NCBI GenBank assembly: GCA_021228405.1 | Contig: JAJQRF010000015.1 | Coordinates: 19,466-83,465 of the forward strand | Direction of reading: 5' to 3' | DNA: 64,000 bases | Source: Pyrinomonadaceae bacterium | Lineage (GTDB): Bacteria; Acidobacteriota; Blastocatellia; Pyrinomonadales; Pyrinomonadaceae | In this document: positions 1 to 64,000 of the stretch, piece by piece | How positions within the stretch are numbered: position 1 is the stretch's first letter | Layout: the number at the start of each line of letters is the position of its first letter | Notes under the pieces: generated by a model | Told to the model about the DNA's origin: nothing | Seen by the model: the letters and a program-made list of their open reading frames with translations, nothing else | Databases searched by the model: none | Position numbers and translations under genes: made by a program

Positions 1-99
1 GATGAGTTGCCGACGAGTGCAGATGAGTTGCCGACGAGTGCAGATGAGTTGCCGACGAGTGCAGATGAGTTGCCGACGAGTGCAGATGAGTTGCCGACT
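1..99. repeat. 21-bp tandem repeat, about 4.7 copies
   Basis: Four exact 21-base units starting gatgagttgccgacg at 1, 22, 43 and 64, plus a partial fifth from 85. The array is cut by the left edge, so its true length is unknown. It lies downstream of nuoI and ends in the hairpin at 96-134. It can be read as a seven-residue peptide repeat on the plus strand, but nothing else supports a gene. Confidence 0.95.
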
Positions 100-134
100 C
101 ACGATTTACCCGCCGTGCGGGTAAATCGTGAGTC
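96..134. other. Perfect 16-bp hairpin after nuoI, possible terminator
   Basis: Bases 96-111 and 119-134 are perfect reverse complements around a 7-base loop. A second small palindrome (caggtt/aacctg, 137-152) overlaps the nuoI stop codon. For minus-strand transcription the hairpin lies just after nuoI and could stop or protect the transcript. It has no clear U-run, so a Rho-independent terminator is only a possibility. Confidence 0.6.
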
Positions 135-141
135 GCAGGTT

Positions 142-690
142 TTACAACCTGAATTTAATACCGACCGAATCGACTTCCTTGTATTCCGAATCGACATCTT
201 CGGTCGAAAGCGCGACGCGGTAATTCTTCGATTGTTTCTGCTTGGTAATTAAAAGATCGTCTTTTGTCTTGAGCAGATCGGCGCGGTTGTAAACCGAGAT
301 TTCAAAGTTGTAACCGTGCGTGATCGCATCCTTCGGACAGGCTTCGACGCAGAAACCGCAGAAGATACAGCGTCCGTAATCGATGTTGTAAACCTTTGCA
401 TAGCGTTCGTCGCGTCCGACGCGTTCTTCATACGGGCGCGGGTCGTCCTGCGCTTCGATGTAGATACATTCGGACGGGCACGCCGCCGCGCAGAGATAAC
501 ACGCGACGCATTTTTCCTTGCCGTTTTCGTCAACGTGCAAAAGATGCTGTCCGCGATAGCGCGGCTGAACCGTCACGGGCACGTCAGGATATTGAACCGT
601 CCATTTTTCACGCGGAATTTCGGAAAGAGTCCGTTTCATTCCTAAAATAACGGCTTTGGTTGATTTGAAGACATCACTTAAAATTGACAT
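142..690 (-). CDS. nuoI: NADH-quinone oxidoreductase subunit I
   Basis: Ferredoxin-like subunit of respiratory complex I, carrying electrons through two 4Fe-4S clusters in the peripheral arm toward the quinone site at the cytoplasmic membrane. Seen: two cysteine sets, C61-x2-C64-x2-C67-x3-C71 and C108-x2-C111-x2-C114-x3-C118, each ending Cys-Pro, in a 182-residue protein, the usual NuoI size. No clear Shine-Dalgarno precedes the ATG at 690. No other nuo gene is visible. Upstream there is a terminator for the next gene, and downstream only repeats to the window edge, so this copy appears to stand apart from a full nuo operon, or the rest lies beyond the left edge. Confidence 0.93.
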   Translation of the reverse strand: MSILSDVFKSTKAVILGMKRTLSEIPREKWTVQYPDVPVTVQPRYRGQHLLHVDENGKEKCVACYLCAAACPSECIYIEAQDDPRPYEERVGRDERYAKVYNIDYGRCIFCGFCVEACPKDAITHGYNFEISVYNRADLLKTKDDLLITKQKQSKNYRVALSTEDVDSEYKEVDSVGIKFRL

Positions 691-739
691 AAATTTATGA
701 AAATGAAAGAAAAATCAAGAAGTTCGATTATAACTTAAA

Positions 740-770
740 AAGCCCGCTTCGTTCCAATTGAAGCGGGCTT
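740..770 (-). terminator. Rho-independent terminator of the DUF4190 gene
   Basis: Stem 740-750 (aagcccgcttc) pairs perfectly with 760-770, 9-base loop, followed on the minus strand by a short T-run. It lies 26 bases past the stop codon of the gene at 796-2019. Confidence 0.85.
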
Positions 771-795
771 AATTTGGAGATACGCGGCGTTAGTC

Positions 796-2019
796 TTAAA
801 AATTGTTCGCCATATTCGCGGCAAGTCCGAGGAAAATCAAAATCCAGTAAACGATTCCGATTAATAAAAAGATGCCGCCGATAATCATTCCGGCGATCGC
901 CAATCCCTTTCCGCCGTAGTTCTGCGGATCGTTATTCGCATTTTTCATTCCGAGATAACCCGTAATTACTGCGGCAATTCCGGTCAGCGGAGAAACATAA
1001 CAGCAAAGCGATAAAATACCAAGAACCAATGAAACTATCGGCAAGGTCTGATTGACGCTTCCGCCCGCAACCGGCGGTTGAAAAGGCGTATTTTGACCGA
1101 TGTTCTGATTTTGCCAGTTTGCTTCGGGAGCAGGCGGCGGTGTCCAGTCATTCTGCTTGACGGGCTGATTGAAAGGATCGTTCGCCTGTCCGAACGGGGT
1201 TGCCGCAAACGGATTGTTGACGGGTTCCTCGACGATCGGTTCGGGTTCCTTAAAACTCGGCAAAGGCGTTGAAGGTGCTTCGTATTTCGACGGTTTCGCG
1301 TCGTCGAACGGCGACGGGATCGGCGCGTTGAACGGCGAATTGAACGGCGAATCATTTTCGACCTTCGGCGGCGGCGGTTCATACTTCGGAACTTCAAATT
1401 TCGGCGTTTCTTCCTTCGGCGGCGGCGGCGGATCGAATTTGAACGGTTCGCTGATGAGCGTCGGCGGTTCCGTAAAATCGGGTTCGATCGGCGGCGGCGG
1501 CGTGTCAAAGGTCGGTGTGTTTTCCCCGCCGGTTTTATTTTCGGAAGAAGATTTTGACCAGTCGAACGGCGGCGGCGTGATGCTCGGCTCGTTAAATTTC
1601 GGCGGTTCGGGAACGTTGAAAACAGGCGGTTCGCTCTTCGGTGCTTGCGGCTCGACAAAATCTTCCGGCGAAGGAAGCGGCGGGAAGCTGTCCTGCGGTT
1701 CTTCCTGTTTCGGCTCGCCCAGATTCAATTCCGCGCGCAGTTGCGCTTCGGGAATAAAGGAAGTTTTCAGCGGGTCGTGTTCTTCGGGCAATTGCAGGAG
1801 ATCGCCCGAATCATCGCTTTTCGGCGCGCCTCCGACGACGGTCTTAAAAGGGTCTTCAGCCGGAATCAGCGAAGAAAAGTCTTCGGGCTTGCCGACCGTC
1901 GTTTTATAAGGGTCTTCGACGGGCGGATTTTCGACAATCTCTAAAAGCGGCGTGCCGTCGCTCTGGCAAAACCGCATCGAATCAGGAAATTCTTTACTGC
2001 ATGTCGGGCATTTTTTCAT
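796..2019 (-). CDS. Zinc-ribbon, proline-rich, DUF4190 membrane protein
   Basis: Function unknown. The 407-residue protein has three parts. Residues 1-27 form a short zinc ribbon (CPTC near residue 4, then a single C further on, in MRFCQSDGTPL). Residues 28-310 are a long acidic, proline-rich and phenylalanine-rich region, probably disordered, with repeated DPFKT/DPYKT motifs near 35-90. The last 85 residues hold two hydrophobic segments with a GYLGMKNA loop, typical of the DUF4190 family. A good ribosome binding site (agaggaaag) precedes the ATG at 2019. The repeated Thr motifs (DPYKTTVG, DPFKTVVG) resemble phospho-threonine sites and might be targets of the kinases in this genome; that is inference only. 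Confidence 0.75.
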   Translation of the reverse strand: MKKCPTCSKEFPDSMRFCQSDGTPLLEIVENPPVEDPYKTTVGKPEDFSSLIPAEDPFKTVVGGAPKSDDSGDLLQLPEEHDPLKTSFIPEAQLRAELNLGEPKQEEPQDSFPPLPSPEDFVEPQAPKSEPPVFNVPEPPKFNEPSITPPPFDWSKSSSENKTGGENTPTFDTPPPPIEPDFTEPPTLISEPFKFDPPPPPKEETPKFEVPKYEPPPPKVENDSPFNSPFNAPIPSPFDDAKPSKYEAPSTPLPSFKEPEPIVEEPVNNPFAATPFGQANDPFNQPVKQNDWTPPPAPEANWQNQNIGQNTPFQPPVAGGSVNQTLPIVSLVLGILSLCCYVSPLTGIAAVITGYLGMKNANNDPQNYGGKGLAIAGMIIGGIFLLIGIVYWILIFLGLAANMANNF

Positions 2020-2038
2020 CGTTCTTCTTTCCTCTAAT

Positions 2039-2169
2039 AAAAGTTTTTTGAGTTGCGGAAAGTTACGGATAGTTTTCAGAAAGTTAAGCTAAACTTCATC
2101 GAATCCGCTGTTACGACAACAACGCCTATCTGCAACTTTCTGCAACTGCCCGAAACTCTAAAACTTTTA
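2039..2169. repeat. Intergenic inverted repeat of degenerate short words
   Basis: Left side rich in agttgcggaaagttacgg-like words, right side rich in their complements (tgcaactttctgcaactg), ends taaaagttt and aaactttta pairing. It fills the gap between ndk and the DUF4190 gene and resembles the other short-word hairpins in this window. No gene is seen in it. Confidence 0.6.
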
Positions 2170-2180
2170 TAGCCTTTTGC

Positions 2181-2597
2181 TTAAACTAATTCAAGTTTAC
2201 TAAAGAAATATGCGATCTCGATCGCGGCATTTTCGTCCGAATCCGAACCGTGCACCGCGTTTTCGCCGATCGAACCCGCGAAATCCTTACGCAAAGTCCC
2301 TTCCGCCGCTTCCGCCGGATTGGTCGCGCCCATCAGATCGCGCCACGCTTTGACCGCGCCTTCCTTTTCCAACGCCAAAACGACGCACGGACCGCTCGAC
2401 ATAAATTCGGTCAGTTCGCCGAAAAACGGACGTTCCGCGTGAACCGCATAAAAACCTTCGGCGTTTTTCTTTGTCTGATGAATCAATTTCATTCCGCGAA
2501 TCTTAAAACCGTTCGACAAAATTCTGTCAATAATTTTTCCCGTATGCCCTTTCGCAACCGCGTCGGGCTTGATAATTCCAAATGTTAAATTACTCAT
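2181..2597 (-). CDS. ndk: Nucleoside diphosphate kinase
   Basis: Transfers the gamma phosphate of ATP to NDPs through a phosphohistidine, balancing cytoplasmic NTP and dNTP pools. Seen: N-terminal [13 protein letters not shown], and the active-site NAVHGSDS with the phosphorylated His at residue 116, in 138 residues, the normal bacterial length. The ATG at 2597 is preceded by gaggaa. It stands alone between repeat-filled gaps. Nothing is unusual. Confidence 0.96.
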
Positions 2598-2642
2598 TAT
2601 TTATTATTTTTCCTCTTTATTATTTTAGTTTTATGAATTATA

Positions 2643-3023
2643 TCAATTCAAAAGATTTATCATTTCAGATGTGATGCGCGACGGTTTCGATTTTTCACGG
2701 TCGATCAAACACCAGATGCTTTTGGCTTTTACCAAAACGTCCGCGCCGCGTTTTATTTCGGTAAATCTTTCCCAAGAGATGCGCGTCGGTTCGCCGACCC
2801 AAGTTGTAGCGGTGATCTCTTCCGCTTCAAACGATTGTTTTTTGTAATCGATCTCGTGCCGCAAAACAACCCACGTATATTTTTCGCGCATTTCTTCCGT
2901 CGTCACCGCAAACCAATGCGCGACGGCAATATCCTGAATCCAACGCACGTAGGCGACATTGTTGACGTGTCCCTGTTCGTCGATGTCTGCGGCGGAAACT
3001 TTGAAATTATGTGAAAACGTCAT
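2643..3023 (-). CDS. Acyl-CoA thioesterase, YbgC/4HBT hotdog fold
   Basis: Probable cytoplasmic hotdog-fold thioesterase that hydrolyses an acyl-CoA or acyl-ACP. Seen: the 4HBT signature DIDEQGHVNNVAYVRW near the N terminus, with the catalytic Asp in the family pattern D-x3-GHVNN-x2-Y, and 127 residues, normal for the family. The ATG at 3023 is chosen because it gives the canonical hotdog N terminus; the reading frame stays open upstream, but that part overlaps the preceding gene. The stop of the serine hydrolase gene and this start overlap by one base (TAATG), so the two are translationally coupled. Substrate is unknown. Confidence 0.8.
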   Translation of the reverse strand: MTFSHNFKVSAADIDEQGHVNNVAYVRWIQDIAVAHWFAVTTEEMREKYTWVVLRHEIDYKKQSFEAEEITATTWVGEPTRISWERFTEIKRGADVLVKAKSIWCLIDREKSKPSRITSEMINLLN

Positions 3024-4111
3024 TATTTGTATAAGGCATTCAAAACTTGAAACGACAAACCTTGGCTTGCATAAGTTTGAAAAAGCGTCTGCGTTTCGGT
3101 GTTGCTCAAAAATATCAACGCAAGATCGTCTTCGGGAATTATCAGGTTCAGCGCGCAAAAGCCGTTGATGTAGCCTTGCCGTTCGACGATCGTTTTTTCC
3201 CTTCCGCCCAAATTTAATTTGTAACTCCAACTGCCGAGCGCGACGAAACCCAACTTTTCGGACGGTTTGAACATTTCATCGGTAAATTTCTTCGATAAAA
3301 GTTTATTGCGCATCAGAGCTTTATCCCACAAAAGTAAATCTTCGGCGGTCGAATACATCGCGCCCGACGCGCCGAAGTTTTGGATTTGCACGAAACTTTC
3401 TTTGACGAATTTTCCGTTTTTGAAACTGTAACCGTCTGCCAGTTTCGGCAAAACGTCTTCCGTTTTCAAAAGCCCGGTATTTTTCATTCCTAAGGGCGCG
3501 AGAATCCTTTCGCGCAGATTTTGCTCGTAGGATTTGCCCGAAACTTTTTCGATGATCGCGCCCAAGATGATGAAATCGCCGTTGTTGTAATTGAATCTTT
3601 CGCCTGAATTAAAAAGCAGATCGCCTTGCAGGTATTTGCCGATGACGAAGTTCGCATCCGTCATTTTCGCGTCTTCATTAACGTAAAACTCATCGGGCAA
3701 GACAGGCAAACCGCTTGCGCTCAACAGCAGATTTCTGATCGAAACTTTCCTTGCGGTTTCCTTGCGGAATTCGGGCAGATATTCGGCGATAGTCGAATCT
3801 AAATTGATTTTTCCCGCTTCGACAAGCTGCATTACGAGCATCGCCGTAAATTGCTTTGTCACCGAACAAATGCGGAATTTCGTCGCAACAGAATTCGACG
3901 TTTTCCAATCGCGGTTTGCTTCGCCGATTGAATTTATGGCTAACAATTCATTACTTTTTGAAATTGCCATCACGCCCGAAAATTCGCCTTTTGCATAAGC
4001 GTTTTCGAGCATTTGTTTGATTTCGGGCGTTTGTGCTTCGACCGAAATTACTGAAAAGAAAATAGCAAAGAGAACTAAATAAATTTTCAAATATCCGTTA
4101 GTTTTTTTCAT
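3023..4111 (-). CDS. Exported serine hydrolase, beta-lactamase class C family
   Basis: Penicillin-binding-protein-like serine hydrolase (PF00144 family). Seen: a signal peptide after the chosen start (MKKTNGYLKIYL, hydrophobic run, cleavage near VEAQ), the catalytic SVTK box (S-x-x-K) and the YNN triad motif in NYNNGDFIILG. Length is about 360 residues. The start is uncertain: ATGs at 4135 and 4168 are in frame, but 4111 places the signal peptide at the N terminus and aagga lies upstream at a rather long spacing. Members act as esterases, D-aminopeptidases, PBP4-like enzymes or beta-lactamases, so no substrate is assigned. It is coupled to the thioesterase gene downstream. Confidence 0.82.
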   Translation of the reverse strand: MKKTNGYLKIYLVLFAIFFSVISVEAQTPEIKQMLENAYAKGEFSGVMAISKSNELLAINSIGEANRDWKTSNSVATKFRICSVTKQFTAMLVMQLVEAGKINLDSTIAEYLPEFRKETARKVSIRNLLLSASGLPVLPDEFYVNEDAKMTDANFVIGKYLQGDLLFNSGERFNYNNGDFIILGAIIEKVSGKSYEQNLRERILAPLGMKNTGLLKTEDVLPKLADGYSFKNGKFVKESFVQIQNFGASGAMYSTAEDLLLWDKALMRNKLLSKKFTDEMFKPSEKLGFVALGSWSYKLNLGGREKTIVERQGYINGFCALNLIIPEDDLALIFLSNTETQTLFQTYASQGLSFQVLNALYK

Positions 4112-4188
4112 AAAATGGGTGTTTTCCTTTTTCATTATATTAATAAATTCAAAAGGAAAACACCGCAATTGGTTTATTTATGACAAAG

Positions 4189-5064
4189 TTATTTTCCCAA
4201 ACGCGCTTTCATCGTCGCGCCGATGTCGGCGGGCGATTTGACGACCGCGATTCCTGCCGCCTCTAATGCTTTCATTTTTTCGTCGGCAGTTCCCTTACCG
4301 CCCGAAATGATCGCTCCGGCGTGTCCCATTCTGCGTCCCGGTGGCGCGGTTTGACCGGCAATAAACGCGACGATCGGTTTGCGCGCCGAAAGTCCGCTCT
4401 CGTGCGCCCAAGCCGCCGCTTCTTCTTCGGCAGTTCCGCCGATCTCGCCGATCAGGATGATTCCTTCGGTTTCGTCGTCTTCGGCAAAGAGCTTCAAAGC
4501 ATCGGTATGCGTCGTGCCGATGATCGGGTCGCCGCCGATGCCGATCGCGGTCGATTGTCCTAAATCTCTCGTTTGTCCGACCGCTTCATAGGTCAGCGTG
4601 CCCGAACGCGAAACGATGCCGACGTTGCCTTTTTTGTGAATATGTCCGGGCATAATGCCGATCTTGCATTCGTCGGGCGTGATGATGCCGGGACAGTTCG
4701 GACCGATCATCCGCGTATTTTTGTCGCGCAGAAACTCGCGAACCTTAACCATATCGGCAACGGGAATTCCTTCCGTGATCGCCACGACGAGCGGAATACC
4801 TGCCGCCGCCGCTTCCATAATGGCATCAGCCGCAAACGCGGGCGGAACGTAAATGACCGAGGCATTCGCGCCGGTTTCGCGGGCGGCATCGGCAACCGTA
4901 TTGAAAACGGGAACGCCTTCGTGCGTCGAACCGCCTTTGCCCGGCGTAACTCCGCCGACCACGTTCGTGCCGTAATCGATCATCTGCAATGTATGAAAAG
5001 TCCCTTCTTTTCCCGTGATGCCCTGAACGATCAGGCGCGTATCCTTATTAACTAAAACGCTCAA
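4189..5064 (-). CDS. sucD: Succinyl-CoA synthetase alpha subunit
   Basis: Alpha subunit of succinyl-CoA ligase in the TCA cycle, which binds CoA and carries the phosphohistidine in making succinate and ATP or GTP. Seen: N-terminal CoA-binding motif (VQGITGKEG), the active-site His in [16 protein letters not shown] and the family's [11 protein letters not shown] stretch. A TTG start at 5064 is chosen: it has a strong aaaggag site before it and gives 291 residues, the usual SucD size. The frame runs further upstream to 5151 with an unrelated N terminus. The beta subunit sucC is not adjacent, which is unusual, as sucCD normally form an operon. Confidence 0.94.
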
Positions 5065-5165
5065 AACTTGTTTCTCCTTTAAATATTCTGATAAAGAAAA
5101 GTGAAATAAAACAAAACGAAAGTATAACACGAGGCACGTTTTACTTGGCAATTCGCGGATTAAAA

Positions 5166-5307
5166 AAGCAGAAGCCCGCGCGTGAGCAAGGGCGGATTAA
5201 TACGGACGGATGCGGCAACTGCGACAGCGCGATTTCTCATTGCCTCATCGTCGCGCGGTCGCAACCGTCACTCTTTCCCGCCCTTGCTCACGCGCGGGCT
5301 TCTGCTT
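5166..5307. repeat. REPIN-like element: 30-bp perfect inverted repeat
   Basis: Bases 5166-5195 and 5278-5307 are perfect reverse complements. Each arm contains its own REP-like core (gccc-N12-gggc). The 82 bases between them are themselves partly self-complementary (gcgacagcgcga against tcgcgcggtcgc, one mismatch), so the whole unit folds into one long hairpin. It fills much of the gap between the divergent sucD and permease genes. Paired REPs in this arrangement are known as REPINs and are usually mobilised by a RAYT transposase elsewhere in the genome. The rest of the gap holds no gene. Confidence 0.8.
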
Positions 5308-5411
5308 GATTGAAATTTTCCTGAACATTTTTACAAAAACTTACGTTTGCACTTTTGTCTAACATTTCAGGCAATTGTGAATCAATAATTTTTTAGCTCC
5401 GATACACGCAA

Positions 5412-6656
5412 ATGAGGCAATTATATTCATTTTATTACGACGCTTTTCTGATCGCTCTCAAATCGATTCTCGAACACAAGCTCCGCGCTTTTCTGACGCT
5501 GATCGGGATTATTATCGGGGTAGCGGCGGTCGTCGTGGTCGGAGCTTCGATCAGCGGTTTGAAGACTTATGTGATGGATCAGGTTTCCAAGGTTCTCGGC
5601 GCAAATCATTTTATGATGACGCGGATGGCGGCGACCGGGAGAATGTCCGACGAAGAATTCGAGCGCAAAAACCGCAACAATAAAGACGTTGTTTGGGACG
5701 AATACGAATATATCCGCGACAACTGCAAACTCTGTCTGTATGTCGGTGCGCAAATTAACGCCAATGCCGATCTGAACGAACGCGGTATCGAGCTTCCCGC
5801 CGTCCGCATTCAGGGAAACACGGATAATTTTGTCGAAATGGAAGACAAAACCATCGAAGAAGGTCGTTATTTTACCGCCGAAGAAGTCGAACGCGCCGCC
5901 AAGGTTGCCGTCATCGGCTACGACGTGAAGGAAAAATATTTCCCCGTCGGTTCGCCTCTCGGTCAGACGATCAAAGTGCGCGGAATTCCCTTGCAGATTC
6001 TCGGGGTCGAAGAAAAACGCGGTTCGTTTTTCGGCGATTCGCAAGACCGTCATATTTACATTCCGATCACCCTGCACAATCAGATGTTTGCGCGAACGGG
6101 CGGCATTCAGCTTCACGGCAAAACCGCCAACAAGGAAATATTTCAGGACGCAATTGCCGAAGCGCGGACGCTGATGCGTAACAAACGCCAACTAATCGGC
6201 AGTCAGGAAGACAATTTCGGTTTGGTCAACGTTGACGAAATCAATTCGCAAATGGATCAATTCACGGGCGCGATCGCGGCGGTCGTCGTGCCTGTCACAT
6301 TAATTATTCTGGTCGTCGGCGGCATTGTCGTGATGAACATTATGCTCGTCAGCGTGACCGAACGGACTTTCGAGGTCGGTTTGCGTAAAGCACTCGGCGC
6401 GACGCGCAAACAGATTCTTTTGCAGTTTCTGATCGAATCGGCTCTGCTTTGCGTCGTCGGCGGATTTATCGGACTGTTTCTGGCAATCGGTGTGACGCAA
6501 CTGATTACTTACCTGCTCGAAATTACGATGACGATCACGCCCGGCTACATTATTTTATCGATCGGAGTTTCGAGCGGAATCGGCGTTATCGCAGGTTTAT
6601 ATCCGGCGTGGAAAGCCGCACGGCTCGACCCGATCGTGGCATTGACGAAAAGTTAG
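5412..6656 (+). CDS. ABC transporter permease, MacB/FtsX type (first of a pair)
   Basis: Inner-membrane permease of the MacB family, which couples cytoplasmic ATP hydrolysis to movement in the periplasm for export of drugs, peptides or lipoproteins. Seen: first membrane segment near residues 25-47 (TLIGIIIGVAAVVVVG), a periplasmic core domain to about residue 280, then three membrane segments carrying the FtsX signature VTERTFEVGLRKALGATRKQI. Length 414 residues is normal for the type without a fused ATPase. It is followed 89 bases later by a second permease. No ATPase or MacA-like adaptor gene is in the window, so the partners are unknown. Confidence 0.88.
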   Translation: MRQLYSFYYDAFLIALKSILEHKLRAFLTLIGIIIGVAAVVVVGASISGLKTYVMDQVSKVLGANHFMMTRMAATGRMSDEEFERKNRNNKDVVWDEYEYIRDNCKLCLYVGAQINANADLNERGIELPAVRIQGNTDNFVEMEDKTIEEGRYFTAEEVERAAKVAVIGYDVKEKYFPVGSPLGQTIKVRGIPLQILGVEEKRGSFFGDSQDRHIYIPITLHNQMFARTGGIQLHGKTANKEIFQDAIAEARTLMRNKRQLIGSQEDNFGLVNVDEINSQMDQFTGAIAAVVVPVTLIILVVGGIVVMNIMLVSVTERTFEVGLRKALGATRKQILLQFLIESALLCVVGGFIGLFLAIGVTQLITYLLEITMTITPGYIILSIGVSSGIGVIAGLYPAWKAARLDPIVALTKS

Positions 6657-6742
6657 TGAGCAGTGGTCAGTGGTCGGTGGTCAGAAAAGAACTAATCACT
6701 GCTCGCCGATCACTGCCCACCGACCACTGACCACTGACTACT
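6655..6742. repeat. Hairpin of 7-bp words between the permease genes
   Basis: A 19-bp perfect stem, 6661-6679 against 6718-6736, made of the heptamer gtggtca and close variants. The intervening bases add partial copies. It occupies the gap between the two permease genes and ends just before the ATG at 6746. The pattern matches the short tandemly repeated (STRR) heptamers described in cyanobacteria. Confidence 0.9.
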
Positions 6743-6745
6743 AAT

Positions 6746-8011
6746 ATGAAATTATCCGCATCATTACCGAAAGAAGTCCTGAAAATGGCGATGGACAGCA
6801 TAATGTCGCACAAATTCCGTTCGGCATTGACAATTCTCGGCATCGTCATCGGCATTATCACGGCAATCGTCGTGGCTTCGATCCTGACGGGAATGCGTCA
6901 GTCGATCGTCGCCATCGTCGAAGATTACGGGACGAACAATATTTATGCCTTTCACCTTTCAACCGGATTCGGGCAGAGCAACCGCGACGAACGCAACCGT
7001 AAACCGCTCACCGACGAAGATGCCGAAGCACTTTTGACGCAATCTTCTTCGATCGAAGATGTCGCCCTCGTCGCGCCGAACATCGGCTCGTGGGGAACAG
7101 GTTTTGACGACAATCTTGTTTACGAAGGCAAAAATTACCGTTGGGCGTTGACCGACGGCGTTTCGCCGAATTATGCGGGAATCGTCAATCTCGTTTTGAA
7201 ACAAGGTCGCTGGCTGACCGAAGCCGACAATCAGCAACGGCGCAACGTGCTCGTCGTCGGTGTAAACACGGTCGAAGCCCTTTTTCCCGGCAAGGAAGAT
7301 GAAGTCGTCGGCAAGGTCGTCCGGATGAACGGGACGACGTGGGAGATCGTCGGCGTGATCGAAAAGCGAAAAGCCGGCTTTTTCGGCGAGAACGAGGAAG
7401 ACCGCAAAATCTTTATGCCGTATCGGACGGCACGCAAAGCCGCGCCCCTGCGCGATGCCGTTTTGCACATCATTCAGGCAAAACAAGGACAATTAAAGGA
7501 TGCCGTGCTGGAAGTCGAAGGAATTCTGCGTCAACGGCGCGGAGTGAAATACGGCGAACCGAACAATTTCGACGTGAAAACCGCCGATAATTTTATCGCC
7601 CAATTTGACGGCATCATCGGCGGAGTCGGCGCGGCGGCGATCGCCATTTCCCTGCTCGGCTTGCTCGTCGGCGGCATCGGCGTGATGAACATTATGCTCG
7701 TTTCCGTGACCGAAAGAACCAAGGAGATCGGCATCCGTAAAGCCATCGGCGCAACCAAGAGCGCAATCGTTCTGCAATTTTTACTGGAAGCAATGACACT
7801 CACGTTCTTCGGCGGTGTGATCGGGGTCGTGATCGCGGTCGGTATCAGCAACCTGATTATGATGCTGATTCCCTCGATTCCCGCGACGGTCGAACTCTGG
7901 ATGATCGGACTTTCATTATCGGTTTCGGTCGCCGTCGGCTTGCTCTTCGGCGTTCTCCCCGCCAGAAAAGCCGCCAAACTAGACCCGATCGAATGTCTGC
8001 GCTACGAATGA
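6746..8011 (+). CDS. ABC transporter permease, MacB/FtsX type (second of a pair)
   Basis: Second MacB-type permease, 421 residues, paralogous to the gene before it. Seen: N-terminal membrane segment (SALTILGIVIGIITAIVVAS), a periplasmic MacB core domain, and a C-terminal FtsX block with three membrane segments and the signature SVTERTKEIGIRKAIGATKSAI. Both genes keep the NIMLVSVTERT sequence before the cytoplasmic loop. Two different permeases in tandem suggest a heterodimeric transporter, which is inference. The ATPase must be encoded elsewhere. Confidence 0.88.
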   Translation: MKLSASLPKEVLKMAMDSIMSHKFRSALTILGIVIGIITAIVVASILTGMRQSIVAIVEDYGTNNIYAFHLSTGFGQSNRDERNRKPLTDEDAEALLTQSSSIEDVALVAPNIGSWGTGFDDNLVYEGKNYRWALTDGVSPNYAGIVNLVLKQGRWLTEADNQQRRNVLVVGVNTVEALFPGKEDEVVGKVVRMNGTTWEIVGVIEKRKAGFFGENEEDRKIFMPYRTARKAAPLRDAVLHIIQAKQGQLKDAVLEVEGILRQRRGVKYGEPNNFDVKTADNFIAQFDGIIGGVGAAAIAISLLGLLVGGIGVMNIMLVSVTERTKEIGIRKAIGATKSAIVLQFLLEAMTLTFFGGVIGVVIAVGISNLIMMLIPSIPATVELWMIGLSLSVSVAVGLLFGVLPARKAAKLDPIECLRYE

Positions 8012-8084
8012 TCTAAAGTTATCAGTTATCATTTATCAGCTATTCCGAATATTTATAGATAAAATTCATACATATCAGCTTCGG

Positions 8085-8273
8085 CTTCGTATAAGTGACC
8101 GTTGGCATCGCGCAAGTTGGCGTTTGTTTTGCACAAGTTGTTGATTGCTTTGCGCGAGTTGACGTTAGTTTTGCGCGAGTTGGCGTTAGTTTTGCGTAAG
8201 TTGGTGTTTGTTTTGCGTGAATTGTCGATTGCTTTGCGTAAGTTGTCGGTTGCTTTGTGCAAGTAAGTGTTGT
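8085..8273. repeat. Degenerate 21-bp tandem repeat, about 9 copies
   Basis: Eight units in register at 8106-8273 (consensus near ttttgcgcaagttggcgtttg) and one weaker unit before them. They fill the gap between the permease gene and the next gene, 8012-8372. The minus strand can be read as a 69-residue heptad-like peptide (KTNANSR type), but there is no ribosome binding site or other sign of a gene. A short heptamer run (ttatcag) precedes them at 8020-8036. Confidence 0.92.
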
Positions 8274-8372
8274 CGTCGCTATATAAAGCGTTCGCTTCGA
8301 CATATTTTCGATTCGTTTCGGCAAACTTGATTCTTGCATCGCTTTACAAGCATAATTTGACCTGATTTTTAT

Positions 8373-9692
8373 ATGTCTGAACCCCAAAACAACGTCATCG
8401 TCATCGTTTACACAACAATCTATCGAAAAGGCGGCGAACAATTTCCCGTCGTTGCCCGAACCATTGCCGCCGAAAAAAAGGAAAACGGCTTCACGGGCGA
8501 AATAATCTGCCGCGCTGTCGAAAGCAAACGCGAAGTTTTGCACGTCTTCGACGAACTGAAAGAAAGCGGTAAAAAAATTACGGAATTTCACTTCGTCGGA
8601 CATTCGGGAATGTATGGACCGATGTTCGGAACAACCAAATTTCCCGAACAATTCAGCCCTTACGAATGGGAAAACACCAAAATTCCCTTTTCCGAAAACG
8701 CTTCCGCCTATTTTCATTGCTGTCGTTCGGCACGCTGGTTCGCGCCGTTCTTCGCCCGCACGTTCAACGTCAAAGCGCACGGCTTTTTCTGGTATACGAC
8801 CTTCTCGAAAAGCAAAACGCATTATAAATACGCCGGTTCCGACACGCACGCGCCGCTTTATACGATCGGCTGTAAAGGCAGAAAGTCGCACGGTTTGAGC
8901 GCGTCCGCCGTAAAATTTGCGGGCTTTATGAAAGCCGAAGAGATGAAAAGCTTTGAACCGCTCCCGCCGTCGGGTGACACGTCTTACAATCACGTCGCCG
9001 AGCTTTACGACGCGGCTTTTCAAGACATTACCGTTCGCCAGGACGAATGGAAATGGCTTAACGCGCATTTGCCCGCCGATAAAAACATCAGCGTTCTGGA
9101 CATCGGATGCGGCAACGGCGCGCTGTTAAATGCTTTAAGCAATCGTATCGGTTCAGGCTTCGGCGTTGACGAATCGAGCGGAATGATCGAACAGGCAAAG
9201 AAACGCAACGCCGATAAACCGAATCTGCAATTCGCAACCATCGACGGTCCCGTTCTGCCCTTCGATGACGCGAGTTTCGACGTTGTAATTTCAATGATGT
9301 CGTTCCGTTATCTGGATTGGGATCCGCTTCTCAGGGAAATCAAACGCGTCACCAAACGCGGCGGCAAGTTTCTGATCGTCGATATGGTCACGGTTCCCGT
9401 CGGTGTCAGGGAATATCCGCAATTCTTAAAGGACAAATTCCGCACCATCTTCGAGCAGAAAAAGAACGCCGAATTCAATAAAAACTTGGCAAAACTCGTC
9501 AGCCATCCCGACTGGAAAAAAATGCTCGAATACAACCCGATCCGTTCGGAACACGAGATGAAATGGTATCTCGAAAGCCGTTTCCCGAAACAAAAGATGG
9601 AAATTCTGAACATCGGTTGGAATGCAAGAATTGTCGCGTTCGATTCCGGCGCGATCGAAGAAGGCATCGAAGTCAAAATGTCTTATCCGTAG
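8373..9692 (+). CDS. Caspase/CHAT-like His-Cys domain fused to SAM methyltransferase
   Basis: Two-domain cytoplasmic protein, 439 residues, no signal peptide. Residues 1-190 look like a caspase or CHAT-type cysteine-peptidase fold: a beta strand ending in FHFVGHSG (His77) and a later strand ending in AYFHCCRSA (Cys116/117), the spacing and context of the His-Cys dyad of clan CD peptidases. Residues 205-400 are a class I methyltransferase: motif I VLDIGCGNG at 241-249, then the acidic GVDESSGM, DASFDVVISMMSF and the post-III region. The methyltransferase call is strong; the peptidase-like call is from motif context and needs a profile search. The substrate is unknown. A racemase-like gene follows on the same strand. 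Confidence 0.72.
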   Translation: MSEPQNNVIVIVYTTIYRKGGEQFPVVARTIAAEKKENGFTGEIICRAVESKREVLHVFDELKESGKKITEFHFVGHSGMYGPMFGTTKFPEQFSPYEWENTKIPFSENASAYFHCCRSARWFAPFFARTFNVKAHGFFWYTTFSKSKTHYKYAGSDTHAPLYTIGCKGRKSHGLSASAVKFAGFMKAEEMKSFEPLPPSGDTSYNHVAELYDAAFQDITVRQDEWKWLNAHLPADKNISVLDIGCGNGALLNALSNRIGSGFGVDESSGMIEQAKKRNADKPNLQFATIDGPVLPFDDASFDVVISMMSFRYLDWDPLLREIKRVTKRGGKFLIVDMVTVPVGVREYPQFLKDKFRTIFEQKKNAEFNKNLAKLVSHPDWKKMLEYNPIRSEHEMKWYLESRFPKQKMEILNIGWNARIVAFDSGAIEEGIEVKMSYP

Positions 9693-9700
9693 GAAATATT

Positions 9701-9790
9701 GCCCACGAAACATACGAAAATCACGAAAAATAAAACAAAATGAAAAGTAGTTTTATTCTTTTTTTCGTTCCTTTCGTGTATTTCGTGGGC
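9701..9790. repeat. Hairpin of cacgaaa-type words
   Basis: Left arm begins gcccacgaaa at 9701 and the right arm ends tttcgtgggc at 9790; both are built from degenerate cacgaaa/tacgaaa words. The same element type recurs at 49722-49842 and 53038-53119. Confidence 0.85.
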
Positions 9791-9804
9791 AAATAAAAAG
9801 ATTT

Positions 9805-10554
9805 ATGCAAAATTATCTCGGCATTATCGATTGGGGCATCGGCGGCATCAGCGTTTACAATCACGTCAAGACGCATTTCCCCAAAACTCCCGTGATGTAT
9901 TTTTCCGACACGGGCTTTACGCCCTACGGCAAAACGTCGAAAACCGAACTCGTCGAAAGACTGAACTCCGTCGTCGTTTACTTAAAATCAAAAGGCGTAA
10001 ATCATCTCGTCATCGGCTGCAATGCCGCCAGCACCGCGATTCCTTTTTTAGATACCAACGGCGTTTTGATCGAAGGCGTGATCGAAAGTGCGGTCGAATT
10101 GGCGAGTAATTTAAAACCGAAGAAACTGGGTTTGATCGGCGGCAGACGAACGGTTTTATCGGGCGTTTACAGAAAGAAATTCGCCGAACGCGGAATCAAA
10201 CTTTTTCCGCGCATCGCTCAACCGCTTTCCGCTCTGATCGAATCGGGCGATATTTCTTCGCCGAAACTTCATTCGGAAGCCGCTAAAATCCTCAAACCGA
10301 TCAAAAATTGTTCGCATTTACTTTTAGCCTGTACACATTATCCGGCGATTTCCGAAGTCATCAAAACCATCGTTTCGCCGAAAACCGTTCTGATCGACCC
10401 GGCTGAAGAATTGATAAAAAAAATTGCCGTCTGGGATTTACCCCAAAACGGCAAAGATGTTTTTCTGACTTCGGGCAATGCCGAACAAATGAAAATTTCC
10501 GCCTTTAATGCTTTCGGAACGAAAATACCGAGAGTCGGGAAAGTAAAAATTTAG
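9805..10554 (+). CDS. Glutamate racemase-like protein (Asp/Glu racemase family)
   Basis: Member of the cofactor-free Asp/Glu racemase family, closest in motif layout to MurI, which makes D-glutamate for peptidoglycan. Seen: IDWGIGGISVY (MurI normally has DSGVGG, so Ser is replaced by Trp), SDTGFTPYGK, the first catalytic cysteine in IGCNAAS and the second in LACTHYP. Length 249 residues is slightly shorter than most MurI. Both catalytic cysteines are present, so activity is likely. The Ser-to-Trp change next to the catalytic Asp is odd and could alter substrate use. It may be a true MurI or a related racemase. Confidence 0.8.
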   Translation: MQNYLGIIDWGIGGISVYNHVKTHFPKTPVMYFSDTGFTPYGKTSKTELVERLNSVVVYLKSKGVNHLVIGCNAASTAIPFLDTNGVLIEGVIESAVELASNLKPKKLGLIGGRRTVLSGVYRKKFAERGIKLFPRIAQPLSALIESGDISSPKLHSEAAKILKPIKNCSHLLLACTHYPAISEVIKTIVSPKTVLIDPAEELIKKIAVWDLPQNGKDVFLTSGNAEQMKISAFNAFGTKIPRVGKVKI

Positions 10555-10557
10555 ATT

Positions 10558-11139
10558 TTACGCATCAAACTCAACTTTATCGTAAATATCATTCATACTT
10601 AGCGAACATTCGATCGAAAAAAGTTCGATCTCAATTGCATCGCCGATAAAATCCATTAAATTCCAGCTTCCGTCAGGCTGTTTTGTGTAACGCATAATTT
10701 GTTTGTTTTTTTGCGAAACCAAAAGATACTCTTTGAATGAATCTCTCGTTCGATAATGCTCAAATTTTCTTCCTTTATCAAAATCTGCGGTAGAATCCGA
10801 AAGAATTTCAACCATCAAAATCGGATTCAATAAATTTTCGAGCGACTTATATTTCTTAAACTCCGGCTTTCCGCAAACAACCATCACGTCAGGATAGACA
10901 TAAATTTCCTCTTTTTCGATATAAAGCCGCATATCGTTTTGATAGACCTTACATTGACGTTTTTTGAGTTGCTGGTGCAGTTCGGAAGAAATATTCATCG
11001 CAATCGAATTGTGATTATCGCTTGCGCCAGCCATCTGAAAGATTTCGCCGTCGAAATATTCGTGTCTGACCGGTGAAACTTCTTCCATTGTCAGATAATC
11101 TTCTTCCGAAATATATTTTTGTTTTAGTTTTGCGGGCAT
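10558..11139 (-). CDS. Uma2 family (DUF820) putative endonuclease
   Basis: Member of the Uma2/DUF820 family, with a PD-(D/E)XK nuclease-type fold and no well-established biological role. Seen: the family N terminus (SEEDYLTMEEVSPVRHEYFDGEIFQMAG), the conserved PDVMVVCG, the core VEILSDSTADFDKGRKFEHYR, and the C-terminal ILLVSQ-like strand, in 193 residues. A second paralog is at 41515-42096. These genes are common in multiple copies in cyanobacteria and Acidobacteriota. It is downstream of, and convergent with, the racemase-like gene. Confidence 0.85.
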   Translation of the reverse strand: MPAKLKQKYISEEDYLTMEEVSPVRHEYFDGEIFQMAGASDNHNSIAMNISSELHQQLKKRQCKVYQNDMRLYIEKEEIYVYPDVMVVCGKPEFKKYKSLENLLNPILMVEILSDSTADFDKGRKFEHYRTRDSFKEYLLVSQKNKQIMRYTKQPDGSWNLMDFIGDAIEIELFSIECSLSMNDIYDKVEFDA

Positions 11140-11164
11140 AACTGCATTAATTTACATCAAAAAA

Positions 11165-12571
11165 CTATTCCAATTCAACAGTTTGCTCAAATTTCGGAAC
11201 GACGACATTCCAGCCGAATTTTTCGCGGATATGTCCTGCCATTGCTTCGGCGGCTTCGGGTTCGCCGTGCGTCGTGAAGATCGTTTTCGGGGCTTCGGTT
11301 AAACCTGACAGCCAACGCAGAACGGCTTTCCAATCGGCGTGCGCGGAAAAGCCTTCGACTTTTTCGATGTGACAGCGGACGGGAATCCATTGTTTCATTA
11401 TCTTGACTTCCGTTTCGCCGTTTAAAATCCTTCTGCCTGTCGTTCCGGCGGCTTGATAGCCGACGAAAACGATTGAGGCGTTTTCGTTCGGCAAGATTCG
11501 CATTGCGTGATGCAGAACGCGTCCGCCCGTCAACATTCCCGATGCTGAAATGATGATTCTCGCGCCTTTCATCTCGTTGATGCGTTTCGATTCTTCGCGT
11601 GTCGAAGCGGTTTTCATCCAATCGGTTTTGAGCGGATGAACTTTTCGCGCGAGAATCGAAGCGTATTCCGCGTCGTGTTCCTCATTCCAGCGATTGTAAA
11701 TCTGCGTTGCCTGTGCCGCCATCGGCGAATCGACCACGACGGGAATGCTCGGAATTCTGTCCGTGTCTTCCAATTCGCGGATCATATAAAGAATTTCCTG
11801 AGTCCGCCCGACTGCAAACGCCGGAATCAGGATCGGCGCGTTTCGTTTGTAAGCGTCATTGATTATTTTCGCAAGCTGAACGTCGGAAGAAACTTCGCCG
11901 TGCAGACGGTTTCCATAAGTCGATTCGCACATTAAATAATCGCAATTCGGCGGTGTTGCCGGGTCTTTGACGATCGGTTGATCGTAATGTCCGAGATCGC
12001 CCGAAAACAAAAACCTCACCGAACTGCCGTCGGGACGCGCATTTTCCATTTCAACCAGAACCAAACTCGCGCCCATGATGTGACCTGCGACCATAAAACT
12101 CGCTTTGATGCCTTCGCAAATTTCGACGGGTTCGCCCGTGTTCGGAATGCCCTGCAACAATTCGAGCGTGGCTTTCGCATCGTCTTCGTCGTAAAGCGGA
12201 AGTGCGGGATTGTGTGAAGTCAGATTGTGACGATTGCGGTAATCGGCTTCTTCCTGCTGTAATCTGCCGGAATCTGGAAGCAGAATCTTGAGCAGATCGC
12301 ACGTCGCGCGCGAAGTGTATACCTTTTTGTTATAGCCGAGTTTGACGACACGCGGAAGAAATCCGGTGTGATCGATGTGCGCGTGAGTGATGATGATCGC
12401 ATCCAAACTTTTCGGGTCGAAACCTTCGGGGTCTTGCCAGTTTCGCTCGCGCAATTCCTTATCGCCCTGAAAAAGCCCGCAATCGATCAGAACTTTTTTC
12501 CCGTTCGATTCGAGTAAATATTTCGATCCCGTCACCGTTCCGACACCGCCCAAAAATGTAATTTTCGCCAT
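11165..12571 (-). CDS. Metallo-beta-lactamase/beta-CASP hydrolase (RNA-processing type)
   Basis: Zinc-dependent nuclease-like enzyme of the beta-CASP group, related to CPSF73-like and YsaA-type RNA-processing hydrolases. Seen: the metal motif THAHIDHTG with His63, His65, Asp67, His68, a later SGDLGHYDQP strand, the beta-CASP insert (PAFAVGRTQEILYMIRE), the SASGMLTGGRVLHH motif, and the C-terminal KVEGFSAHADW motif, followed by a C-terminal strand-rich RMMBL region. The 468-residue length is normal. The nucleic-acid target is not known. The gene is preceded by ggagaaa on the minus strand and its product is expected to be cytoplasmic. Confidence 0.9.
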   Translation of the reverse strand: MAKITFLGGVGTVTGSKYLLESNGKKVLIDCGLFQGDKELRERNWQDPEGFDPKSLDAIIITHAHIDHTGFLPRVVKLGYNKKVYTSRATCDLLKILLPDSGRLQQEEADYRNRHNLTSHNPALPLYDEDDAKATLELLQGIPNTGEPVEICEGIKASFMVAGHIMGASLVLVEMENARPDGSSVRFLFSGDLGHYDQPIVKDPATPPNCDYLMCESTYGNRLHGEVSSDVQLAKIINDAYKRNAPILIPAFAVGRTQEILYMIRELEDTDRIPSIPVVVDSPMAAQATQIYNRWNEEHDAEYASILARKVHPLKTDWMKTASTREESKRINEMKGARIIISASGMLTGGRVLHHAMRILPNENASIVFVGYQAAGTTGRRILNGETEVKIMKQWIPVRCHIEKVEGFSAHADWKAVLRWLSGLTEAPKTIFTTHGEPEAAEAMAGHIREKFGWNVVVPKFEQTVELE

Positions 12572-12740
12572 CTCTTTCTCCCTTAAATGTTTGTCTGAAA
12601 ATATCTTTCGATTTTAATACATTTACCTCAAAAAAACTTTATCCCGCAAAAATTTTCCTTTCAAATATAATCTCTTTGCGCTAAACTCAATCAGGATGCA
12701 ATTTATCTTCAACCCCTTTCTTCTCAAAATCGAGGTCAAA

Positions 12741-13349
12741 ATGAAAAATAAAACCCGGTCTTTACTCGCGTTAGCTTTAATTTTAATCACTACACTCGGC
12801 TGCGGATTCATTAATCAGGTCAAAAAAGAAGTCGAAAAGTCACAGGCTCCGAAGGATGTTTTTGCAACCGATAATTCCTGCAAAATAACCGTCCCCGGAA
12901 ATTGGCAGACGCGCGCCGATCTACAGGAAGATGCCATTCTGCAAGTTGCGAATACATTCTCCGAACAATACGCCGTCGTCATTTCCGAAAGCAAAACGGA
13001 TTTCTCCGAAGATTCTTCCCTGCTTGATTATGCCGAATTATTGCAGGGCGCGACCCGACAAAGAGTGAACGGCATAACTTTTTCGGAAATTAGAAATATA
13101 CAAATAAACGGCGCGCCTGCCGTGCAGTATGAAGCCGAGGGAATGGTTGACAAGATCAAGATCAAATGGATTTTTAACCTGATCGACAGCGGAAAAACTT
13201 ATCATCAACTGGTGCTTTGGACGCTTCCTTCAAAATACGAACAAAACAAACCGATCTTTGATAATGTTATCAATAGTTTCAAGGATTTGCGCGATTCTGA
13301 CGCAACGGTTTCATCGAAAAATTCAAATATTTCAATCAAAACCAAGTGA
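12741..13349 (+). CDS. Small lipoprotein
   Basis: Function not recognised. The start at 12741 is chosen because it is followed by a lipoprotein signal: MKNKTRSLLALA, a hydrophobic run, then the lipobox TLGC, so Cys is the likely lipidated residue; cgagg lies just upstream. The mature region of about 180 residues contains a fold reminiscent of the PsbP/DUF1795 type (AVVISESK, LQGATRQRVNG, APAVQYEAEG) often found in small surface lipoproteins, but the match is weak. The frame is open 45 bases further upstream. It converges with the kinase gene downstream, with the two stop codons three bases apart. Confidence 0.7.
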   Translation: MKNKTRSLLALALILITTLGCGFINQVKKEVEKSQAPKDVFATDNSCKITVPGNWQTRADLQEDAILQVANTFSEQYAVVISESKTDFSEDSSLLDYAELLQGATRQRVNGITFSEIRNIQINGAPAVQYEAEGMVDKIKIKWIFNLIDSGKTYHQLVLWTLPSKYEQNKPIFDNVINSFKDLRDSDATVSSKNSNISIKTK

Positions 13350-13352
13350 TCT

Positions 13353-16169
13353 TTATTGCGCCGAAGATTTTATGAGAATAATGTCTTGCGTCGTGCTTCG
13401 CCGCACGAGGTAAATTTTCTTTCCGTCCGGCGAAACGGAAAAACGCGCGATCACTTCGAGATTGAAATTCGTCACCTTGGTTTTCTTTCCGTCCGCCAGG
13501 TTCAAGCTCCAAATATCTGCATTTCCGCCGCTCAATTCGGTAAAAAGAATCGATTTTCCGTCCGGCGACCAGCGATATTGATTGCTGTTGAGCGTTTTCA
13601 AAACCTGCTTCGGTGTCCCGAGATTTTTACCGTCGAAAGGCGCGATAAATAATCCGGCTTGCGGCATCACGCCCGAATCGAAATTGATCGGAGCGGTAAT
13701 AAAAAGCAGATTTTTGCCGTCGGGCGAAAGTCTGCCGCCTTCGGGATATTGTTTGTCGTCCTGCAAGATCGAGTTTATTTCGCCCGTTTCGACGTTTATT
13801 TGTCTGATCGACGGAATTCCGTTTGACCTGTCGCGCTCGGAAAAAACGATCGATTTACCGTCGGGCGTAAGGCTTGTGATCGTTTCGACCACGTCGGGAG
13901 TTTTGGTGATCTGAAGCGGGTTTGTGCCGTCCGCATTCATCCGCCAAATGTCGTAAACCCCGTTCTTAAACGATTCGTAGTAAATAAAATTGCCGTCCGC
14001 AGAAACTACCGGGTAAGCATTTCTGCCGCTGTTCGGCGCGGTCAGACGTTTTGAAACCTTAGCTTCAACATCCATTTCCCAGATTTCCGCCTCTTCTTTT
14101 GAAACGGATTTCACATACAAAATTTTGCCGTTCGGCAAAACCGCTAAACCTTCCGTTCCGAGTTTGTCCTTATCGTTCGGGCTGATCTGGCGCGATTTTC
14201 CCGTTGCCGTTTCAAATTCCCAGATTCCTGCGACCGAACTCGATTGAATCGTCGCGATCGTTTTACTGTCTGCCGTCAACGACGCGCCGAAATATGAATT
14301 GGCATCCTTTATCAGCGGTTTTGCCTCACCCGAAGGAAAATTGACCAGATAAAGTTTCGGGTCTTCTTCATTTTCATAAACGCCCGCCACGACCAAACCC
14401 GAACCGTCCTTCAGCCACGAAAAATTTCCGGCAAATCCCCAATATTTTCCGACCTGCCGAAGTTCGCCGCCATTTTGCGGAACGACCGCCAGAAAAGACG
14501 ACGGCTTGCCGAGCTGAATACTGCGGTCGGCTGACATCGCGACAATCGTTTTGCCGTCGGGCGAAAGCTGCGGATTCAAGAGCATTTTTTCGGACGAATA
14601 AATTTCCTTTTCCTCGCCTCCTTCCGCATTTATCTCGATGATCTTATCCATTGACGGATTCAGAATGTGGCGATGAAAAATCAGACTTTTTCCGTCCGCC
14701 CGGAACGAAACGCCCGAATCAACGTCGAAAGCGATCTGTTTCGCTTCGCCGCCGAGCGTCGGAACGCGGAAAAGAATAAAACCGAGTTCGCCTTTTGCCT
14801 GCCTCGTAAAATAGAGATAATTCGCATCGGGCGAAAATTTCAAAACCCCGATGTGATTCTGCGCAAGCGGAATAATTTCTTTTTCGCTTCCTGTTTCGAT
14901 CTGTCTGAGCATCAATTTTGAATCGCTCGACAGACCGTTCTTGACATACGCCAGATATTTTCCGTCCGGCGAAATCTCGATCGTCTGTGCGTCATTGATT
15001 CTCGAAATGGTCGAAACGCTGATATTGCGCTCGAACGAATTGAATAGATCGGGCTTTTGCCACAAATAAAAACTCAATACCGAAAGGGTTCCGAGCAGAA
15101 GTAACCCGAAGATCGCCAGCAACAGCATCGAATAACGCTTTTTCGGATTTTGCTTGTTGGAAATCCCGCTGTGTGCGTCGGTGTCGATCTGCCGCGACAA
15201 CATCTGCGTTTCGGCAACTTCGTTCGTCGGTTTCAGCAAACTGTTGCGCGTGTTTTTTTCGCCACTGCGCGAACGCATTCCGCTGACCCGGTTCGGCGAA
15301 ACGGAAACTTCCAGTTCGTGTTCGATCTCCAGTTCGCGGCGCAGATTTTTCAGGTCGAGCAGAAAATCCTTTGCCGATTGATAACGCTCTTCGCGGTCTT
15401 TGCGAAGCGATTTTTTCAGGATTCGATGCAGTTCGGTCGGTGCGTCTTCAATAATTTCGGTAATTTTGACGGGTTCCTTATGAATGATGTTCGCCAGCGT
15501 GTCGGTCACGGTTTCGCCTTCAAACGGCGTTTTGCCCGTGAGCATTTCGTATAGAACGATGCCGACGCTCCACAGATCGGTGCGCGCATCGGTTTCCTTA
15601 CCGCGCGATTGTTCGGGCGACATATAACTGACGCTTCCCATCACCATTCCGGCTTTCGTGCTGACGAGTTCGCGCGTTTCGGCTTCGCTCTCTACCAGAG
15701 TCGGTTTTGCCAAGCCGAAATCGAGAATTTTCACAATCCCGTCTTCGCGCACCATAACATTTTCCGGTTTCAGATCGCGGTGAATGATTCCTGCCTGATG
15801 CGCGGCGGTCAATCCGCTTAAAATCTGCTCGGCGATTTGCAATGAAGAAACGAAACTGACGGCGTTGCGTTCGATCAAACTTCGCAAAGTTTCACCCTTG
15901 ATATTTTCGGTCGCGATGTAAAGCTCTTCGTCGCAGGTTCCGATCTCGTAGATCGTGATAATATTCGGATGATTCAAAGCGGACGCGGCGCGGGCTTCGA
16001 GTTTGAAACGATTGACGCGTTCGAGATTACAGCAAAATTCGGGCAGGAGAACTTTAACCGCAACGTTGCGGTCGAGGCTTTCGTCGTGCGCGAGATAAAC
16101 TTCGCCCATCCCGCCTGCGCCGATCTTTTGCCGGATTTCATATCGCCCGATTTTCTTTCCTGAAAGCAT
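13353..16169 (-). CDS. Ser/Thr protein kinase with TolB-type propeller
   Basis: Membrane-anchored eukaryotic-type kinase with an outer sensor or binding domain, 938 residues. Residues 1-280 form the kinase: glycine loop IGAGGMGEVYLA, catalytic Lys in VAVKVL, HRDLKPENV, DFGLAK and the APE-like MSPEQ. Residues about 345-370 form one membrane segment (LLLAIFGLLLLGTLSVL). The rest, residues about 385-935, is a set of WD40/PD40-like repeats with ISPDGKYLAYV, FSPDANYLYF and LSPDGKTIVAM. The arrangement, cytoplasmic kinase and external propeller, is common in Acidobacteriota. The ligand and substrates are unknown. It is related in plan to the kinase at 49850. Confidence 0.93.
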   Translation of the reverse strand: MLSGKKIGRYEIRQKIGAGGMGEVYLAHDESLDRNVAVKVLLPEFCCNLERVNRFKLEARAASALNHPNIITIYEIGTCDEELYIATENIKGETLRSLIERNAVSFVSSLQIAEQILSGLTAAHQAGIIHRDLKPENVMVREDGIVKILDFGLAKPTLVESEAETRELVSTKAGMVMGSVSYMSPEQSRGKETDARTDLWSVGIVLYEMLTGKTPFEGETVTDTLANIIHKEPVKITEIIEDAPTELHRILKKSLRKDREERYQSAKDFLLDLKNLRRELEIEHELEVSVSPNRVSGMRSRSGEKNTRNSLLKPTNEVAETQMLSRQIDTDAHSGISNKQNPKKRYSMLLLAIFGLLLLGTLSVLSFYLWQKPDLFNSFERNISVSTISRINDAQTIEISPDGKYLAYVKNGLSSDSKLMLRQIETGSEKEIIPLAQNHIGVLKFSPDANYLYFTRQAKGELGFILFRVPTLGGEAKQIAFDVDSGVSFRADGKSLIFHRHILNPSMDKIIEINAEGGEEKEIYSSEKMLLNPQLSPDGKTIVAMSADRSIQLGKPSSFLAVVPQNGGELRQVGKYWGFAGNFSWLKDGSGLVVAGVYENEEDPKLYLVNFPSGEAKPLIKDANSYFGASLTADSKTIATIQSSSVAGIWEFETATGKSRQISPNDKDKLGTEGLAVLPNGKILYVKSVSKEEAEIWEMDVEAKVSKRLTAPNSGRNAYPVVSADGNFIYYESFKNGVYDIWRMNADGTNPLQITKTPDVVETITSLTPDGKSIVFSERDRSNGIPSIRQINVETGEINSILQDDKQYPEGGRLSPDGKNLLFITAPINFDSGVMPQAGLFIAPFDGKNLGTPKQVLKTLNSNQYRWSPDGKSILFTELSGGNADIWSLNLADGKKTKVTNFNLEVIARFSVSPDGKKIYLVRRSTTQDIILIKSSAQ

Positions 16170-16372
16170 CTTATCTGAAACCTTGAACTTATCTTTGACT
16201 TAAACGATTGGAATTCTCTAAAAGTTTATTAATAGTTCGTAAAAGATGCAAAATTAAGGATGAAAAAGACTGTCTGAAACAGTTAATGAAAACAACGAAT
16301 AAAAAAAATCTTTAGTTACAGTTTCTTTATTGCGCTTATTTCGTTAATTTCACAGGCAGAAAAATATGTTGA

Positions 16373-17710
16373 TTAATTCACGTAGTCCCGCGGAAAAAAG
16401 ATGACTTTTGCGGCTTCGACGTTATGTTTGCCGTGCTGTTTGCGGATAATGGCGGCTTGTAAAAGTTCGGAAGCGGTTTCGCCGTCCTGCCCGAAGGTTG
16501 CCGAGCCGAAATTTAATTTCAGAAATATTCTTTCGGTATTTGAAATCACGAAAGGCTTCGTGACGAAAGATTTTTCGATTCTTTCCGAAACTTCATCGGA
16601 GATTTTTTCCGAAGCCGTCGGCAGAACGACCCAGAATTCATCGCCGACCGAACGCGCCAGAAAATCCATATCGCGAAGCTGTGCCTTGATGATCTGTCCC
16701 GCAAAAGCAAGAATCCGGTCGCCGGTCGCGTGACCGTATTTTTGATTTATTTCGGCAAAATTGCTGATGTCGATGGTCAGGATCGTCAAAGATCGCTCCT
16801 GACGGTAACGCTGTGATTCGGCAAGCTGATTTTCCAGAACCAGATAAAAGGCGCGTTCGTTCGGCAAATGAGTGAGCGCGTCGGTCAGCGCGTTTGAAAG
16901 CGTGCGTTCGTGCGCCAGGGAATTTTTGAATAAAGGCGTGACTCTTTCGCCGATGGATTCCAGAAGTGCGACCGAATCACTGTTAAATCGTTTGATCGCG
17001 TCGCCGTAAAGCTGTAAAACGCCAAAAACCTTTCCGTCAGACATCAACGGAACGGCAACCGCACAACTCAGCTCTTCCAAAACGGCTTCGGGAAAAACAT
17101 TTTTCTCCAGGAGCAGATTTCCGTCGATCTGCGGTTTGCGCGTCAAAAACGCTTTTCCCGCGTTTCCTTTGAGCGTATTTATTTCGAGATGGCGGAAAAG
17201 CTGGGAATTTTTGCCGTCGGCAAATTCGATCTTCAATCTTTCCGAACCGTCGACGGCGAGAAACAAAACACACGTCAGATTCGGAATTAATTCGTTTACG
17301 CGGCTTGCGACCAGACGAAACATATCGCCCGGCTTGATCGATGCGCCGAAAAGATCGTTCGCCTCTTCCAGAGCCTTAAGGCGGTTTTCGACTTCATTCG
17401 TGAAAAGTTCCCGTTTTTCCTCTTTTTCGATGATGTCGGCGATCTCTTCGGCTTTTTTCATTTGTCTGCCGTAGATCAGAGCGACGATTGCCAGATATAA
17501 AACCACGATTCCCGAAAAAACGATGGCTTTTGTGGCGATATTAAAATCCAAACCGCTTAGTAAAAAGGTAAAAATAAGCGCAAACAGGGAGATAACGGTC
17601 AAGGAAAGCTGATTCATTCCAAAATTAACTCGTTTCTGCTCGGAAACTAATGAAATTTTCGGGTTCGACATAGAAGATTCAGGGCTTTTTGAGGGCGGTT
17701 TGAGAAACAT
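16373..17710 (-). CDS. GAF-GGDEF signalling protein (putative diguanylate cyclase)
   Basis: Possible synthase of the second messenger c-di-GMP. Two hydrophobic segments near residues 30-80 anchor it in the membrane, followed by a coiled segment (KAEEIADIIEKEEKR), a GAF domain (residues about 110-265) and a GGDEF domain (about 275-440). The signature reads RSVGDEFWVVLP: the first Gly is Val while GDEF is kept. The RxxD inhibitory site, RDMD, is exactly five residues before the motif. The change at the first Gly may reduce or abolish activity, so it could be a c-di-GMP sensor rather than a cyclase. The start at 17710 is provisional; 17671 is also in frame. Confidence 0.85.
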   Translation of the reverse strand: MFLKPPSKSPESSMSNPKISLVSEQKRVNFGMNQLSLTVISLFALIFTFLLSGLDFNIATKAIVFSGIVVLYLAIVALIYGRQMKKAEEIADIIEKEEKRELFTNEVENRLKALEEANDLFGASIKPGDMFRLVASRVNELIPNLTCVLFLAVDGSERLKIEFADGKNSQLFRHLEINTLKGNAGKAFLTRKPQIDGNLLLEKNVFPEAVLEELSCAVAVPLMSDGKVFGVLQLYGDAIKRFNSDSVALLESIGERVTPLFKNSLAHERTLSNALTDALTHLPNERAFYLVLENQLAESQRYRQERSLTILTIDISNFAEINQKYGHATGDRILAFAGQIIKAQLRDMDFLARSVGDEFWVVLPTASEKISDEVSERIEKSFVTKPFVISNTERIFLKLNFGSATFGQDGETASELLQAAIIRKQHGKHNVEAAKVIFFPRDYVN

Positions 17711-17834
17711 TTCTCAATATCTAAAGATAACTTTTTCAGGCTTTCCAAGTCAATATATAATTGTCAATGTGCCGGTCGCACGAAATTTAATCATTAACGT
17801 CTAAAACATTGCCATTTATTTTTTTTAAAATGTC

Positions 17835-18048
17835 GAATAATTGGCGTATCTTGAGTTGACTAACTGAAATTAGAAATTTATATTGTCCAATGTTCCGAAA
17901 ATTAATCATTTGGAGCAAAACCGTAATTTTTACGGACTTTAAGTAAATATAATTAATCTTTGAAGAAGACAGGAGAATTTTATTAAAATGAAAAAGACTT
18001 TAGTTTTATCAGCAGTTTTGGCACTCGGTGCTTTGGGTATGGCTTGCG
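17835..18048. repeat. 214-bp direct repeat, copy 1
   Basis: Bases 17835-18048 match 18550-18763 with two differences seen by eye (T/C at 17851 and G/A within the signal peptide). The copied block holds the promoter, leader and signal-peptide coding part of a lipoprotein gene. Confidence 0.97.
17856..17884 (+). promoter_or_regulatory. Sigma-70-type promoter with structured leader, lipoprotein A
   Basis: TTGACT at 17856-17861, 17-base spacer, TATATT at 17879-17884. About 100 bases separate it from the ATG at 17988. A small perfect hairpin (ccgtaa/ttacgg) lies at 17921-17935 in the leader, and an aggag site precedes the ATG. No gene is seen in 17711-17987. Confidence 0.8.
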
Positions 18049-18311
18049 GAGATGCTTCAAACTCGGCGGCTAATGCAACTAACGCGGCTAAAAACGCCGC
18101 GAACAGTGCAGCTAATGCGGCTAACACCGCAGCGAATATGGCAGGAAATGCTGCGAACAGCGCAATGAACGCCGCAAACACTGCCATGAATGCCGCTAAC
18201 ACCGCAATGAACGCCGCTAATACCGCGACCAACGCGGCGAAAGAAGCTAACAAAATGACCAATACGGCAACAAATGCTAATGCGGCAAACAAAACAGCTA
18301 ACGACAAATAG
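17988..18311 (+). CDS. Small Ala/Asn-repeat lipoprotein
   Basis: A 107-residue lipoprotein. Residues 1-20 are a lipoprotein signal with lipobox ending at GMAC, so Cys20 is the likely lipidated residue. The mature part is nearly all Ala and Asn with Met or Thr in a seven-residue rhythm (AANTAMN-type units from about residue 24 to 80), the kind of pattern an alanine-zipper helix, as in Lpp-like envelope proteins, would show. The tail is Asn/Thr/Lys-rich. The function is unknown; an envelope or peptidoglycan-linked structural role is inference. Its 5' part is duplicated in the next gene. Confidence 0.8.
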   Translation: MKKTLVLSAVLALGALGMACGDASNSAANATNAAKNAANSAANAANTAANMAGNAANSAMNAANTAMNAANTAMNAANTATNAAKEANKMTNTATNANAANKTANDK

Positions 18312-18330
18312 TTTTTAATAAACTTTATGT

Positions 18331-18366
18331 AAAAAAGCACGCAATCTTCGGAGCGCGTGTTTTTTT
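18331..18366 (+). terminator. Terminator of the Ala/Asn-repeat lipoprotein gene
   Basis: Stem cacgc 18338-18342 with gcgtg 18355-18359, loop containing atcttcgga, then a run of seven T. The loop sequence matches that of the next gene's terminator, suggesting both ends of the unit were duplicated. The remaining part of the gap to 18549 holds no gene that I can see. Confidence 0.8.
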
Positions 18367-18549
18367 GTGTTTTATCAAAACGGAATATTCCCGATCTGTC
18401 TTAAAACAAACCGCGAAACTCTTTTAGTTAAACGAGTTTCCAGCAACGTTAAATTTCAGACAAAGCCTGATTTGATGGTTTCCGGCAGATCACGGAAAAA
18501 TTAAGATTTAGAGTTTGTGAAATTTTTTTCAATATTTTTTCAAAAACGT

Positions 18550-18763
18550 GAATAATTGGCGTATCTCGAGTTGACTAACTGAAATTAGAAATTTATATTG
18601 TCCAATGTTCCGAAAATTAATCATTTGGAGCAAAACCGTAATTTTTACGGACTTTAAGTAAATATAATTAATCTTTGAAGAAGACAGGAGAATTTTATTA
18701 AAATGAAAAAGACTTTAGTTTTATCAGCAGTTTTGGCACTCGGTGCTTTAGGTATGGCTTGCG
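18550..18763. repeat. 214-bp direct repeat, copy 2
   Basis: Second copy of the block at 17835-18048, offset by 715 bases, with two differences visible. It covers the promoter, leader, ribosome binding site and signal-peptide codons of the next lipoprotein. Confidence 0.97.
18571..18599 (+). promoter_or_regulatory. Sigma-70-type promoter, duplicate
   Basis: TTGACT 18571-18576, 17-base spacer, TATATT 18594-18599; same as the promoter of the previous gene. It precedes the ATG at 18703 by about 100 bases. Confidence 0.8.
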
Positions 18764-19026
18764 AAAGCGCACCTGCAAACAACGCGGCGGGAAACAAACC
18801 TGCTAACAACACGAACACAATGACGACTTCAAGCCCGGCTTCGACGACAACCACGACGACTTCGAGCCCGGCTTCGACAACCACGACGACTTCGAGCCCG
18901 GCTTCGACGACGACCACGACCTCGAGCCCGGCTTCGACGATGACCAAACCGAGCAATTCAATGCCCGCAAATTCAAATTCAAATGCGAATGCTATGTCGG
19001 CAAACAAAATGGCAGACAACAAATAG
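18703..19026 (+). CDS. Small Ser/Pro/Thr-repeat lipoprotein
   Basis: Same length (107 residues) and identical signal and lipobox (ending GMAC) as the lipoprotein at 17988, but the mature part is unrelated: Thr-rich tracts with repeated SSPASTTTTT units of about ten residues (30 bases), followed by an Asn/Ser tail. Such a Pro/Thr/Ser region is likely disordered and may extend through or along the cell wall or be glycosylated; this is inference. The DNA repeats agacc-type words and may change length by slippage. Upstream sequence is a 214-bp copy of that before the first gene. Confidence 0.8.
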   Translation: MKKTLVLSAVLALGALGMACESAPANNAAGNKPANNTNTMTTSSPASTTTTTTSSPASTTTTTSSPASTTTTTSSPASTMTKPSNSMPANSNSNANAMSANKMADNK

Positions 19027-19050
19027 TTAAAAGCCAATTTGAATTAATTA

Positions 19051-19084
19051 AAAGCACGTTATCTTCGGATCACGTGCTTTTTTA
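19051..19084 (+). terminator. Terminator of the Ser/Pro/Thr lipoprotein gene
   Basis: Stem aaagcacgt 19051-19059 with acgtgcttt 19072-19080, 12-base loop, then T-rich. Downstream to 19348 no gene is seen. Confidence 0.88.
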
Positions 19085-19348
19085 TTTTTTTGTTTCGATA
19101 GTCCGGGTATCTTCCGAAAAATCGGCAATCTTTGAAAGTCCAAATACATTCTGATATATTATTGCCGTAAAAGCTTACCGTTTTTTATGAATCCGCGCTG
19201 TATCGCAAAACTTTGTCCGAACGTTTCACGCCCGAATCTTTTCGGCGGTGATTAATTTTTCCTTTACCGAAATCTTCAATCTTTAAGCCGACCTTTTTAT
19301 ATTTCGGCATCGTTTTCAATTTTTACATTTTATTTTGAGGAAATATTT

Positions 19349-20701
19349 ATGACACCGACAACAGATTTACAAAGACCGATCATCAAAACCGAACTTCCCG
19401 GACCGAAGGCGAAAGAGATCATCGAAGCCGACGCAAAATATGTCACGCCGAGCTATCCGCGTCCCGACTACAAGCTCGTCGCCGAAAAAGGCTACGGCGT
19501 TTGGATCGAAGACCCCGACGGCAACGTTTTTCTCGATTGCAACGCGGGCGTGGCGGTTTGCTCGACCGGACATTGCCATCCCGAGATCGTCGAAGCGATC
19601 ACGAAACAAACGCAAACTTTAATTCATCTTTGCGGAACGGATTATTATTACAAACAAATGCCCGACCTCGGCAGAAAGCTTTCGGAAATCTGCCCGATCG
19701 AAGGCGAAACGAAAACGCATTTTGCCAACAGCGGCGCAGAAGCCATCGAAACCGCGCTGAAGTTGGCGATGTATCATACGCGCCGCCAGAAATTCATCTC
19801 GTTTTTCGGCTCGTTTCACGGCAGAACGCTCGGCGCGCTTTCGTTAACATCATCGAAACGTGCACAGCGTTTAGGATTTATGCGCCAGGCTTTAGACGTT
19901 GTTCACGTTCCTTATCCGAATTGTTTCCGCTGTCCGTTCAATCTGGGTAAATGCGACGACGGCGAATGTTGCCAAGGCACGATCGATTGGATCGAAAACC
20001 GTCTTTTCAACACGACCACGCCGCCCGAAGAAGTTGCGGGCATCATTCTCGAAGTCGTGCAGGGCGAAGGCGGTTACATTCCCGCGCCGACCTCGGTCGT
20101 CAGAGCATTGCGTGAAATCTGCGATAAACACGGCATTATGCTGATCGTTGACGAAGTGCAGTCGGGAATGGGCAGAACCGGCAAGATGTTCGCTCTCGAC
20201 CATCACAAAGGCGTGAAAGCCGATATTATGTGTCTTGCAAAAGGCATCGGTTCAGGCTTGCCGATCGGTGCTTGCGTCGCGCGGGCGGACATTATGGACT
20301 GGCACAAAGGCGCGCACGCTTCGACTTTCGGCGGAAATCCCGTTTGCATCGCGTCGGCTTTAAAAACTATCGAATTGCTCGAAAACGGCTTGGTCGAAAA
20401 CGCCGCAACCGTCGGGAAATATCTCGAAGACGGTTTGCGAAATCTGCAAACGAAATATAAACAGATCGGCGACGTGCGCGGCTTGGGAATGATGCTCGGC
20501 GTTGAATTCGTCAAGGAAAACGGCGAACCCGACGCAGAATTGCGCGACCGCATCGAAATGGAATGCTTCAACAAAGGCTTAATTATTTTGGGTTGCGGAA
20601 GTTCGACCATACGCTGGTCGCCGCCGCTTATTTTGACGAAGGAAAACGCTGACGTTGCCCTCGAAATCTTCGACGCGGCAATCGCGGCTTCAATTCAATA
20701 A
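19349..20701 (+). CDS. Class III PLP aminotransferase (acetylornithine/4-aminobutyrate type)
   Basis: Cytoplasmic pyridoxal-phosphate enzyme of the ornithine/GABA aminotransferase family, 450 residues. Seen: ANSGAEAIETALKLA, FFGSFHGRTLGALS, the acidic IVDEVQSGMGRTG, and the PLP lysine in LAKGIGSGLPIGA. A Cys-rich insertion (CFRCPFNLGKC then GECC, near residues 190-210) is typical of a subgroup found also in archaea and may bind metal. The exact amino donor cannot be told from motifs; ornithine, lysine and GABA types share them. The ATG is preceded by gaggaa. It is a single gene with its own terminator. Confidence 0.88.
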   Translation: MTPTTDLQRPIIKTELPGPKAKEIIEADAKYVTPSYPRPDYKLVAEKGYGVWIEDPDGNVFLDCNAGVAVCSTGHCHPEIVEAITKQTQTLIHLCGTDYYYKQMPDLGRKLSEICPIEGETKTHFANSGAEAIETALKLAMYHTRRQKFISFFGSFHGRTLGALSLTSSKRAQRLGFMRQALDVVHVPYPNCFRCPFNLGKCDDGECCQGTIDWIENRLFNTTTPPEEVAGIILEVVQGEGGYIPAPTSVVRALREICDKHGIMLIVDEVQSGMGRTGKMFALDHHKGVKADIMCLAKGIGSGLPIGACVARADIMDWHKGAHASTFGGNPVCIASALKTIELLENGLVENAATVGKYLEDGLRNLQTKYKQIGDVRGLGMMLGVEFVKENGEPDAELRDRIEMECFNKGLIILGCGSSTIRWSPPLILTKENADVALEIFDAAIAASIQ

Positions 20702-20724
20702 AATAATCATCTTTTTTCTTTTTT

Positions 20725-20756
20725 ACGCCTTGTCTTTCAACAGGGCGTTTTTATTT
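20725..20756 (+). terminator. Terminator after the class III aminotransferase
   Basis: Stem acgccttg 20725-20732 with cagggcgt 20741-20748 (one mismatch), 8-base loop, followed by a T-rich run. Confidence 0.8.
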
Positions 20757-20782
20757 TTTTCGATTTTAAATATAATGCAAAT

Positions 20783-21847
20783 ATGAACGAAAGACTCCAA
20801 AAAAAGATCGATGAAATTAAAAAGAATCTAAAGGAAAACGAATATCATCCATTGTTAGCTTTTGATACGACACCGCGAAAGATCGAAGTCGAACTGCCTT
20901 ATCTATACGAACAGTATTCGGAGCAGCTTCTCAAACTGATCGAACTCCGCGAGAAAGCCGTCAAAGACTTAAAACGTATTCCTCCAAATCAAATTCCGCA
21001 ATTTCGCACCGTTTTGAAACAGATGGATGAAACTATCAACGATCTCGAAACAAAACTTGCCGAGCAATATCAAAAAGCTGAACGCGAACAGCTTGAACAG
21101 CTTGATATAGACGAAGTGACCGAATACCAAGACCAGATCACAGAAGAGCTTTTTATAATGGTCAGACATCTGAAACCGCATTTGTTCGAGCAGTTCAAGG
21201 AATACGTTTTTGCAAATATGGAAGATGATGAGATTGCCGAACAACTCGAAATTATTGCACGGCGCGAAGAAACCGAACTCGAAGAAATCTTAGCCGGAGA
21301 AATTCAACAGCCCGAGTATATTTGCCCGCATCTCAAACGCCTCAGCCCGTATGATCTTTTTACTTGGGAATTGAATAATATTGCTTTTCACGGTTTTAAT
21401 ACCGACGAAATGTTCAAAGATTGGTATAAGAGTATCGAATCTCTCAGAGAATTACGAATGAGGCTGATCATGGAAATGTATCAAGCACTGCCTGTTCTCC
21501 GCCGCCGCATCGATGCGAAGATATGCGAAATCGAGTCAAAGGTCAGAATGGCATCAGAGGCTTTGCAGGAATATTTCATTGAGAATAGAAATAACGGTAA
21601 ATTTACCCACGCCGAAAAAATCGAAGATAAATATTACGATGAGAGATTTGAATCGTTGGATAGATACAGAGTTCAAGTTTTCATTGCCGAAAAACATCTG
21701 AAACCCGATACATTTCCCGAGTTTGAAAAATATTTTATTGGACAGAAGACCGACGAAGAAAAAGCAATCTTTTATCAAAAAGTTGCGGAGGTAGATGAAA
21801 GAGAGATCGGTTTTATATTGGAAGCAGTTCAAAACGAGATATATTGA
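20783..21847 (+). CDS. Uncharacterised helical protein, two copies of a repeat module
   Basis: Function not recognised. The 354-residue protein is highly charged and mostly helical, with no signal peptide, membrane segment or zinc motif. Two modules are visible, residues about 60-170 and 245-354. Each has a coiled stretch, then a -HLKP-x-x-F-x-x-F- sequence (VRHLKPHLFEQF and EKHLKPDTFPEF), an acidic EEA-like turn, and an end with RE-x-E-[LI]. The gene at 23896 encodes a single copy of the same module. The sequence RREETELEEILAGEI (near 155-169) matches RETNEFDQIVAEI there. A promoter or ribosome binding site before the ATG is not clear. This looks like a lineage-specific family. Confidence 0.7.
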   Translation: MNERLQKKIDEIKKNLKENEYHPLLAFDTTPRKIEVELPYLYEQYSEQLLKLIELREKAVKDLKRIPPNQIPQFRTVLKQMDETINDLETKLAEQYQKAEREQLEQLDIDEVTEYQDQITEELFIMVRHLKPHLFEQFKEYVFANMEDDEIAEQLEIIARREETELEEILAGEIQQPEYICPHLKRLSPYDLFTWELNNIAFHGFNTDEMFKDWYKSIESLRELRMRLIMEMYQALPVLRRRIDAKICEIESKVRMASEALQEYFIENRNNGKFTHAEKIEDKYYDERFESLDRYRVQVFIAEKHLKPDTFPEFEKYFIGQKTDEEKAIFYQKVAEVDEREIGFILEAVQNEIY

Positions 21848-21849
21848 AA

Positions 21850-21877
21850 AAGGCTGAAAGAGAACTCTTTCAACCTT
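21850..21877 (+). terminator. Terminator between convergent genes
   Basis: Stem tgaaagag 21855-21862 with ctctttca 21865-21872 and outer pairs aagg/cctt, 2-base loop. It sits between the ends of the helical protein gene and the M28 peptidase gene. Confidence 0.7.
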
Positions 21878-21899
21878 TTCATTATCATTCTAGCCAAAA

Positions 21900-23717
21900 C
21901 TATTCAGCGTGGGCGTGATTGATTTCAGCGGTTAAAAAGAGCGGAAAACCGTGCGGAACTTCATTGCCTTCGATCTCGTGACCGCAGATGGCGAAATCCA
22001 TTCCCGAATTTTTGAATTTCATTTCGTCCAGTTCGTTGCGGAGATTGAAATCCGTGAAAAGCGAAGCGAAACCGCTTGCGGGGGCGGCTTTGCGCGGAAG
22101 CTTTTCGTCCGACATCGCCGAATTATAAGCAAAGGTCGCCATAATGATCGCCGATTTTTTCAGGTCGTCTTCGATGATTCTGTCCGAAACGTCCTGCGTC
22201 GTGTGCCACGTTCTGCCGAAATATTCGATCTGATCCTGAATGAACTGGAAACCCGGAAGCCCGACCGCATCAAACGCCAGATGGTCGGTTCCGCCCGTCG
22301 AATTGATCGTCACGGTCGATGCGCCGTATTCCTTGAACGGCTCCAGCCAACCCTTAAAGATCGGTCGCAACGCTTCATTTCCCTGCATATAGATTCCGCG
22401 AATCTGTCCCGTCCCGTTGTCGAGATTGTAATAAGCGGCAAATTTATCGTAGAGTGGTTTCTTGTTCAAAGCCGGACGTTCGCCGCCGTTCATCGCGGCA
22501 AAAGCCGCCCTGTCCGAACCGTCGCCGAGCATCGCGATATTTTTCTTGACGTAACCGCGCGAACCCAAAAGACCTTGTTCTTCGCCTGTCCAGAGCGCGA
22601 CGCGGATCGTGCGGCGCGGTTTCAAGCCCGAAGCCTGTAAGATGCGCATTGCTTCCATCACGACGGTCGAGCCCGCGCCGTTGTCGGTCGCGCCCGTTCC
22701 CGAATGCCACGAATCGAGATGCGCCCCGATCATCACGACTTCATCCTTCAGATCGGTGCCCGGAATTTCGGCGATCGTGTTGTAACCTTGCAGATCGTCG
22801 TCGTAAAACTGCGCTTGCAGATCGACCGTCATTTTCACGGGAATTCCCTGCCGCACCAGACGCAGAAGGCGGTTGTATTGTTCGGCTTCGGCAACGACCT
22901 GCGGAATCGTCGGCGGCGCATTTTTCGCATAGACGCGGATTCCGCCGCCCGGAGTCGGAGTTTCCGAAGGCGGCGCAGGTGCCGGACTTGCGCCCATCAC
23001 GCGAATCGTTCCCGCATCAACGCCTTGTCCGGCATCGACCAGCAAAGCCGCGCCTTCTTCAAAATAGAAACGGTATTTGCGCTGATTGAATTGCTGTTGC
23101 GGGTTCGGCTGACCGCCGCGCCGTCCGTTTTGTGTCTGCGCGGTCGCGTCGGGTTTAGCGGCTTCCATTTTCGCCAGTTCGTCGTCCGTGTTGCGCGTCG
23201 CGACCGGCTTAAAGCCCGGTTCGATCTTTACTTCCTGCGCCATCAGAACGATCGCGCCTTTCAGTTTGCCTTTATACTTGGCAAGCTCTTCCTCGTTCGT
23301 CGCATCGACCACGACGACTTCGCCCGTGGTCGAAACCGACGGCGACCAAGCCTTCGGATAAGCGCGGAAAGCCATAAATTCGTCGGGCGTTTGCACCGAA
23401 GCCGTAAACTTTTTCAATTCCCAACCGCGACCGAATTCGCCCCACGGGTCAACCATCGCGTTTTTCAGTCCCCATTTTTCAAACTGTTCCTTCGTCCACT
23501 TATTCGCACGTCGCTGTGCGGGCGAATTGGTCAAACGCGCCCCGATCACGTCGGTCAGATAACGCATCGTCGTCATCGCCTGTGAGCGATTCATCCCTTC
23601 ATCCTTGATCTTTGCCGCTGCATCTTGTGCCGGCGCAGTCGCCTGCCCGAACGCCAAAGTCGGCAGTAACAAAGCCGACATCAAAAGACCGGCAATACTC
23701 TTTGCTCGAAACATCAA
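21900..23717 (-). CDS. Exported M28 family zinc peptidase
   Basis: Secreted or periplasmic di-zinc aminopeptidase or carboxypeptidase of the M28 clan, similar in layout to carboxypeptidase Q/plasma glutamate carboxypeptidase. Seen: signal peptide MMFRAKSIAGLLMSALLLP with cleavage after AFG; an inserted PA-like lid domain (residues about 115-320); the metal ligands in IGAHLDSW, TDNGAG, TGEEQGLLG and, near the end, TDHLAFDAVGLP. Length 605 residues. A Gln/Pro/Asn-rich tract (QTQNGRRGGQPNPQQQ) lies inside the lid. The substrate is unknown. The sequence is in keeping with protein-scavenging by Acidobacteriota. Confidence 0.9.
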   Translation of the reverse strand: MMFRAKSIAGLLMSALLLPTLAFGQATAPAQDAAAKIKDEGMNRSQAMTTMRYLTDVIGARLTNSPAQRRANKWTKEQFEKWGLKNAMVDPWGEFGRGWELKKFTASVQTPDEFMAFRAYPKAWSPSVSTTGEVVVVDATNEEELAKYKGKLKGAIVLMAQEVKIEPGFKPVATRNTDDELAKMEAAKPDATAQTQNGRRGGQPNPQQQFNQRKYRFYFEEGAALLVDAGQGVDAGTIRVMGASPAPAPPSETPTPGGGIRVYAKNAPPTIPQVVAEAEQYNRLLRLVRQGIPVKMTVDLQAQFYDDDLQGYNTIAEIPGTDLKDEVVMIGAHLDSWHSGTGATDNGAGSTVVMEAMRILQASGLKPRRTIRVALWTGEEQGLLGSRGYVKKNIAMLGDGSDRAAFAAMNGGERPALNKKPLYDKFAAYYNLDNGTGQIRGIYMQGNEALRPIFKGWLEPFKEYGASTVTINSTGGTDHLAFDAVGLPGFQFIQDQIEYFGRTWHTTQDVSDRIIEDDLKKSAIIMATFAYNSAMSDEKLPRKAAPASGFASLFTDFNLRNELDEMKFKNSGMDFAICGHEIEGNEVPHGFPLFLTAEINHAHAE

Positions 23718-23895
23718 TTATTCTCCTTTTTATTTTTGCGGAATATAAAATTCTGGTAAAAATCAATACGCAGTAAACTGCCATTAGGTTTTAACAGATT
23801 AGCAATTTTCCCGGACAAGCGGAAATCAAAATCTTGACATCGTTTTGCCGATTGATGTAAAACAATTTTCATATCCGAACTTTGAGGTCAAAACA

Positions 23896-24381
23896 ATGAA
23901 TCGAAAGGAATATGAATCGAGCGACGATTACAAACAAAATATGGAATATTATTTGAAAACAATCGAAAAGCGCGATCAAATAGCAGAGCTACTCAAGTTT
24001 GCGCCGCCGGAAAGAGTCGCTGAAATTCGCGGTTACATTGCCGAAGCCGATGCCGACATTGAAAAAATGGAAGTTCTGATGGCGGAAATGAACGAACTTT
24101 TCGAGCGTTCCGAACGCGCCGATAAAGAAGCCGACGAAGCTTACAAATCGCTGAACGACATCCTCGAAAAGTCTTTTATCTTCTGCAAACACTTCCTGCC
24201 CGAAGAGTTCAAACCGCTCGAAACCGACTTTTTAAACGGATTAACACCCCAGGAAGCCGAAGAATTTCTCGACCGCATCGCCGTCCGCGAAACCAACGAA
24301 TTCGACCAAATCGTCGCCGAAATAACCGGAAACAAAGAATGGCGCAAGGCTTTGAAAAACCACAAACCGACTGATGATTAA
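23896..24381 (+). CDS. Uncharacterised helical protein, one copy of the repeat module
   Basis: Function not recognised. The start at 23896 has ttgagg upstream and gives 161 residues; the frame is open a further 51 bases upstream. The body is charged and helical, and matches a module of the protein at 20783: coiled N-terminal part (EIRGYIAEADADIEKMEVLMAEM), then CKHFLPEEFKPLE, DFLNGLTPQEAEEF, and REtNEFDQIVAEI. The last 15 residues are a basic tail. It converges with the Roco gene (stop codons only 15 bases apart). Acid-rich modules of this type may bind another protein, but nothing shows which. Confidence 0.68.
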   Translation: MNRKEYESSDDYKQNMEYYLKTIEKRDQIAELLKFAPPERVAEIRGYIAEADADIEKMEVLMAEMNELFERSERADKEADEAYKSLNDILEKSFIFCKHFLPEEFKPLETDFLNGLTPQEAEEFLDRIAVRETNEFDQIVAEITGNKEWRKALKNHKPTDD

Positions 24382-24396
24382 GGTTCCCTGACAATC

Positions 24397-27300
24397 CTAT
24401 TCGCCCAAAAGATTGGTCTGCAAATCGCCGCCGTAAAGCCATTCTTTGACTTTACCGACAAATTCATCGGACGGAATCGTTCTCGAAAACTCCAACGGGA
24501 TAAACGGGAGCGAGAATTTTATTTTTGTTTCCCAATTTCCCTTTTTCGCTTCTTCCAATTCCTTTTTATCAACTTTATTTAAGTTGGAATCTTTTTCTAC
24601 TTTGGCAATCATTTTGTCAGCCAAACTTTCTTTTTCTTCAATCGTTACATTGGAATCTTTCAAACCTTGAATGACTTTGTTTTCGTTTCCGTAAATATTC
24701 GTGATGTTGATTTCAGCGATCTCGAATTTGTTTCTCTCAAACTCCGTGATTTGCTTTCCTGTTTCTTCAATGTAAACGCCTTCAAGCAATCGGCGCGGAT
24801 GAACTTTTTGAAGTTTTTTCGCCTTGACGCTTTTATCGCAAATGATTTCTTGATTTATTTCATAATAACTTTCGACGGTTTCGAGTTCATAAAACTGCGG
24901 TTCGGTTTCCTTTTTACAAACTTCGCAATAACAAGGAATCATTTCATCAAAGGTTAATCTGTTTTCAAACCAATCGCGGTGAATCCGTTTTATTTCATTG
25001 CTGATGATGGTGATGAATTCGCGGTTTTCAAACGCGCTTTTGCCTGAAACGTTGATGATGATCTTGCGTCGTTGTTCCGATTCGACGATTCGCGCTCTTG
25101 AATTTTTGTTTTGCAGTAGAACGCCTTTTTTCCAGACCTTTTGTTCGCCGTTTTGCGATACGATATTTTCGTGAAAGCGGACGATCAGACGCGAGATGAT
25201 GCCCTTCGGTTTGAAAGTGTAATCGAAATGAATCTGTAAGCTGTCTTTTTCGTCAAACTCGAATTTCGGCGCGATCTCAGGCAAAAGAATCGGTGCGATG
25301 TAAGCGTTTTTGTTTTCGAGTTTATATGCGACCTCGAATTTCCCTTTCTGCATCAGTTGGAGCAGAATCGTCTTTTCGTCCGCTTTATAATCCTTCCAAA
25401 GCTCGAAAACTTGGTCGCAGGTAAATTCCCCTGCATTTCTGATAATCTTTTCATTCTTCAAAACGGCGTAAAGCGCGTCGATCACCCAATTCGGCTTGAG
25501 GATGAGCTTGTTTCGCAGATTGTCGTCGTGTTTATAATTGAGCGCAATGCCGAGATCGTGCAGATATTCGAGAATTTGTTTTCTATATTCAAAATTATCG
25601 ACACCGCATTTCTCGCAAATCTTTTCATATTCATCAATCGAAATCAATGGCTCTTCGATTTCCGACAATTCCTTTCTGACTTTTACCCAAGTCTTCGGCA
25701 AAGCCTGCCCGATATGCGGCAGATTTTTCAGTTTGGTTTTTATTTCATTGGCAAGATTAGCAAACCGCCCGTCGTTGTTGGCAAAATTAACGCTTTTTTC
25801 TTCGATGTCCTCAATCTTTTCGCCGAATTCTTTTTTATAAACCGAAATATCAAAGTTTTTGACCTTGGAATTAATCTCGTTCAGCACGACCAACACCGGA
25901 CAACCGCTTCCGAGAGTGGCGATGATCTCGAACCAATAATTAAAATTCCCCAACTCCTTGCAGTCATCCGCCAGCAAAACATAAAGCGAACGCTCCGTAA
26001 AAAAATACTGGTGCAGAACATACTGCTTTTCCTGCCCGCCGAAATCCCACAGATGCGCAGTAAATTGCTTTTCTTCGTTAAAAGGGAACTCCAAAAAATT
26101 TATATTAACCCCGATGGTTGATTCTTTTTCTTCCTTCGTAGCTTCGACAGGAAGATATTTTTCATTCTGGAGTTTTCGGAATAGAGTAGTTTTTCCCGCC
26201 CTTGGTTCGCCGACAATCAGAACCTTTGCTTCATAGATAAAATCTTCGCCTTCGGATTCCAACTGTTCATAGAATTCGATAATTTCATATATGTCATTTC
26301 TATCTAAATAGTATTTTACCTTAAATTTTTCTGGAATATTTAATTTTTCGTTGCCACCTAAATGAAGCGTGGTTAATGATTTTAATTCTTTCAGAAATGA
26401 CGCATCACTGATTTGATTGTCACTTAAATGAAGCTTGGTTAATGAGTTTAATTCTTTCAGAAATGACGCATCACTGATTTGATTGTTATATAAATAAAGC
26501 GTGGTTAATGATTTTAATTCTTTCAGAAATGACGCATCACTGATTTGATTGTTATATAAATAAAGCGTGGTTAATGATTTTAATTCTTTCAGAAATGAAT
26601 AATCACCGATTTGATTGTTACTTAAATTAAGCGTGGTTAATGATTTTAATTCTTTTAGAAATGACGCATCACTGATTTGATTGCCACTTAAATAAAGCTT
26701 GGTTAATGAGTTTAATTCTTTCAGAAATGAATAATCACCGATTTGATTGATACTTAAATGAAGCGAGGTTAATAATTTTAATTCTTTCAGAAATGACGCA
26801 TCACTGATTTGATTGCCACTTAAATAAAGCTTGGTTAATGAGTTTAATTCTTTCAGAAATGACGCATCACCGATTTGATTGTTACGTAAATCAAGCGAGG
26901 TTAATAATTTTAATTCTTTCAGAAATGACACATCACCGATTTGATTGTTACGTAAATCAAGCTTGGTTAATGAGTTTAATTCTTTCAGAAATGACGCATC
27001 ACTGATTTGATTGTTACGTAAATCAAGCGAGGTTAATAATTTTAATTCTTTTAGAAATGAATAATCACCGATTTGATTGTCACCTAAATAAAGCGTGGTT
27101 AATGAGTTTAATTCTTTTAGAAATGAATAATCACCGATTTGATTGTAACTTAAATCAAGCGTGGTTAATGATTTTAATTCTTTCAGAAATGACGCATCAC
27201 CGATTTGATTGTTACGTAAATAAAGCTTGGTTAATGATTTTAATTCTTTCAGAAATGAATAATCACCGATTTGATTGTCACTTAAATCAAGCGTGGTTAA

Positions 27301-27573
27301 TAATTTTAATTCTTTTAGAAATGAATAATCACCGATTTGATTGTCACCTAAATCAAGCTTGGTTAATGAGCTTAATTCTTTCAGAAATGAATAATCACTG
27401 ATTTGATTGTTACTTAAATCAAGCGTGGTTAATGATCTTAATTTTGCTATTTCTTCATATAGTTTCTGTCGATTGTATTCGGAAAGGCTACTAATAATAA
27501 ATCTCAAATCCAGTTTAGTTTTATCATCACTCAATCTTGTTTCGATAAATTCTTTTGCATTAAATTCGCTCAT
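24397..27573 (-). CDS. LRR-Roc-COR (Roco) GTPase
   Basis: Large Roco protein, 1058 residues, cytoplasmic. Residues 45-418 are 16-17 leucine-rich repeats of 22 residues (form LKSLTTLDLSDNQIGDYSFLKE). Residues 455-462 are the P-loop GEPRAGKT, 509-515 the G3 motif WDFGGQE, and 564-568 a G4-like LNEIN in the place of the usual NK/TK-x-D, so the Roc domain is present with a variant G4. A COR region follows (about 650-860; LKPNWVIDALYAVL is typical). Then a Cys pair CYCEVC and a tail with the NIYGNENKVIQGLKDSNVTI motif, similar to sequences seen in effector-associated regions of bacterial STAND-type proteins. Such proteins may be signalling or immune switches; that is inference. Confidence 0.9.
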   Translation of the reverse strand: MSEFNAKEFIETRLSDDKTKLDLRFIISSLSEYNRQKLYEEIAKLRSLTTLDLSNNQISDYSFLKELSSLTKLDLGDNQIGDYSFLKELKLLTTLDLSDNQIGDYSFLKELKSLTKLYLRNNQIGDASFLKELKSLTTLDLSYNQIGDYSFLKELNSLTTLYLGDNQIGDYSFLKELKLLTSLDLRNNQISDASFLKELNSLTKLDLRNNQIGDVSFLKELKLLTSLDLRNNQIGDASFLKELNSLTKLYLSGNQISDASFLKELKLLTSLHLSINQIGDYSFLKELNSLTKLYLSGNQISDASFLKELKSLTTLNLSNNQIGDYSFLKELKSLTTLYLYNNQISDASFLKELKSLTTLYLYNNQISDASFLKELNSLTKLHLSDNQISDASFLKELKSLTTLHLGGNEKLNIPEKFKVKYYLDRNDIYEIIEFYEQLESEGEDFIYEAKVLIVGEPRAGKTTLFRKLQNEKYLPVEATKEEKESTIGVNINFLEFPFNEEKQFTAHLWDFGGQEKQYVLHQYFFTERSLYVLLADDCKELGNFNYWFEIIATLGSGCPVLVVLNEINSKVKNFDISVYKKEFGEKIEDIEEKSVNFANNDGRFANLANEIKTKLKNLPHIGQALPKTWVKVRKELSEIEEPLISIDEYEKICEKCGVDNFEYRKQILEYLHDLGIALNYKHDDNLRNKLILKPNWVIDALYAVLKNEKIIRNAGEFTCDQVFELWKDYKADEKTILLQLMQKGKFEVAYKLENKNAYIAPILLPEIAPKFEFDEKDSLQIHFDYTFKPKGIISRLIVRFHENIVSQNGEQKVWKKGVLLQNKNSRARIVESEQRRKIIINVSGKSAFENREFITIISNEIKRIHRDWFENRLTFDEMIPCYCEVCKKETEPQFYELETVESYYEINQEIICDKSVKAKKLQKVHPRRLLEGVYIEETGKQITEFERNKFEIAEINITNIYGNENKVIQGLKDSNVTIEEKESLADKMIAKVEKDSNLNKVDKKELEEAKKGNWETKIKFSLPFIPLEFSRTIPSDEFVGKVKEWLYGGDLQTNLLGE
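26320..27441 (-). repeat. 66-bp tandem repeats encoding 22-residue LRRs
   Basis: About 17 tandem 66-base units within the Roco gene, many almost identical at the DNA level (for example the runs from gaatgacgcatcactgattt). The near identity of non-adjacent units such as repeats 10 and 12, and of 14 and 15, indicates recent duplication or gene conversion, which could change copy number. Confidence 0.97.
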
Positions 27574-28321
27574 AGCTTTTTAGTTATTTTGTAGATTGAA
27601 AGTAAAAAATAATTTTCTTTGTATTAATACGGCATTTCAGTCTATTTTCGTAGTGCCCGATTTATCGTGCGAATCGCTTGGCGGATTCAAACTGAAGTTT
27701 GAACTTCGGAGCGTTTTATTTGACGCTGTGTTTAGAGTTCACGATTTATCGTGCGCTTCGTTTAGTATCTGCAAACGTATGTTTTGTTCAAATTAAACCT
27801 AACATAAAAGTTATGAAAGGGCTTTGCCCGCTGATGTGCGGAAAGGCTTTGCCTTTCCGTAAATCGCCACTAATGATTTGAGGCTTCGCCTCCGCAGAAA
27901 TCGGGGAAGAATCTCCCGGAAAGGCAAAGCCTTTCCGCACATCGAGCTACAAAGCCGCGATTGTTTGATTTAATTTGAACAGAACATCAATTTGAACTTC
28001 GGAACTTTGGAATTTTAAAACATTTTCCGCCTTTTTGCCGATGCCATTTAAAATAACCGCTTTCTTTTTTTCAGGCAAGCAAAGTTTTTCTTTACTTTTT
28101 TCGGAATTGGGTTTACTTTAATAGAAAATTTATTTAGTAATTTGTTTTAACTTAAATATCGATTGTGTGACATTCATTTTTTGATGTTTGCAATCTTTTG
28201 TTTTTACTTGCTTTTCTGAGAGATGAATGAACACGGGAAGGTTTTTAAGGAGCAAGAGCCGCGTTTGTTTCTTGCTTTCCTGATGAGCGAGCTTGTTTAG
28301 TTGATTTTCGAGGTTGTTTGA
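27574..28321. other. Non-coding stretch with palindromes
   Basis: No gene supported upstream of the Roco gene start here. It contains small hairpins (cacgatttatcgtg, 27743-27756; gggctttgccc, 27820-27830; gaggcttcgcctc, 27881-27893) and the large inverted repeat listed separately. The Roco promoter should lie in the first part; I could not pick out convincing boxes. Confidence 0.6.
27834..27944. repeat. 27-bp perfect inverted repeat, MITE-like
   Basis: 27834-27860 and 27918-27944 are perfect reverse complements, separated by 57 bases. Each arm contains a self-complementary ggaaaggc-ttt-gcctttcc type palindrome. No target-site duplication was resolved. Confidence 0.85.
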
Positions 28322-28657
28322 TTGAATTCGTTGCTTTCCGAAGAGGTTTTGAAAAAGGGTTAAAAGGTTTTCTTTCTTTCCGAACGGGTTTTGAAGAAAC
28401 GTTTGGAGTTTTTGTTGCTTCCCGACAAGCTTTTAAAGGAAGAAAAGCTGTTTTTGTTCCTTGCCGAAAAGCTTTTGGAGAAGCAAAAGTTATATTCCTT
28501 GCTTGGTTTATAACTTTTGAAGAAAGAAAAGCTGTTTTTGCTTCTTAGGAAACTGCTTTTGAAGCTTGAAAAGCTGTTTTCCTTGCTTGCTTTAGAGCTT
28601 TTGAAGCTTGAGAAACGGTTTTTGAAGATAGGAAAACAGGATTTGAAGCAATGATTT
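28322..28657. repeat. Degenerate 21-bp tandem repeat with 42-bp higher order
   Basis: Sixteen 21-base units in register, alternating two types: A, similar to gctttTGAAGaaaGAAAAG, and B, similar to ctgTTTTTGttccttgcc. Together they make eight 42-base dimers. A stretch can be read as an open frame on the plus strand (28318-28548) but it runs into in-frame stop codons within the same array, so it is not a gene. Confidence 0.9.
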
Positions 28658-28768
28658 TAATATTTCGACCTACGAAATTCGATTTTATACGAGTTGTTTC
28701 ACGATTCGTTCGTTACGAATCGATTTTTCCAAAAATAAAAACCCAATAAAAATAAGGAGAATAAAGTT

Positions 28769-29146
28769 ATGGCATATAGAAAGAAGAATATTCCGGCTGA
28801 TGTTTCAAAAGTTCAGCAAAGAATTTCAGGACTGAAATCCATCGAAGAACGGCTCGATCTCGGAAACGGCGTTTCGGTCGTTGCGCTCGAAGCCGCCGTT
28901 GCGCGCGTGATCGATTTTATCAATCTGAACAACACCAAACTTTCCGAGATCGACCAGATCAGCAATCAAACCGACGAAGCGATCAAGGAAATGAACGATT
29001 TGAGCACCCGCGCCTTGAAGGGAGTCGAATTCAAATACGGAAGCGACAGCAACGAATACGAAATGGCGGGCGGAACAAAGCGTTCGGAGCATAAAAGAGC
29101 GGCAAAGAAGCCGGAAACACCGCCCGAAGGCGAACAAAATAAATAA
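28769..29146 (+). CDS. Small uncharacterised charged protein
   Basis: A 125-residue soluble protein, not recognised. Residues 1-75 suggest a helical, possibly coiled-coil region (SKVQQRISGLKSIEERLDLGN, then DFINLNNTKLSEIDQI). The C-terminal 50 residues are basic and low in complexity, ending KPETPPEGEQNK. An aagga/gagaataaag site precedes the ATG. The ORF ends 99 bases before the sod gene and may be co-transcribed with it; there is no terminator-like hairpin between them that I can see. Confidence 0.6.
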   Translation: MAYRKKNIPADVSKVQQRISGLKSIEERLDLGNGVSVVALEAAVARVIDFINLNNTKLSEIDQISNQTDEAIKEMNDLSTRALKGVEFKYGSDSNEYEMAGGTKRSEHKRAAKKPETPPEGEQNK

Positions 29147-29245
29147 AAAAGAAAGGGGATGAAATTAATATTTCGTCCCTTTTTTGTTTCTTGCCAATGG
29201 TTTTTGTTATGCTAGTTTCATACATTCAGGGAGGTTTTTATTTTT

Positions 29246-29935
29246 ATGGACAGAAGAAAGTTTATCGGGTTGACGGGTATGACGCTGGTCGGGACGGCGG
29301 CGGTTGCGGGGTTTCCGAATATTGTTCCGGGACAGGCGATGCCTTTTACACTGCCTGCTTTGCCGTATGCGGACAATGCTTTGTCGCCCGTTATTTCGGC
29401 GAACACGATCGGGTTTCATTACGGGAAACATCATAAGGGCTATGTCGATACGCTGAACAAATTGGTCAAGGACACGCAGTTTGAAAAGATGCCGTTGGAA
29501 GATGTCGTGATGAAAACGGCGAAAAGCGAAAAGGACAAGACGATTTTCAACAATGCGGCGCAAATCTGGAATCATAATTTTTACTGGAACAGTATGAATC
29601 CGAAAGGCGGCGGCAAGCCGACGGGCAAGTTGGCACAATCCATCGAACGCGATTTCGGAAGCTTCGACGCGTTTAAGAAACAATTAGCCGACACGACCGT
29701 TTCGCAGTTCGGGACGGGTTGGGGTTGGCTCGCGGCGGATAAGAAAGGCAAGCTTTCCATCGTCAAAACGGGCGATGCCGAAGTGCCGATGACGCAAGGG
29801 CTGAAACCGCTTCTCACGATCGACGTGTGGGAACACGCCTATTATCTCGACTATCAAAACAAACGCGCCGATTACGTCAACGCCGTCATCGACAAATTGC
29901 TGAACTGGGAATTTGCGGCGAAAAATCTCGGCTAG
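29246..29935 (+). CDS. Tat-exported Fe/Mn superoxide dismutase
   Basis: Converts superoxide to hydrogen peroxide and oxygen. Seen: an N-terminal Tat-like signal (MDRRKFIGLTGMTLVGTA, twin Arg followed by a hydrophobic run), then a complete SOD of about 195 residues with metal ligands His58, His110, Asp193 and His197, and the signature DVWEHAYYLDYQ. Fe or Mn use cannot be decided from these ligands. The Tat signal implies folding with metal in the cytoplasm before export to the periplasm or outside. The ribosome binding site is gggagg before the ATG. Confidence 0.93.
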   Translation: MDRRKFIGLTGMTLVGTAAVAGFPNIVPGQAMPFTLPALPYADNALSPVISANTIGFHYGKHHKGYVDTLNKLVKDTQFEKMPLEDVVMKTAKSEKDKTIFNNAAQIWNHNFYWNSMNPKGGGKPTGKLAQSIERDFGSFDAFKKQLADTTVSQFGTGWGWLAADKKGKLSIVKTGDAEVPMTQGLKPLLTIDVWEHAYYLDYQNKRADYVNAVIDKLLNWEFAAKNLG

Positions 29936-29954
29936 TTTCGGGAAAAGTTTTCGG

Positions 29955-30044
29955 GAACGCGAATCGGGCGGATTCGGCAGATAAAAACGGATAATTTTAT
30001 TAAATAATCCGCGATAATCTGCTCGATCCGCCCGATCTGCGTTC
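29955..30044. repeat. Long imperfect hairpin after sod
   Basis: 29955-29996 (gaacgc..tcgggcggatt) pairs with 30003-30044 (aataatccgcg..gcgttc) over about 40 bases with mismatches. A second small hairpin (cggcttccg/cggaagccg, about 30064-30087) follows. The remainder of 29936-30343 has no gene. A candidate promoter (ttgcat and tattag, 18 bases apart) lies at about 30164-30193. Confidence 0.7.
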
Positions 30045-30343
30045 AAAATTACTTTATACCGGTCGGCTTCCGGGTAAAAACGGAAGCCGATTAATTCATT
30101 TTGACCGATTCCTTACCGTTTCAAAAAGAAATCTTCTTATTTCATTCGTTTTTACCGAAATCGATTGCATATATATTTTATTATGGCATATTAGTAGGAC
30201 TATTTTAGCGAGTGAGTTTCAGGCGTTTTTATTGTCTTTCGACAGTGAAGCCGCGTCGGAAGTCTGTTTAGTTCTTTTTAACTTAAATCTAACGCGCTTG
30301 AAATTTCTCAAGCTAATTTTTTTTCTACTTTTCAGGAGGGTAT

Positions 30344-31213
30344 ATGTTTTTTTTAACGAGTAAGGGAAAAGGTTTGATCTTTTCATTTTTAATGGTTCTT
30401 TCGGCAATCGGTGCCGCCAATGCGCAAACTTTTAACGGTCCGGGTTTCACGATCTCGGACGGCGGCGGAAGAGTAACGGCAAGCTGTAGTCTGGTGCCGG
30501 TCACGGGCATCACGTCGAACGTGCTTTTGCGAAGTGTTTCCTTGAACAGCGCGTCGCACAGTTGGATCGGCGATCTTGAGGCAAGAATTTATCCGCCGGC
30601 TGCCGCCGCGCCGCCTTCGATCACGAACAGTTTTGTTTTAACGAGTCCGCCGGATTCGAGGGGCTGTAATCTTTCGGGAAATTACCGCTTTATCGATACG
30701 GCAACGCAGAGCATCGATGCCGCCTCGACCGGATGCACGTCCGCCCAGAACATTGCCGCCGGAGATTACCGCACGAGCACTTACGGCGGCGGCACGGCAA
30801 ACGGTCCGTTGACATCGCTTTCAACCTCGGTCGGTTCGCTGACTCCGGCACAGGCAAACGGCAACTGGCGCGTCTGCGTCTTTGACTTTGCCACGCCCGA
30901 CGGCGGCTCGGTCGGTTCGACAAGCCTCGACTTTGCCGTTGTCACCGCCGCGCAAGCTTCGATCAACGGTCGTGTAACGAGTTTGGAAGGTCGCGGAATC
31001 ACGGGTGCGAAAGTTATTTTGACGGATTCATCGGGCAATTCGCGCTCGGTCGTTACGAATTCGTTCGGAATGTATTCGTTCGATGAGGTCGCGGTCGGCG
31101 AAACATACGTCGTCACCGTCGCGCACAAACGTTATCAATTCCAAAATCCGACGCAGGTCTTAAGCGTTTCGGAAAACATCAGCGGATTGAATTTCGTTTC
31201 GACGGGCGAATAA
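30344..31213 (+). CDS. Exported beta-sandwich protein with carboxypeptidase-regulatory-like domain
   Basis: A 289-residue secreted protein of unknown function. The ATG is preceded by a strong aggaggg site and a signal peptide (GLIFSFLMVLSAIGAANAQ, cleavage after NAQ). Residues 30-205 form a beta-rich region with WIGDLEARIYPP and NWRVCVFDFATPDGG, the pattern of a P/Homo-B-type proprotein-convertase domain, with cysteine pairs. Residues about 210-289 form a CarboxypepD_reg-like fold (GRVTSLEGRGITGAKVILTD, then FGMYSFDEVAVGETYVVTV). Both are adhesion- or stabilisation-type folds; the role is not known. Confidence 0.8.
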   Translation: MFFLTSKGKGLIFSFLMVLSAIGAANAQTFNGPGFTISDGGGRVTASCSLVPVTGITSNVLLRSVSLNSASHSWIGDLEARIYPPAAAAPPSITNSFVLTSPPDSRGCNLSGNYRFIDTATQSIDAASTGCTSAQNIAAGDYRTSTYGGGTANGPLTSLSTSVGSLTPAQANGNWRVCVFDFATPDGGSVGSTSLDFAVVTAAQASINGRVTSLEGRGITGAKVILTDSSGNSRSVVTNSFGMYSFDEVAVGETYVVTVAHKRYQFQNPTQVLSVSENISGLNFVSTGE

Positions 31214-31233
31214 ATCAATCACAAATAATCAAA

Positions 31234-31278
31234 GAGAAAACGCATCGATTTTATTAATTTCGATGCGTTCTCTTTTTA
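31234..31278 (+). terminator. Terminator after the exported beta-sandwich gene
   Basis: Stem cgcatcga 31241-31248 with tcgatgcg 31260-31267, with extra A-T pairs outside, loop of 11, then a T-run. Confidence 0.85.
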
Positions 31279-31310
31279 ATTTAGAATCGATCTCATAAAT
31301 AATCGGAACG

Positions 31311-31378
31311 AGTTCAGAGTCCCTACTTCAGCAGGCTTTTCGCTAACGATTAGCCTGCTGAAGCAGGGACTCTGAACT
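31311..31378. repeat. 27-bp-arm palindromic element
   Basis: 31311-31337 and 31352-31378 pair with one mismatch, 14-base loop. The core agttcagagtccctacttc recurs at 40824-40892, 56145-56211, 56793-56873 and 60371-60436. It sits between the terminators of the convergent genes here. Confidence 0.9.
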
Positions 31379-31419
31379 ATTACAAAATATTTACGGGATA
31401 AGTTTCAATCAGTTTAATT

Positions 31420-32391
31420 TTAACCTTTCGCCTTCTTGATTTCTTCAACTAAGGTCGGAACGGCTTCAAACAGATCGCCGACGATGCCGTAATCGGCAAT
31501 GTCGAAGATCGGTGCTTCCGAATCCTTGTTGATCGCGACGATCGTTCCCGCATTCTTCATCCCGACGATGTGCTGAATCGCGCCCGAAATGCCAAGTGCG
31601 ATATAAAGCCTCGGCGCGACCGTCTGTCCCGACGAACCGATTTGTCTGTCGATCGGCAGCCATTCGGCATCGCAGATCGGGCGCGAAGCCGCCAAATCCG
31701 CACCGAGAATGTCCGCCAACTGCTGGGCAACCGCGATGTTTTCCTGCGATTTGATGCCGCGACCGACCGCCACGATGATTCCCGATTTGGTCAGATCGAC
31801 CGACGCTTTCGCTTCCTGGAAAGGCTCTTCAGCTTCCATCCGAATATCGCCGACGTTGACCTCGACCGTTTCGACCGATGCACTTCCCTTTTCGGCATTA
31901 TCGCCGCGAAACGCGCCCGATTGGAACGTCACGAAATAAGGCGCATCGCCGCCGACCGTCACATCGGCATCGAGTTTGCCGAGAAAAATGCGCCGCGTCA
32001 GCACCAGTTTTCCGCCTTCCGCTTTGTAACGAATACAATCGCCGACGACTTCCTTACCGAAACGCGTCGCAACCTTCGGCGCGAAATCGCGCACCTGATA
32101 AGTGTGCGCCATCACGACATACTGCGGATTTTCCTTGTTGATGATTTCCGTCCAAGCGTCCGCATATCCGTCGGGCGTGTAAGTTCCGAGCTTCGCATTT
32201 TTGGCAACGATGACCTTTTCAAGCCCGTAACCCGCGATTTCCTGCGCCAGAGCGCAATCTTTATCGCACGGAATGACCACCGAAACCTTCAATCCCAAAT
32301 CCTTACCGATGCTCTGCGCCGCCGTGACCGCTTCGAGCGAAGTCTTGTTCAGGACGCAATCTTTGTGTTCGATAAATACTAAAATGCTCAT
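31420..32391 (-). CDS. etfA: Electron transfer flavoprotein alpha subunit
   Basis: FAD-binding alpha subunit of the electron transfer flavoprotein, which accepts electrons from acyl-CoA and other dehydrogenases and passes them to the respiratory chain via ETF:quinone oxidoreductase. Seen: the FixB C-terminal FAD region (SRPICDAEWLPIDRQIGSSGQTVAPRLYI, ALGISGAIQHIVGM, IVAINKDSEAPIFDIADYGIVGDL). Length 323 residues is normal. It follows etfB on the minus strand with an 84-base gap holding a heptamer-type hairpin, and is probably in the same operon. Confidence 0.96.
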   Translation of the reverse strand: MSILVFIEHKDCVLNKTSLEAVTAAQSIGKDLGLKVSVVIPCDKDCALAQEIAGYGLEKVIVAKNAKLGTYTPDGYADAWTEIINKENPQYVVMAHTYQVRDFAPKVATRFGKEVVGDCIRYKAEGGKLVLTRRIFLGKLDADVTVGGDAPYFVTFQSGAFRGDNAEKGSASVETVEVNVGDIRMEAEEPFQEAKASVDLTKSGIIVAVGRGIKSQENIAVAQQLADILGADLAASRPICDAEWLPIDRQIGSSGQTVAPRLYIALGISGAIQHIVGMKNAGTIVAINKDSEAPIFDIADYGIVGDLFEAVPTLVEEIKKAKG

Positions 32392-32397
32392 AATTTT

Positions 32398-32476
32398 TTC
32401 AAGTGAGAAGTGAGAACTGGGAATTGATAGCTTTCGTATTTCACTTCTCAGTTTTCACTTCTCAGTTCTCACTTTT
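32398..32476. repeat. Hairpin of aagtgag-type words between etfA and etfB
   Basis: Left arm from 32401 (aagtgagaagtgagaactgg), right arm to 32475 made of complementary acttctcagtt words, with tcgtattt between. Same class as the other short-word hairpins. Confidence 0.85.
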
Positions 32477-33255
32477 TAGAGAACGCGAACCTCCGTTTTG
32501 AGTTTTTCGACCAATTCGGTCGCGCCCGCTTTTGCGTCGCCGCCTCCGAGCATCTGCGTCTGTTTGGTTTTCAGCGGCAAGTAAACCTTCTGGATTTCCT
32601 GCGCTCCGGCAAACGATTCGATCGACGGCGTAACGTCTTTGATCTCTTTTTTCTTCGCCGCCATAATTCCTTTCAGACTCGCGTAACGAATCTGCGAAAT
32701 TCCCGACTGAATCGTTAAAAGCGCAGGAAGCTGATATTTGAACCATTGATACCAGCCGCTTTCAAGTTCGCGTTTGACGCGCAGAGATGAATTCGTCAAA
32801 CTTCCGCGATCGACTTCTATGACGATCGTCGCGTGCGGAATTCCGAGAAGTTCCGCCAAAACAACGCCCGTTTGCCCGTAGCTCGCGTCATCCGACTGCA
32901 AACCCGCGAAAACGAGGTCGGCATTTTCTTCCTTGACCGCATCCGCCAGAGGTTTCGCGATCTGAAGCGGCGAAAGTTTGTTCGGTTCGTCAACGACAAC
33001 GTGAATCGCCCGATCCGCGCCGCGTGCCAGAGCATCTTTCAAAACCGTTTTCGCCGACTGTGCGCCGAGCGTGCAGGCAATGACTTCGCCTTCGCCCTTC
33101 GCTTCCTTCATCCGCAGAGCTTCTTCCAAAGCATAGCCGTCCGATTCGTTCGTCTGCTGTGAAACGTTCGACTCGTCGATCCATTTCTCATCGCCGCTGA
33201 CGCGCAGAACCGCATCCTTATTGGCGACCTGTTTCATTAAAACTATTATTTTCAT
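32476..33255 (-). CDS. etfB: Electron transfer flavoprotein beta subunit
   Basis: Beta subunit of ETF, AMP-binding partner of the alpha subunit. Seen: ADLVFAGLQSDDASYGQTG, HATIVIEVD and LPALLTIQSGIS typical of FixA. Length 259 residues is normal. It is upstream of etfA on the same strand, so the order is etfB-etfA as usual. The start ATG at 33255 comes four bases after the stop of the hicA gene, so it is close-packed with the toxin-antitoxin genes, whose read-through could reach etfBA. Confidence 0.96.
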   Translation of the reverse strand: MKIIVLMKQVANKDAVLRVSGDEKWIDESNVSQQTNESDGYALEEALRMKEAKGEGEVIACTLGAQSAKTVLKDALARGADRAIHVVVDEPNKLSPLQIAKPLADAVKEENADLVFAGLQSDDASYGQTGVVLAELLGIPHATIVIEVDRGSLTNSSLRVKRELESGWYQWFKYQLPALLTIQSGISQIRYASLKGIMAAKKKEIKDVTPSIESFAGAQEIQKVYLPLKTKQTQMLGGGDAKAGATELVEKLKTEVRVL

Positions 33256-33259
33256 AACA

Positions 33260-33439
33260 TTATTTATCTGAAAGTTTTTTTATTATTGATTTTGCTAAGT
33301 TTTCGTTAATTTCCGTATGTTTCGGTATCGGTTGAGATCGTTTCGTTTTCGGATTTGAATACCAATCGTGACTTCCGCCGTGCCTGACAAAAACGCACCC
33401 GATTTTCTCAAGTTTTTTGATTAAATCGCGCCTTTTCAT
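33260..33439 (-). CDS. hicA: HicA toxin (mRNA interferase)
   Basis: Type II toxin that cleaves mRNA, controlled by HicB. Seen: a dsRBD-like fold with the catalytic motif GCVFVRHGGSHDWYSNP (active His) and the family end of about 59 residues. An ATG at 33439 is chosen; it overlaps the hicB stop by one base (TGATG). The order hicB-hicA is one of the two natural orders. The gene stops four bases before etfB. Confidence 0.92.
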   Translation of the reverse strand: MKRRDLIKKLEKIGCVFVRHGGSHDWYSNPKTKRSQPIPKHTEINENLAKSIIKKLSDK

Positions 33440-33630
33440 CAAACAACTGACAATTCCTCTACTTTTCTGATAAATGGAATTTCGCCCGATTCAATATCTT
33501 CCAATAAACTTTTCAGATTACTTTCCAACTCTTCTTTCGATTTTCCCTGCGTTTCATAATCGGGATAATCATTCAGAAAACCGATAAAGTAATCTTCATC
33601 CTGCCAAAATGTAAATTTTATCATTCGCAT
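33439..33630 (-). CDS. hicB: HicB-type antitoxin
   Basis: Antitoxin partner of hicA. The 63-residue form chosen (start at 33630, ggaacgag upstream) has the short HicB core FTFWQDEDYFIGFLNDYPDYETQGKSKEELESNLKSL, matching the HicB beta-strand and helix pattern. It lacks the usual C-terminal ribbon-helix-helix or helix-turn-helix DNA-binding domain, so autoregulation may be absent or depend on the toxin complex. The in-frame start 33624 is also possible. The reading frame upstream (to 33696) does not match the family. Confidence 0.85.
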   Translation of the reverse strand: MRMIKFTFWQDEDYFIGFLNDYPDYETQGKSKEELESNLKSLLEDIESGEIPFIRKVEELSVV

Positions 33631-33770
33631 ACGACTCGTTCCGACAATTCTAAATCTTTTTGTGGAAATTTTCCAATGAAATGAATGAGTATTCATTCAG
33701 ACGGAAAAATTTATTCTATCATAAGTATAGAATAAATTTTACGAATGATTCTATTAGTGGAAAACAAATT

Positions 33771-34745
33771 TCAGACTGTCGCTCTTTTGACTCTTCTGCC
33801 GATATTATCGGAAGCGACGAAAATTTTGCGGAGCGGAATCGCCCCGAATAATTTGTAATCGCCGACCGCCGCAAGTCCCGCCGAAGCGATACATCCGCAC
33901 TGCGAACAATCGGGATTTCCGCCGAATTGACACGGCACAACTTTGCTTTTCAGATCGGCAGTCAAATTGAGCGTGGTTTTCGCAAAAATACATTCTTCAG
34001 GCGATTTCGGTGGGTTTCGATAGCCTTCGATGACTTGTTTCGGCAAGTTTAATTTCGGAAATCTTTCTTTCAATTGCTCAAGCTCGTCAATGACCTTTTT
34101 GCGAATTTCGGGCGTGAGAATTTCTTCGCCTTCTGCACCCATCTGCGGTGTGAATAGCGAAAACCAAATCTTTTTGACTTCTTTACGCGCCGACCAGAAC
34201 TCTAAAAATTCCTCGTAATAACCTGCACGATTCGCAGTTTGTCCCGTGATCGTGCAATGAACGGTGATCTGCTGACCTTCGATGTTGCGTAAAATTCTTT
34301 CGTAAGTGGCAGGTTTTCGGCGCGCATCGTGTTCGGGTTGAAGCCCGTCGATCGAAACGACGAGATGCAGATTGTCGATCTTTGCCCACGATTTCGGGAT
34401 TTCGCGAACCGCGCTCGTGACGAGCTGAACGGCAATTCCCATTTCGCTCAATTGCGGAAGCAACAATGTCAGCTCACGAAAACGCACGAGCGGTTCACCG
34501 CCGACGAGCGATAAATGCAATGGGCGATGCTCTTTGACAATATCGAGGATTTTGTCAATCAGTTCATCGCCCTTAAAGTCGCTGACGGTTCGCAGGTTTT
34601 GCCCGATCTCGGTTAAATGTTCGGGTTCGTAAGCATAACAGCCCGGACAGCGAAGCGGACATTCCCGCGTGATCTCAATTGAAAGTGACGGTTGGTTTCC
34701 CGTCAAAATTTTACCCCAAGCCTTAAAAACGTCTGTTTTTTTCAT
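33771..34745 (-). CDS. Radical SAM protein with C-terminal Cys cluster
   Basis: A 324-residue radical SAM enzyme, substrate not known. Seen: the cluster motif TRECPLRCPGCYAYE (C-x3-C-x2-C), SAM-binding LVGGEPLVRFRE, then VSIDGLQPEHDARR and VHCTITG strands. The C-terminal part carries further Cys residues (CIFAKTT, CQFGGNPDCSQCGCIA), suggesting an extra iron-sulphur cluster as in the SPASM or twitch group. The start ATG at 34745 has a gggcgaaggg site. Upstream of it lies a short gap, then fabF; it may belong to the same transcript, but a function in lipid synthesis cannot be claimed. Confidence 0.88.
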   Translation of the reverse strand: MKKTDVFKAWGKILTGNQPSLSIEITRECPLRCPGCYAYEPEHLTEIGQNLRTVSDFKGDELIDKILDIVKEHRPLHLSLVGGEPLVRFRELTLLLPQLSEMGIAVQLVTSAVREIPKSWAKIDNLHLVVSIDGLQPEHDARRKPATYERILRNIEGQQITVHCTITGQTANRAGYYEEFLEFWSARKEVKKIWFSLFTPQMGAEGEEILTPEIRKKVIDELEQLKERFPKLNLPKQVIEGYRNPPKSPEECIFAKTTLNLTADLKSKVVPCQFGGNPDCSQCGCIASAGLAAVGDYKLFGAIPLRKIFVASDNIGRRVKRATV

Positions 34746-34830
34746 CCCTTCGCCCTCCGTTTCGCTGTGCGCGAAAACTTTCAGGACGATACGAGGGGAC
34801 GTAAAGTTCTAAAAGTTTGATATATAAAAC

Positions 34831-36072
34831 TTAATCATCAAACCGCTTGAAAATCAAACAAGCATTTGTCCCGCCGAATCCAAAACTATTTGATAAAGCA
34901 AATTCGACCTCGGCGTTGCGAGGTTCGTTCGGAATATAATCCAGATCGCATTCGGGATCGGGATTTTCATAATTGATGGTCGGCATCAATTGTTTTTCGT
35001 GCAACGATAAAACCGAAATTACGGCTTCGATTCCGCCAGCCGCGCCGAGCGCGTGCCCGGTCATCGATTTGGTTGAGCTTACCGCGAGTTTATAGGCGTG
35101 TTCGCCGAAAACGTTCTTGATGGCAAGCGTTTCAAATTTATCGTTATAAGGTGTCGAAGTTCCGTGAGCGTTGATATAGCCGATGTGTTCAGGCGTGATT
35201 CCGGCATCTTTGATGGCTTTTGTCATCACGCGAATCGCGCCGCTGCCGGTTTCGTCCGGCATCGTCACGTGAAAAGCGTCGCCGCTCATTCCGTAGCCGA
35301 CAATTTCCGCGTAAATTTTCGCACCGCGAGCCTTCGCAAATTCCAACTCTTCGAGAATCATAATTCCCGCGCCTTCACCGATCACAAATCCGTCGCGCTC
35401 GGCATCGAACGGACGCGAAGCCTTTTTCGGCTCCTCATTCCGGGTCGAAAGCGCACGCATCGAAGCAAATCCCGCGACCGACATCGGCGTGATTGCCGAT
35501 TCCGCGCCGCCGCAGATCATCGCGTCGGCATCGCCGCGTTCGATGAGGCGAAAGCTGTCGCCAATGGCGTGTGCGCCCGCTGAACAAGCCGTCGCCGTCG
35601 CCGAATTCGGTCCTTTCGCGCCGTGACGAATCGAAACATTGCCCGCCGCCAGATTTACGATCGCCGAAACTATAAAGAACGGCGAAACTCTGCCCGGACC
35701 CGAATTCAAAAGCTTTTCGTGTTCGCGCTCGATCGCCCAAAAATCGCCAATGCCCGAACTGATGTATGTTCCGATCATTTCGGCGTTCGATTCGTCGATC
35801 TTCAAACCGCTGTCTTTCACGGCTTCATCGGATGCCGCAATCGCAAAATGCGAAAAGGCTCCCATCCGCCGCGCTTCTTTTTTATCCAAAAAGTCTTCGA
35901 CGTTAAAATCCTTGACTTCGCAGGCAAATTTGACGGGGAAATTTTCGGTATCGAATTTTCTGATCTGATCGGCACCGCTTTCTCCGCGCTTGAGTGCCGA
36001 CCACGTAGACGGCACATCATTGCCGTTGGCGGTCACCAAACCGAGTCCGGTTACAACTACACGACGTTTCAT
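34831..36072 (-). CDS. fabF: 3-oxoacyl-ACP synthase II
   Basis: Condensing enzyme that elongates acyl-ACP with malonyl-ACP. Seen: catalytic Cys in TATACSAGAHAIG, His in INAHGTSTPYNDKFET, His in STKSMTGHALGAAGG, and the C-terminal NSFGFGGTNACLIF. Length 413 residues is normal. It is the last gene of the fatty-acid operon here, after acpP, with an unusually strong hairpin between them. Confidence 0.97.
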   Translation of the reverse strand: MKRRVVVTGLGLVTANGNDVPSTWSALKRGESGADQIRKFDTENFPVKFACEVKDFNVEDFLDKKEARRMGAFSHFAIAASDEAVKDSGLKIDESNAEMIGTYISSGIGDFWAIEREHEKLLNSGPGRVSPFFIVSAIVNLAAGNVSIRHGAKGPNSATATACSAGAHAIGDSFRLIERGDADAMICGGAESAITPMSVAGFASMRALSTRNEEPKKASRPFDAERDGFVIGEGAGIMILEELEFAKARGAKIYAEIVGYGMSGDAFHVTMPDETGSGAIRVMTKAIKDAGITPEHIGYINAHGTSTPYNDKFETLAIKNVFGEHAYKLAVSSTKSMTGHALGAAGGIEAVISVLSLHEKQLMPTINYENPDPECDLDYIPNEPRNAEVEFALSNSFGFGGTNACLIFKRFDD

Positions 36073-36084
36073 AAAATTAGTATA

Positions 36085-36149
36085 GAGTAGTAAGTAGAGA
36101 GTAGCGAGTAGAGAATAATTCTCTACTCGCTACTCTCTACTTACTACTT
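36085..36149. repeat. 30-bp perfect hairpin of gagtaag-type words
   Basis: 36085-36115 pairs with 36119-36149 with only a 3-base loop. The arms consist of tagtaag and gagtag-type words. It lies between acpP and fabF in the fatty-acid operon. As an RNA in a polycistronic transcript it could be a processing or attenuation point. Confidence 0.92.
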
Positions 36150-36153
36150 GAAA

Positions 36154-36393
36154 TTAAGCTCGTTTATGCTGTTCGACGTAAGCGTAAGCATCACGAACGC
36201 TTTGGATTTTTTCCGAATCTTCGTCAGGAATTTCGATGTCGAATTCCTCTTCAAAACGCATCACGAGTTCGACCAAATCCAATGAATCCGCGCCTAAATC
36301 TTCGATGAAACGCGCATTCTCCGTTACTTCTGCTTCGTCAACGCCTAATTCGTCAACAATAATTTGTTTAATTTTATCTTGAACTTCTGACAT
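36154..36393 (-). CDS. acpP: Acyl carrier protein
   Basis: Holds growing acyl chains on a phosphopantetheine arm. Seen: the attachment motif [19 protein letters not shown] with Ser38, acidic helices, 79 residues. The position in the fab operon after fabD is classical, though fabG, normally just before acpP, is absent. Ribosome binding site gaggag is present before the ATG. Confidence 0.97.
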
Positions 36394-36411
36394 AATTTCT
36401 CCTCTTATTAA

Positions 36412-37353
36412 TTATAAAGATTGTAATGTATTTCTTAAACTTTCCGAATTTTCGACATTCAAACAGCGAACATCACGATTGATCTGGCGAACCAAACCCG
36501 ATAAAACCTTTCCTGAACCAACCTCGACAAATGTCGTAACTTCCTGCACGATCAGATTTTCGACCGATTGTGCCCAACGCACCGGCGACGAAACCTGATC
36601 GGTCAAAGCCATTCGCACTCTTTCTCCGTTTGAGTTGGCTTCGGCAGTTACATTTTCAATAATTGGAAATTGTAAATTCTTGAACTCGATCTCTGCAAGG
36701 TCTTTCGCCAATCTTTCCTGCGCCGGGAACATCAGATCGCAATGAAAAGGCGCGGAAACGTTTAATTTTATCGCCCGTTTCGCGCCGCGTTCCTTTAAAA
36801 TTTCAATTGCACGATCAACCGCGTCCGCACTTCCCGCGATCACGATCTGCGCCGGGGAATTGATATTTGCGGGCGAACAAACTTCGCCTTCGGCGGCTTC
36901 ATCGCAAGCAACCTCGATCGTTTCAAGCGGCAAACCCAGAATCGCCGCCATCGCGCCGACACCGACGGGAACGGCTTCCTGCATATAAGTTCCGCGTTTG
37001 CGAACGGTTTTGACGGCATCCGAAAAATTCATCGCACCTGCCGCGACCAATGCCGAATATTCGCCCAAACTATGTCCTGCAACAAAATCGGGAAGTGGAA
37101 AACCTTCCGCCTTCATCGCGCGAAAGGCGGCGATCGAAGTTGTCAAGATCGCCGGTTGCGTGTTTGCCGTCAAAGCCAAATCTTCGGCAGTTCCGTTAAA
37201 ACACATTTCGGAAAGTGAAAATCCGAGTGCGTCATTCGCCTCCTCGAAAACCTCACGCGAAACGGCAAAGTTATCGTATAAATCTTTGCCCATTCCGACT
37301 GCCTGGCTGCCTTGCCCGGGAAAAATATAAGCTAATTTAGCTGATTGCGTCAT
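36412..37353 (-). CDS. fabD: Malonyl-CoA:ACP transacylase
   Basis: Loads malonyl groups onto ACP. Seen: FPGQGSQAVGMG near the N terminus, the catalytic GHSLGEYSALVAAG with active Ser, VSAPFHCDLM with the conserved His, and the typical length of 313 residues. It lies between fabH and acpP; fabG is missing from this place. Confidence 0.96.
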   Translation of the reverse strand: MTQSAKLAYIFPGQGSQAVGMGKDLYDNFAVSREVFEEANDALGFSLSEMCFNGTAEDLALTANTQPAILTTSIAAFRAMKAEGFPLPDFVAGHSLGEYSALVAAGAMNFSDAVKTVRKRGTYMQEAVPVGVGAMAAILGLPLETIEVACDEAAEGEVCSPANINSPAQIVIAGSADAVDRAIEILKERGAKRAIKLNVSAPFHCDLMFPAQERLAKDLAEIEFKNLQFPIIENVTAEANSNGERVRMALTDQVSSPVRWAQSVENLIVQEVTTFVEVGSGKVLSGLVRQINRDVRCLNVENSESLRNTLQSL

Positions 37354-37409
37354 TGATTCGTTTAATCATTGATTCATTTCGTTTTTCATTATGAATCAAT
37401 CGAACGATC

Positions 37410-38393
37410 CTAAAATCTTATCACCGTTGCACCCCAAGTCACGCCGCCGCCGAAAGCGGTCAGCAGAACCAGATCGCCTTCCTTGATCTTTCCCGCCTCC
37501 AGACATTCGTCCATCGCGATCGGAATTGAAGCCGATGAAGTATTTCCGTGAAAAGCGATATTTGAATAAACCTTTTCTTCCGGCGCACCGAGGCGCGAGG
37601 CAACGGCATCCGTGATGCGCTGATTTGCCTGATGCGGAATCACGAGATCGACATCTTCGACCGTGTATCCCGCTTTTGCAAGCATTTCGGCGGAAATATC
37701 GGACATCGAACGCACCGCGACTTTGAAAAGTTCGTTGCCCTTCATTTTGAAAAAATGTTCACGGTTATCGATCGTTTCGTGCGTCGTGCCGAGCTTTGTT
37801 CCGCCGCCCGGCGCGTAAAGCTGTTCTTCGTAACGCCCGTCGGATTTGATCTTTGTCGCTAAAATTCCCTTTCCTTCGGGAACGGGACCGAGCACTGCCG
37901 CGCCCGCGCCGTCGCCGAAAATCACGCAGGTAGAACGGTCGGTATAGTCAACGTATTTCGTCAAAACTTCCGCGCCGATGACCAGAGCATAACGGATTTG
38001 ACCTGTCCGAATCATCGATTCAACCATCGTAATTCCGTATAAAAAGCCCGAACAAGCCGCAAAAATATCCATCCCGGCGGCATTTACTGCGCCGAGTTGG
38101 GCTTGAATGAGCGCACCGGTCGAGGGCATTATCTGGTCGGGAGTCGTCGTTGCACAAACGATCAAATCAATGTCTTCGGGTTTCAGTCCGGCGCGTTCGA
38201 GTGCCTGTTGCGCGGCTTTCGTGCCGAACTGCGAAGTATATTCGTTTTCAGCGGCTTTGTGACGCTGTTTGATGCCTGTGCGCGTAGTTATCCACTCGTC
38301 GGATGTTTCAACGAGCTTTTCCAAATCGGCATTAGACAAAATCCCGCTCGGATAAGCGTGTCCCATACCGATGATGCCTGCGTTTTGTGTCAT
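37410..38393 (-). CDS. fabH: 3-oxoacyl-ACP synthase III
   Basis: Starts fatty-acid synthesis by condensing acyl-CoA with malonyl-ACP. Seen: catalytic Cys in AACSGFLYGI, His and Asn in IPHQANQRI and IAFHGNTSSASIP, GGGVTWGATVIRF at the end. Length 327 residues is normal. It is the first fab gene of the cluster. Confidence 0.97.
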   Translation of the reverse strand: MTQNAGIIGMGHAYPSGILSNADLEKLVETSDEWITTRTGIKQRHKAAENEYTSQFGTKAAQQALERAGLKPEDIDLIVCATTTPDQIMPSTGALIQAQLGAVNAAGMDIFAACSGFLYGITMVESMIRTGQIRYALVIGAEVLTKYVDYTDRSTCVIFGDGAGAAVLGPVPEGKGILATKIKSDGRYEEQLYAPGGGTKLGTTHETIDNREHFFKMKGNELFKVAVRSMSDISAEMLAKAGYTVEDVDLVIPHQANQRITDAVASRLGAPEEKVYSNIAFHGNTSSASIPIAMDECLEAGKIKEGDLVLLTAFGGGVTWGATVIRF

Positions 38394-38493
38394 TATTTAA
38401 TTTGTTGATTTTGAAATTAGATTCAGATTGAAATTATGAATTTACTTTTTTCTTAACTCAATCGCAAACCGCAAATCTAAAATCGCAAATTAT

Positions 38494-38682
38494 TTATTGT
38501 TCCGATTCTTTCGCGTCAACGATCTGGCGACCTTTGTAGGTTCCGGTTGCGGCATCGACACGATGCGGAACTTTCGGTTCGCCGGTTTCTTTGTCGATAT
38601 AATATTGCGGCAATTTCAGCGCATCGTGTGCGCGGCGTTGACGTGTGCGTGATTTTGAATGTCTTCTCTTCGGATTTGGCAT
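38494..38682 (-). CDS. rpmF: Ribosomal protein L32
   Basis: Component of the 50S subunit, 62 residues. Seen: the L32 N terminus (MPNPKRRHSKSRTRQRRAHD) and the central EPKVPHRVDAATGTYKGRQI. The zinc-binding cysteines seen in many L32 proteins are all absent, so it is the Cys-less form. It precedes fabH, the conserved yceD-rpmF-fab order, and has a gaggta site. Confidence 0.93.
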   Translation of the reverse strand: MPNPKRRHSKSRTRQRRAHDALKLPQYYIDKETGEPKVPHRVDAATGTYKGRQIVDAKESEQ

Positions 38683-38777
38683 AATTACCTCTAAAAATTT
38701 GACCTTTGAACCTGAATTTTCGATCTTTGATTTTTAAATTCAAAGACCAAAGACCTAAAGATTAAAGACCAACTGAT

Positions 38778-39290
38778 TTATTTCAAATTTTTTAATGCTG
38801 ACCATCGCGGGTCAATTTCATTTTCTTCGCAATTGCATCGGGTCAGATTGCGGTTTGCGCCGCATTTCAAACATAAGCCTTTGCAATCGTCTTTACAAAA
38901 AACCTGTGTCGGCAAATTTAAGAGAATCTGTTCCCGAACGATTTCGGAAAGATCGATCTTATCGCCTTCAAATATCGAAACCTGCAAATCTTTTTCGTTG
39001 ATCTCGGCTTCTTTTTCTTCCGTATAATTTTCGGGCGTGACAAAACTCACACCAAACGGAATTTCAAATTCTTTTTCTATCGGCTGTAAACAGCGTGAAC
39101 ATTCGGTTTTGACTTTTGCCGAAATGTCGCCGTCGACATCGACCTGAGTGATGCGTTTGGAAATTTTTCCTTTTATTTGCGCATCCGTCGTGAGCTTTGC
39201 GTCGTCGCTTTCGAGCTCGATTTCTTCCTTCGGAATCGTTACGTCAAACTCAAACGGCGATTTTCCAAATGTAAACAGGTCAACTATCAT
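38778..39290 (-). CDS. YceD/DUF177 family protein
   Basis: Conserved companion of rpmF, possibly linked to ribosome assembly or 23S rRNA accumulation in relatives. Seen: the family C-terminus with CKDDCKGLCLKCGANRN followed by CNC, and ECSRCLQP in the middle. The start at 39290 (M at MIVDLFTFGKSP) is chosen because it gives the typical N terminus; the frame is open 45 bases upstream. It leads the operon: yceD, rpmF, fabH, fabD, acpP, fabF. Confidence 0.88.
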   Translation of the reverse strand: MIVDLFTFGKSPFEFDVTIPKEEIELESDDAKLTTDAQIKGKISKRITQVDVDGDISAKVKTECSRCLQPIEKEFEIPFGVSFVTPENYTEEKEAEINEKDLQVSIFEGDKIDLSEIVREQILLNLPTQVFCKDDCKGLCLKCGANRNLTRCNCEENEIDPRWSALKNLK

Positions 39291-39599
39291 CGCTTTTACA
39301 GAATAAACTTTCGTTTCAAACAGCGCAAAACGCAAACGTTTATTATAACTTTTGCGGGAAAACTGTCAAATCTCGATACTTCTCAGGGCAAATTCATTTC
39401 GGCTTGATTAATAATGTCCGGCAAAAATATATTTTTATTCTCGTCTTTCCAACTGATTATTTTTATAAAATTATTTCGCTGAATCAGTTTTTCGGAACGG
39501 CAATCTTCTGCAATTCAGCCGGTTTTATTAAATCTAATCGAAAAATTACAGAAAAGAAAACAAATAAATTATAAGGAATCAGACAAACGGAGGAGTAAA
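39291..39599. other. Divergent intergenic region, no gene seen
   Basis: 309 bases between the divergent yceD and the gene at 39600. It must hold promoters for both; I found no convincing consensus. A strong ggaggag ribosome binding site precedes the ATG at 39600. Confidence 0.55.
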
Positions 39600-40319
39600 A
39601 TGAGTTTTCCCAGCATAGATTTAAGCAGATTTTCAACCGCGATCAGTGACAGCGTTGAAGGCTTTGTGAGCGCACTTCAAAGAGCTTCAAATCCGAAACA
39701 GTTATGGCAGGACGAATGTAAAAAAGCATACGACGCGGGTGATTGGCAGAAATTATGGAATGTGATGTATGCAGGCGCGGTCGGCGCGGTTTTTCAAGGC
39801 AAATCGGTTGCCTCTTTTATGTTGAAAAACTTTCTGTTGAAAGGCGGCGACGTAAATTGGGATTATACCGATTTTCTTAATCAGCCCGTTTTTCCCGGCT
39901 TCGGCGACAGTTGGCTGAAAAACGCACCGTCGGTTATGGCGGTTGCTAATCAATTGGACAGTGCGGCAAAGACCGAGGTTTTGAACCTGGTAAAATCAGG
40001 CAAAACCAACGGCACGGTTTACAAGGACGGTCACGTCGTCCAAAAAGGCGACGTTGACGGCGACAGTTATTACGCCGTCGGAAAAATCCATCTGAAAGGC
40101 GAATTCAAATTCAGTGTCGAAACCGAATGGGTCACTAACAAACGGTATGTCAAGATCGAAAGAGTTTATCGTTTTGATGATTATTACGATTGGCAACCCG
40201 GCGCGAAAGGCGGAATTTTGCCGCACGATTACCCGATCGCGTTAAGCCGTAACGGTTTGGCAAAGGAATTCTGGGTGCGCGTTAAGTTCGGACAACCCGA
40301 ATTTAAGATTTATATCTGA
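39600..40319 (+). CDS. Uncharacterised protein
   Basis: Not recognised. 239 residues, soluble, no signal or membrane segment. Residues 1-110 are mostly helical (FVSALQRASNPKQLWQDECKK); the second half is beta-rich (DGHVVQKGDVDGDSYYAVGKIHLKGEFKFSVETEW, shown here only in part as VQKGDVDGDSYYAVG, then KRYVKIERVYRFDDYYDWQP). The C-terminal half has many aromatic residues and is reminiscent of toxin-like or secretion-related proteins, but this is weak. A strong terminator follows. Confidence 0.6.
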   Translation: MSFPSIDLSRFSTAISDSVEGFVSALQRASNPKQLWQDECKKAYDAGDWQKLWNVMYAGAVGAVFQGKSVASFMLKNFLLKGGDVNWDYTDFLNQPVFPGFGDSWLKNAPSVMAVANQLDSAAKTEVLNLVKSGKTNGTVYKDGHVVQKGDVDGDSYYAVGKIHLKGEFKFSVETEWVTNKRYVKIERVYRFDDYYDWQPGAKGGILPHDYPIALSRNGLAKEFWVRVKFGQPEFKIYI

Positions 40320-40339
40320 TCCGCCCGGATTTCATTTGA

Positions 40340-40379
40340 GAAAACGCGCATCTTTTGAACAGGTGCGCGTTTTCTTTTT
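40340..40379. terminator. Terminator between convergent genes
   Basis: Stem gaaaacgcgca 40340-40350 with tgcgcgttttc 40364-40374, perfect, 13-base loop, T-run on the plus strand. It also serves pyrD from the other side. Confidence 0.9.
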
Positions 40380-40383
40380 GAAT

Positions 40384-41514
40384 TTAAATCTTCACATCTG
40401 AACCGACGGCTTCATCGACATCCTTAAAACCTCGTTTCTTAAAAATATCGTTCAATCCCGAATTTACTTCCTTTGCAAACGAAATCCCCTGGTAAACAAA
40501 ACCCGTATAAGCCTGCACCAGACAAGCTCCGGCGGCGATTTTCTCAAACGCGTCTTCGGCGTTAAAAATTCCGCCGACACCGATGATTGGAATTTTGCCG
40601 TTTGAATATTTGTAAATTTTAGAAATAACTTCGGTCGATTTTTCCCTTACGGGTTTGCCGCTCAAACCGCCCGTTTCATTAATGTTTGTCTTCAGATTTT
40701 CGCGCGAAATCGTCGTGTTCGTTGCAATTATTCCCGACAAATCGAGCCGCGAAACAATATCGACGATGGCTTCGATTTCCTGTTCAGATAAATCGGGCGC
40801 GATTTTCACCAGCAAAGGTTTTAAGTTTGGAGTTCCGCCTTCAGGCGGCTTTTCCGCTCCGTTTTGCTGCCTTAAGGCACGACTCAGGACTTTATTCCGT
40901 TTCTGCAATTCGCCTAAAAGTTCTTCCAGATTTTCGGCTTTTTGCAATTCGCGCAGATTCGGAGTGTTCGGCGAAGAAACGTTAACGGCAATGTAGTCGG
41001 CGACTTCGTGCGCGAGATCGAAACTTTTCAGGTAATTTTCGATCGCTTCCTCGTTCGGCACGTCTTTATTTTTCCCGATATTCACGCCCAAAACGCATTT
41101 CCGATTCAGCTTTCTCAATCTTTCAACGACTTTCGGCGTTCCCTGATTGTTAAATCCGAGCCGGTTTATCAACGCCTGATCTTGTGGCAGACGGAAAAGA
41201 CGCGGTTTTTCGTTTCCGCTTTGCGGTTTGAATGTGACCGTTCCGACTTCAACAAAACCGAATCCGAGTGCGGCAAGCTGATTTACGACAATGCCGTTCT
41301 TATCGAAGCCGGCGGCGATTCCGAGCGGATTCTTAAATTTCAAACCGAATCTTTCAAGTTTGCCGAACGATTCGACCGCCAGCTTTTTTGCAACAAAATC
41401 TTGTGCCGCCCCGGAACTCAATCCTATTTTCAAAGATTCGATTCCGATCTCGTGCGCCGTTTCGGGTGATATATTAAATAAAAGCGGGCGGATTAATTTT
41501 TGATAAAAAGACAT
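40384..41514 (-). CDS. pyrD: Dihydroorotate dehydrogenase (quinone), class 2
   Basis: Membrane-associated FMN enzyme oxidising dihydroorotate to orotate with quinone as acceptor. Seen: membrane-association helix MSFYQKLIRPLLF, the FMN motifs (IAAGFDKNG, VSSPNTPNLRELQ, VKIAPDLSEQEI) and the C-terminal GGIFNAEDAFEKIAAGA. Length 376. Inside the ORF the stretch with PPEGGTPN (about residues 208-230) is encoded by a copy of the palindromic element at 40824-40892 and looks like an extra loop. The Uma2 gene just upstream ends exactly before this ATG. Confidence 0.94.
   Translation of the reverse strand: MSFYQKLIRPLLFNISPETAHEIGIESLKIGLSSGAAQDFVAKKLAVESFGKLERFGLKFKNPLGIAAGFDKNGIVVNQLAALGFGFVEVGTVTFKPQSGNEKPRLFRLPQDQALINRLGFNNQGTPKVVERLRKLNRKCVLGVNIGKNKDVPNEEAIENYLKSFDLAHEVADYIAVNVSSPNTPNLRELQKAENLEELLGELQKRNKVLSRALRQQNGAEKPPEGGTPNLKPLLVKIAPDLSEQEIEAIVDIVSRLDLSGIIATNTTISRENLKTNINETGGLSGKPVREKSTEVISKIYKYSNGKIPIIGVGGIFNAEDAFEKIAAGACLVQAYTGFVYQGISFAKEVNSGLNDIFKKRGFKDVDEAVGSDVKI
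40824..40892. repeat. Palindromic element inside pyrD
   Basis: ggagttccgccttcaggcgg, loop, then ttgctgccttaaggcacgac and caggact, similar to the elements at 31311, 56145, 56793 and 60371. It is in frame with pyrD and codes for the PPEGGTPN-containing loop. Confidence 0.8.
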
Positions 41515-42096
41515 TTAAGCAAGAAATTCGATCAGTTCGTAGAGTTCGCTCAGGGAGATTTCACATTCGATCGAATCGATTTTTAAGACAGATTCCAGAC
41601 CTTCGACTTCTTTTTTCTCCCATTCGCCGTTCGGCTGTTTGGAAAAAATCTCGACTAACGGCTTGTCTTGCGAGATGAGAATATAATCGGACAAACTTTC
41701 GATTCCGTTGACATAACGCAAAAACTTTTCGCCGCGGTCGTAATGTTCGGTCGAAGGCGAAAGAACCTCGAAAATCACTTTCGGATTGGTCAAAACGTCG
41801 CTTTTTTCGTCGTGATATTTCGGTTCGCCGCACACGATTGCCAGATCGGGATATGAAAACAAACCTTTTTCGTTCGTCGCTACTTTCATATTGGGCGAAA
41901 ATCCGCGGCAACGTTTCCCGCGAAGCTGTAAACCGATAATTGTATAAAGATTAAAACAAATCGAGCTGTGACGCGGGCTTTCGCCAGCCATCGCATACAC
42001 GTTGCCGTCGAGAAATTCGTGTCTTTCGGGTTGGATTCGTTCAAAATCGAGATATTTTTCGACCGAAAAGATCGGATGTGATTTTGCAAGTGCCAT
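41515..42096 (-). CDS. Uma2 family (DUF820) putative endonuclease, second copy
   Basis: Paralog of the protein at 10558, 193 residues. Seen: the family motifs (ERIQPERHEFLDGNVYAMAG, SYPDLAIVCGEPKYHD, VIFEVLSPSTEHYDRGEKFLRYV). Its stop codon abuts the pyrD start codon with no gap (TAAATG), so expression is probably coupled with pyrD. The role is unknown; these proteins are often present in several copies. Confidence 0.85.
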   Translation of the reverse strand: MALAKSHPIFSVEKYLDFERIQPERHEFLDGNVYAMAGESPRHSSICFNLYTIIGLQLRGKRCRGFSPNMKVATNEKGLFSYPDLAIVCGEPKYHDEKSDVLTNPKVIFEVLSPSTEHYDRGEKFLRYVNGIESLSDYILISQDKPLVEIFSKQPNGEWEKKEVEGLESVLKIDSIECEISLSELYELIEFLA

Positions 42097-42138
42097 ACGT
42101 TCAACCTCAAGCGAATCTATTTTAGTTGAAAAATATAA

Positions 42139-42166
42139 ATCTTGAAACTTGAAACTTGAAACTTGT
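42139..42166. repeat. acttgaa heptamer run
   Basis: Four copies of a 7-base word (cttgaaa) before pyrR. No second arm is visible. It lies in the gap between the divergent Uma2 and pyrR genes. Confidence 0.8.
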
Positions 42167-42191
42167 CGGTGATACGATTTCCCCTGAAAAT

Positions 42192-42755
42192 ATGGCAGAC
42201 GAATACGGATTAGTTGAAAAATCGAAAATTATGGACGCGGCGCGGATGAAACGCGCATTGTCACGGCTCGCTTCTGAGATCGTCGAGGAAAATCAGGGCG
42301 CGGAAGATTTATACATTGTCGGGATTCGTCGGCGCGGGGTTCCGCTTGCCGAGCGGATTGTTGAAAAGATCACGGATTTGGAAGGCAAGGAACCGGCTTA
42401 CGGCATCATCGACATCACGCTTTACCGCGACGATCTTTCGACCGTCGGCGCAAATCCGATCGTCAACCGCACCGATCTGACGCACGACATCGAAGGCAAA
42501 AAGATAATTCTGGTTGACGACGTGCTTTACACGGGTCGCACGATTCGCGCCGCGCTCGACCAGTTGATGGATTTCGGTCGCCCGAACCGCGTTCAGCTTG
42601 CCGTCCTGATCGACCGCGGCAAAGAGCACCGCGAATTGCCGATTCAGGCTGATTACATCGGCAAAACCGTGCCGACCAAACGCGCCGAGATCGTCAAAGT
42701 GATGCTTAAGGAATTTGACGACGAAGAAGCCGTTTGGATTTACGAAAAGCCGTGA
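42192..42755 (+). CDS. pyrR: PyrR bifunctional regulator / uracil phosphoribosyltransferase
   Basis: PRPP-binding protein of the PyrR type, which in many bacteria attenuates the pyr operon in response to UMP and also has uracil phosphoribosyltransferase activity. Seen: the PRTase motif [18 protein letters not shown] and the N-terminal [17 protein letters not shown] block. The ATG at 42192 gives 187 residues, close to normal; TTG at 42156 is also in frame. The stop TGA overlaps the GTG of the next gene by four bases. The presence at the head of pyr genes agrees with a regulatory role. I did not find an anti-terminator RNA here. Confidence 0.92.
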
Positions 42756-42988
42756 AGTTTGAAATTGTCAGCGAAATTACCGACATAGAAACAATCGCGG
42801 CAGGAAATTCGATCAGAGTTTTGACGTTACTGAATAGAAAATACGGGAAAGGTCGCTGGCGCAAGAAAAAAGGCATTGCAACTGTTAAACTGTTAGACGG
42901 AAGTTTTCGGATTGCAGAAGTTCATTGGTATGAAGCACACGGCATCGGCAAACGCGATTTGAAAATAAAATTTCCCTTTTTAGATTAA
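42752..42988 (+). CDS. Small uncharacterised protein overlapping pyrR
   Basis: 78 residues if the GTG at 42752 is the start. It overlaps the pyrR stop by four bases (GTGA), so it is translationally coupled. The sequence has [18 protein letters not shown] and [19 protein letters not shown], a conserved-looking basic core with a C-terminal beta stretch. No function is known to me. The strong coupling suggests it works with pyrR or the next gene. Confidence 0.65.
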
Positions 42989-42992
42989 ATTT

Positions 42993-43223
42993 ATGGAAGA
43001 ACCGAAATTTGTAGTTTGTTTAAGCAACGAAGGTTTTTTGGCATCGCTCGAAATCGGTAAACTTTACCAAATAATTCCCGACGAAGCAGCCGAAAAACTC
43101 GGCGGTTTGCGTGTAATTGATGAAGATGGCGAAGATTATTTTTACGATGCGGAAATGTTTTGTCCACTCCAAGTTCCGCCTATAGTTGCACAAACATTAA
43201 TGTCAGTTTCTAAGCAAGGTTAG
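42993..43223 (+). CDS. Small uncharacterised protein downstream of pyrR
   Basis: 76 residues, not recognised. Seen: short strands (KFVVCLSNEGFLASLEIGKLYQ), an acidic middle (DEDGEDYFYDAEMF) and a C-terminal VAQTLMSVSKQG. The form resembles an SH3-like small beta domain. It starts four bases after the previous gene and is the last of the pyrR unit before a terminator. Confidence 0.6.
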   Translation: MEEPKFVVCLSNEGFLASLEIGKLYQIIPDEAAEKLGGLRVIDEDGEDYFYDAEMFCPLQVPPIVAQTLMSVSKQG

Positions 43224-43240
43224 ATGCCTTGCTTTTTTTA
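43212..43240 (+). terminator. Terminator after the pyrR unit
   Basis: Stem aagcaagg 43212-43219 with ccttgctt 43227-43234, 7-base loop, T-run. It overlaps the stop codon of the preceding gene. So pyrB may depend on its own promoter in the next gap, or on read-through. Confidence 0.85.
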
Positions 43241-43241
43241 T

Positions 43242-43334
43242 AAGTTGGACTTAGGACTTGGGACTTTGGTCTTTGGACTTAGTAAAAGAAAAAATCAAAG
43301 ACCGAAGACCAAAAACCAAAGACCGAAAACCAAA
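43242..43334. repeat. Hairpin of gaccgaa-type words before pyrB
   Basis: Left: ggacttaggacttgggac; right: reversed complements such as aagaccgaagaccaaa. Part of the class of short-word hairpins. It immediately precedes the pyrB start. Confidence 0.85.
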
Positions 43335-43342
43335 TTCGCATT

Positions 43343-44284
43343 ATGAACAAACCGTTTCGCCGCCGTGATCTGCTTGGCATCCGCAATCTTTCCGCCGATG
43401 AGATCGTCGGCATTTTGAATACTGCCGAGAATTTCCGCGAGATCAATTCGCGTGAGATCAAAAAAGTTCCGACCTTGCGCGGCAAGACAGTCATTAATCT
43501 GTTTTTCGAGAATTCGACGCGCACACGGACGAGTTTCGAGCTGGCGGCGAAACGCCTTTCGGCGGATGCGGTGAATATTTCGGTTTCTTCTTCGAGCGTG
43601 ACAAAGGGCGAAACGCTCGTCGATACCGCGCTCAATCTCGATGCGATGCAGCCTGATTGCATCGTCGTGCGCCATTCGAGCGCGGGCGTTCCGCACCAAT
43701 TGGCAAAGGTTTCAAAAGCGGCGATCGTCAACGCGGGCGACGGTGCGAACGAACATCCGACGCAGGCTTTGCTCGATGCGATGACGATTCGCGAACACAA
43801 AGGCACGATTGCGGGTTTGGAAGTGGCAATCGTCGGCGACATTCTGCACAGCCGCGTGGCACGTTCAAACATTCATTTATTAACCAAACTCGGCGCGAAG
43901 GTTCGCGTGGCGGGACCGAAAACGCTTGTTCCGAGCGATTTCGCGCATCTGGTCGAAGACAATCTGCAAGTCTGCGAGCATATCGAGGATGCGATTGAGA
44001 AAGCCGATGTCGTGATGATCCTGCGAATCCAGAAAGAGCGGATGGATTCGGCATATTTCCCGACTTTGCGCGAATATTCGATTCATTACGGCTTGACGAA
44101 CGAACGCTTGGAGCTGGCGAAAAAGGATGCGATCGTGCTTCATCCGGGACCGATGAACCGCGGTATCGAAATCTCGTCCGATGTCGCCGACAGTTCGCGT
44201 TCGCTTATCTTAGACCAGGTAAAATACGGTGTCGCCGTCCGAATGGCGGTTCTCTATCTCGCCACCGGCGGAACGGCGAATTAA
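43343..44284 (+). CDS. pyrB: Aspartate carbamoyltransferase catalytic subunit
   Basis: Catalyses carbamoyl phosphate plus aspartate to carbamoyl aspartate in pyrimidine synthesis. Seen: the phosphate motif [19 protein letters not shown], the aspartate-side motif with [32 protein letters not shown], and [16 protein letters not shown]. Length 313 residues. A regulatory pyrI was not seen. Confidence 0.97.
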
Positions 44285-44352
44285 GTGATAACTGATAAAT
44301 GATAACGGATAACTGTCTTCACTATCCGTTATCCGTTATCCGTTATCACTTA
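44283..44352. repeat. Hairpin of ataacgg heptamers after pyrB
   Basis: Left: aagtgataactgataaatgataacgg; right: tatccgttatccgttatccgttatcactt. Arms paired over about 28 bases. Period 7 is exact on the right arm. Follows the pyrB stop and may act as its terminator. Confidence 0.9.
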
Positions 44353-44694
44353 CTTAAGTTCATTCAGAAGCTGTTCGATCAGCGCGAGTTTGTGCGACGG
44401 GATGTCTTTTACCAATTCCTGCAAATTCTTGGCTTCGGCTTTTTCGAGTGCGAAGATCGAGTGATTTTCGGGCAAAACCGTGTCTGCATCGGGTTTCCAT
44501 TCAAACAGATCGTTCGGCGTGCAGTTGAGCGCAATGCAGAGTTTTTCAATGTCGGATACTCTCACGGAACGGCAGTGCGTTTTAAGAAAGCGGCTCGCCG
44601 TCGAAGGGTCCATTCCTATCTTTCCTACCAAAAATGCGGTCGTTCTTTCGATGCCGCGCTTTGCAATGATGTTCTTCGGGTTAAATTTCAGCAT
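44350..44694 (-). CDS. XRE-type helix-turn-helix protein
   Basis: Probable DNA-binding regulator, 114 residues from the chosen ATG at 44694. Seen: residues about 10-60 hold a Cro/C1-type HTH (GIERTTAFLVGKIGMDPSTASRFLKTH). C-terminal residues are helical and acidic. The ATG lies only about 13 bases below a TATAAT box (44704-44709), so the transcript is nearly leaderless. It lies in the accessory segment between pyrB and pyrC, is opposite to the pyr genes, and may regulate the 21-bp repeat array next to it, which is inference. Confidence 0.75.
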   Translation of the reverse strand: MLKFNPKNIIAKRGIERTTAFLVGKIGMDPSTASRFLKTHCRSVRVSDIEKLCIALNCTPNDLFEWKPDADTVLPENHSIFALEKAEAKNLQELVKDIPSHKLALIEQLLNELK

Positions 44695-44754
44695 AGTTCT
44701 TCGATTATACACGAAGTTTTTTCTTCTATATGCACAAAATTTGCTGTAATTATC

Positions 44755-44922
44755 AATATTTATCGGTAAAGCTTCAATACTTTGTGCAAAATCATCAATT
44801 ATTGATGTTGAAAATACAATATTTATCGGTGAAAGTTCAACTTTTAGTGATTAATGTTTAATTTTAAGCGGTGAAATTTCAATTTTTATTATTGAATCTT
44901 CAATTTTCACGCTTGAATGCGC
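44755..44922. repeat. Degenerate 21-bp tandem repeat, 8 units
   Basis: Eight units in register from 44755: consensus near aatttttatcggtgaaatttc, with best copies at 44755, 44818 and 44860. A weaker ninth unit may precede it. The repeats lie directly upstream of the XRE gene, 60 bases from its start. The remainder of 44695-45157 holds no gene. Confidence 0.9.
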
Positions 44923-45157
44923 GTCTGCAGGATATGAATGCTCGGCAGTAAAGAATTTTATTGATTTGTGAGGTGTTTTTGCGTAAAAATATCGGTGTTT
45001 GAAGAATTGCCGGACTTAATTTTCTCAAAGCGAATCGGCATCATCTATTTCTACAAACTCTATGGAAACCATTACACTTTACCGACCGACGGGCGGAAGA
45101 AATTGCGGATAGCAAAATTAAAAACTATTCAATGCTCTTTGAAAAGGAGTAAAACAA

Positions 45158-45733
45158 ATGCGTGAAGACAAACTAGACCTTTTCAATGTCGGGCTGAAGG
45201 ATAAGATCGTCGGATATGCCGATGACGAACTTTGGCAGTTTTTTCTCGACCGTGAAGAAATAATAAAGGAATTGGTCGATTGGAATAATCCCGACCGCCA
45301 ATATAAATTCGCCTTTCATTCGGTCTTAATTTGGTCGTATTCACACGGCAAAGAACATTTTCGGAAGATGTTTTTGAAATACAACGAATATCAGGAAGAA
45401 TATGACGTAATGATCTACAATGCCGTCGAAGATTTTTGCTTTGCGCACGATTATGTCAAGTTGGGCTACTTTGCAATCTGCGGTTATTACGACAATTCCG
45501 CTTCGTGCGATGTCAAAACCGCTGACAACGTGATGCCTGCGGTGAGCAACGAAGACGAACTGATCCACGAAAAGCAATATTTTCACCTTTTGGAAGCGCA
45601 TCATCTCAAAGGCATCATCGATTCGATGGAAAAAAACTTCGACGCAATGCCCGACAACACGCGCGAAGACCTCGAAAAAATTAAGGAAATGCACCGCAAA
45701 TCAACCGTTGATCCCGATTGGAAAGCTGCTTAA
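45158..45733 (+). CDS. Uncharacterised acidic protein
   Basis: Not recognised. 191 residues, soluble, many acidic and aromatic residues (DELWQFFLDREEIIKELVDW; YNAVEDFCFAHDYVKLGYFAICGYYDN in part as DFCFAHDYVKLGYFAICGYY). No motif of a known enzyme was seen. A strong aaggag site precedes the ATG. It lies in the accessory segment between pyrB and pyrC. Its base composition is a little more A/T-rich than its neighbours. Confidence 0.6.
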   Translation: MREDKLDLFNVGLKDKIVGYADDELWQFFLDREEIIKELVDWNNPDRQYKFAFHSVLIWSYSHGKEHFRKMFLKYNEYQEEYDVMIYNAVEDFCFAHDYVKLGYFAICGYYDNSASCDVKTADNVMPAVSNEDELIHEKQYFHLLEAHHLKGIIDSMEKNFDAMPDNTREDLEKIKEMHRKSTVDPDWKAA

Positions 45734-45841
45734 TTATTTTTCCGATTAATAAATAATGTGAGATCGTTTCAAAATATCGTGTTCAACGAATTTAGAAGAA
45801 ATAATTTTTTCGGTTAAAATACTCGGCAAGAGGTTTTTAAA

Positions 45842-46075
45842 ATGACGCAGATAACGCTACAAAACGCGGAAAAAAGTTGGTCGGAAATTTTGCAGAAAGC
45901 ACTAAACGGTGAAGAATTCATCATCGAACGCGACGGCAAACCCGTCGCCAAACTTTCGCCCATCAAAGCAGACGAAGATTGGTTCGGAATGGATGACGGT
46001 AAAATTTGGATTGCCGACGATTTCGACGAAACACCTGAAGAATTTTTGGAAATTATCGGTGAAAAAAGAAAATAG
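45842..46075 (+). CDS. Antitoxin, Phd/YefM family
   Basis: Antitoxin of a type II toxin-antitoxin pair, 77 residues. Seen: Phd-like fold MTQITLQNAEKSWSEILQKALNGEEFIIERDGKPVAKLSPI. The acidic tail with DDFDETPEEFLEIIG would bind the toxin. The stop codon overlaps the GTG of the toxin gene by one base. Confidence 0.88.
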   Translation: MTQITLQNAEKSWSEILQKALNGEEFIIERDGKPVAKLSPIKADEDWFGMDDGKIWIADDFDETPEEFLEIIGEKRK

Positions 46076-46473
46076 TGCAGATTTTGATCGATACACAGAT
46101 TTTTCTTTGGTTATTCGGCAATTCAAGTCGGATTTCTAATAATGTCCGAAATCTTCTGATAGATCCGAACAACACGATTTACTTTTCAGCCTCAAGTGCA
46201 TGGGAAATAGCCATAAAATACGGCAACGGCAAACTACAACTTCCCGATAAACCCGAGATTTTTGTTCCCGACAGAATGAAAAGAGCAAAGTTCGTTTGGC
46301 TTGAAATAAATCACGAACACGGTTTAGCCGTTTCCAAATTACCACAAATACATAAAGACCCTTTTGACCGTCTGTTAATAACGCAAGCTATTTTCGAGAA
46401 TCTGACGCTCTTATCTGCTGACAGCATCTTCGGCAATTATTCGGTCAACTTAATAGATGCAAATACTTTTTAA
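46075..46473 (+). CDS. VapC-like PIN-domain toxin
   Basis: Probable ribonuclease toxin, 132 residues. Seen: PIN acidic residues Asp6 (ILIDTQIFLWLF), Glu44 (SAWEIAIK), Asp93 (KDPFDRLLITQA) and Asp near 112 (LSADSIF). Start is GTG at 46075, one base overlap with the antitoxin stop (TAGTG). The pair is complete and probably functional. Confidence 0.9.
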   Translation: MQILIDTQIFLWLFGNSSRISNNVRNLLIDPNNTIYFSASSAWEIAIKYGNGKLQLPDKPEIFVPDRMKRAKFVWLEINHEHGLAVSKLPQIHKDPFDRLLITQAIFENLTLLSADSIFGNYSVNLIDANTF

Positions 46474-46500
46474 TATTAAATAGAATGAAAAGGCAATCTT

Positions 46501-47139
46501 ATGAAAATGACAGTCAAATATTGGGATGGAAAAAGAAATTATGGTTCAGGAGAAAATTCTACAAAATATTCCGTTTCCGTCAGTAATCCATATAAAGATG
46601 AAATAAAAATAGAATTTAACTTTACATCTATCCCTAAAGGAAAAAATACTAATCATAACAATCAATCTTACATTCAGAACGGAGAAATTCAGTTACCCAA
46701 AAGACAGGCATTGGCACTTGCTTCGGCTATAATCTCGACCTATCAAGCTTTAGATAGTAATGATTCTGCATTACCTGTTAATTTAGAAATGAATGAATAT
46801 GATTTAATTTATTGGATTGAAGAAGGAACTACTTATTACCGTTTTGCTGAATTGATTAAAGCAAAAGATTCAGATGTGTTGGAAGAGCTTGAAAAAGAGA
46901 TGAATAACCAGCAGCGTCCTAATAATTATCACAGTCTTGAAAAACTTATTAACTATATAAAACCTTCATTATTTAACAAAAAAAATGAAAGCAGATCAGA
47001 AATTTATACGAAAGTTTCGCAAATAGTCGAAGAAATAAAGTCGGAAATTCTGAAAAACTCTTACATACCTTTGAGAATAGCCAAAAACATTCAGAATAAG
47101 CTTAAAGTAAATGAAATTGAGATTAATCAAAAAAAATAA
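46501..47139 (+). CDS. Uncharacterised protein abutting pyrC
   Basis: Not recognised, 212 residues, polar and Asn/Lys-rich with a beta-rich first half (YSVSVSNPYKDEIKIEFNF) and a helical tail (EIYTKVSQIVEEIKSEILKNS). The DNA is clearly more A/T-rich than its neighbours, a hint of later acquisition. The stop codon directly abuts the pyrC ATG (TAAATG), so insertion here kept pyrC in a close transcription unit. Confidence 0.6.
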   Translation: MKMTVKYWDGKRNYGSGENSTKYSVSVSNPYKDEIKIEFNFTSIPKGKNTNHNNQSYIQNGEIQLPKRQALALASAIISTYQALDSNDSALPVNLEMNEYDLIYWIEEGTTYYRFAELIKAKDSDVLEELEKEMNNQQRPNNYHSLEKLINYIKPSLFNKKNESRSEIYTKVSQIVEEIKSEILKNSYIPLRIAKNIQNKLKVNEIEINQKK

Positions 47140-48423
47140 ATGAAACTCTTAATTGCAAACGGACATTTAATCGACCCGAACGAAGGACAGAACAGCGGAA
47201 AAAATTTATTGATCGAAGACGGCATCGTGAAGGCTTGGCTCGGTGCGAACGAGTCTGCGCCTGAAGATGCGGAAGTTTTCGACGCTTCGGGGATGATCGT
47301 CGCGCCCGGCTTTATCGATCTGCACGTTCACCTGCGCGAACCGGGACAGGAACATAAGGAAACCATTGCGACGGGTGCGGCGGCGGCGGTCGCGGGCGGT
47401 TGGACGAGCGTTTGCCCGATGCCGAACACGAATCCCGTCAACGACAGCGCGGCGATCACGCGTTATATGATCGAACAGGCGGAACGCGCCGGGTTTGCAA
47501 ACGTTTTTCCCGTCGGCGCGATCACGAAGGAATCTTCGGGGACGGAGTTAGCTGAAATGGGCGAGATGAAGGCGGCGGGCGCGGTTGCCGTTTCGGACGA
47601 CGGGCGACCCGTTCCGAATGCGGGAATGATGCGCCGTGCAATGGAATACGCGAAGGATTTCGATCTGCCCGTCGTCGATCATTGCGAAGATAAATCGCTC
47701 TCATCGGGCGGCGTGATGCACGAAGGCAAGATTTCCCTGCTGTTAGGTTTGAGAGGAATGCCCGCGCTCGCGGAAGATTTGGACGCGGTGCGCGACATTT
47801 ATCTGGCAAAGGAAACGGGCGCACATATTCACATCGCGCATATTTCGACGAAAGGCGCGCTCGAAGCCGTCCGCCGTGCGAAAGCCGAAGGCATCAACGT
47901 CACCTGCGAAGTCACGCCGCATCATTTTACGCTCACCGATAAAGCCGTCGAAGGCTATGACACGAACACGAAAATGTCGCCGCCGCTGAGAAGCGCGGAG
48001 CATCTCAAAGCGATTCTGGAAGGCTTGAAAGACGGCACGATCGACGCGATCGCAACCGATCACGCACCGCATCACGCCGACGAAAAAGCCCTCGAATACG
48101 ACCGCGCACCGATGGGCATCACTGGTCTGGAAACGGCGGTCGGTTTGGCGTTTAACGAGTTGGTTCACAAAGGAATTATCGATCTCGTGCAGCTTGTGAA
48201 ACTTTGCTCGTCGAATCCCGCGAAGATTTTCAACATCCCGAATCGCGGAACTTTAAAGGTCGGTTCGGTTGCCGACATCACGATTCTCGACCCCGATCTG
48301 GTCTGGACTTATCGAAACGCGGATTCAAGATCGAAATCGAAAAATTCGCCGTTCGACAACTGGCAATTTACAGGCGGCGCAGTTGCCACGATCGTCGGCG
48401 GAAAAATCGTTTATAAAAAGTGA
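47140..48423 (+). CDS. pyrC: Dihydroorotase, class I type
   Basis: Zinc amidohydrolase closing carbamoyl aspartate to dihydroorotate. Seen: metal motif [45 protein letters not shown], and [12 protein letters not shown]. Length 427 residues. Class I rather than E. coli-like, as common in this phylum. It is preceded directly by the accessory genes, unlike the usual close pyrB-pyrC order. Confidence 0.96.
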
Positions 48424-48482
48424 ATAACGGATAACGGAAAAACTATCCGTTATCCGTTATTCACTATCCGTTATCTGCTATC
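48422..48482. repeat. Hairpin of ataacgg heptamers after pyrC
   Basis: gaataacggataacgg pairs with ccgttatccgttattc. Same words as the hairpin after pyrB; ends immediately before the start of the next gene. Confidence 0.9.
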
Positions 48483-48484
48483 TT

Positions 48485-49711
48485 ATGAATGACAATAAAA
48501 CAGCTTCAATCGAAGAAATTCGCGCACATTTTCCGGCTTTGAATCGCATTTGCAACGGCTTTCCCGTCGCCTATTTCGACGGTCCGGGCGGCACGCAAGT
48601 TCCGCGCTCGGTGGTCGAAGCGATGAACGATTATCTTTTTAATCACAATGCCAATTCGCATTGGGCGTATCCTTCGAGCGCGGAAACGGACGAAATAATC
48701 TTGAATTCGCGCCGCGCCTTTGCCGATTTTTTGAATTGTTCGGCGGACGAGGTCGCGTTCGGGCAGAATATGACTTCGCTGACCTTTCATCTGGCGCGCG
48801 CGTTGGGCAGAAATTTTACTTCGGACGACGAAATTATCGTGACCGAACTCGATCATCACGCCAATGTCGATACGTGGCGTTCGCTCGAAAAGGAACGCGG
48901 CGTGAAGATTCGCGTCGTGCCGATGGACATTGAAAGCGGCACGCTGGAATTTGGCGAACTCGAAAATCTCTTAAATTCAAAGACGAAACTGCTCGCCATC
49001 GGCGCGGCTTCAAACGCCATCGGCACGATGCCCGATGTCAAAAAAGCGTGCGAAACGGCACGGGCGAACAACACTCTGAGCTTTGTCGATGCGGTTCATT
49101 ACGCGGCGCACAGCCTCATCGACGTGCAGGATTTCGGCTGTGATTTTCTCGCGTGCTCGGCATATAAATTTTACGGTCCGCACATCGGGATTCTTTTCGG
49201 ACGCAAAGAAATTATGGAAACGATCGATTTTCCGAAACTGCGCCCTGCACCGAATAACTCTCCCGAACGCGCCGAAACCGGAACGCAGAGCCACGAATCC
49301 ATCGCCGGGGCGGGCGCAACGGTCGAATTTCTCGCGTCGCTCTCAAACGGTGAAACGCGCCGCGAAAAACTGCAAAATTCATTCGCCGCAATCCATTTGC
49401 GCAAAATGGAATTATTCAAAACGCTCTGGAACAATTTAGGCGAAATAAACGGCGTGACGCTTTTCGGATTAAACCCGGAAGCGCGCCGAACCCCGACGAT
49501 CGCGTTTAAGGTCAACGATTTTGAAGCCCGAACCGTCACCGAAAAACTCGCCGCACGCGGAGTTTTCACCTCGCACGGCGATTTTTACGCCTCAACCGTC
49601 GTCGAAAAGTTAGGTCTGCAAAATCAGGGTTTGGTTCGTGCGGGAATCGCTTGTTACACCAATGCGGACGAGATCGAACGATTGATCGAAGGCGTGAGAA
49701 GTTTGATTTGA
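48485..49711 (+). CDS. Cysteine desulfurase-like class V aminotransferase
   Basis: PLP enzyme of the class V family, similar to the VC1184-type group of cysteine desulfurase-like proteins (TIGR01976). Seen: YFDGPGGTQVP, NMTSLTFHLARAL, LDHHANVDTW, FVDAVHYAAH, and the PLP lysine in CSAYKFYGPHIG. 408 residues. The Cys needed for a sulfurtransferase reaction is not clearly placed, so a different substrate, such as kynurenine-like or selenocysteine, cannot be excluded. Confidence 0.88.
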   Translation: MNDNKTASIEEIRAHFPALNRICNGFPVAYFDGPGGTQVPRSVVEAMNDYLFNHNANSHWAYPSSAETDEIILNSRRAFADFLNCSADEVAFGQNMTSLTFHLARALGRNFTSDDEIIVTELDHHANVDTWRSLEKERGVKIRVVPMDIESGTLEFGELENLLNSKTKLLAIGAASNAIGTMPDVKKACETARANNTLSFVDAVHYAAHSLIDVQDFGCDFLACSAYKFYGPHIGILFGRKEIMETIDFPKLRPAPNNSPERAETGTQSHESIAGAGATVEFLASLSNGETRREKLQNSFAAIHLRKMELFKTLWNNLGEINGVTLFGLNPEARRTPTIAFKVNDFEARTVTEKLAARGVFTSHGDFYASTVVEKLGLQNQGLVRAGIACYTNADEIERLIEGVRSLI

Positions 49712-49721
49712 AGAAGAAAAT

Positions 49722-49842
49722 TTGCCCACGAAAGACACGAAAAAACACGAAATAAAGACAAAATGAAATCAATCTAAAAACAATTCAAAGAAATCTTTTC
49801 TCTTGCTGTTTTTCGTATCTTTCGTGTCTTTCGTGAGCAAAA
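49722..49842. repeat. Hairpin of cacgaaa-type words
   Basis: Left arm ttgcccacgaaagacacgaa from 49722, right arm cgtatctttcgtgtctttcg to 49842 with gagcaa. Similar to 9701-9790 and 53038-53119. It lies between the convergent aminotransferase and kinase genes. Confidence 0.88.
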
Positions 49843-49849
49843 AAAACCC

Positions 49850-52800
49850 TTAACCGCCGTTCCAATAATTTACCTTTCCGCTCACATCGACGCTTATCAG
49901 GGATTTTCCGTCGGGCGTAAATTTCAGATTGTTTACTTGTTTCTGGCTTGCCGTGAAAGCCAGAACCTGTTCGCCCGTTTCCGTGTTCCAGAGCCGGATC
50001 ACGCCGACATCGCTTGCCGTCGCCAGCCTTTTCCCGTCGGGGGAAAATTCGACCGCGTAAATTCCCGCGCTCATTCCCGTCAGTTCGTGAACGAGTTTTT
50101 TATCGGAAACGCGCCAGATTCGCGCCGTATCGTCCGCGCCCGTCGCGGCGAGAAATTTCCCGTCGGGCGAAAACGCGACTTTGAAAAGCGGTTTCGTATT
50201 ACCGCTGAAAACCGCGATCTCATTTCCCGTTTCCGCATCGAAAAGTTTGACGAGCTTATCGTTTCCGCCGCTTGCGAAAAGCTTGCCGTCGGGCGAAAAC
50301 GCCAGACCTTTAAGAATGTCGGGCGAAGCCTTGACCGACAAAATCTCCGCGCCCGAATCCGTGTTCAGACACTTAATATTCCCGTCTTCACTGCTCAACA
50401 GAATCCTTTCGCCGTCAGACGAAAAATCTATCCCGTAAACATTCCGGTCGAATGCTTTGACGCGCCTGATTTCCGTTCCGTTTTCGGCATTTATCAATGA
50501 ATAATAGCCTTCGCGCTCGCCGAATGCGACGATCTTTTTAGTATCGGAATAGTCGGTCACGAAGCTGTTTATCTTCGATTTGACCGCCCAAATCTTTTCT
50601 TTTTTCGCCAGATTCCACGCCGTAATTTCAAAGGTCGCCGGCGACCAGCCGAAACCTTTTTTATCAGTGATCGACGGCACGAAATTTGAATTATTGGTCA
50701 AAACCGCGTTGCCGCCGAGAAGTTTTCCGGTATCCCAAAAACTCAGATTAAAATCCGCCGAAGCCGTTGCAAGTCTTGTCCAATCGGGCGAAAAAACGAC
50801 TTCGTGAACGCCCGAAAAATGCCCGCGCAGTTCGTTGATGACTTCGCCCGTCGCGACATCGACAAACTTGATCGTGCGGTCGCCGCTTCCCGTCACGAGA
50901 GTTTTTCCGTCAGCCGAAAATGCGAGCGATTTGACGTTTGCCTGATGAATTTTCAAGACCTTCAAAACCTCGAACGTGTCGAGATCGACAAAGATCACGT
51001 CGCCGCTGTAACTGCCGAGCGCGAGCGTTTTTTCGAGCGGTGAAAAAACGATCTTCCAACCGTTTAAGGTCGCATTTTTTTCGTTGTAATAGTTTACGTC
51101 AGCCTGTTTTTTGAGCCACGTTTTCGTATCGTAAACAGCCAGCGTTTCAAACCCCAGAACCGCGAGTTTGTCGCCGTTTTTGGAAAACTGAACGTCGGTC
51201 AGTTCAACGCCCTTTTCGGGAACGGAAAACGAAAAACGTTTTAATTCCGTGCCGTTTCCGGCATCCCAGACGATCAGATTTCCGTCGCCGCTTCCCGTCG
51301 CGATCAATTTCCCGTCGGGCGAAACGTCGATGGCGCGGACGCGTTTCGTGTAGCCTTTGAGCGTCATTATCTCTTTCGCGGTTTCGGTTTCGTAGATGCG
51401 GACGAGCGGCGCGGAACTTGAACTGCTCGAAACGGCAAAGCGTTTTCCGTCAGGAAAAAAAGCGACTTTCCACGCTCCGCGCTGTTCCTGCGACTGTATC
51501 ATCGCGCCCGTTTCGACATTCCAGATGCGCACGAAATTATCGTTGCAAGCGGAAACGATAAATTTTCCGTCGGGCGAAAATTCCGCGCTCCAGACCTCGT
51601 CGGGATGCTGAAAAAAGGCGGTCTTGGTCGGCGGTTCGAGCAGATTTTTCAAAAAATACCATTCAAACCCGCGCAAATCTTCTTCGCCGTCGGCGGGCGC
51701 GTATTTTTCGACAAGTTCTTTCAAACGATTCAGGTTCGCGTGTTCGTATTCGTTTGCGGCAAGGATCATTTCCGCCGAATAAGCGGCACGGCGGTTTTCA
51801 CGCGCCTGAAATTGTTCGTTGCGAAATTGCCACGCAAACGTTATCAGCCATCCGATTATCAAAAACGAAACGAGCAGACCGACCGCCGATTCGATGCGGT
51901 GACGCTGAATGTATTTTTTTAGACGATACACGGAAGTCGCCGGGCGCACCGAGATCGGCAGATTTTCGAGGTAATTTTGAATGTCGTGACTGAAATCCGC
52001 GACCGTTTGATAACGTTCCGAAACGTCTTTGCACAAGGCTTTGAGAACGATTAAATCCAGTTCCGAATTTGAAATTTGCAATCCGGAATCTGAAACGAGC
52101 GAAGGCGCAAGCGGTTCTTTTGTCTGCACGATATTCAAAATCTCATTAAGCGATTTGTTTTTGAAATCGTGCGGACGTTTGCCCGTCAAAAGTTCGTAAA
52201 GAATCACGCCGAGGCTGTAAACATCGGACGCGACCGTGATATTTTCGCCGTTTATCTGTTCGGGCGAAGCGTATTCGAGCGTCAGGGCATTGCCCTCGAA
52301 GGTCTTGTTTTCGGTAAAATTAAAGGCTTCCGCGTCCAGAAGTTTGGCGATGCCGAAATCGAGCAGTTTAACTTTGCCGTTTTTCGTGACGAAAATATTA
52401 TTCGGTTTCAGGTCGCGGTGAACGATCAGATTTTGATGCGCGAACGAAACCGTCTGGCAAACTTCCCCGAAGATTTTCAGTTTTTCGGTTTCGTCGAGCC
52501 TGTTTTCGTTGCAGTAAACGTTGAGCGGAAAACCGTCAACGTATTCCATCACGATGTAAGGTTTATCGCCTTCGGTCGTGCCGCCGTCGAGAATTTGCGC
52601 GATGTTCGGATGTTCGAGCCGTGCGAGAATCTGGCGTTCGCGGCGGAAATTTTCGGCGGATTGTTTGCGGTTTTCAAACGGCGGAACGATTTTGACAGCG
52701 ACTTCCTTTTCAAAATCGTCGATGCGCGAAGCGAGATAAACCGCGCTCATTCCGCCCGCGCCGAGCAACGTTTTCAAACGATACGCGCCGATCTTTTTAC

Positions 52801-53029
52801 CGGCAAATTCGTCCGTTTCGTTTTCGATGAAATGCTTGACGGGCGTAAATTCGCGCTTTTCGATGAAGTCGCCGGATTCATCGAGCGACGCAAGAAGCTG
52901 TAGAACTTCGCGTTTCAAATCCGCATCTTCGCGGCATCGTTCATCGAGAATCCGTTCGCGCTCGACGGTCAAAACTTCGAGAACTTCGTCTAAAATCGAA
53001 TCAATCTGTTTGAAACGCTCTTGGTTCAT
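49850..53029 (-). CDS. Ser/Thr protein kinase with WD40 propellers
   Basis: Membrane-anchored kinase, 1059 residues. Residues 1-75 are an N-terminal helical domain (ILDEVLEVLTVERERILDERC). Kinase domain about 80-350: LLGAGGMSAVYLA, VAVKIV, HRDLKPNN, DFGIAKLL, YASPEQ. One membrane segment near 390 (AVGLLVSFLIIGWLITFAW). The C-terminal 600 residues hold about a dozen WD40 units (FSPDGKFIVSACNDNFVRIWN), probably two propellers, on the outside. It follows the ECF sigma gene with a 94-base gap and is likely co-transcribed; pairs of this kind suggest that the kinase controls the sigma factor. Confidence 0.93.
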   Translation of the reverse strand: MNQERFKQIDSILDEVLEVLTVERERILDERCREDADLKREVLQLLASLDESGDFIEKREFTPVKHFIENETDEFAGKKIGAYRLKTLLGAGGMSAVYLASRIDDFEKEVAVKIVPPFENRKQSAENFRRERQILARLEHPNIAQILDGGTTEGDKPYIVMEYVDGFPLNVYCNENRLDETEKLKIFGEVCQTVSFAHQNLIVHRDLKPNNIFVTKNGKVKLLDFGIAKLLDAEAFNFTENKTFEGNALTLEYASPEQINGENITVASDVYSLGVILYELLTGKRPHDFKNKSLNEILNIVQTKEPLAPSLVSDSGLQISNSELDLIVLKALCKDVSERYQTVADFSHDIQNYLENLPISVRPATSVYRLKKYIQRHRIESAVGLLVSFLIIGWLITFAWQFRNEQFQARENRRAAYSAEMILAANEYEHANLNRLKELVEKYAPADGEEDLRGFEWYFLKNLLEPPTKTAFFQHPDEVWSAEFSPDGKFIVSACNDNFVRIWNVETGAMIQSQEQRGAWKVAFFPDGKRFAVSSSSSSAPLVRIYETETAKEIMTLKGYTKRVRAIDVSPDGKLIATGSGDGNLIVWDAGNGTELKRFSFSVPEKGVELTDVQFSKNGDKLAVLGFETLAVYDTKTWLKKQADVNYYNEKNATLNGWKIVFSPLEKTLALGSYSGDVIFVDLDTFEVLKVLKIHQANVKSLAFSADGKTLVTGSGDRTIKFVDVATGEVINELRGHFSGVHEVVFSPDWTRLATASADFNLSFWDTGKLLGGNAVLTNNSNFVPSITDKKGFGWSPATFEITAWNLAKKEKIWAVKSKINSFVTDYSDTKKIVAFGEREGYYSLINAENGTEIRRVKAFDRNVYGIDFSSDGERILLSSEDGNIKCLNTDSGAEILSVKASPDILKGLAFSPDGKLFASGGNDKLVKLFDAETGNEIAVFSGNTKPLFKVAFSPDGKFLAATGADDTARIWRVSDKKLVHELTGMSAGIYAVEFSPDGKRLATASDVGVIRLWNTETGEQVLAFTASQKQVNNLKFTPDGKSLISVDVSGKVNYWNGG

Positions 53030-53037
53030 TTATTTTT

Positions 53038-53119
53038 TGCCCACGAAATGCACGAAAGAAACGAAAAAAGAGAAAAATTATTTGTTTTACTTTCGTGATT
53101 TTCGTGTATTTCGTGGGCA
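53038..53119. repeat. Hairpin of cacgaaa-type words between sigma and kinase genes
   Basis: tgcccacgaaatgcacgaaa pairs with tttcgtgtatttcgtgggca. Same type as at 9701 and 49722. It could affect the relative expression of the two co-directional genes. Confidence 0.88.
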
Positions 53120-53123
53120 GAAA

Positions 53124-53708
53124 TTATTCTTCTAAACTGCTGTCCGTTCGGCTTAGTTCACTATAAAGCCACGCTTTGGCTTTGAGCCATTCGCGTTTGA
53201 CGGTGATCTCGGAAACGCCGAGGACTTCCGCCGTTTCGAGCGCGGAAAGTCCGCCGAAGTAGCGTAACTCGACGAGTTTGCTTTTGCGTTCGTCGAATTT
53301 TGCGAGGCGGTTCAAGGCTTCATCGAGCGCGAGAATCTGCGCGTCGGGTTCGGGCGTAAAGAGCGCAACGTCTTCCAGACTTACTTTTTCCGCGCCGTTT
53401 CCGCGTTTCTGATAATTTTTCGTGCGTGCATAATCGACCAGCAAATTTCGCATCACGCGCGAAGCGACCGCGAAAAAATGCGTGCGATCCTGCCAATCGT
53501 TTTCCTTTTGATTGAGCAGTTTCAAATATGCTTCGTTGATGATCTCGGTCGTTTGCAAAGTGTGACCGCCGCGTTCTTTGGCGCGGTAGCGGTGCGCGAT
53601 CTTGCGCAGTTCGCCGTAAACGAGCGGCAGAATCTCGTCCAGAGCGGACGCATTTCCATTGCGCCAATCTTGCAGATATTGGGTGATTTCGGTTGATTCG
53701 ATTGCCAT
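53124..53708 (-). CDS. ECF-type sigma factor (Sigma70_ECF, TIGR02999-like)
   Basis: RNA polymerase sigma factor, 194 residues, of the ECF-like group found with kinases in Acidobacteriota and Planctomycetota. Seen: region 2 ([33 protein letters not shown]), and region 4 ([30 protein letters not shown]). The last part ([12 protein letters not shown]) is typical of this family. No anti-sigma gene is nearby; the kinase downstream is the likely controller. It points away from the exported-protein genes starting at 53851. No copy of the GATAC/TCGCT element lies upstream of this gene itself. Confidence 0.92.
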
Positions 53709-53805
53709 TCAGGATTTAGTAGACCAATTCGGATTCTAACATAAAGCAACGCCTTTGACGCAGTTTCCGGGAAAGCTTTTGCCTCGAAATTTTATTTTTT
53801 TTACT

Positions 53806-53831
53806 GATACCGTTTCCCGAAATTTATCGCT
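53806..53831 (+). promoter_or_regulatory. GATAC-N16-TCGCT element 1
   Basis: GATAC 53806-53810, 16 bases, TCGCT 53827-53831. The second box lies 19 bases before the ATG at 53851, with ggaag between. Interpreted as -35 and -10 parts of an alternative-sigma promoter. Confidence 0.7.
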
Positions 53832-53850
53832 TAACAATCCGGAAGCAATT

Positions 53851-54393
53851 ATGAAATTCAGATTTATTTTATTAAACGCCGCAATTTTGCTGACTTTCTT
53901 TTCGGCAGTCCGCGCCGCCGACATTAAGGATTTGTTCCTGAAAATGCCTTCGGAAATCGTCAAGGACATCGACCGCAACAAGGCAATCGCCGGAGCGAGC
54001 GTGGAAAATTCGCTTTTGAAACTCAATTTTCCGAAGGATTTTTCGGGTGAATTCAAGATTTTAGCGGAGAAAAAAGACGAAACCGTGATCGGTTTCAGCG
54101 TCTATTCGTGCGCGGAAAGCGAGCTTGAAATCTGGTCGGTGAAAAAAGGAAACTGGAAAAACATCACCGGTTCAGCCGCGCCGAAGCTCGGCGCGAAGGA
54201 TGTCGCCGAAATGCTCAAAGTTTCGCCCGCGACGGTTGAAAAATTGGACAAGGACGTTTCTCTTTCCTATTTTTTCACGTTTGCGACAGATGAAAATCAG
54301 ATGAAGCTCGTCATCCGCAAACAGGCGGTCTGCGACATTGCGGGAACGGTTTACGAATACCAATTCAACGGCAGAAAATTTATCAAAAACTAA
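53851..54393 (+). CDS. Exported protein, family A
   Basis: Small Sec-exported protein, about 181 residues, function unknown. Seen: signal peptide MKFRFILLNAAILLTFF with cleavage near VRAA, then DLFLKMPSEIV, the A-family start motif (a Phe/Tyr, x, Leu, then M/I-P) shared with 59340 and 60530. Two cysteines (CAESELE and CDIAG) may form a disulfide. The end YQFNGRKFIKN matches the C-terminal motif found in several proteins of this region. Element 1 is directly upstream and the next gene starts 11 bases after the stop, so it heads an operon. Confidence 0.72.
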   Translation: MKFRFILLNAAILLTFFSAVRAADIKDLFLKMPSEIVKDIDRNKAIAGASVENSLLKLNFPKDFSGEFKILAEKKDETVIGFSVYSCAESELEIWSVKKGNWKNITGSAAPKLGAKDVAEMLKVSPATVEKLDKDVSLSYFFTFATDENQMKLVIRKQAVCDIAGTVYEYQFNGRKFIKN

Positions 54394-54404
54394 CTAAAAA
54401 AATT

Positions 54405-54998
54405 ATGAAAAAACTTATCTTAGCCTTTGCTTTTTCGCTCTCGGTTTTCGGTTTTGCCGACGCGCAAAACGTGACCGACATTCGCAAGATCGATTTTACG
54501 AACTACACGCACAGGATCAGGACAGAAACCATCAAATTCAAGAACGGTTTGCAGGTCGTGTCGTGTGCCAAAGATGCCGAAGGCATTCCGACGGGCGATA
54601 TTTGGAGTCTGCAAAAAGAGTCGATCAAATACGGCGACCTCGACGGCGACGGCAGTCCCGAAGCGATGATGTCGCTCGTTGCAAACATCTGCGACGGAAA
54701 TATGATTACGGACGAAGCCGTGCTGGTTTACAAACTGGTCAAAGGCAAAGCCGTCAAACTTCCGCAATTCGAGTATTTCGATGACGGTTGCGAAACGGGA
54801 AAGGAATGCGGATTTTCGCGCAATCCGGGAGTGACGGTCGCATACGACGCAAAGCAGAAAGCCCTCGTTGTCGATCAGTTTTATATGACCGACGACGACG
54901 CGATCTGCTGTCCTTCCCTGCACCGCGAAACGTGGTATAAATGGGACGGCGTAAGATTTGTCGAAAAAAGAAAATCGGAGATCGTTGCCGTCAAATAA
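54405..54998 (+). CDS. Exported protein, family B, with VCBS/FG-GAP-like core
   Basis: Sec-exported, 197 residues. Seen: signal peptide MKKLILAFAFSLSVFGFA with cleavage near DAQ; a core YGDLDGDGSPEAMMSLVANIC, the Asp/Gly-rich form typical of calcium-binding FG-GAP/VCBS repeats; several Cys (CDGN, DDGCETGKECG, ICCPS) that may form disulfides; and end motif YKWDGVRFVEKR. Related to the N-terminal part of the gene at 63261. Starts 11 bases after the previous gene without its own promoter motif. Confidence 0.72.
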   Translation: MKKLILAFAFSLSVFGFADAQNVTDIRKIDFTNYTHRIRTETIKFKNGLQVVSCAKDAEGIPTGDIWSLQKESIKYGDLDGDGSPEAMMSLVANICDGNMITDEAVLVYKLVKGKAVKLPQFEYFDDGCETGKECGFSRNPGVTVAYDAKQKALVVDQFYMTDDDAICCPSLHRETWYKWDGVRFVEKRKSEIVAVK

Positions 54999-54999
54999 G

Positions 55000-55045
55000 G
55001 GTTTCCGATTTGGGATTCGAGATTTGGGATTCGGGATTGCGGATT
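55000..55045. repeat. gggattc heptamer run
   Basis: Five heptamer words (gatttgg, gattcga, gatttgg, gattcgg, gattgcg) after the family B gene. No complementary arm is seen. Confidence 0.75.
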
Positions 55046-55157
55046 TGTTTATTAAATCTATATTGTCAACGGATTGCACCCATTTTTGGTTACGAAACTC
55101 AGATTAAAAAATGTTACGGGGATATTTTCAGGATGAAACCCGTAACATTTTTACGTT

Positions 55158-55365
55158 TGAGGCGGATTTTATCCATTTTTTTGGATTTTCACGCGTTTGT
55201 GGTGAATTTCATCCGTTTTTCTGGATTTTCATCTTATTGGTGACGATTTCCATCCGTTTTTCCGGATTTTCATCCTGTTGGCGGCGATTTCCATCCGTTT
55301 GCGGCGATTTTCACTTTGCCGGAGTCGGATTTCATCCGTTTGCGGCGAGTTTCGATCTTTCGGCG
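55158..55365. repeat. Degenerate 19-22-bp tandem repeat, about 10 units
   Basis: Units start gattttcatcc/gatttccatccg, spaced 19, 21, 19, 21, 20, 21, 20, 22, 19. Consensus near gatttccatccgtttgcggc. Fills the gap between the family B gene and the next; no gene seen in 54999-55436. Confidence 0.9.
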
Positions 55366-55386
55366 CGAATTATTTTTGTTTTTCGT

Positions 55387-55412
55387 GATACGTTTTTTCA
55401 AAATCTATCGCT
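55387..55412 (+). promoter_or_regulatory. GATAC-N16-TCGCT element 2
   Basis: GATAC 55387-55391, 16 bases, TCGCT 55408-55412. Followed by gaagga and a GTG-started 15-codon frame at 55437; the first larger gene starts 122 bases downstream, at 55535. Confidence 0.65.
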
Positions 55413-55436
55413 TAACTGTTTGAAGGAAACCGACAC

Positions 55437-55484
55437 GTGAAAAAAATCATTGATTTCAGGCTTCGGATGAGAAATTATAAATAA
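55437..55484 (+). CDS. Very short ORF after element 2 (leader or remnant)
   Basis: GTG followed by 14 codons (VKKIIDFRLRMRNYK) and TAA. It has a gaagga site at a good distance and begins like the exported proteins (M/V-K-K), but it does not have a hydrophobic run. It may be a leader peptide, or the remnant of a deleted exported gene. Evidence for translation is only the ribosome binding site. Confidence 0.3.
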   Translation: MKKIIDFRLRMRNYK

Positions 55485-55534
55485 AATACGCCGTGCGAAA
55501 CGGCATCGCGTGATCGATAAAGGAAAGAGTTGAG

Positions 55535-56125
55535 ATGAACATCAAATTATTAAAAATATTAGCTGTCGGAACTTTGTGCCTCGCGTTTTCCGGTTGTAAA
55601 ACGGAAACGGCAAACACAAATTCCAATACGGCGGCAAGCGGAGCGGCTTCAAATATGAATGCAAATGCGAACGTTGCCGTCAATGCGAACACGAACGCCA
55701 ATGCCAACGTCAACGCGAACGCGAAACCGGCGGACACTTCGCCGAAACGCATCGTTTTCAATAAAGGCGCGAACTGGGGCGCGGTCAATATCACGCTCGC
55801 GGCGGGCGCGGCGCAGAAATTCGTGGTCGGCGCGAAAAGCGGTCAGACGATGGATGTTGAAGTTTCGTCGAAAGATACTTCCGTCAATCTCATCAAGGGC
55901 AAAGCGCAGACGACCGAAGATTTCGGCTATCTGAACGCCGAACTGCAAGCCAACGGCGATTACGTTTTTGAAGTAAAAAATTCGACCAAAAAGGAAATCA
56001 AAACTTCCGTCAAAGTCACCATCGAAGGTAAGCAGGGCGAAACGAACGAGATCGACGAAAGCGATGCGACGGTCAACGAAGACGAGGACGTTCCGCCGCC
56101 GCCGTCAAAAGGAAAGGACAACTAA
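55535..56125 (+). CDS. Lipoprotein with Asn/Ala linker, family C domain
   Basis: A 196-residue lipoprotein. Seen: signal MNIKLLKILAVGTLCLAF with lipobox ending SGC, so Cys20 or close is lipidated; an Asn/Ala-rich linker of about 45 residues; then the family C beta domain (RIVFNKGANWGAVNITLAAG, AQKFVVGAKSGQTMDVEV, DYVFEVKNS); an acidic and Pro-rich tail. The C domain is shared with the genes at 57293 and 61137, and at the C terminus of 63261. It may bind ligands or matrix; not known. A family-wide search would help placing it. Confidence 0.78.
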   Translation: MNIKLLKILAVGTLCLAFSGCKTETANTNSNTAASGAASNMNANANVAVNANTNANANVNANAKPADTSPKRIVFNKGANWGAVNITLAAGAAQKFVVGAKSGQTMDVEVSSKDTSVNLIKGKAQTTEDFGYLNAELQANGDYVFEVKNSTKKEIKTSVKVTIEGKQGETNEIDESDATVNEDEDVPPPPSKGKDN

Positions 56126-56144
56126 ATTAACAATATCGGCGATG

Positions 56145-56211
56145 GTTTTGAGTCCCGCCTTGAGGCGGCGATTGCTCAAGCCGAAAGCCTTCTAAAGAAG
56201 CGGCTCAAAAC
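56145..56211. repeat. Palindromic element copy
   Basis: Left gttttgagtcccgcc..ggcggc, right gccttctaaagaagcggctcaaaac. Related to the element at 31311. Lies between two exported-protein genes. Confidence 0.85.
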
Positions 56212-56243
56212 GCATCCGCCGATTTTTGAGAAACATTCTATCT

Positions 56244-56774
56244 ATGAAAAACTTTATTTTAATTGCATTATGCACGATATTCTGCGCATTTTCGGCAAAT
56301 GCGCAGGTTGCGAAAATGTCGAGCGTTTACACGAATCTAAAGGTTGACTGTAAACCCGAATCGAAGGTCGAAGCGGACGAAGTTCCGTTTATCTGCAAAG
56401 CCGTCGGCGGTTTCCGCGTCCGCATCGTTCCCGCCGGAGCGTGGGCGGAAATGATCGAGATCGTCGATGCCCAAAACAAAACCGCCGCGTCTTTGGGCAC
56501 GCACGGCTACGGTTATTCGACCGCGCCGAAAAGAATGGTCGAATGGCGAATGGCAAACGGCAAACCTTTCGCGGTCATTTTCCGCATCAACGAATACGAC
56601 CAGGAAAAGGCTTCAGAAGCGGGCGACAATCCCTACACGGAAAAATATAAAACGGGCGAAAAGCTGATCGTGCGCGGCTTGCCGGGTTACAGCCAGATCG
56701 ATTTCGAGGTTGACGCGAAAGAGAAAAACGCCAACGTCAAAGCGCAGAATCTGGCGGATGAAAATTTTCAATAA
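56244..56774 (+). CDS. Exported protein, family F
   Basis: Sec-exported, about 176 residues from the ATG at 56244 (upstream TTG at 56226 is possible). Seen: signal MKNFILIALCTIFCAFSANAQ; then SSVYTNLKVDCK, VGGFRVRIVPAGA, MVEWRMANGKPFAVIFRINEYDQ, and NVKAQNLADEN at the end. All of these recur in the protein at 61619 (SVYTSLD, VGGYKLEV, AEWRMKGKVPVALIVRFN, NATAQKLADAA). Function unknown. Confidence 0.75.
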   Translation: MKNFILIALCTIFCAFSANAQVAKMSSVYTNLKVDCKPESKVEADEVPFICKAVGGFRVRIVPAGAWAEMIEIVDAQNKTAASLGTHGYGYSTAPKRMVEWRMANGKPFAVIFRINEYDQEKASEAGDNPYTEKYKTGEKLIVRGLPGYSQIDFEVDAKEKNANVKAQNLADENFQ

Positions 56775-56792
56775 AAATGTTCAAAATCCCGC

Positions 56793-56873
56793 GTTTTGAG
56801 TCCCTTCTTGAGAAGGCTTTCCGTTTAGCGAACAGCCGCCTGAAGGCGGGACTCAGAGCACTGGACTCTGAAC
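56793..56873. repeat. Palindromic element copy, extended
   Basis: gttttgagtcccttcttgag..aagg, loop with cgtttagcga, gccgcctgaaggcgggactc, and a second partial right end ggactctgaac. It ends 13 bases before the next start codon. Confidence 0.85.
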
Positions 56874-56886
56874 GTAATTCAACTTT

Positions 56887-57285
56887 ATGAAAAAAATCTT
56901 TATATTGTTCACACTTTTGCTTGCGGTCGCTTTCTTATCGAATAATGCTTTTGCGCAGAAAAAACAGCGCATCGGTTTGGCGGAAGGTGCGGATTCCGTG
57001 CAGGTAAAGGGAAAAATTTCGGGGAAACAATACGCTTTATACGAAATCTGGGTCGAAAAAGGCGATGTTTGGGAAGTCAAACTTAATTCGACCAACAATT
57101 TCATCGGCTACACGGTCAAAGGCGCGAACGGCGACCGTTACGACTTTCTCGAAGCCGCGCCCGCGTCGGGCTATTATACGATTCGCGTCGAACTGAATTC
57201 GGCGGGCGCGAAATCGAAAAAGATCGCCGATTTTACGCTCGATATTAAATTTGAAATGGAGAAAAATGCTCCCGTAAGCGAGTAA
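56887..57285 (+). CDS. Exported protein, family C-like
   Basis: Sec-exported, 132 residues. Seen: signal peptide MKKIFILFTLLLAVAFLSNN and cleavage near AFAQ; a beta domain with QRIGLAEGADSVQVKGKISGKQ and YEIWVEKGDVWEVKL, similar in order to the 61137 protein (RVQFAKGATSATVKGTITG, YKIGIRAGQVLSLEL). A PPC-like fold is possible. It is followed by another family C gene with a 7-base gap. Confidence 0.72.
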   Translation: MKKIFILFTLLLAVAFLSNNAFAQKKQRIGLAEGADSVQVKGKISGKQYALYEIWVEKGDVWEVKLNSTNNFIGYTVKGANGDRYDFLEAAPASGYYTIRVELNSAGAKSKKIADFTLDIKFEMEKNAPVSE

Positions 57286-57292
57286 TTATTTT

Positions 57293-57739
57293 ATGAAAAA
57301 TATGAATAAACTTTTTATCTTTTTAGTGTTGGCGGCGGCGTTCGTCTTTGCCGGACAAGCGAACGCGCAAACCAGGATCGTTTTTGCCAAAGGCGCGTCG
57401 TCGAAAACTCTGACCGTCACCGTTCCCGCCAACGGCGAGAAATCTTTTTCGGTGCAGGTCAAAGAAGGTCAGGTCATCAACATCGGCGTTTCGGGCGACA
57501 TCAACGTTTCAAAAACGACCGAATTCCCCGTTATTTCCGTCAATCTAACGAACGGCGAAGAAGGCGTTGACAACTCGCAGGACGGCGAAGGCTATCTTTC
57601 GATCCTGGCTGGCAGATCGGGAAATTACGTTTTCAGCGTTGCCAATTCCGACAAAAAACGCGCCCGAACCTTTAAAATGGAAGTCAAAGTGACCAACGAC
57701 CGCGCCGATTTTGCGGGCGGCGAAGAAGTCGAACAATAA
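57293..57739 (+). CDS. Exported protein, family C
   Basis: Sec-exported, 148 residues. Seen: signal MKNMNKLFIFLVLAAAFVFA with cleavage near ANAQ; RIVFAKGASSKTLTVTVPAN, FSVQVKEGQVINIGV, and GNYVFSVANSDKKRARTFKMEV. The order of strands agrees with the 55535 and 61137 proteins. An acidic C terminus (GGEEVEQ). Probably co-transcribed with the previous gene. Confidence 0.75.
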   Translation: MKNMNKLFIFLVLAAAFVFAGQANAQTRIVFAKGASSKTLTVTVPANGEKSFSVQVKEGQVINIGVSGDINVSKTTEFPVISVNLTNGEEGVDNSQDGEGYLSILAGRSGNYVFSVANSDKKRARTFKMEVKVTNDRADFAGGEEVEQ

Positions 57740-57766
57740 AACTATCCTTCAAATTTCGTAACTTAA

Positions 57767-57796
57767 AAACGTCGAAATATTCCGGCGTTTTTTTTT
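57767..57796 (+). terminator. Terminator after the family C pair
   Basis: Stem aaacgtcg 57767-57774 with cggcgttt 57783-57790 (one G-T pair), 8-base loop, long T-run. Confidence 0.8.
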
Positions 57797-57800
57797 GTTT

Positions 57801-57826
57801 GATACGAAATATCGAATTCTATCGCT
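57801..57826 (+). promoter_or_regulatory. GATAC-N16-TCGCT element 3
   Basis: GATAC 57801-57805, 16 bases, TCGCT 57822-57826. Immediately after the terminator; the ATG is at 57872, 45 bases downstream. Confidence 0.7.
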
Positions 57827-57871
57827 GAGGTTAGTGAAAACAGTTATATAAACACAGAAAAAGAGAGAATT

Positions 57872-58573
57872 ATGAAACAACTAACATTTTTAATTTTGGC
57901 GGCGGCATTTTTATTTTTGAGCGGATTGCAAACGGTAAAGGCTCAGGGAATTTTGAACAGGATCAAGAAAAAAACTGAGGAAGTTACGAAACAGACACCG
58001 CCGAATCAAACGACAGCAAGCACAGGCATCGGCTCGAACGAGAAGATCGATGTCAAGGAAGTTTTCCGCCAAGCCGCGCCGCTTTTGCAGATCACGGCTT
58101 CGGAAAATGTTGACAGAGTTATCTCGCAAACCTTCGCGGGCGAAAATCGAATCGCGTTCAAAGTTCCGGCAAATTTAGGAATTTCGACCGAAGGCACGAT
58201 GCGCTACAACGGCGAAGCGAAAGTTTTCCCGACGAAAACCGGCGGCGGTTTGGCGGCGATCACTTATTCGGGCTGCACCGTCGATAATATGTGCGACAAC
58301 CAATTTCAATTAATTCAGATCGAAAACGGCAACGCGCAACTCGTAACGGGTTTGCATTTTGCGAGTTATTACACTTCAAACGATATGATAATCGCGCTTC
58401 TGAAGGCAAATAAGAATTACAAAAAGCCGGTCGGTGCTTTATACAAAGCGAACATCAATTTCAACAACAACAAATTAAATATGGTCGTCGATTGCCCCGA
58501 CGGTCTTTGTCAGGATGCTTTCATTGTTCGTTCTTTTTCGTTTGACGGCGAAAAATTTGTCGAAACGAAATAA
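57872..58573 (+). CDS. Exported protein, family D
   Basis: Sec-exported, 233 residues. Seen: signal peptide MKQLTFLILAAAFLFLSGL with cleavage near VKAQ; a Thr/Pro/Asn linker (TKQTPPNQTTAS), then a mature domain with YSGCTVDNMCDNQF and MVVDCPDGLCQDAF (four Cys), and the end motif SFSFDGEKFVETK, common to families A and B. Two pairs of Cys suggest disulfides. Function is unknown. Confidence 0.72.
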   Translation: MKQLTFLILAAAFLFLSGLQTVKAQGILNRIKKKTEEVTKQTPPNQTTASTGIGSNEKIDVKEVFRQAAPLLQITASENVDRVISQTFAGENRIAFKVPANLGISTEGTMRYNGEAKVFPTKTGGGLAAITYSGCTVDNMCDNQFQLIQIENGNAQLVTGLHFASYYTSNDMIIALLKANKNYKKPVGALYKANINFNNNKLNMVVDCPDGLCQDAFIVRSFSFDGEKFVETK

Positions 58574-58634
58574 ATTCAATATTAAAGATCAAAGATTAAA
58601 AAGCGTCGGGAATGACGGCGTTTTTTTTTATTTT

Positions 58635-58660
58635 GATACGAAAATTTAAATTCTATCGCT
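58635..58660 (+). promoter_or_regulatory. GATAC-N16-TCGCT element 4
   Basis: GATAC 58635-58639, 16 bases, TCGCT 58656-58660. The ATG is 21 bases downstream (58682), with gaggaaa between. A weak hairpin with a long T-run (about 58601-58629) before it probably ends the previous unit. Confidence 0.75.
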
Positions 58661-58681
58661 TAACTGTTCGAGGAAATTTTT

Positions 58682-59266
58682 ATGAAGAAAAATACAATTT
58701 TGGCGATCTTGTTTACGGTTTTTCTGGCACTCGATATTTCGGCGCAAAAGCTGACGACGGAGCAGAAGATGACACCGTTTGCGGTCGGGATGTCGTTGTC
58801 GGTTCTGGGCGAAATGCACGACGAAAATTATCAAGCCGCGCTTTCCGAATATCAAAAAAATATTTCGTATTATTCGGCTGAACTGAAACCCGTCATCGGA
58901 CTTGCGAAAGATTCCGCCGATTACAAAAGAATGGACGTTGCGCAAACGGCGACCAAAGCTCTGCGCGATAAATCGAGCAAATCGGACAAATGGCAAATGC
59001 TCGTCGGCGAACGCTTCGGCACGATCTATGTTCAATTTAAGAAAAACAAAACCGACGATGTCGAGATCGATGCCGGCGATTTGAAATTTTCGCTTGAAAT
59101 GATCGGCATCTTAGCCGGAAATGCGCCCGCCGATATTCCCGAAGATATTGTCGAAGAATTTCGCGAACTCGGCGTAATGAAAGATTTGAAAGATATTGCT
59201 TCGGAAGAAAACGTTCAAAAAATCACGCAGAAAGTTCTCGGGATTCTGAGCAAGATTTCAAATTAA
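58682..59266 (+). CDS. Exported helical protein, family G
   Basis: Sec-exported, 194 residues. Seen: signal peptide MKKNTILAILFTVFLALDIS with cleavage near AQ; the mature part is helical (GEMHDENYQAALSEYQKN, YYSAELKPVIGLAKD, MKDLKDIASEENVQKI), with no cysteine. No family is recognised. The only member of its type in the window. Confidence 0.7.
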   Translation: MKKNTILAILFTVFLALDISAQKLTTEQKMTPFAVGMSLSVLGEMHDENYQAALSEYQKNISYYSAELKPVIGLAKDSADYKRMDVAQTATKALRDKSSKSDKWQMLVGERFGTIYVQFKKNKTDDVEIDAGDLKFSLEMIGILAGNAPADIPEDIVEEFRELGVMKDLKDIASEENVQKITQKVLGILSKISN

Positions 59267-59268
59267 AA

Positions 59269-59294
59269 GATACCGAATCTTAAATTTTATCGCT
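59269..59294 (+). promoter_or_regulatory. GATAC-N16-TCGCT element 5
   Basis: GATAC 59269-59273, 16 bases, TCGCT 59290-59294. Starts three bases after the stop of the family G gene; the ATG is at 59340. Confidence 0.7.
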
Positions 59295-59339
59295 GTATTG
59301 ATTGGAACGAGTTTTATTAAAAAAATTGAAAGGAAACAT

Positions 59340-59963
59340 ATGAAGAAACTTTTATTCTTAACTTTTTGCGCGCTTATTTTGAACGTCGCGTCGTTTGCTC
59401 AAAAAAAGGAAATGTCCGTTAAAGATTACTTTCTGGCGATCCCGACCGAATTCATCAAAGCCGAATCGAAAAAACGCGCGGCTTGGATCGAAAGCGAAAA
59501 CGCCGAAGACGGCAATCTGACATATAACATCCCGATTTCCGAATTGACCGACGAAGAAGGCGACGGCAAGGTTTTCGGCGGACTCCAGGTTTTCAAAAAG
59601 AAGGACGGCGGCGTATTGCTGGGAATGGTCAACAATCTTTGCGCCGACGGCGAATGTATCGGGATGATGAGATTTCTGGACTACAAAGCGGGCAACTTTA
59701 CCGACGTGTCGGACGATTATCTGATAATTCCCGACAACGACGAAGTTATCAAAATCCTGCGTTCCGCACCCGCTTTTGAAGATAAAAAATCATTAAAGGA
59801 CGGCGTGCAGGTTCCGCTGGCGATCGAATTTTACGGCGGTGAAAAATCGGTTCATTTTTTGGCGGGTTGCAAAACTTCGACCGACGGCGGCGTGGTTGCC
59901 AAGATGTATAAATGGAACGGCGAAGCCTTTATCGAGTTTGAATACGAGGAAAGCCCTGAATAA
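59340..59963 (+). CDS. Exported protein, family A
   Basis: Sec-exported, 207 residues. The start at 59340 (aaagga before) fits the signal peptide MKKLLFLTFCALILNVA with cleavage near SFAQ. Seen: KDYFLAIPTEFIKAE, the family A start motif; GLQVFKKKDGGVLLGMVNNLCADGEC; and YKWNGEAFIEFEYEE at the end. Pairs of Cys (LCADGEC; GC at AGCKTS) may form disulfides. Similar to 53851 and 60530. Confidence 0.75.
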   Translation: MKKLLFLTFCALILNVASFAQKKEMSVKDYFLAIPTEFIKAESKKRAAWIESENAEDGNLTYNIPISELTDEEGDGKVFGGLQVFKKKDGGVLLGMVNNLCADGECIGMMRFLDYKAGNFTDVSDDYLIIPDNDEVIKILRSAPAFEDKKSLKDGVQVPLAIEFYGGEKSVHFLAGCKTSTDGGVVAKMYKWNGEAFIEFEYEESPE

Positions 59964-59981
59964 TTTTTTGGAGAAATAACA

Positions 59982-60305
59982 ATGAAAAAAATAGCGACTT
60001 TTATAATTTTTACGATCATTTTCGCCAATCTAACGGCGTTTGCGGCGAATCCGACCGTTTCGTTCGAGCCGAACATCAATTCAAACGCACGTGCGAGCTT
60101 CAAGATTTTGAACGACACGGACACTGACGTGCAGATTCACACGGGTGCGGGCTTTGTCGAACTGAACAAAGGCGCATCGACGAGCGTCACCTGCGAAGCC
60201 GGACGCGAAATCCGCCACGCCAACAAAGGCAAAAAAGGCGACGTAATTTTCACCGTTGACGATTCGATGTGCGGGAAAACCGTCAAACTCTCGAAATATT
60301 TATAA
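59982..60305 (+). CDS. Small exported protein, family E
   Basis: Sec-exported, 107 residues. Seen: signal peptide MKKIATFIIFTIIFANLTA with cleavage near AFAA; then a beta-rich domain (SFKILNDTDTDVQIHTGAGF, TSVTCEAGREIRHANKG) with two Cys. No similar protein elsewhere in the window. Starts 18 bases after the previous stop, with ggag before it, and is likely co-transcribed. Confidence 0.72.
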   Translation: MKKIATFIIFTIIFANLTAFAANPTVSFEPNINSNARASFKILNDTDTDVQIHTGAGFVELNKGASTSVTCEAGREIRHANKGKKGDVIFTVDDSMCGKTVKLSKYL

Positions 60306-60325
60306 ATCGAATCTTTTTGCTAAAA

Positions 60326-60362
60326 CAAAAGTCCGCGTTCATTAATTGGACGCGGGCTTTTG
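60326..60362 (+). terminator. Terminator after family E gene
   Basis: Stem caaaagtccgcgttc 60326-60340 with ggacgcgggcttttg 60348-60362, two imperfect pairs, 7-base loop. Confidence 0.85.
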
Positions 60363-60370
60363 TTATAACC

Positions 60371-60436
60371 GCTCAGAGTTTCGCCTTCAGGCGGCTGATC
60401 GTTTAGCGAAAGCATTCTAAAGAAGGGACTCTGAAC
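60371..60436. repeat. Palindromic element copy
   Basis: gctcagagtttcgccttcag..ggcggc, cgtttagcgaaagc, attctaaagaagggactctg. Related to the element at 31311. Confidence 0.85.
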
Positions 60437-60480
60437 GCTCGCTAATTAGTTATGAGATAAATTTTATTTATTCCGAAACT

Positions 60481-60506
60481 GATACGGAATTTTCAAAAAT
60501 ATCGCT
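60481..60506 (+). promoter_or_regulatory. GATAC-N16-TCGCT element 6
   Basis: GATAC 60481-60485, 16 bases, TCGCT 60502-60506. The ATG is 23 bases downstream (60530), with gaggag between. Confidence 0.75.
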
Positions 60507-60529
60507 TACTGATTTGAGGAGAAACTTTT

Positions 60530-61132
60530 ATGAAACAACTATTTATTGCGTTCGCGTTTTTACTTTTCGCATTTTCGGTCAATTCGTTTGCCCAACAGCC
60601 GAAAACCGTCACGGATTTTTATCTGGCAATGCCGTCCGACGTTTATTCCACCAACAACGAAGGAAACAAGGTTACAAACAAAGCCGCGCTCACCAAGCTC
60701 CGCAAATCCTTCATAAAAACCGAAGACATCAAAAACGGTTACTTGAAACTCGAAGGCGCGTGGGAAGGCTGGGCGGAAATCGCGCTTTTCAAGAAAAAGG
60801 ACGGAAGCTACCTGATCGCCCAAGCCGAAACGGGTTGCGGTCCGGCTTGCGACGGTTTTGTTAAATTTTTCACCTACAGAGCCGGAAAATGGACGGATGT
60901 TACGAAACAGGTTTTCCCGAATCTGTCCGAAGCGCAGGTCAAACAGGCTTTTGTCGGCAAAAATGTTAATCTCGAAGACGAAGGAATGAGCTATTATTTC
61001 CTGCTTCCGCAAGTAGGAACGACCGTCAAAATGGCTTGCAATATGTGCGAAAACGGCGAAACGAGCGAAAGCGAGGATTTGGTTTTGATGGAATTTACGT
61101 GGAACGGCGAAAAATTCGGCATCAAGAAATAA
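60530..61132 (+). CDS. Exported protein, family A
   Basis: Sec-exported, 200 residues. Seen: signal peptide MKQLFIAFAFLLFAFSVNSF with cleavage near AQQ; TDFYLAMPSDVY, the family A start motif; ALFKKKDGSYLIAQAETGCG; a Cys pair in MACNMCENGE; end FTWNGEKFGIKK. Related to 53851 and 59340. Followed by a family C gene four bases after the stop. Confidence 0.76.
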   Translation: MKQLFIAFAFLLFAFSVNSFAQQPKTVTDFYLAMPSDVYSTNNEGNKVTNKAALTKLRKSFIKTEDIKNGYLKLEGAWEGWAEIALFKKKDGSYLIAQAETGCGPACDGFVKFFTYRAGKWTDVTKQVFPNLSEAQVKQAFVGKNVNLEDEGMSYYFLLPQVGTTVKMACNMCENGETSESEDLVLMEFTWNGEKFGIKK

Positions 61133-61136
61133 GTTT

Positions 61137-61541
61137 ATGAAACAGATTTTAGCGATCGGTTTTTTATTTTTCGGAATCGGGTCGGCGGCAAATTTTGAAG
61201 CCAAAGCGCAAACCGTCAAACGTGTGCAGTTTGCCAAAGGCGCGACTTCGGCGACCGTCAAAGGCACGATCACGGGTTATAGATATATCGATTACAAGAT
61301 CGGAATCCGCGCCGGACAAGTTCTCTCGCTCGAACTCACCCCGCAAAACAAAGCCGAACTGGTAATTTTTATGCCCGACGGCGAAAATATGCCCGACGCG
61401 GCGGGAATTAGCGGCGGAACGATGCAGATCGACGAATCGGGCGATTATAAAATCCGCGTTCTGATGCCGCGCTCGACGGCGCGAAGAAAAAGCGCGGCGG
61501 CAAACTTTTCCTTAAAAATCGAAATCAAAGACTTGCAGTAA
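61137..61541 (+). CDS. Exported protein, family C
   Basis: Sec-exported, 134 residues. Seen: signal peptide MKQILAIGFLFFGIGSAA with cleavage near KAQ; RVQFAKGATSATVKGTITG, YKIGIRAGQVLSLELTPQN, VIFMPDGENMPDAAG, GDYKIRVLMPRS. Resembles 57293 and the others of family C. It is coupled with the previous gene. Confidence 0.75.
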   Translation: MKQILAIGFLFFGIGSAANFEAKAQTVKRVQFAKGATSATVKGTITGYRYIDYKIGIRAGQVLSLELTPQNKAELVIFMPDGENMPDAAGISGGTMQIDESGDYKIRVLMPRSTARRKSAAANFSLKIEIKDLQ

Positions 61542-61618
61542 TGCTGTTGGTTTTATTAAATAATTAATTGCGATCTCTCAACTTCAATGTCTTAATTTAT
61601 ATTATTTCTGAGGAAAAT

Positions 61619-62137
61619 ATGACAAAAAAATTAATCATTTCAAGCTGTTTTATTCTGGCTTTTGCGGTTTTTGCTGCGGCACAAAACAAAAGTGTTTATA
61701 CGAGCCTCGATACGAAAGGCTGTAAAACCATCGAACAATCCGACGAAGGCGCGGGTTGGTATCGCGGCGAATGTCCCGGTGTCGGCGGCTACAAGCTCGA
61801 AGTCACCGAAGGCGATATTCGTCAATCAATCAACGTCGTCGCTCCCGGCGGAGAAATTTTTGAACTTAATTTCGCACAGGTTTCGTCGGCGTTTTCGACC
61901 GTCGGGGCAAAAGCCGAATGGCGTATGAAAGGCAAGGTTCCCGTTGCTTTGATCGTTCGTTTTAACGCATCCGACCCCGAAGACACGACCAGATCGACTT
62001 CTTATTTGGTCGTTTCAAAAATCTCGAAAACGGAATCGTGCATCACGGATGTCGTCAACCCGAGCAAAACCCAAAACGCCACTGCCCAAAAATTGGCGGA
62101 CGCGGCGGCAACCAAACCCTGCAAATCGTTTGAATAA
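61619..62137 (+). CDS. Exported protein, family F
   Basis: Sec-exported, 172 residues from the ATG at 61619 (gagga before). Seen: signal MTKKLIISSCFILAFAVFAA with cleavage near AAQ; NKSVYTSLDTKGCK, VGGYKLEVTEGDI, AEWRMKGKVPVALIVRFN, and NATAQKLADAAATK. Related to 56244. Contains several Cys (GCKTI, GECPG, SCITD, PCKSF). A gap of 77 bases separates it from the family C gene; no GATAC element lies there, so it may be read from element 6. Confidence 0.76.
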   Translation: MTKKLIISSCFILAFAVFAAAQNKSVYTSLDTKGCKTIEQSDEGAGWYRGECPGVGGYKLEVTEGDIRQSINVVAPGGEIFELNFAQVSSAFSTVGAKAEWRMKGKVPVALIVRFNASDPEDTTRSTSYLVVSKISKTESCITDVVNPSKTQNATAQKLADAAATKPCKSFE

Positions 62138-62156
62138 ATATTTTTTCGCTGATCTA

Positions 62157-62187
62157 AAAAAAGCGTTCGGGTGAGAACGCTTTTTTT
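62157..62187 (+). terminator. Terminator after family F gene
   Basis: Stem aaaaaagcgttc with gaacgctttttt, gggtga loop, T-run to 62187. Confidence 0.9.
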
Positions 62188-62197
62188 ATTTTCGGGT

Positions 62198-62223
62198 GAT
62201 ACGAATTTGATTTTTTTATCGCT
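62198..62223 (+). promoter_or_regulatory. GATAC-N16-TCGCT element 7
   Basis: GATAC 62198-62202, 16 bases, TCGCT 62219-62223. The next gene, TerC, starts 194 bases downstream; no exported gene follows closely. It may drive terC or be an orphan left by a deletion. Confidence 0.6.
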
Positions 62224-62417
62224 TATTTGTTTGAACGGGAAAAGTGTTCAAATAAATTTTTCCCCGACGAAATCCCCCAACGAAACGCTTGACGGCGTTG
62301 TGAAAGGAAAGCGGAGCGACGAACGAATCATTTATCCGCTTTCTTTCCCAAATTTAGAATGAGAGTGTTAGAATTTCATTTGTTTTAACTAATTTTCGAT
62401 CCTGGGAGATTTTTTGA

Positions 62418-63188
62418 ATGGAATGGTTAGCTGATCCTTCTGTCTGGATAGCATTTGCAACTTTAACGGTTTTAGAACTCGTTCTCGGAATTGACAACGT
62501 AATTTTTATCTCGATCCTTGCCGGAAAACTGCCTGCCGAACAGCAATCGAAGGCGCGGTTTATCGGGCTCACGATGGCTTTGCTGTTTCGCGTGGTTCTG
62601 CTTTTTTCGCTTTCGTGGGTGATGGGTTTGACCGCGCCGCTTTTTACGCTTCCGGTCGTCAATCAAGCCGTTTCGGGGCGCGATCTGATCCTGATAATCG
62701 GCGGATTGTTTCTAATTGCGAAATCGACGCACGAAATTCACGGTTCGCTCGAAGGCGAAGAAGGTCACGCGTCAAAGAAGGTTTACGCTTCGTTTACGAG
62801 CGTTATCATTCAGATTTCCCTGCTCGACATCGTTTTCTCGCTCGATTCGGTCATCACGGCGATCGGAATGGTTGACCGCGTGGCAATTATGATCGCGGCT
62901 GTCATCGTGTCGATTATTGCGATGATGCTGTTTGCAGGCTCGATCGGCGCATTCGTCCAGAAGCATCCGACCGTGAAAATGCTTGCGCTTGCTTTTTTAC
63001 TGCTGATCGGCGTAACGCTTTTGGCGGAAGGTTTTCACCAGAAAATCCCGAAAGGCTACATTTATTTTGCGATGGCGTTTTCGGTCATCGTCGAACTTTT
63101 GAATATGCGTCTGCGTAGAAAAGCCGAGCCGGTTCATCTGCATAATGCGTATACCGACGAGGACGAAGCAAAAGCGGTTCAGGCTTAA
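62418..63188 (+). CDS. TerC family integral membrane protein
   Basis: Membrane protein of 256 residues with about seven membrane segments, of the TerC/YoaE-YkoY-like group, several of which export manganese or act on metal loading of exported enzymes. Seen: LELVLGIDNVIFISI and LDIVFSLDSVITAIGM, the two conserved TerC motifs with acidic residues in the membrane. Ribosome binding site tgggag. No yybP-ykoY-type manganese RNA was found upstream. It interrupts the run of exported-protein genes. Confidence 0.92.
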   Translation: MEWLADPSVWIAFATLTVLELVLGIDNVIFISILAGKLPAEQQSKARFIGLTMALLFRVVLLFSLSWVMGLTAPLFTLPVVNQAVSGRDLILIIGGLFLIAKSTHEIHGSLEGEEGHASKKVYASFTSVIIQISLLDIVFSLDSVITAIGMVDRVAIMIAAVIVSIIAMMLFAGSIGAFVQKHPTVKMLALAFLLLIGVTLLAEGFHQKIPKGYIYFAMAFSVIVELLNMRLRRKAEPVHLHNAYTDEDEAKAVQA

Positions 63189-63199
63189 ATTTTCAAAGC

Positions 63200-63225
63200 A
63201 AAAGACGGTTTCAAAGCCGTCTTTT
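63200..63225 (+). terminator. Terminator after terC
   Basis: Stem aaaagacgg 63200-63208 with ccgtctttt 63217-63225, 8-base loop. Confidence 0.85.
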
Positions 63226-63260
63226 CTCTGTCATAACTTTGATATTGAAAAAAAGAAAAT

Positions 63261-64000
63261 ATGAAAAAAATAATATTGGCAAGTGTGTTTTTGATGTCGC
63301 TTAACCTGATCGCTTTTGCACAGAAGGACATCAAAGATGTTGACTTCAGTAACTTTACTTACGAACCGTATTGCGCGGGCGAAGACAAGCAAAAAATTAC
63401 GGTTAAAGACGGGGAGTTTTCCGAGCAAAAAGAAGTTGACGGTTTTCCCGACCGTTTATTCTTTAAGGCTTTTGATGTTACTTACGGCGATCTGACAGGC
63501 GACAATAAAGACGAAGCAATCGTTTTGACAGTTTGCAACACGGGCGGCACAGGCAATTTTACCGAAGGATTCATTTACGGGATCAAAGGCGGAAAAACCG
63601 CTTTGCTGGCGCGCATTCCGGGCGGCGACCGCGCTTACGGCGGACTTCGTGAAGCATACGCCGAGAAAGGCATTCTGGTTGTCGAATCGAACGATGTCGG
63701 CGAAGCGGGCGGCGCGTGCTGTCCCGAATTTGTCGTAACGAACTATTACAAATTAAACGGCAGTGAATTATCTGAAACGCGAAAATCAGACCGCCGCGAG
63801 CTTTACCCGAAACAACGCGTTTCATTTCCGAAAGGCGCAAGTGGCACAACGATGAAAGTAGATGTTCCGGCGCAGGAAATAAAACGCTTCGTTGTCGGCG
63901 CAAAAGCCGGGCAAACTCTGACGGTTTCGATCAACAAAAAAGGCGGTGCGCTCAGATTGCTCGAAGATGCGGAAGTCAAAGACGAAACTACGAAATTAAC
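63261..64000 (+). CDS. Exported protein, family B joined to family C domain (partial)
   Basis: Runs off the window after about 246 codons. Seen: signal peptide MKKIILASVFLMSLNLIAF with cleavage near AQ; DIKDVDFSNFTYEPYC and YGDLTGDNKDEAIVL and ACCPEFVV, matching the family B protein at 54405 (DIRKIDFTNYT, YGDLDGDGSPEA, ICCPS). From about residue 190: VSFPKGASGTTMKVDVPAQE and FVVGAKAGQTLTVSI, a family C domain. So it is a fusion of two families found separately nearby. No GATAC element lies before it. Confidence 0.78.
   Translation, partial: MKKIILASVFLMSLNLIAFAQKDIKDVDFSNFTYEPYCAGEDKQKITVKDGEFSEQKEVDGFPDRLFFKAFDVTYGDLTGDNKDEAIVLTVCNTGGTGNFTEGFIYGIKGGKTALLARIPGGDRAYGGLREAYAEKGILVVESNDVGEAGGACCPEFVVTNYYKLNGSELSETRKSDRRELYPKQRVSFPKGASGTTMKVDVPAQEIKRFVVGAKAGQTLTVSINKKGGALRLLEDAEVKDETTKL

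Follow-up and report, generated by a model that had tools for sequence, protein, structure and literature searches.

Seven co-oriented candidate promoters for a kinase-linked ECF sigma factor of the TIGR02999 family in a Pyrinomonadaceae bacterium

We analyzed a window of 64,000 nt, by which we mean the whole stretch of DNA under study, and propose that the ECF sigma factor encoded at 53124-53708 uses seven GATAC-N16-TCGCT elements within it as promoters. On sequence comparison we put this reading at a probability of about 0.9; the sigma factor would be activated by a kinase and would drive a battery of exported proteins. The motif, its spacing, its link to one sigma clade, its link to particular gene families, and the agreement of the −35 triplet with the recognition helix were all computed.

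The element array and the genes behind it

The seven elements lie at the positions given in a preliminary description of this DNA, all on the + strand, with exact boxes separated by exactly 16 bases. As that description also held, the 64,000 nt contain no further exact copy, and the window scan detected no GATAC/TCGCT pairs at spacings of 10-15 or 17-23 on either strand. Distances of 19, 21, and 23 bases to an ATG, cited for elements 1, 4, and 6, were correct as well.

53806..53831, + strand: candidate promoter element 1, facing away from the sigma gene, 19 bases before ATG 53851
55387..55412, + strand: candidate promoter element 2, 122 bases before ATG 55535
57765..57792, + strand: intrinsic-terminator-like hairpin, just 5' of element 3
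57801..57826, + strand: candidate promoter element 3, 45 bases before ATG 57872
58598..58626, + strand: intrinsic-terminator-like hairpin, just 5' of element 4
58635..58660, + strand: candidate promoter element 4, 21 bases before ATG 58682
59269..59294, + strand: candidate promoter element 5, 45 bases before ATG 59340
60481..60506, + strand: candidate promoter element 6, 23 bases before ATG 60530
62198..62223, + strand: candidate promoter element 7, directly 3' of a hairpin that looks like a terminator in the sequence; the nearest gene begins 194 bases on

The hairpins before elements 3 and 4 end 8-9 bases before the element. Elements 2 and 7 sit 122 and 194 bases from the nearest ORF start, a distance that counts against the promoter reading.

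Genome-wide pattern searches, proposed earlier as a check, found nine exact matches beyond the seven, and the reversed-pattern control gave four, indicating that the nine are background; flank conservation was confined to the seven. Scored on flanks only, the nine matches reached −8 to −45 and the cluster elements +14 to +23, and the full 39-base form had no copy beyond the seven in the 5.7 Mb genome. From the genome background rate, 0.0066 copies are expected in 8.4 kb, against the seven seen (P about 1e-19).

The element is longer than the two boxes first described. A T before GATAC and an invariant T two bases 5' of TCGCT are conserved, as are, on the 3' side of TCGCT, an A at the second base and then TGA about nine bases on. 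Similarity past the second box had been taken as a trace of duplication, which was not borne out; it is conserved between species, and beyond the 39 bases the similarity was 0.28-0.30, compared to 0.26-0.28 for shuffled sequence. Paired elements had up to 75% of the spacer in common.

The genes that follow the elements are listed below.

53851..54393, + strand: exported protein, family B, after element 1
54405..54998, + strand: exported protein, family G, second gene of unit 1
55535..56125, + strand: lipoprotein-like, related to the PliG-family protein 57293-57739, after element 2
56244..56774, + strand: exported protein, family E
56887..57285, + strand: exported PliG-family protein by predicted fold (inhibitor of g-type lysozyme)
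57293..57739, + strand: exported PliG-family protein
57872..58573, + strand: exported protein, distant family B, after element 3
58682..59266, + strand: exported protein, family C, after element 4; the homolog in genome G116 has an unlinked element copy
59340..59963, + strand: exported protein, family B, after element 5; the homolog in genome G105 has an unlinked element copy
59982..60305, + strand: small exported protein, family D
60530..61132, + strand: exported protein, family B2, after element 6; weak DUF3256 match, fold like PG_1388 (2p3p)
61137..61541, + strand: exported PliG-family protein, the closest to solved PliG when compared directly (phmmer against 4dzg, E=2.4e-11)
61619..62137, + strand: exported protein, family E
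62418..63188, + strand: TerC/YkoY-like membrane protein, possible target of element 7

Several of these genes are paralogs. Sequence matches and a predicted fold both support PliG-family membership of cluster proteins, and lysozyme inhibition by them is putative. The protein 61137-61541 matched solved PliG by phmmer (2.4e-11), a profile gave 8e-11, and 56887-57285 alone gave only 0.008; the AlphaFold model of the latter (pLDDT 80) had 4dzg as its best PDB match, with TM 0.68/0.79. A fold search with family B returned only the uncharacterised Porphyromonas protein 2p3p. Assignments of cluster proteins to the XAC2610 family (E=0.016), PepSY_2, and the GOLD domain were set aside as weak library matches.

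The divergent sigma factor and its orthologs

Two genes on the opposite strand are relevant to the array.

49850..53029, - strand: Ser/Thr protein kinase with a C-terminal WD40 propeller (Pkinase at 83-342, E=8.7e-50; WD40), proposed sigma activator
53124..53708, - strand: ECF sigma factor, TIGR02999 / PF07638, ECF43-like (TIGR02999 E=1.7e-65), proposed reader of the seven promoters

The sigma protein scored 220 bits against TIGR02999, whose cut-off is 126, and it is one of 13 such factors above the cut-off in the host genome; solved relatives gave only weak matches. Its region 4.2 recognition helix reads SEITVKREW. In region 2.2, QTT is invariant in seven orthologs and is followed by Glu (QTTE), whereas most other family members have QTTA. 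One acidic residue, E55, is thus kept, so activation may not rest wholly on phosphorylation. The sigma gene has no GATAC-N16-TCGCT element of its own, which argues against autoregulation through such an element. HRDLKPNN and DFG motifs and one hydrophobic segment were read in the adjoining kinase, and a homologous kinase also lies beside all six orthologous sigma genes.

All six orthologous loci found, at 65-83% sigma identity, carry one to five perfect copies each, placed and oriented as in the window and 5' of homologous exported proteins. Together with the window they give 19 copies; every one has a spacing of 16 and points into the gene behind it. The boxes are exact across these species and the spacers differ. 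In addition, two of these genomes, G105 and G116, have unlinked copies 5' of genes from these exported families. The association with exported proteins noted earlier for the window extends to ortholog loci and unlinked copies. Descent alone was rejected as the source of the nearby identity, since the spacers and flanks diverge and some copies are unlinked.

The preliminary description had read the boxes as −35-like and −10-like parts of a promoter for one alternative sigma factor, which it left unnamed. This reading gained support, as the copy adjacent to the ECF gene occurs in 7/7 members of one sigma clade (support 100/98), that of the 53124-53708 orthologs; the evidence supports this divergent gene as the source of the sigma factor behind the promoters. 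At the other sigma loci compared (400 bp), no perfect motif was found at the sigma-adjacent place, and L128 had a one-mismatch form. In a class-level search, the element was mostly missing beside sigma factors of other families with 59-64% identity; near forms there were CCGCT in L131 and GCGCT in L128.

A probable promoter frame in the TIGR02999 family and alternative explanations

Of 113 TIGR02999-family loci, 43 have a common frame, TGAnnn-N16-nCGC[T/G], upstream in divergent orientation; controls for TGA-N20-CGC[T/G] gave 5.4 when the spacing was changed and 5.1 when the direction was reversed. Enrichment was also observed in 60 held-out loci and in 29 fresh phylum-wide loci. The triplet nnn varies with two residues, 168 and 171, in the region 4 recognition helix: Ile/Leu goes with TAC, Met with ACA, and Ala/Val mostly with Gnn. 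Column 168 showed the highest association with the −35 triplet and column 171 the second highest. For base −31 the top column was 171, as predicted by the contact of SigW K170 with G'-31 (PMC6713349). Because the sigma sequences are related, the column statistics exaggerate independence. The effects persisted when each 70% cluster was reduced to a single sequence (P=0.0002 for 168 Ile/Leu with TAC, 0.02 for the pairing of Lys171 and C-31); in that set column 142, which lies outside the helix, scored slightly higher. Helices SEIT and SPIT/SPLT also pair with TAC in other branches (e.g. L181, L154, L206, L063), and at the C19 locus one paralog lies beside other triplets, TGACAC/TGAAAC-N16-GCGCG.

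An open two-box scan around the twelve remaining sigma paralogs in this genome gave no local array above noise, and a targeted pattern found two elements at one of them (L080). Most other sigma loci examined showed no recognisable element within 300 bp, so either part of the family lacks the frame or its variation exceeds what the pattern captures. We consider it probable that kinase-linked TIGR02999 sigmas of Acidobacteriota use this common frame with an address at −33 to −31 set mainly by residues 168/171, and that many paralogs address their own local gene sets, the window sigma addressing lysozyme-inhibitor-like exported proteins.

Short conserved boxes 5' of co-regulated genes would look alike if they were operators of a DNA-binding regulator, and the −35 and −10 roles are predicted ones. 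The element is, however, not palindromic, every copy points downstream with a constant 16-base spacing, a YR step is kept at the expected start, and across the family the −35 triplet varies with the recognition helix of the sigma factor, so we regard operators as very unlikely. That the elements are a small repeat spread by duplication without a promoter role appears extremely unlikely. The paralogous genes and the element pairs with much of the spacer in common would suit such a repeat; against it, likeness beyond 39 bases is barely above shuffled, boxes stay exact while spacers differ between species, copies precede particular gene families, and the full form lacks other genomic copies.

There is also a slight chance that these are true promoters of a different sigma factor of the genome, given the 13 family members and a specificity that is predicted. 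Yet the motif adjoins only the 53124-53708 gene and its orthologs, the C19 paralog lies beside different triplets, and the pairing of SEIT or SPIT/SPLT with TAC recurs in the further branches named above.

Proposed mechanism and relation to known systems

The elements have the form of ECF-type promoters, with two boxes, a fixed spacing of ~16, G-35, C-31, CG in the −10, and gene orientation. Counting from the conserved TG places the first G of GATAC at −35 exactly, and the predicted start falls on a conserved YR step. GATAC would then be the −35 box (G-35, A-34, T-33, A-32, C-31), the −10 would be contained in T[A/C]TCGCT, and transcripts would begin on or beside the TG that lies nine to ten bases 3' of TCGCT. 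We infer the signal and its transmission as follows: the membrane kinase 49850-53029 may sense something outside the cytoplasm through its WD40 propeller and phosphorylate Thr54 (or Thr53) of QTTE, which would permit RNA polymerase binding. The active holoenzyme would then use the seven promoter copies in parallel to express exported proteins, among them PliG-family relatives of lysozyme inhibitors, with a presumed role in envelope protection.

Kinase-regulated ECF43 sigmas are known as EcfP-PknT of Vibrio parahaemolyticus and EcfK-PknS of Xanthomonas citri (PMC8999054; PMC13147305). According to the passages of these papers drawn on here, the window resembles them in an ECF gene beside a Hanks-type kinase, in a TT pair of region 2.2 that may stand in for acidic DAED residues (one of which, E55, is kept in the window sigma), and presumably in envelope or defence functions among the targets. 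It differs in having QTTE rather than QTTA or STTA, WD40 repeats on the kinase, a regulon of small exported proteins, and a defined promoter array beside the sigma gene; those passages give no promoter motif for ECF43.

Promoters of the SigW/SigE type have a GAAAC / GGAAC −35 (PMC6713349), and classical ECF boxes are AAC and CGT (PMC8103513). The element has in common with the SigW/SigE type the register G-35, purine-34, and C-31, a CG-containing −10, ECF-like spacing, and a recognition-helix Lys that goes with C-31. Unlike them, it has T-33 (in the rest of the family the triplet at −33 to −31 differs from clade to clade) and TCGCT as its −10, and autoregulation of the sigma gene was not seen. 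The cluster proteins are like PliG, the periplasmic inhibitor of g-type lysozyme (4dzg, 4dy3, 4dy5), in sequence, predicted fold, and a signal peptide or lipoprotein leader, but several paralogs occur in one acidobacterial regulon and inhibition is putative.

The kind of system is known; its specificity, regulon, and testable promoter code are new. ECF promoters have mostly been found through autoregulation, and target prediction is limited by its reliance on known pairs and autoregulated ECFs (PMC8103513). Kinase-linked TIGR02999 sigmas are numerous in Acidobacteriota, as the host genome illustrates, and the literature examined gave no defined promoter for them. A clade-tied motif with a residue-to-base rule, which partly held in loci outside its derivation, makes their regulons predictable and testable. 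The regulon suggests that this system may protect the cell wall from muramidases, a function parallel to that of EcfK in the predator resistance of Xanthomonas.

Arrangement and rarity of the elements

The genes and elements under study are listed below, together with a repeat of the same cluster.

49850-53029: Ser/Thr kinase gene with WD40 repeats, following the sigma factor gene
53124-53708 (-): ECF sigma factor gene, divergent and upstream of the elements (TIGR02999, 220 bits; PF07638)
53806, 55387, 57801, 58635, 59269, 60481, 62198 (+): GATAC-N16-TCGCT elements 1-7
56190-56206, 56798-56814, 60415-60431: near-exact copies of the TTCTAAAGAAGnGnCTC-core repeat

The seven elements of the preliminary description were confirmed in coordinates, strand, exact boxes and spacing, as was the absence of any further exact copy within the window, and the window scan revealed no GATAC/TCGCT pair at spacings of 10-15 or 17-23. 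From the genome-wide rate, 0.0066 copies would be expected in 8.4 kb (P ~ 1e-19 for seven). Besides the seven, the 5.72-Mb genome contained nine exact matches (reversed control, 4). These nine are background, because a profile built on flanking positions only scored them at -8 to -45, compared with +14 to +23 for the seven elements, each scored when left out of training.

Downstream lie thirteen small ORFs with signal-peptide-like starts and then a TerC-like gene. Every element precedes an ORF start, at 19, 122, 45, 21, 45, 23 and 194 bases for elements 1-7. Terminator-like hairpins end 8-9 bases upstream of elements 3 and 4, and another is visible ahead of element 7. The TTCTAAAGAAGnGnCTC-core repeat is dispersed and REP-like, lying inside inverted-repeat-rich stretches between cluster genes, and a degenerate tandem array of the TTTTCATCCGTTTTTCTGGAT type (55154-55359, period ~20/41) is directly upstream of element 2.

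Orthologous loci and the promoter reading

Among 119 genomes of the family, six sigma proteins were 65-83% identical to the window sigma factor, the next best being 57% and below. All six ortholog loci, from MAGs of Acidobacteriota (Pyrinomonadaceae/Blastocatellia), contained 1 to 5 perfect GATAC-N16-TCGCT copies, only at spacing 16, the first of them in the intergenic region and pointing away from the sigma gene. No copy was present in the six sigma loci ranking next. The seven sigma proteins whose loci carry the element grouped as a single clade (support 100/98) in a 52-protein tree. The earlier reading as a promoter for one alternative sigma factor stands as the probable one, the element being tied to one sigma clade.

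Homologous genes stand behind the elements in different species. In loci L070 and L071, one element heads a single series of roughly five to seven genes; in the window, these families are divided among several units that each carry a copy. Unlinked copies in genomes G105 (two, on contig C8) and G116 (on contig C115) all precede homologs of window proteins (56887-57285, 59340-59963 and 58682-59266). This distribution follows regulon logic rather than local duplication. The suggested spread by duplication was not borne out; outside the 39-base element, similarity among the seven barely exceeds that of shuffled sequence.

Across 19 copies, the consensus consisted of T, GATAC and Ga, with TT around positions 8-9 and AA around 14-15, followed by T[A/C]TCGCT, [T/G]A and, some nine bases beyond TCGCT, T-G-A. 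With transcription starting at the G of this T-G-A, the first G of GATAC would lie at -35 (G-35 A-34 T-33 A-32 C-31). A single substitution separates GATAC from GAAAC, the SigW element with solved contacts (PMC6713349).

Locus L069 (10465-13708, genome G023) also encodes a second ECF sigma and kinase pair at the opposite end of the exported-protein cluster, this sigma being 47% identical to the first there. At L131 (1796 (-), genome G057), TGATAC-N16-CCGCT stands ahead of the gene for an exported WD40 protein, in the vicinity of a sigma factor of 59% identity.

A family-wide frame and the recognition helix

The clade-wise scan revealed TGAACA-N16-TCGCT, often in tandem, beside a sister clade, and TGAGCC, TGATCA and TGAGGG forms beside further clades. 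Among 60 loci added later, the predicted spacing accounted for nine occurrences of TGA-N19-TCGCT; no other spacing gave more than two, and the opposite direction gave none at the predicted spacing. With nCGC[T/G] allowed, a form picked after inspection, 43 of 113 loci (most of them best matches to the window protein, hence no random sample) matched divergently at a single spacing; controls gave a mean of 5.4 at other spacings and 5.1 in the opposite direction. The predicted spacing was again most frequent in 29 further phylum-wide loci (9 versus a mean of 1.6).

Sigma factors with an SxMTVRRD helix accompany TGAACA-N16-TCGCT at L049, L051, L053, L056, L057, L059, L175, L183 and L207, several with two tandem copies 41-90 bases apart. 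Locus L080, a sigma paralog of the window's genome (C19:291611), carries a pair of TGAnAC-N16-GCGCGTTAGA elements (TGACAC and TGAAAC forms, 7865 and 9443, both (-)), likely a small promoter set of that paralog.

In 41 labelled loci, the -35 triplet (-33 to -31) was associated most strongly with alignment column 168 and then 171, both within the recognition helix, followed by 142, 167, 176 and 173. Ile/Leu168 accompanied TAC in 12/14, and TAC never occurred without it; Met168 accompanied ACA in 9/9 and Ala/Val168 mostly Gnn (16/18). For base -31, column 171 ranked top, Lys occurring with C (22/24) and Arg with A or G (13/13). Through the TxK motif, this residue aligns to K170 of SigW, and K170 makes contact with the base opposite -31 (PMC6713349). 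With one protein per 70% cluster, both rules were kept (Ile/Leu-TAC, P 0.0002; Lys-C, P 0.02), and column 142 came first. In the phylum-wide set, the three SxATVK proteins for which an element matched (L209, L222, L232) all showed the expected TGAGCC; L217, with an SVPT helix and TAC, was an exception. This residue-to-base agreement supports the elements being read by the adjacent sigma factors.

Proposed control and possible function of the regulon

Two papers (PMC8999054, PMC13147305) describe kinase-regulated ECF43 sigma factors as lacking acidic region 2.2 residues and as activated by phosphorylation of Thr in QTTA/STTA, whereas the window sigma factor has QTTE. QTTE is invariant across the seven orthologs, and a kinase gene adjoins the sigma gene in all seven. 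We infer that the kinase would phosphorylate Thr54 (or Thr53), the need for which is uncertain because Glu55 remains. No element faced the sigma gene at its locus, giving no sign that its level is controlled through its own promoter. Kinase-linked ECF sigma factors are already known; the specificity, array layout, regulon content and family-wide address rule appear new in the literature searched, as far as the sources show.

Besides the PliG-related group, the cluster proteins fall into families B, C, D, E and G. Family B exported proteins are encoded at 53851-54393, 59340-59963 and 60530-61132; the predicted fold of the last (pLDDT 90, high confidence) resembles PG_1388 of Porphyromonas gingivalis (2p3p), an uncharacterised domain. 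The 61137-61541 protein directly matched solved PliG (E=2.4e-11), a profile from twelve cluster proteins matched PliG at 8e-11, and the best six matches of the predicted model of 56887-57285 were all PliG structures. Furthermore, 55535-56125 is related to 57293-57739, and the gene immediately following the sigma-adjacent element comes from the PliG-related group in 5/6 orthologs. Since PliG proteins are described as specific inhibitors of g-type lysozyme in Gram-negative bacteria (PMC3458809), these matches make it a reasonable guess that the regulon may serve muramidase defence.
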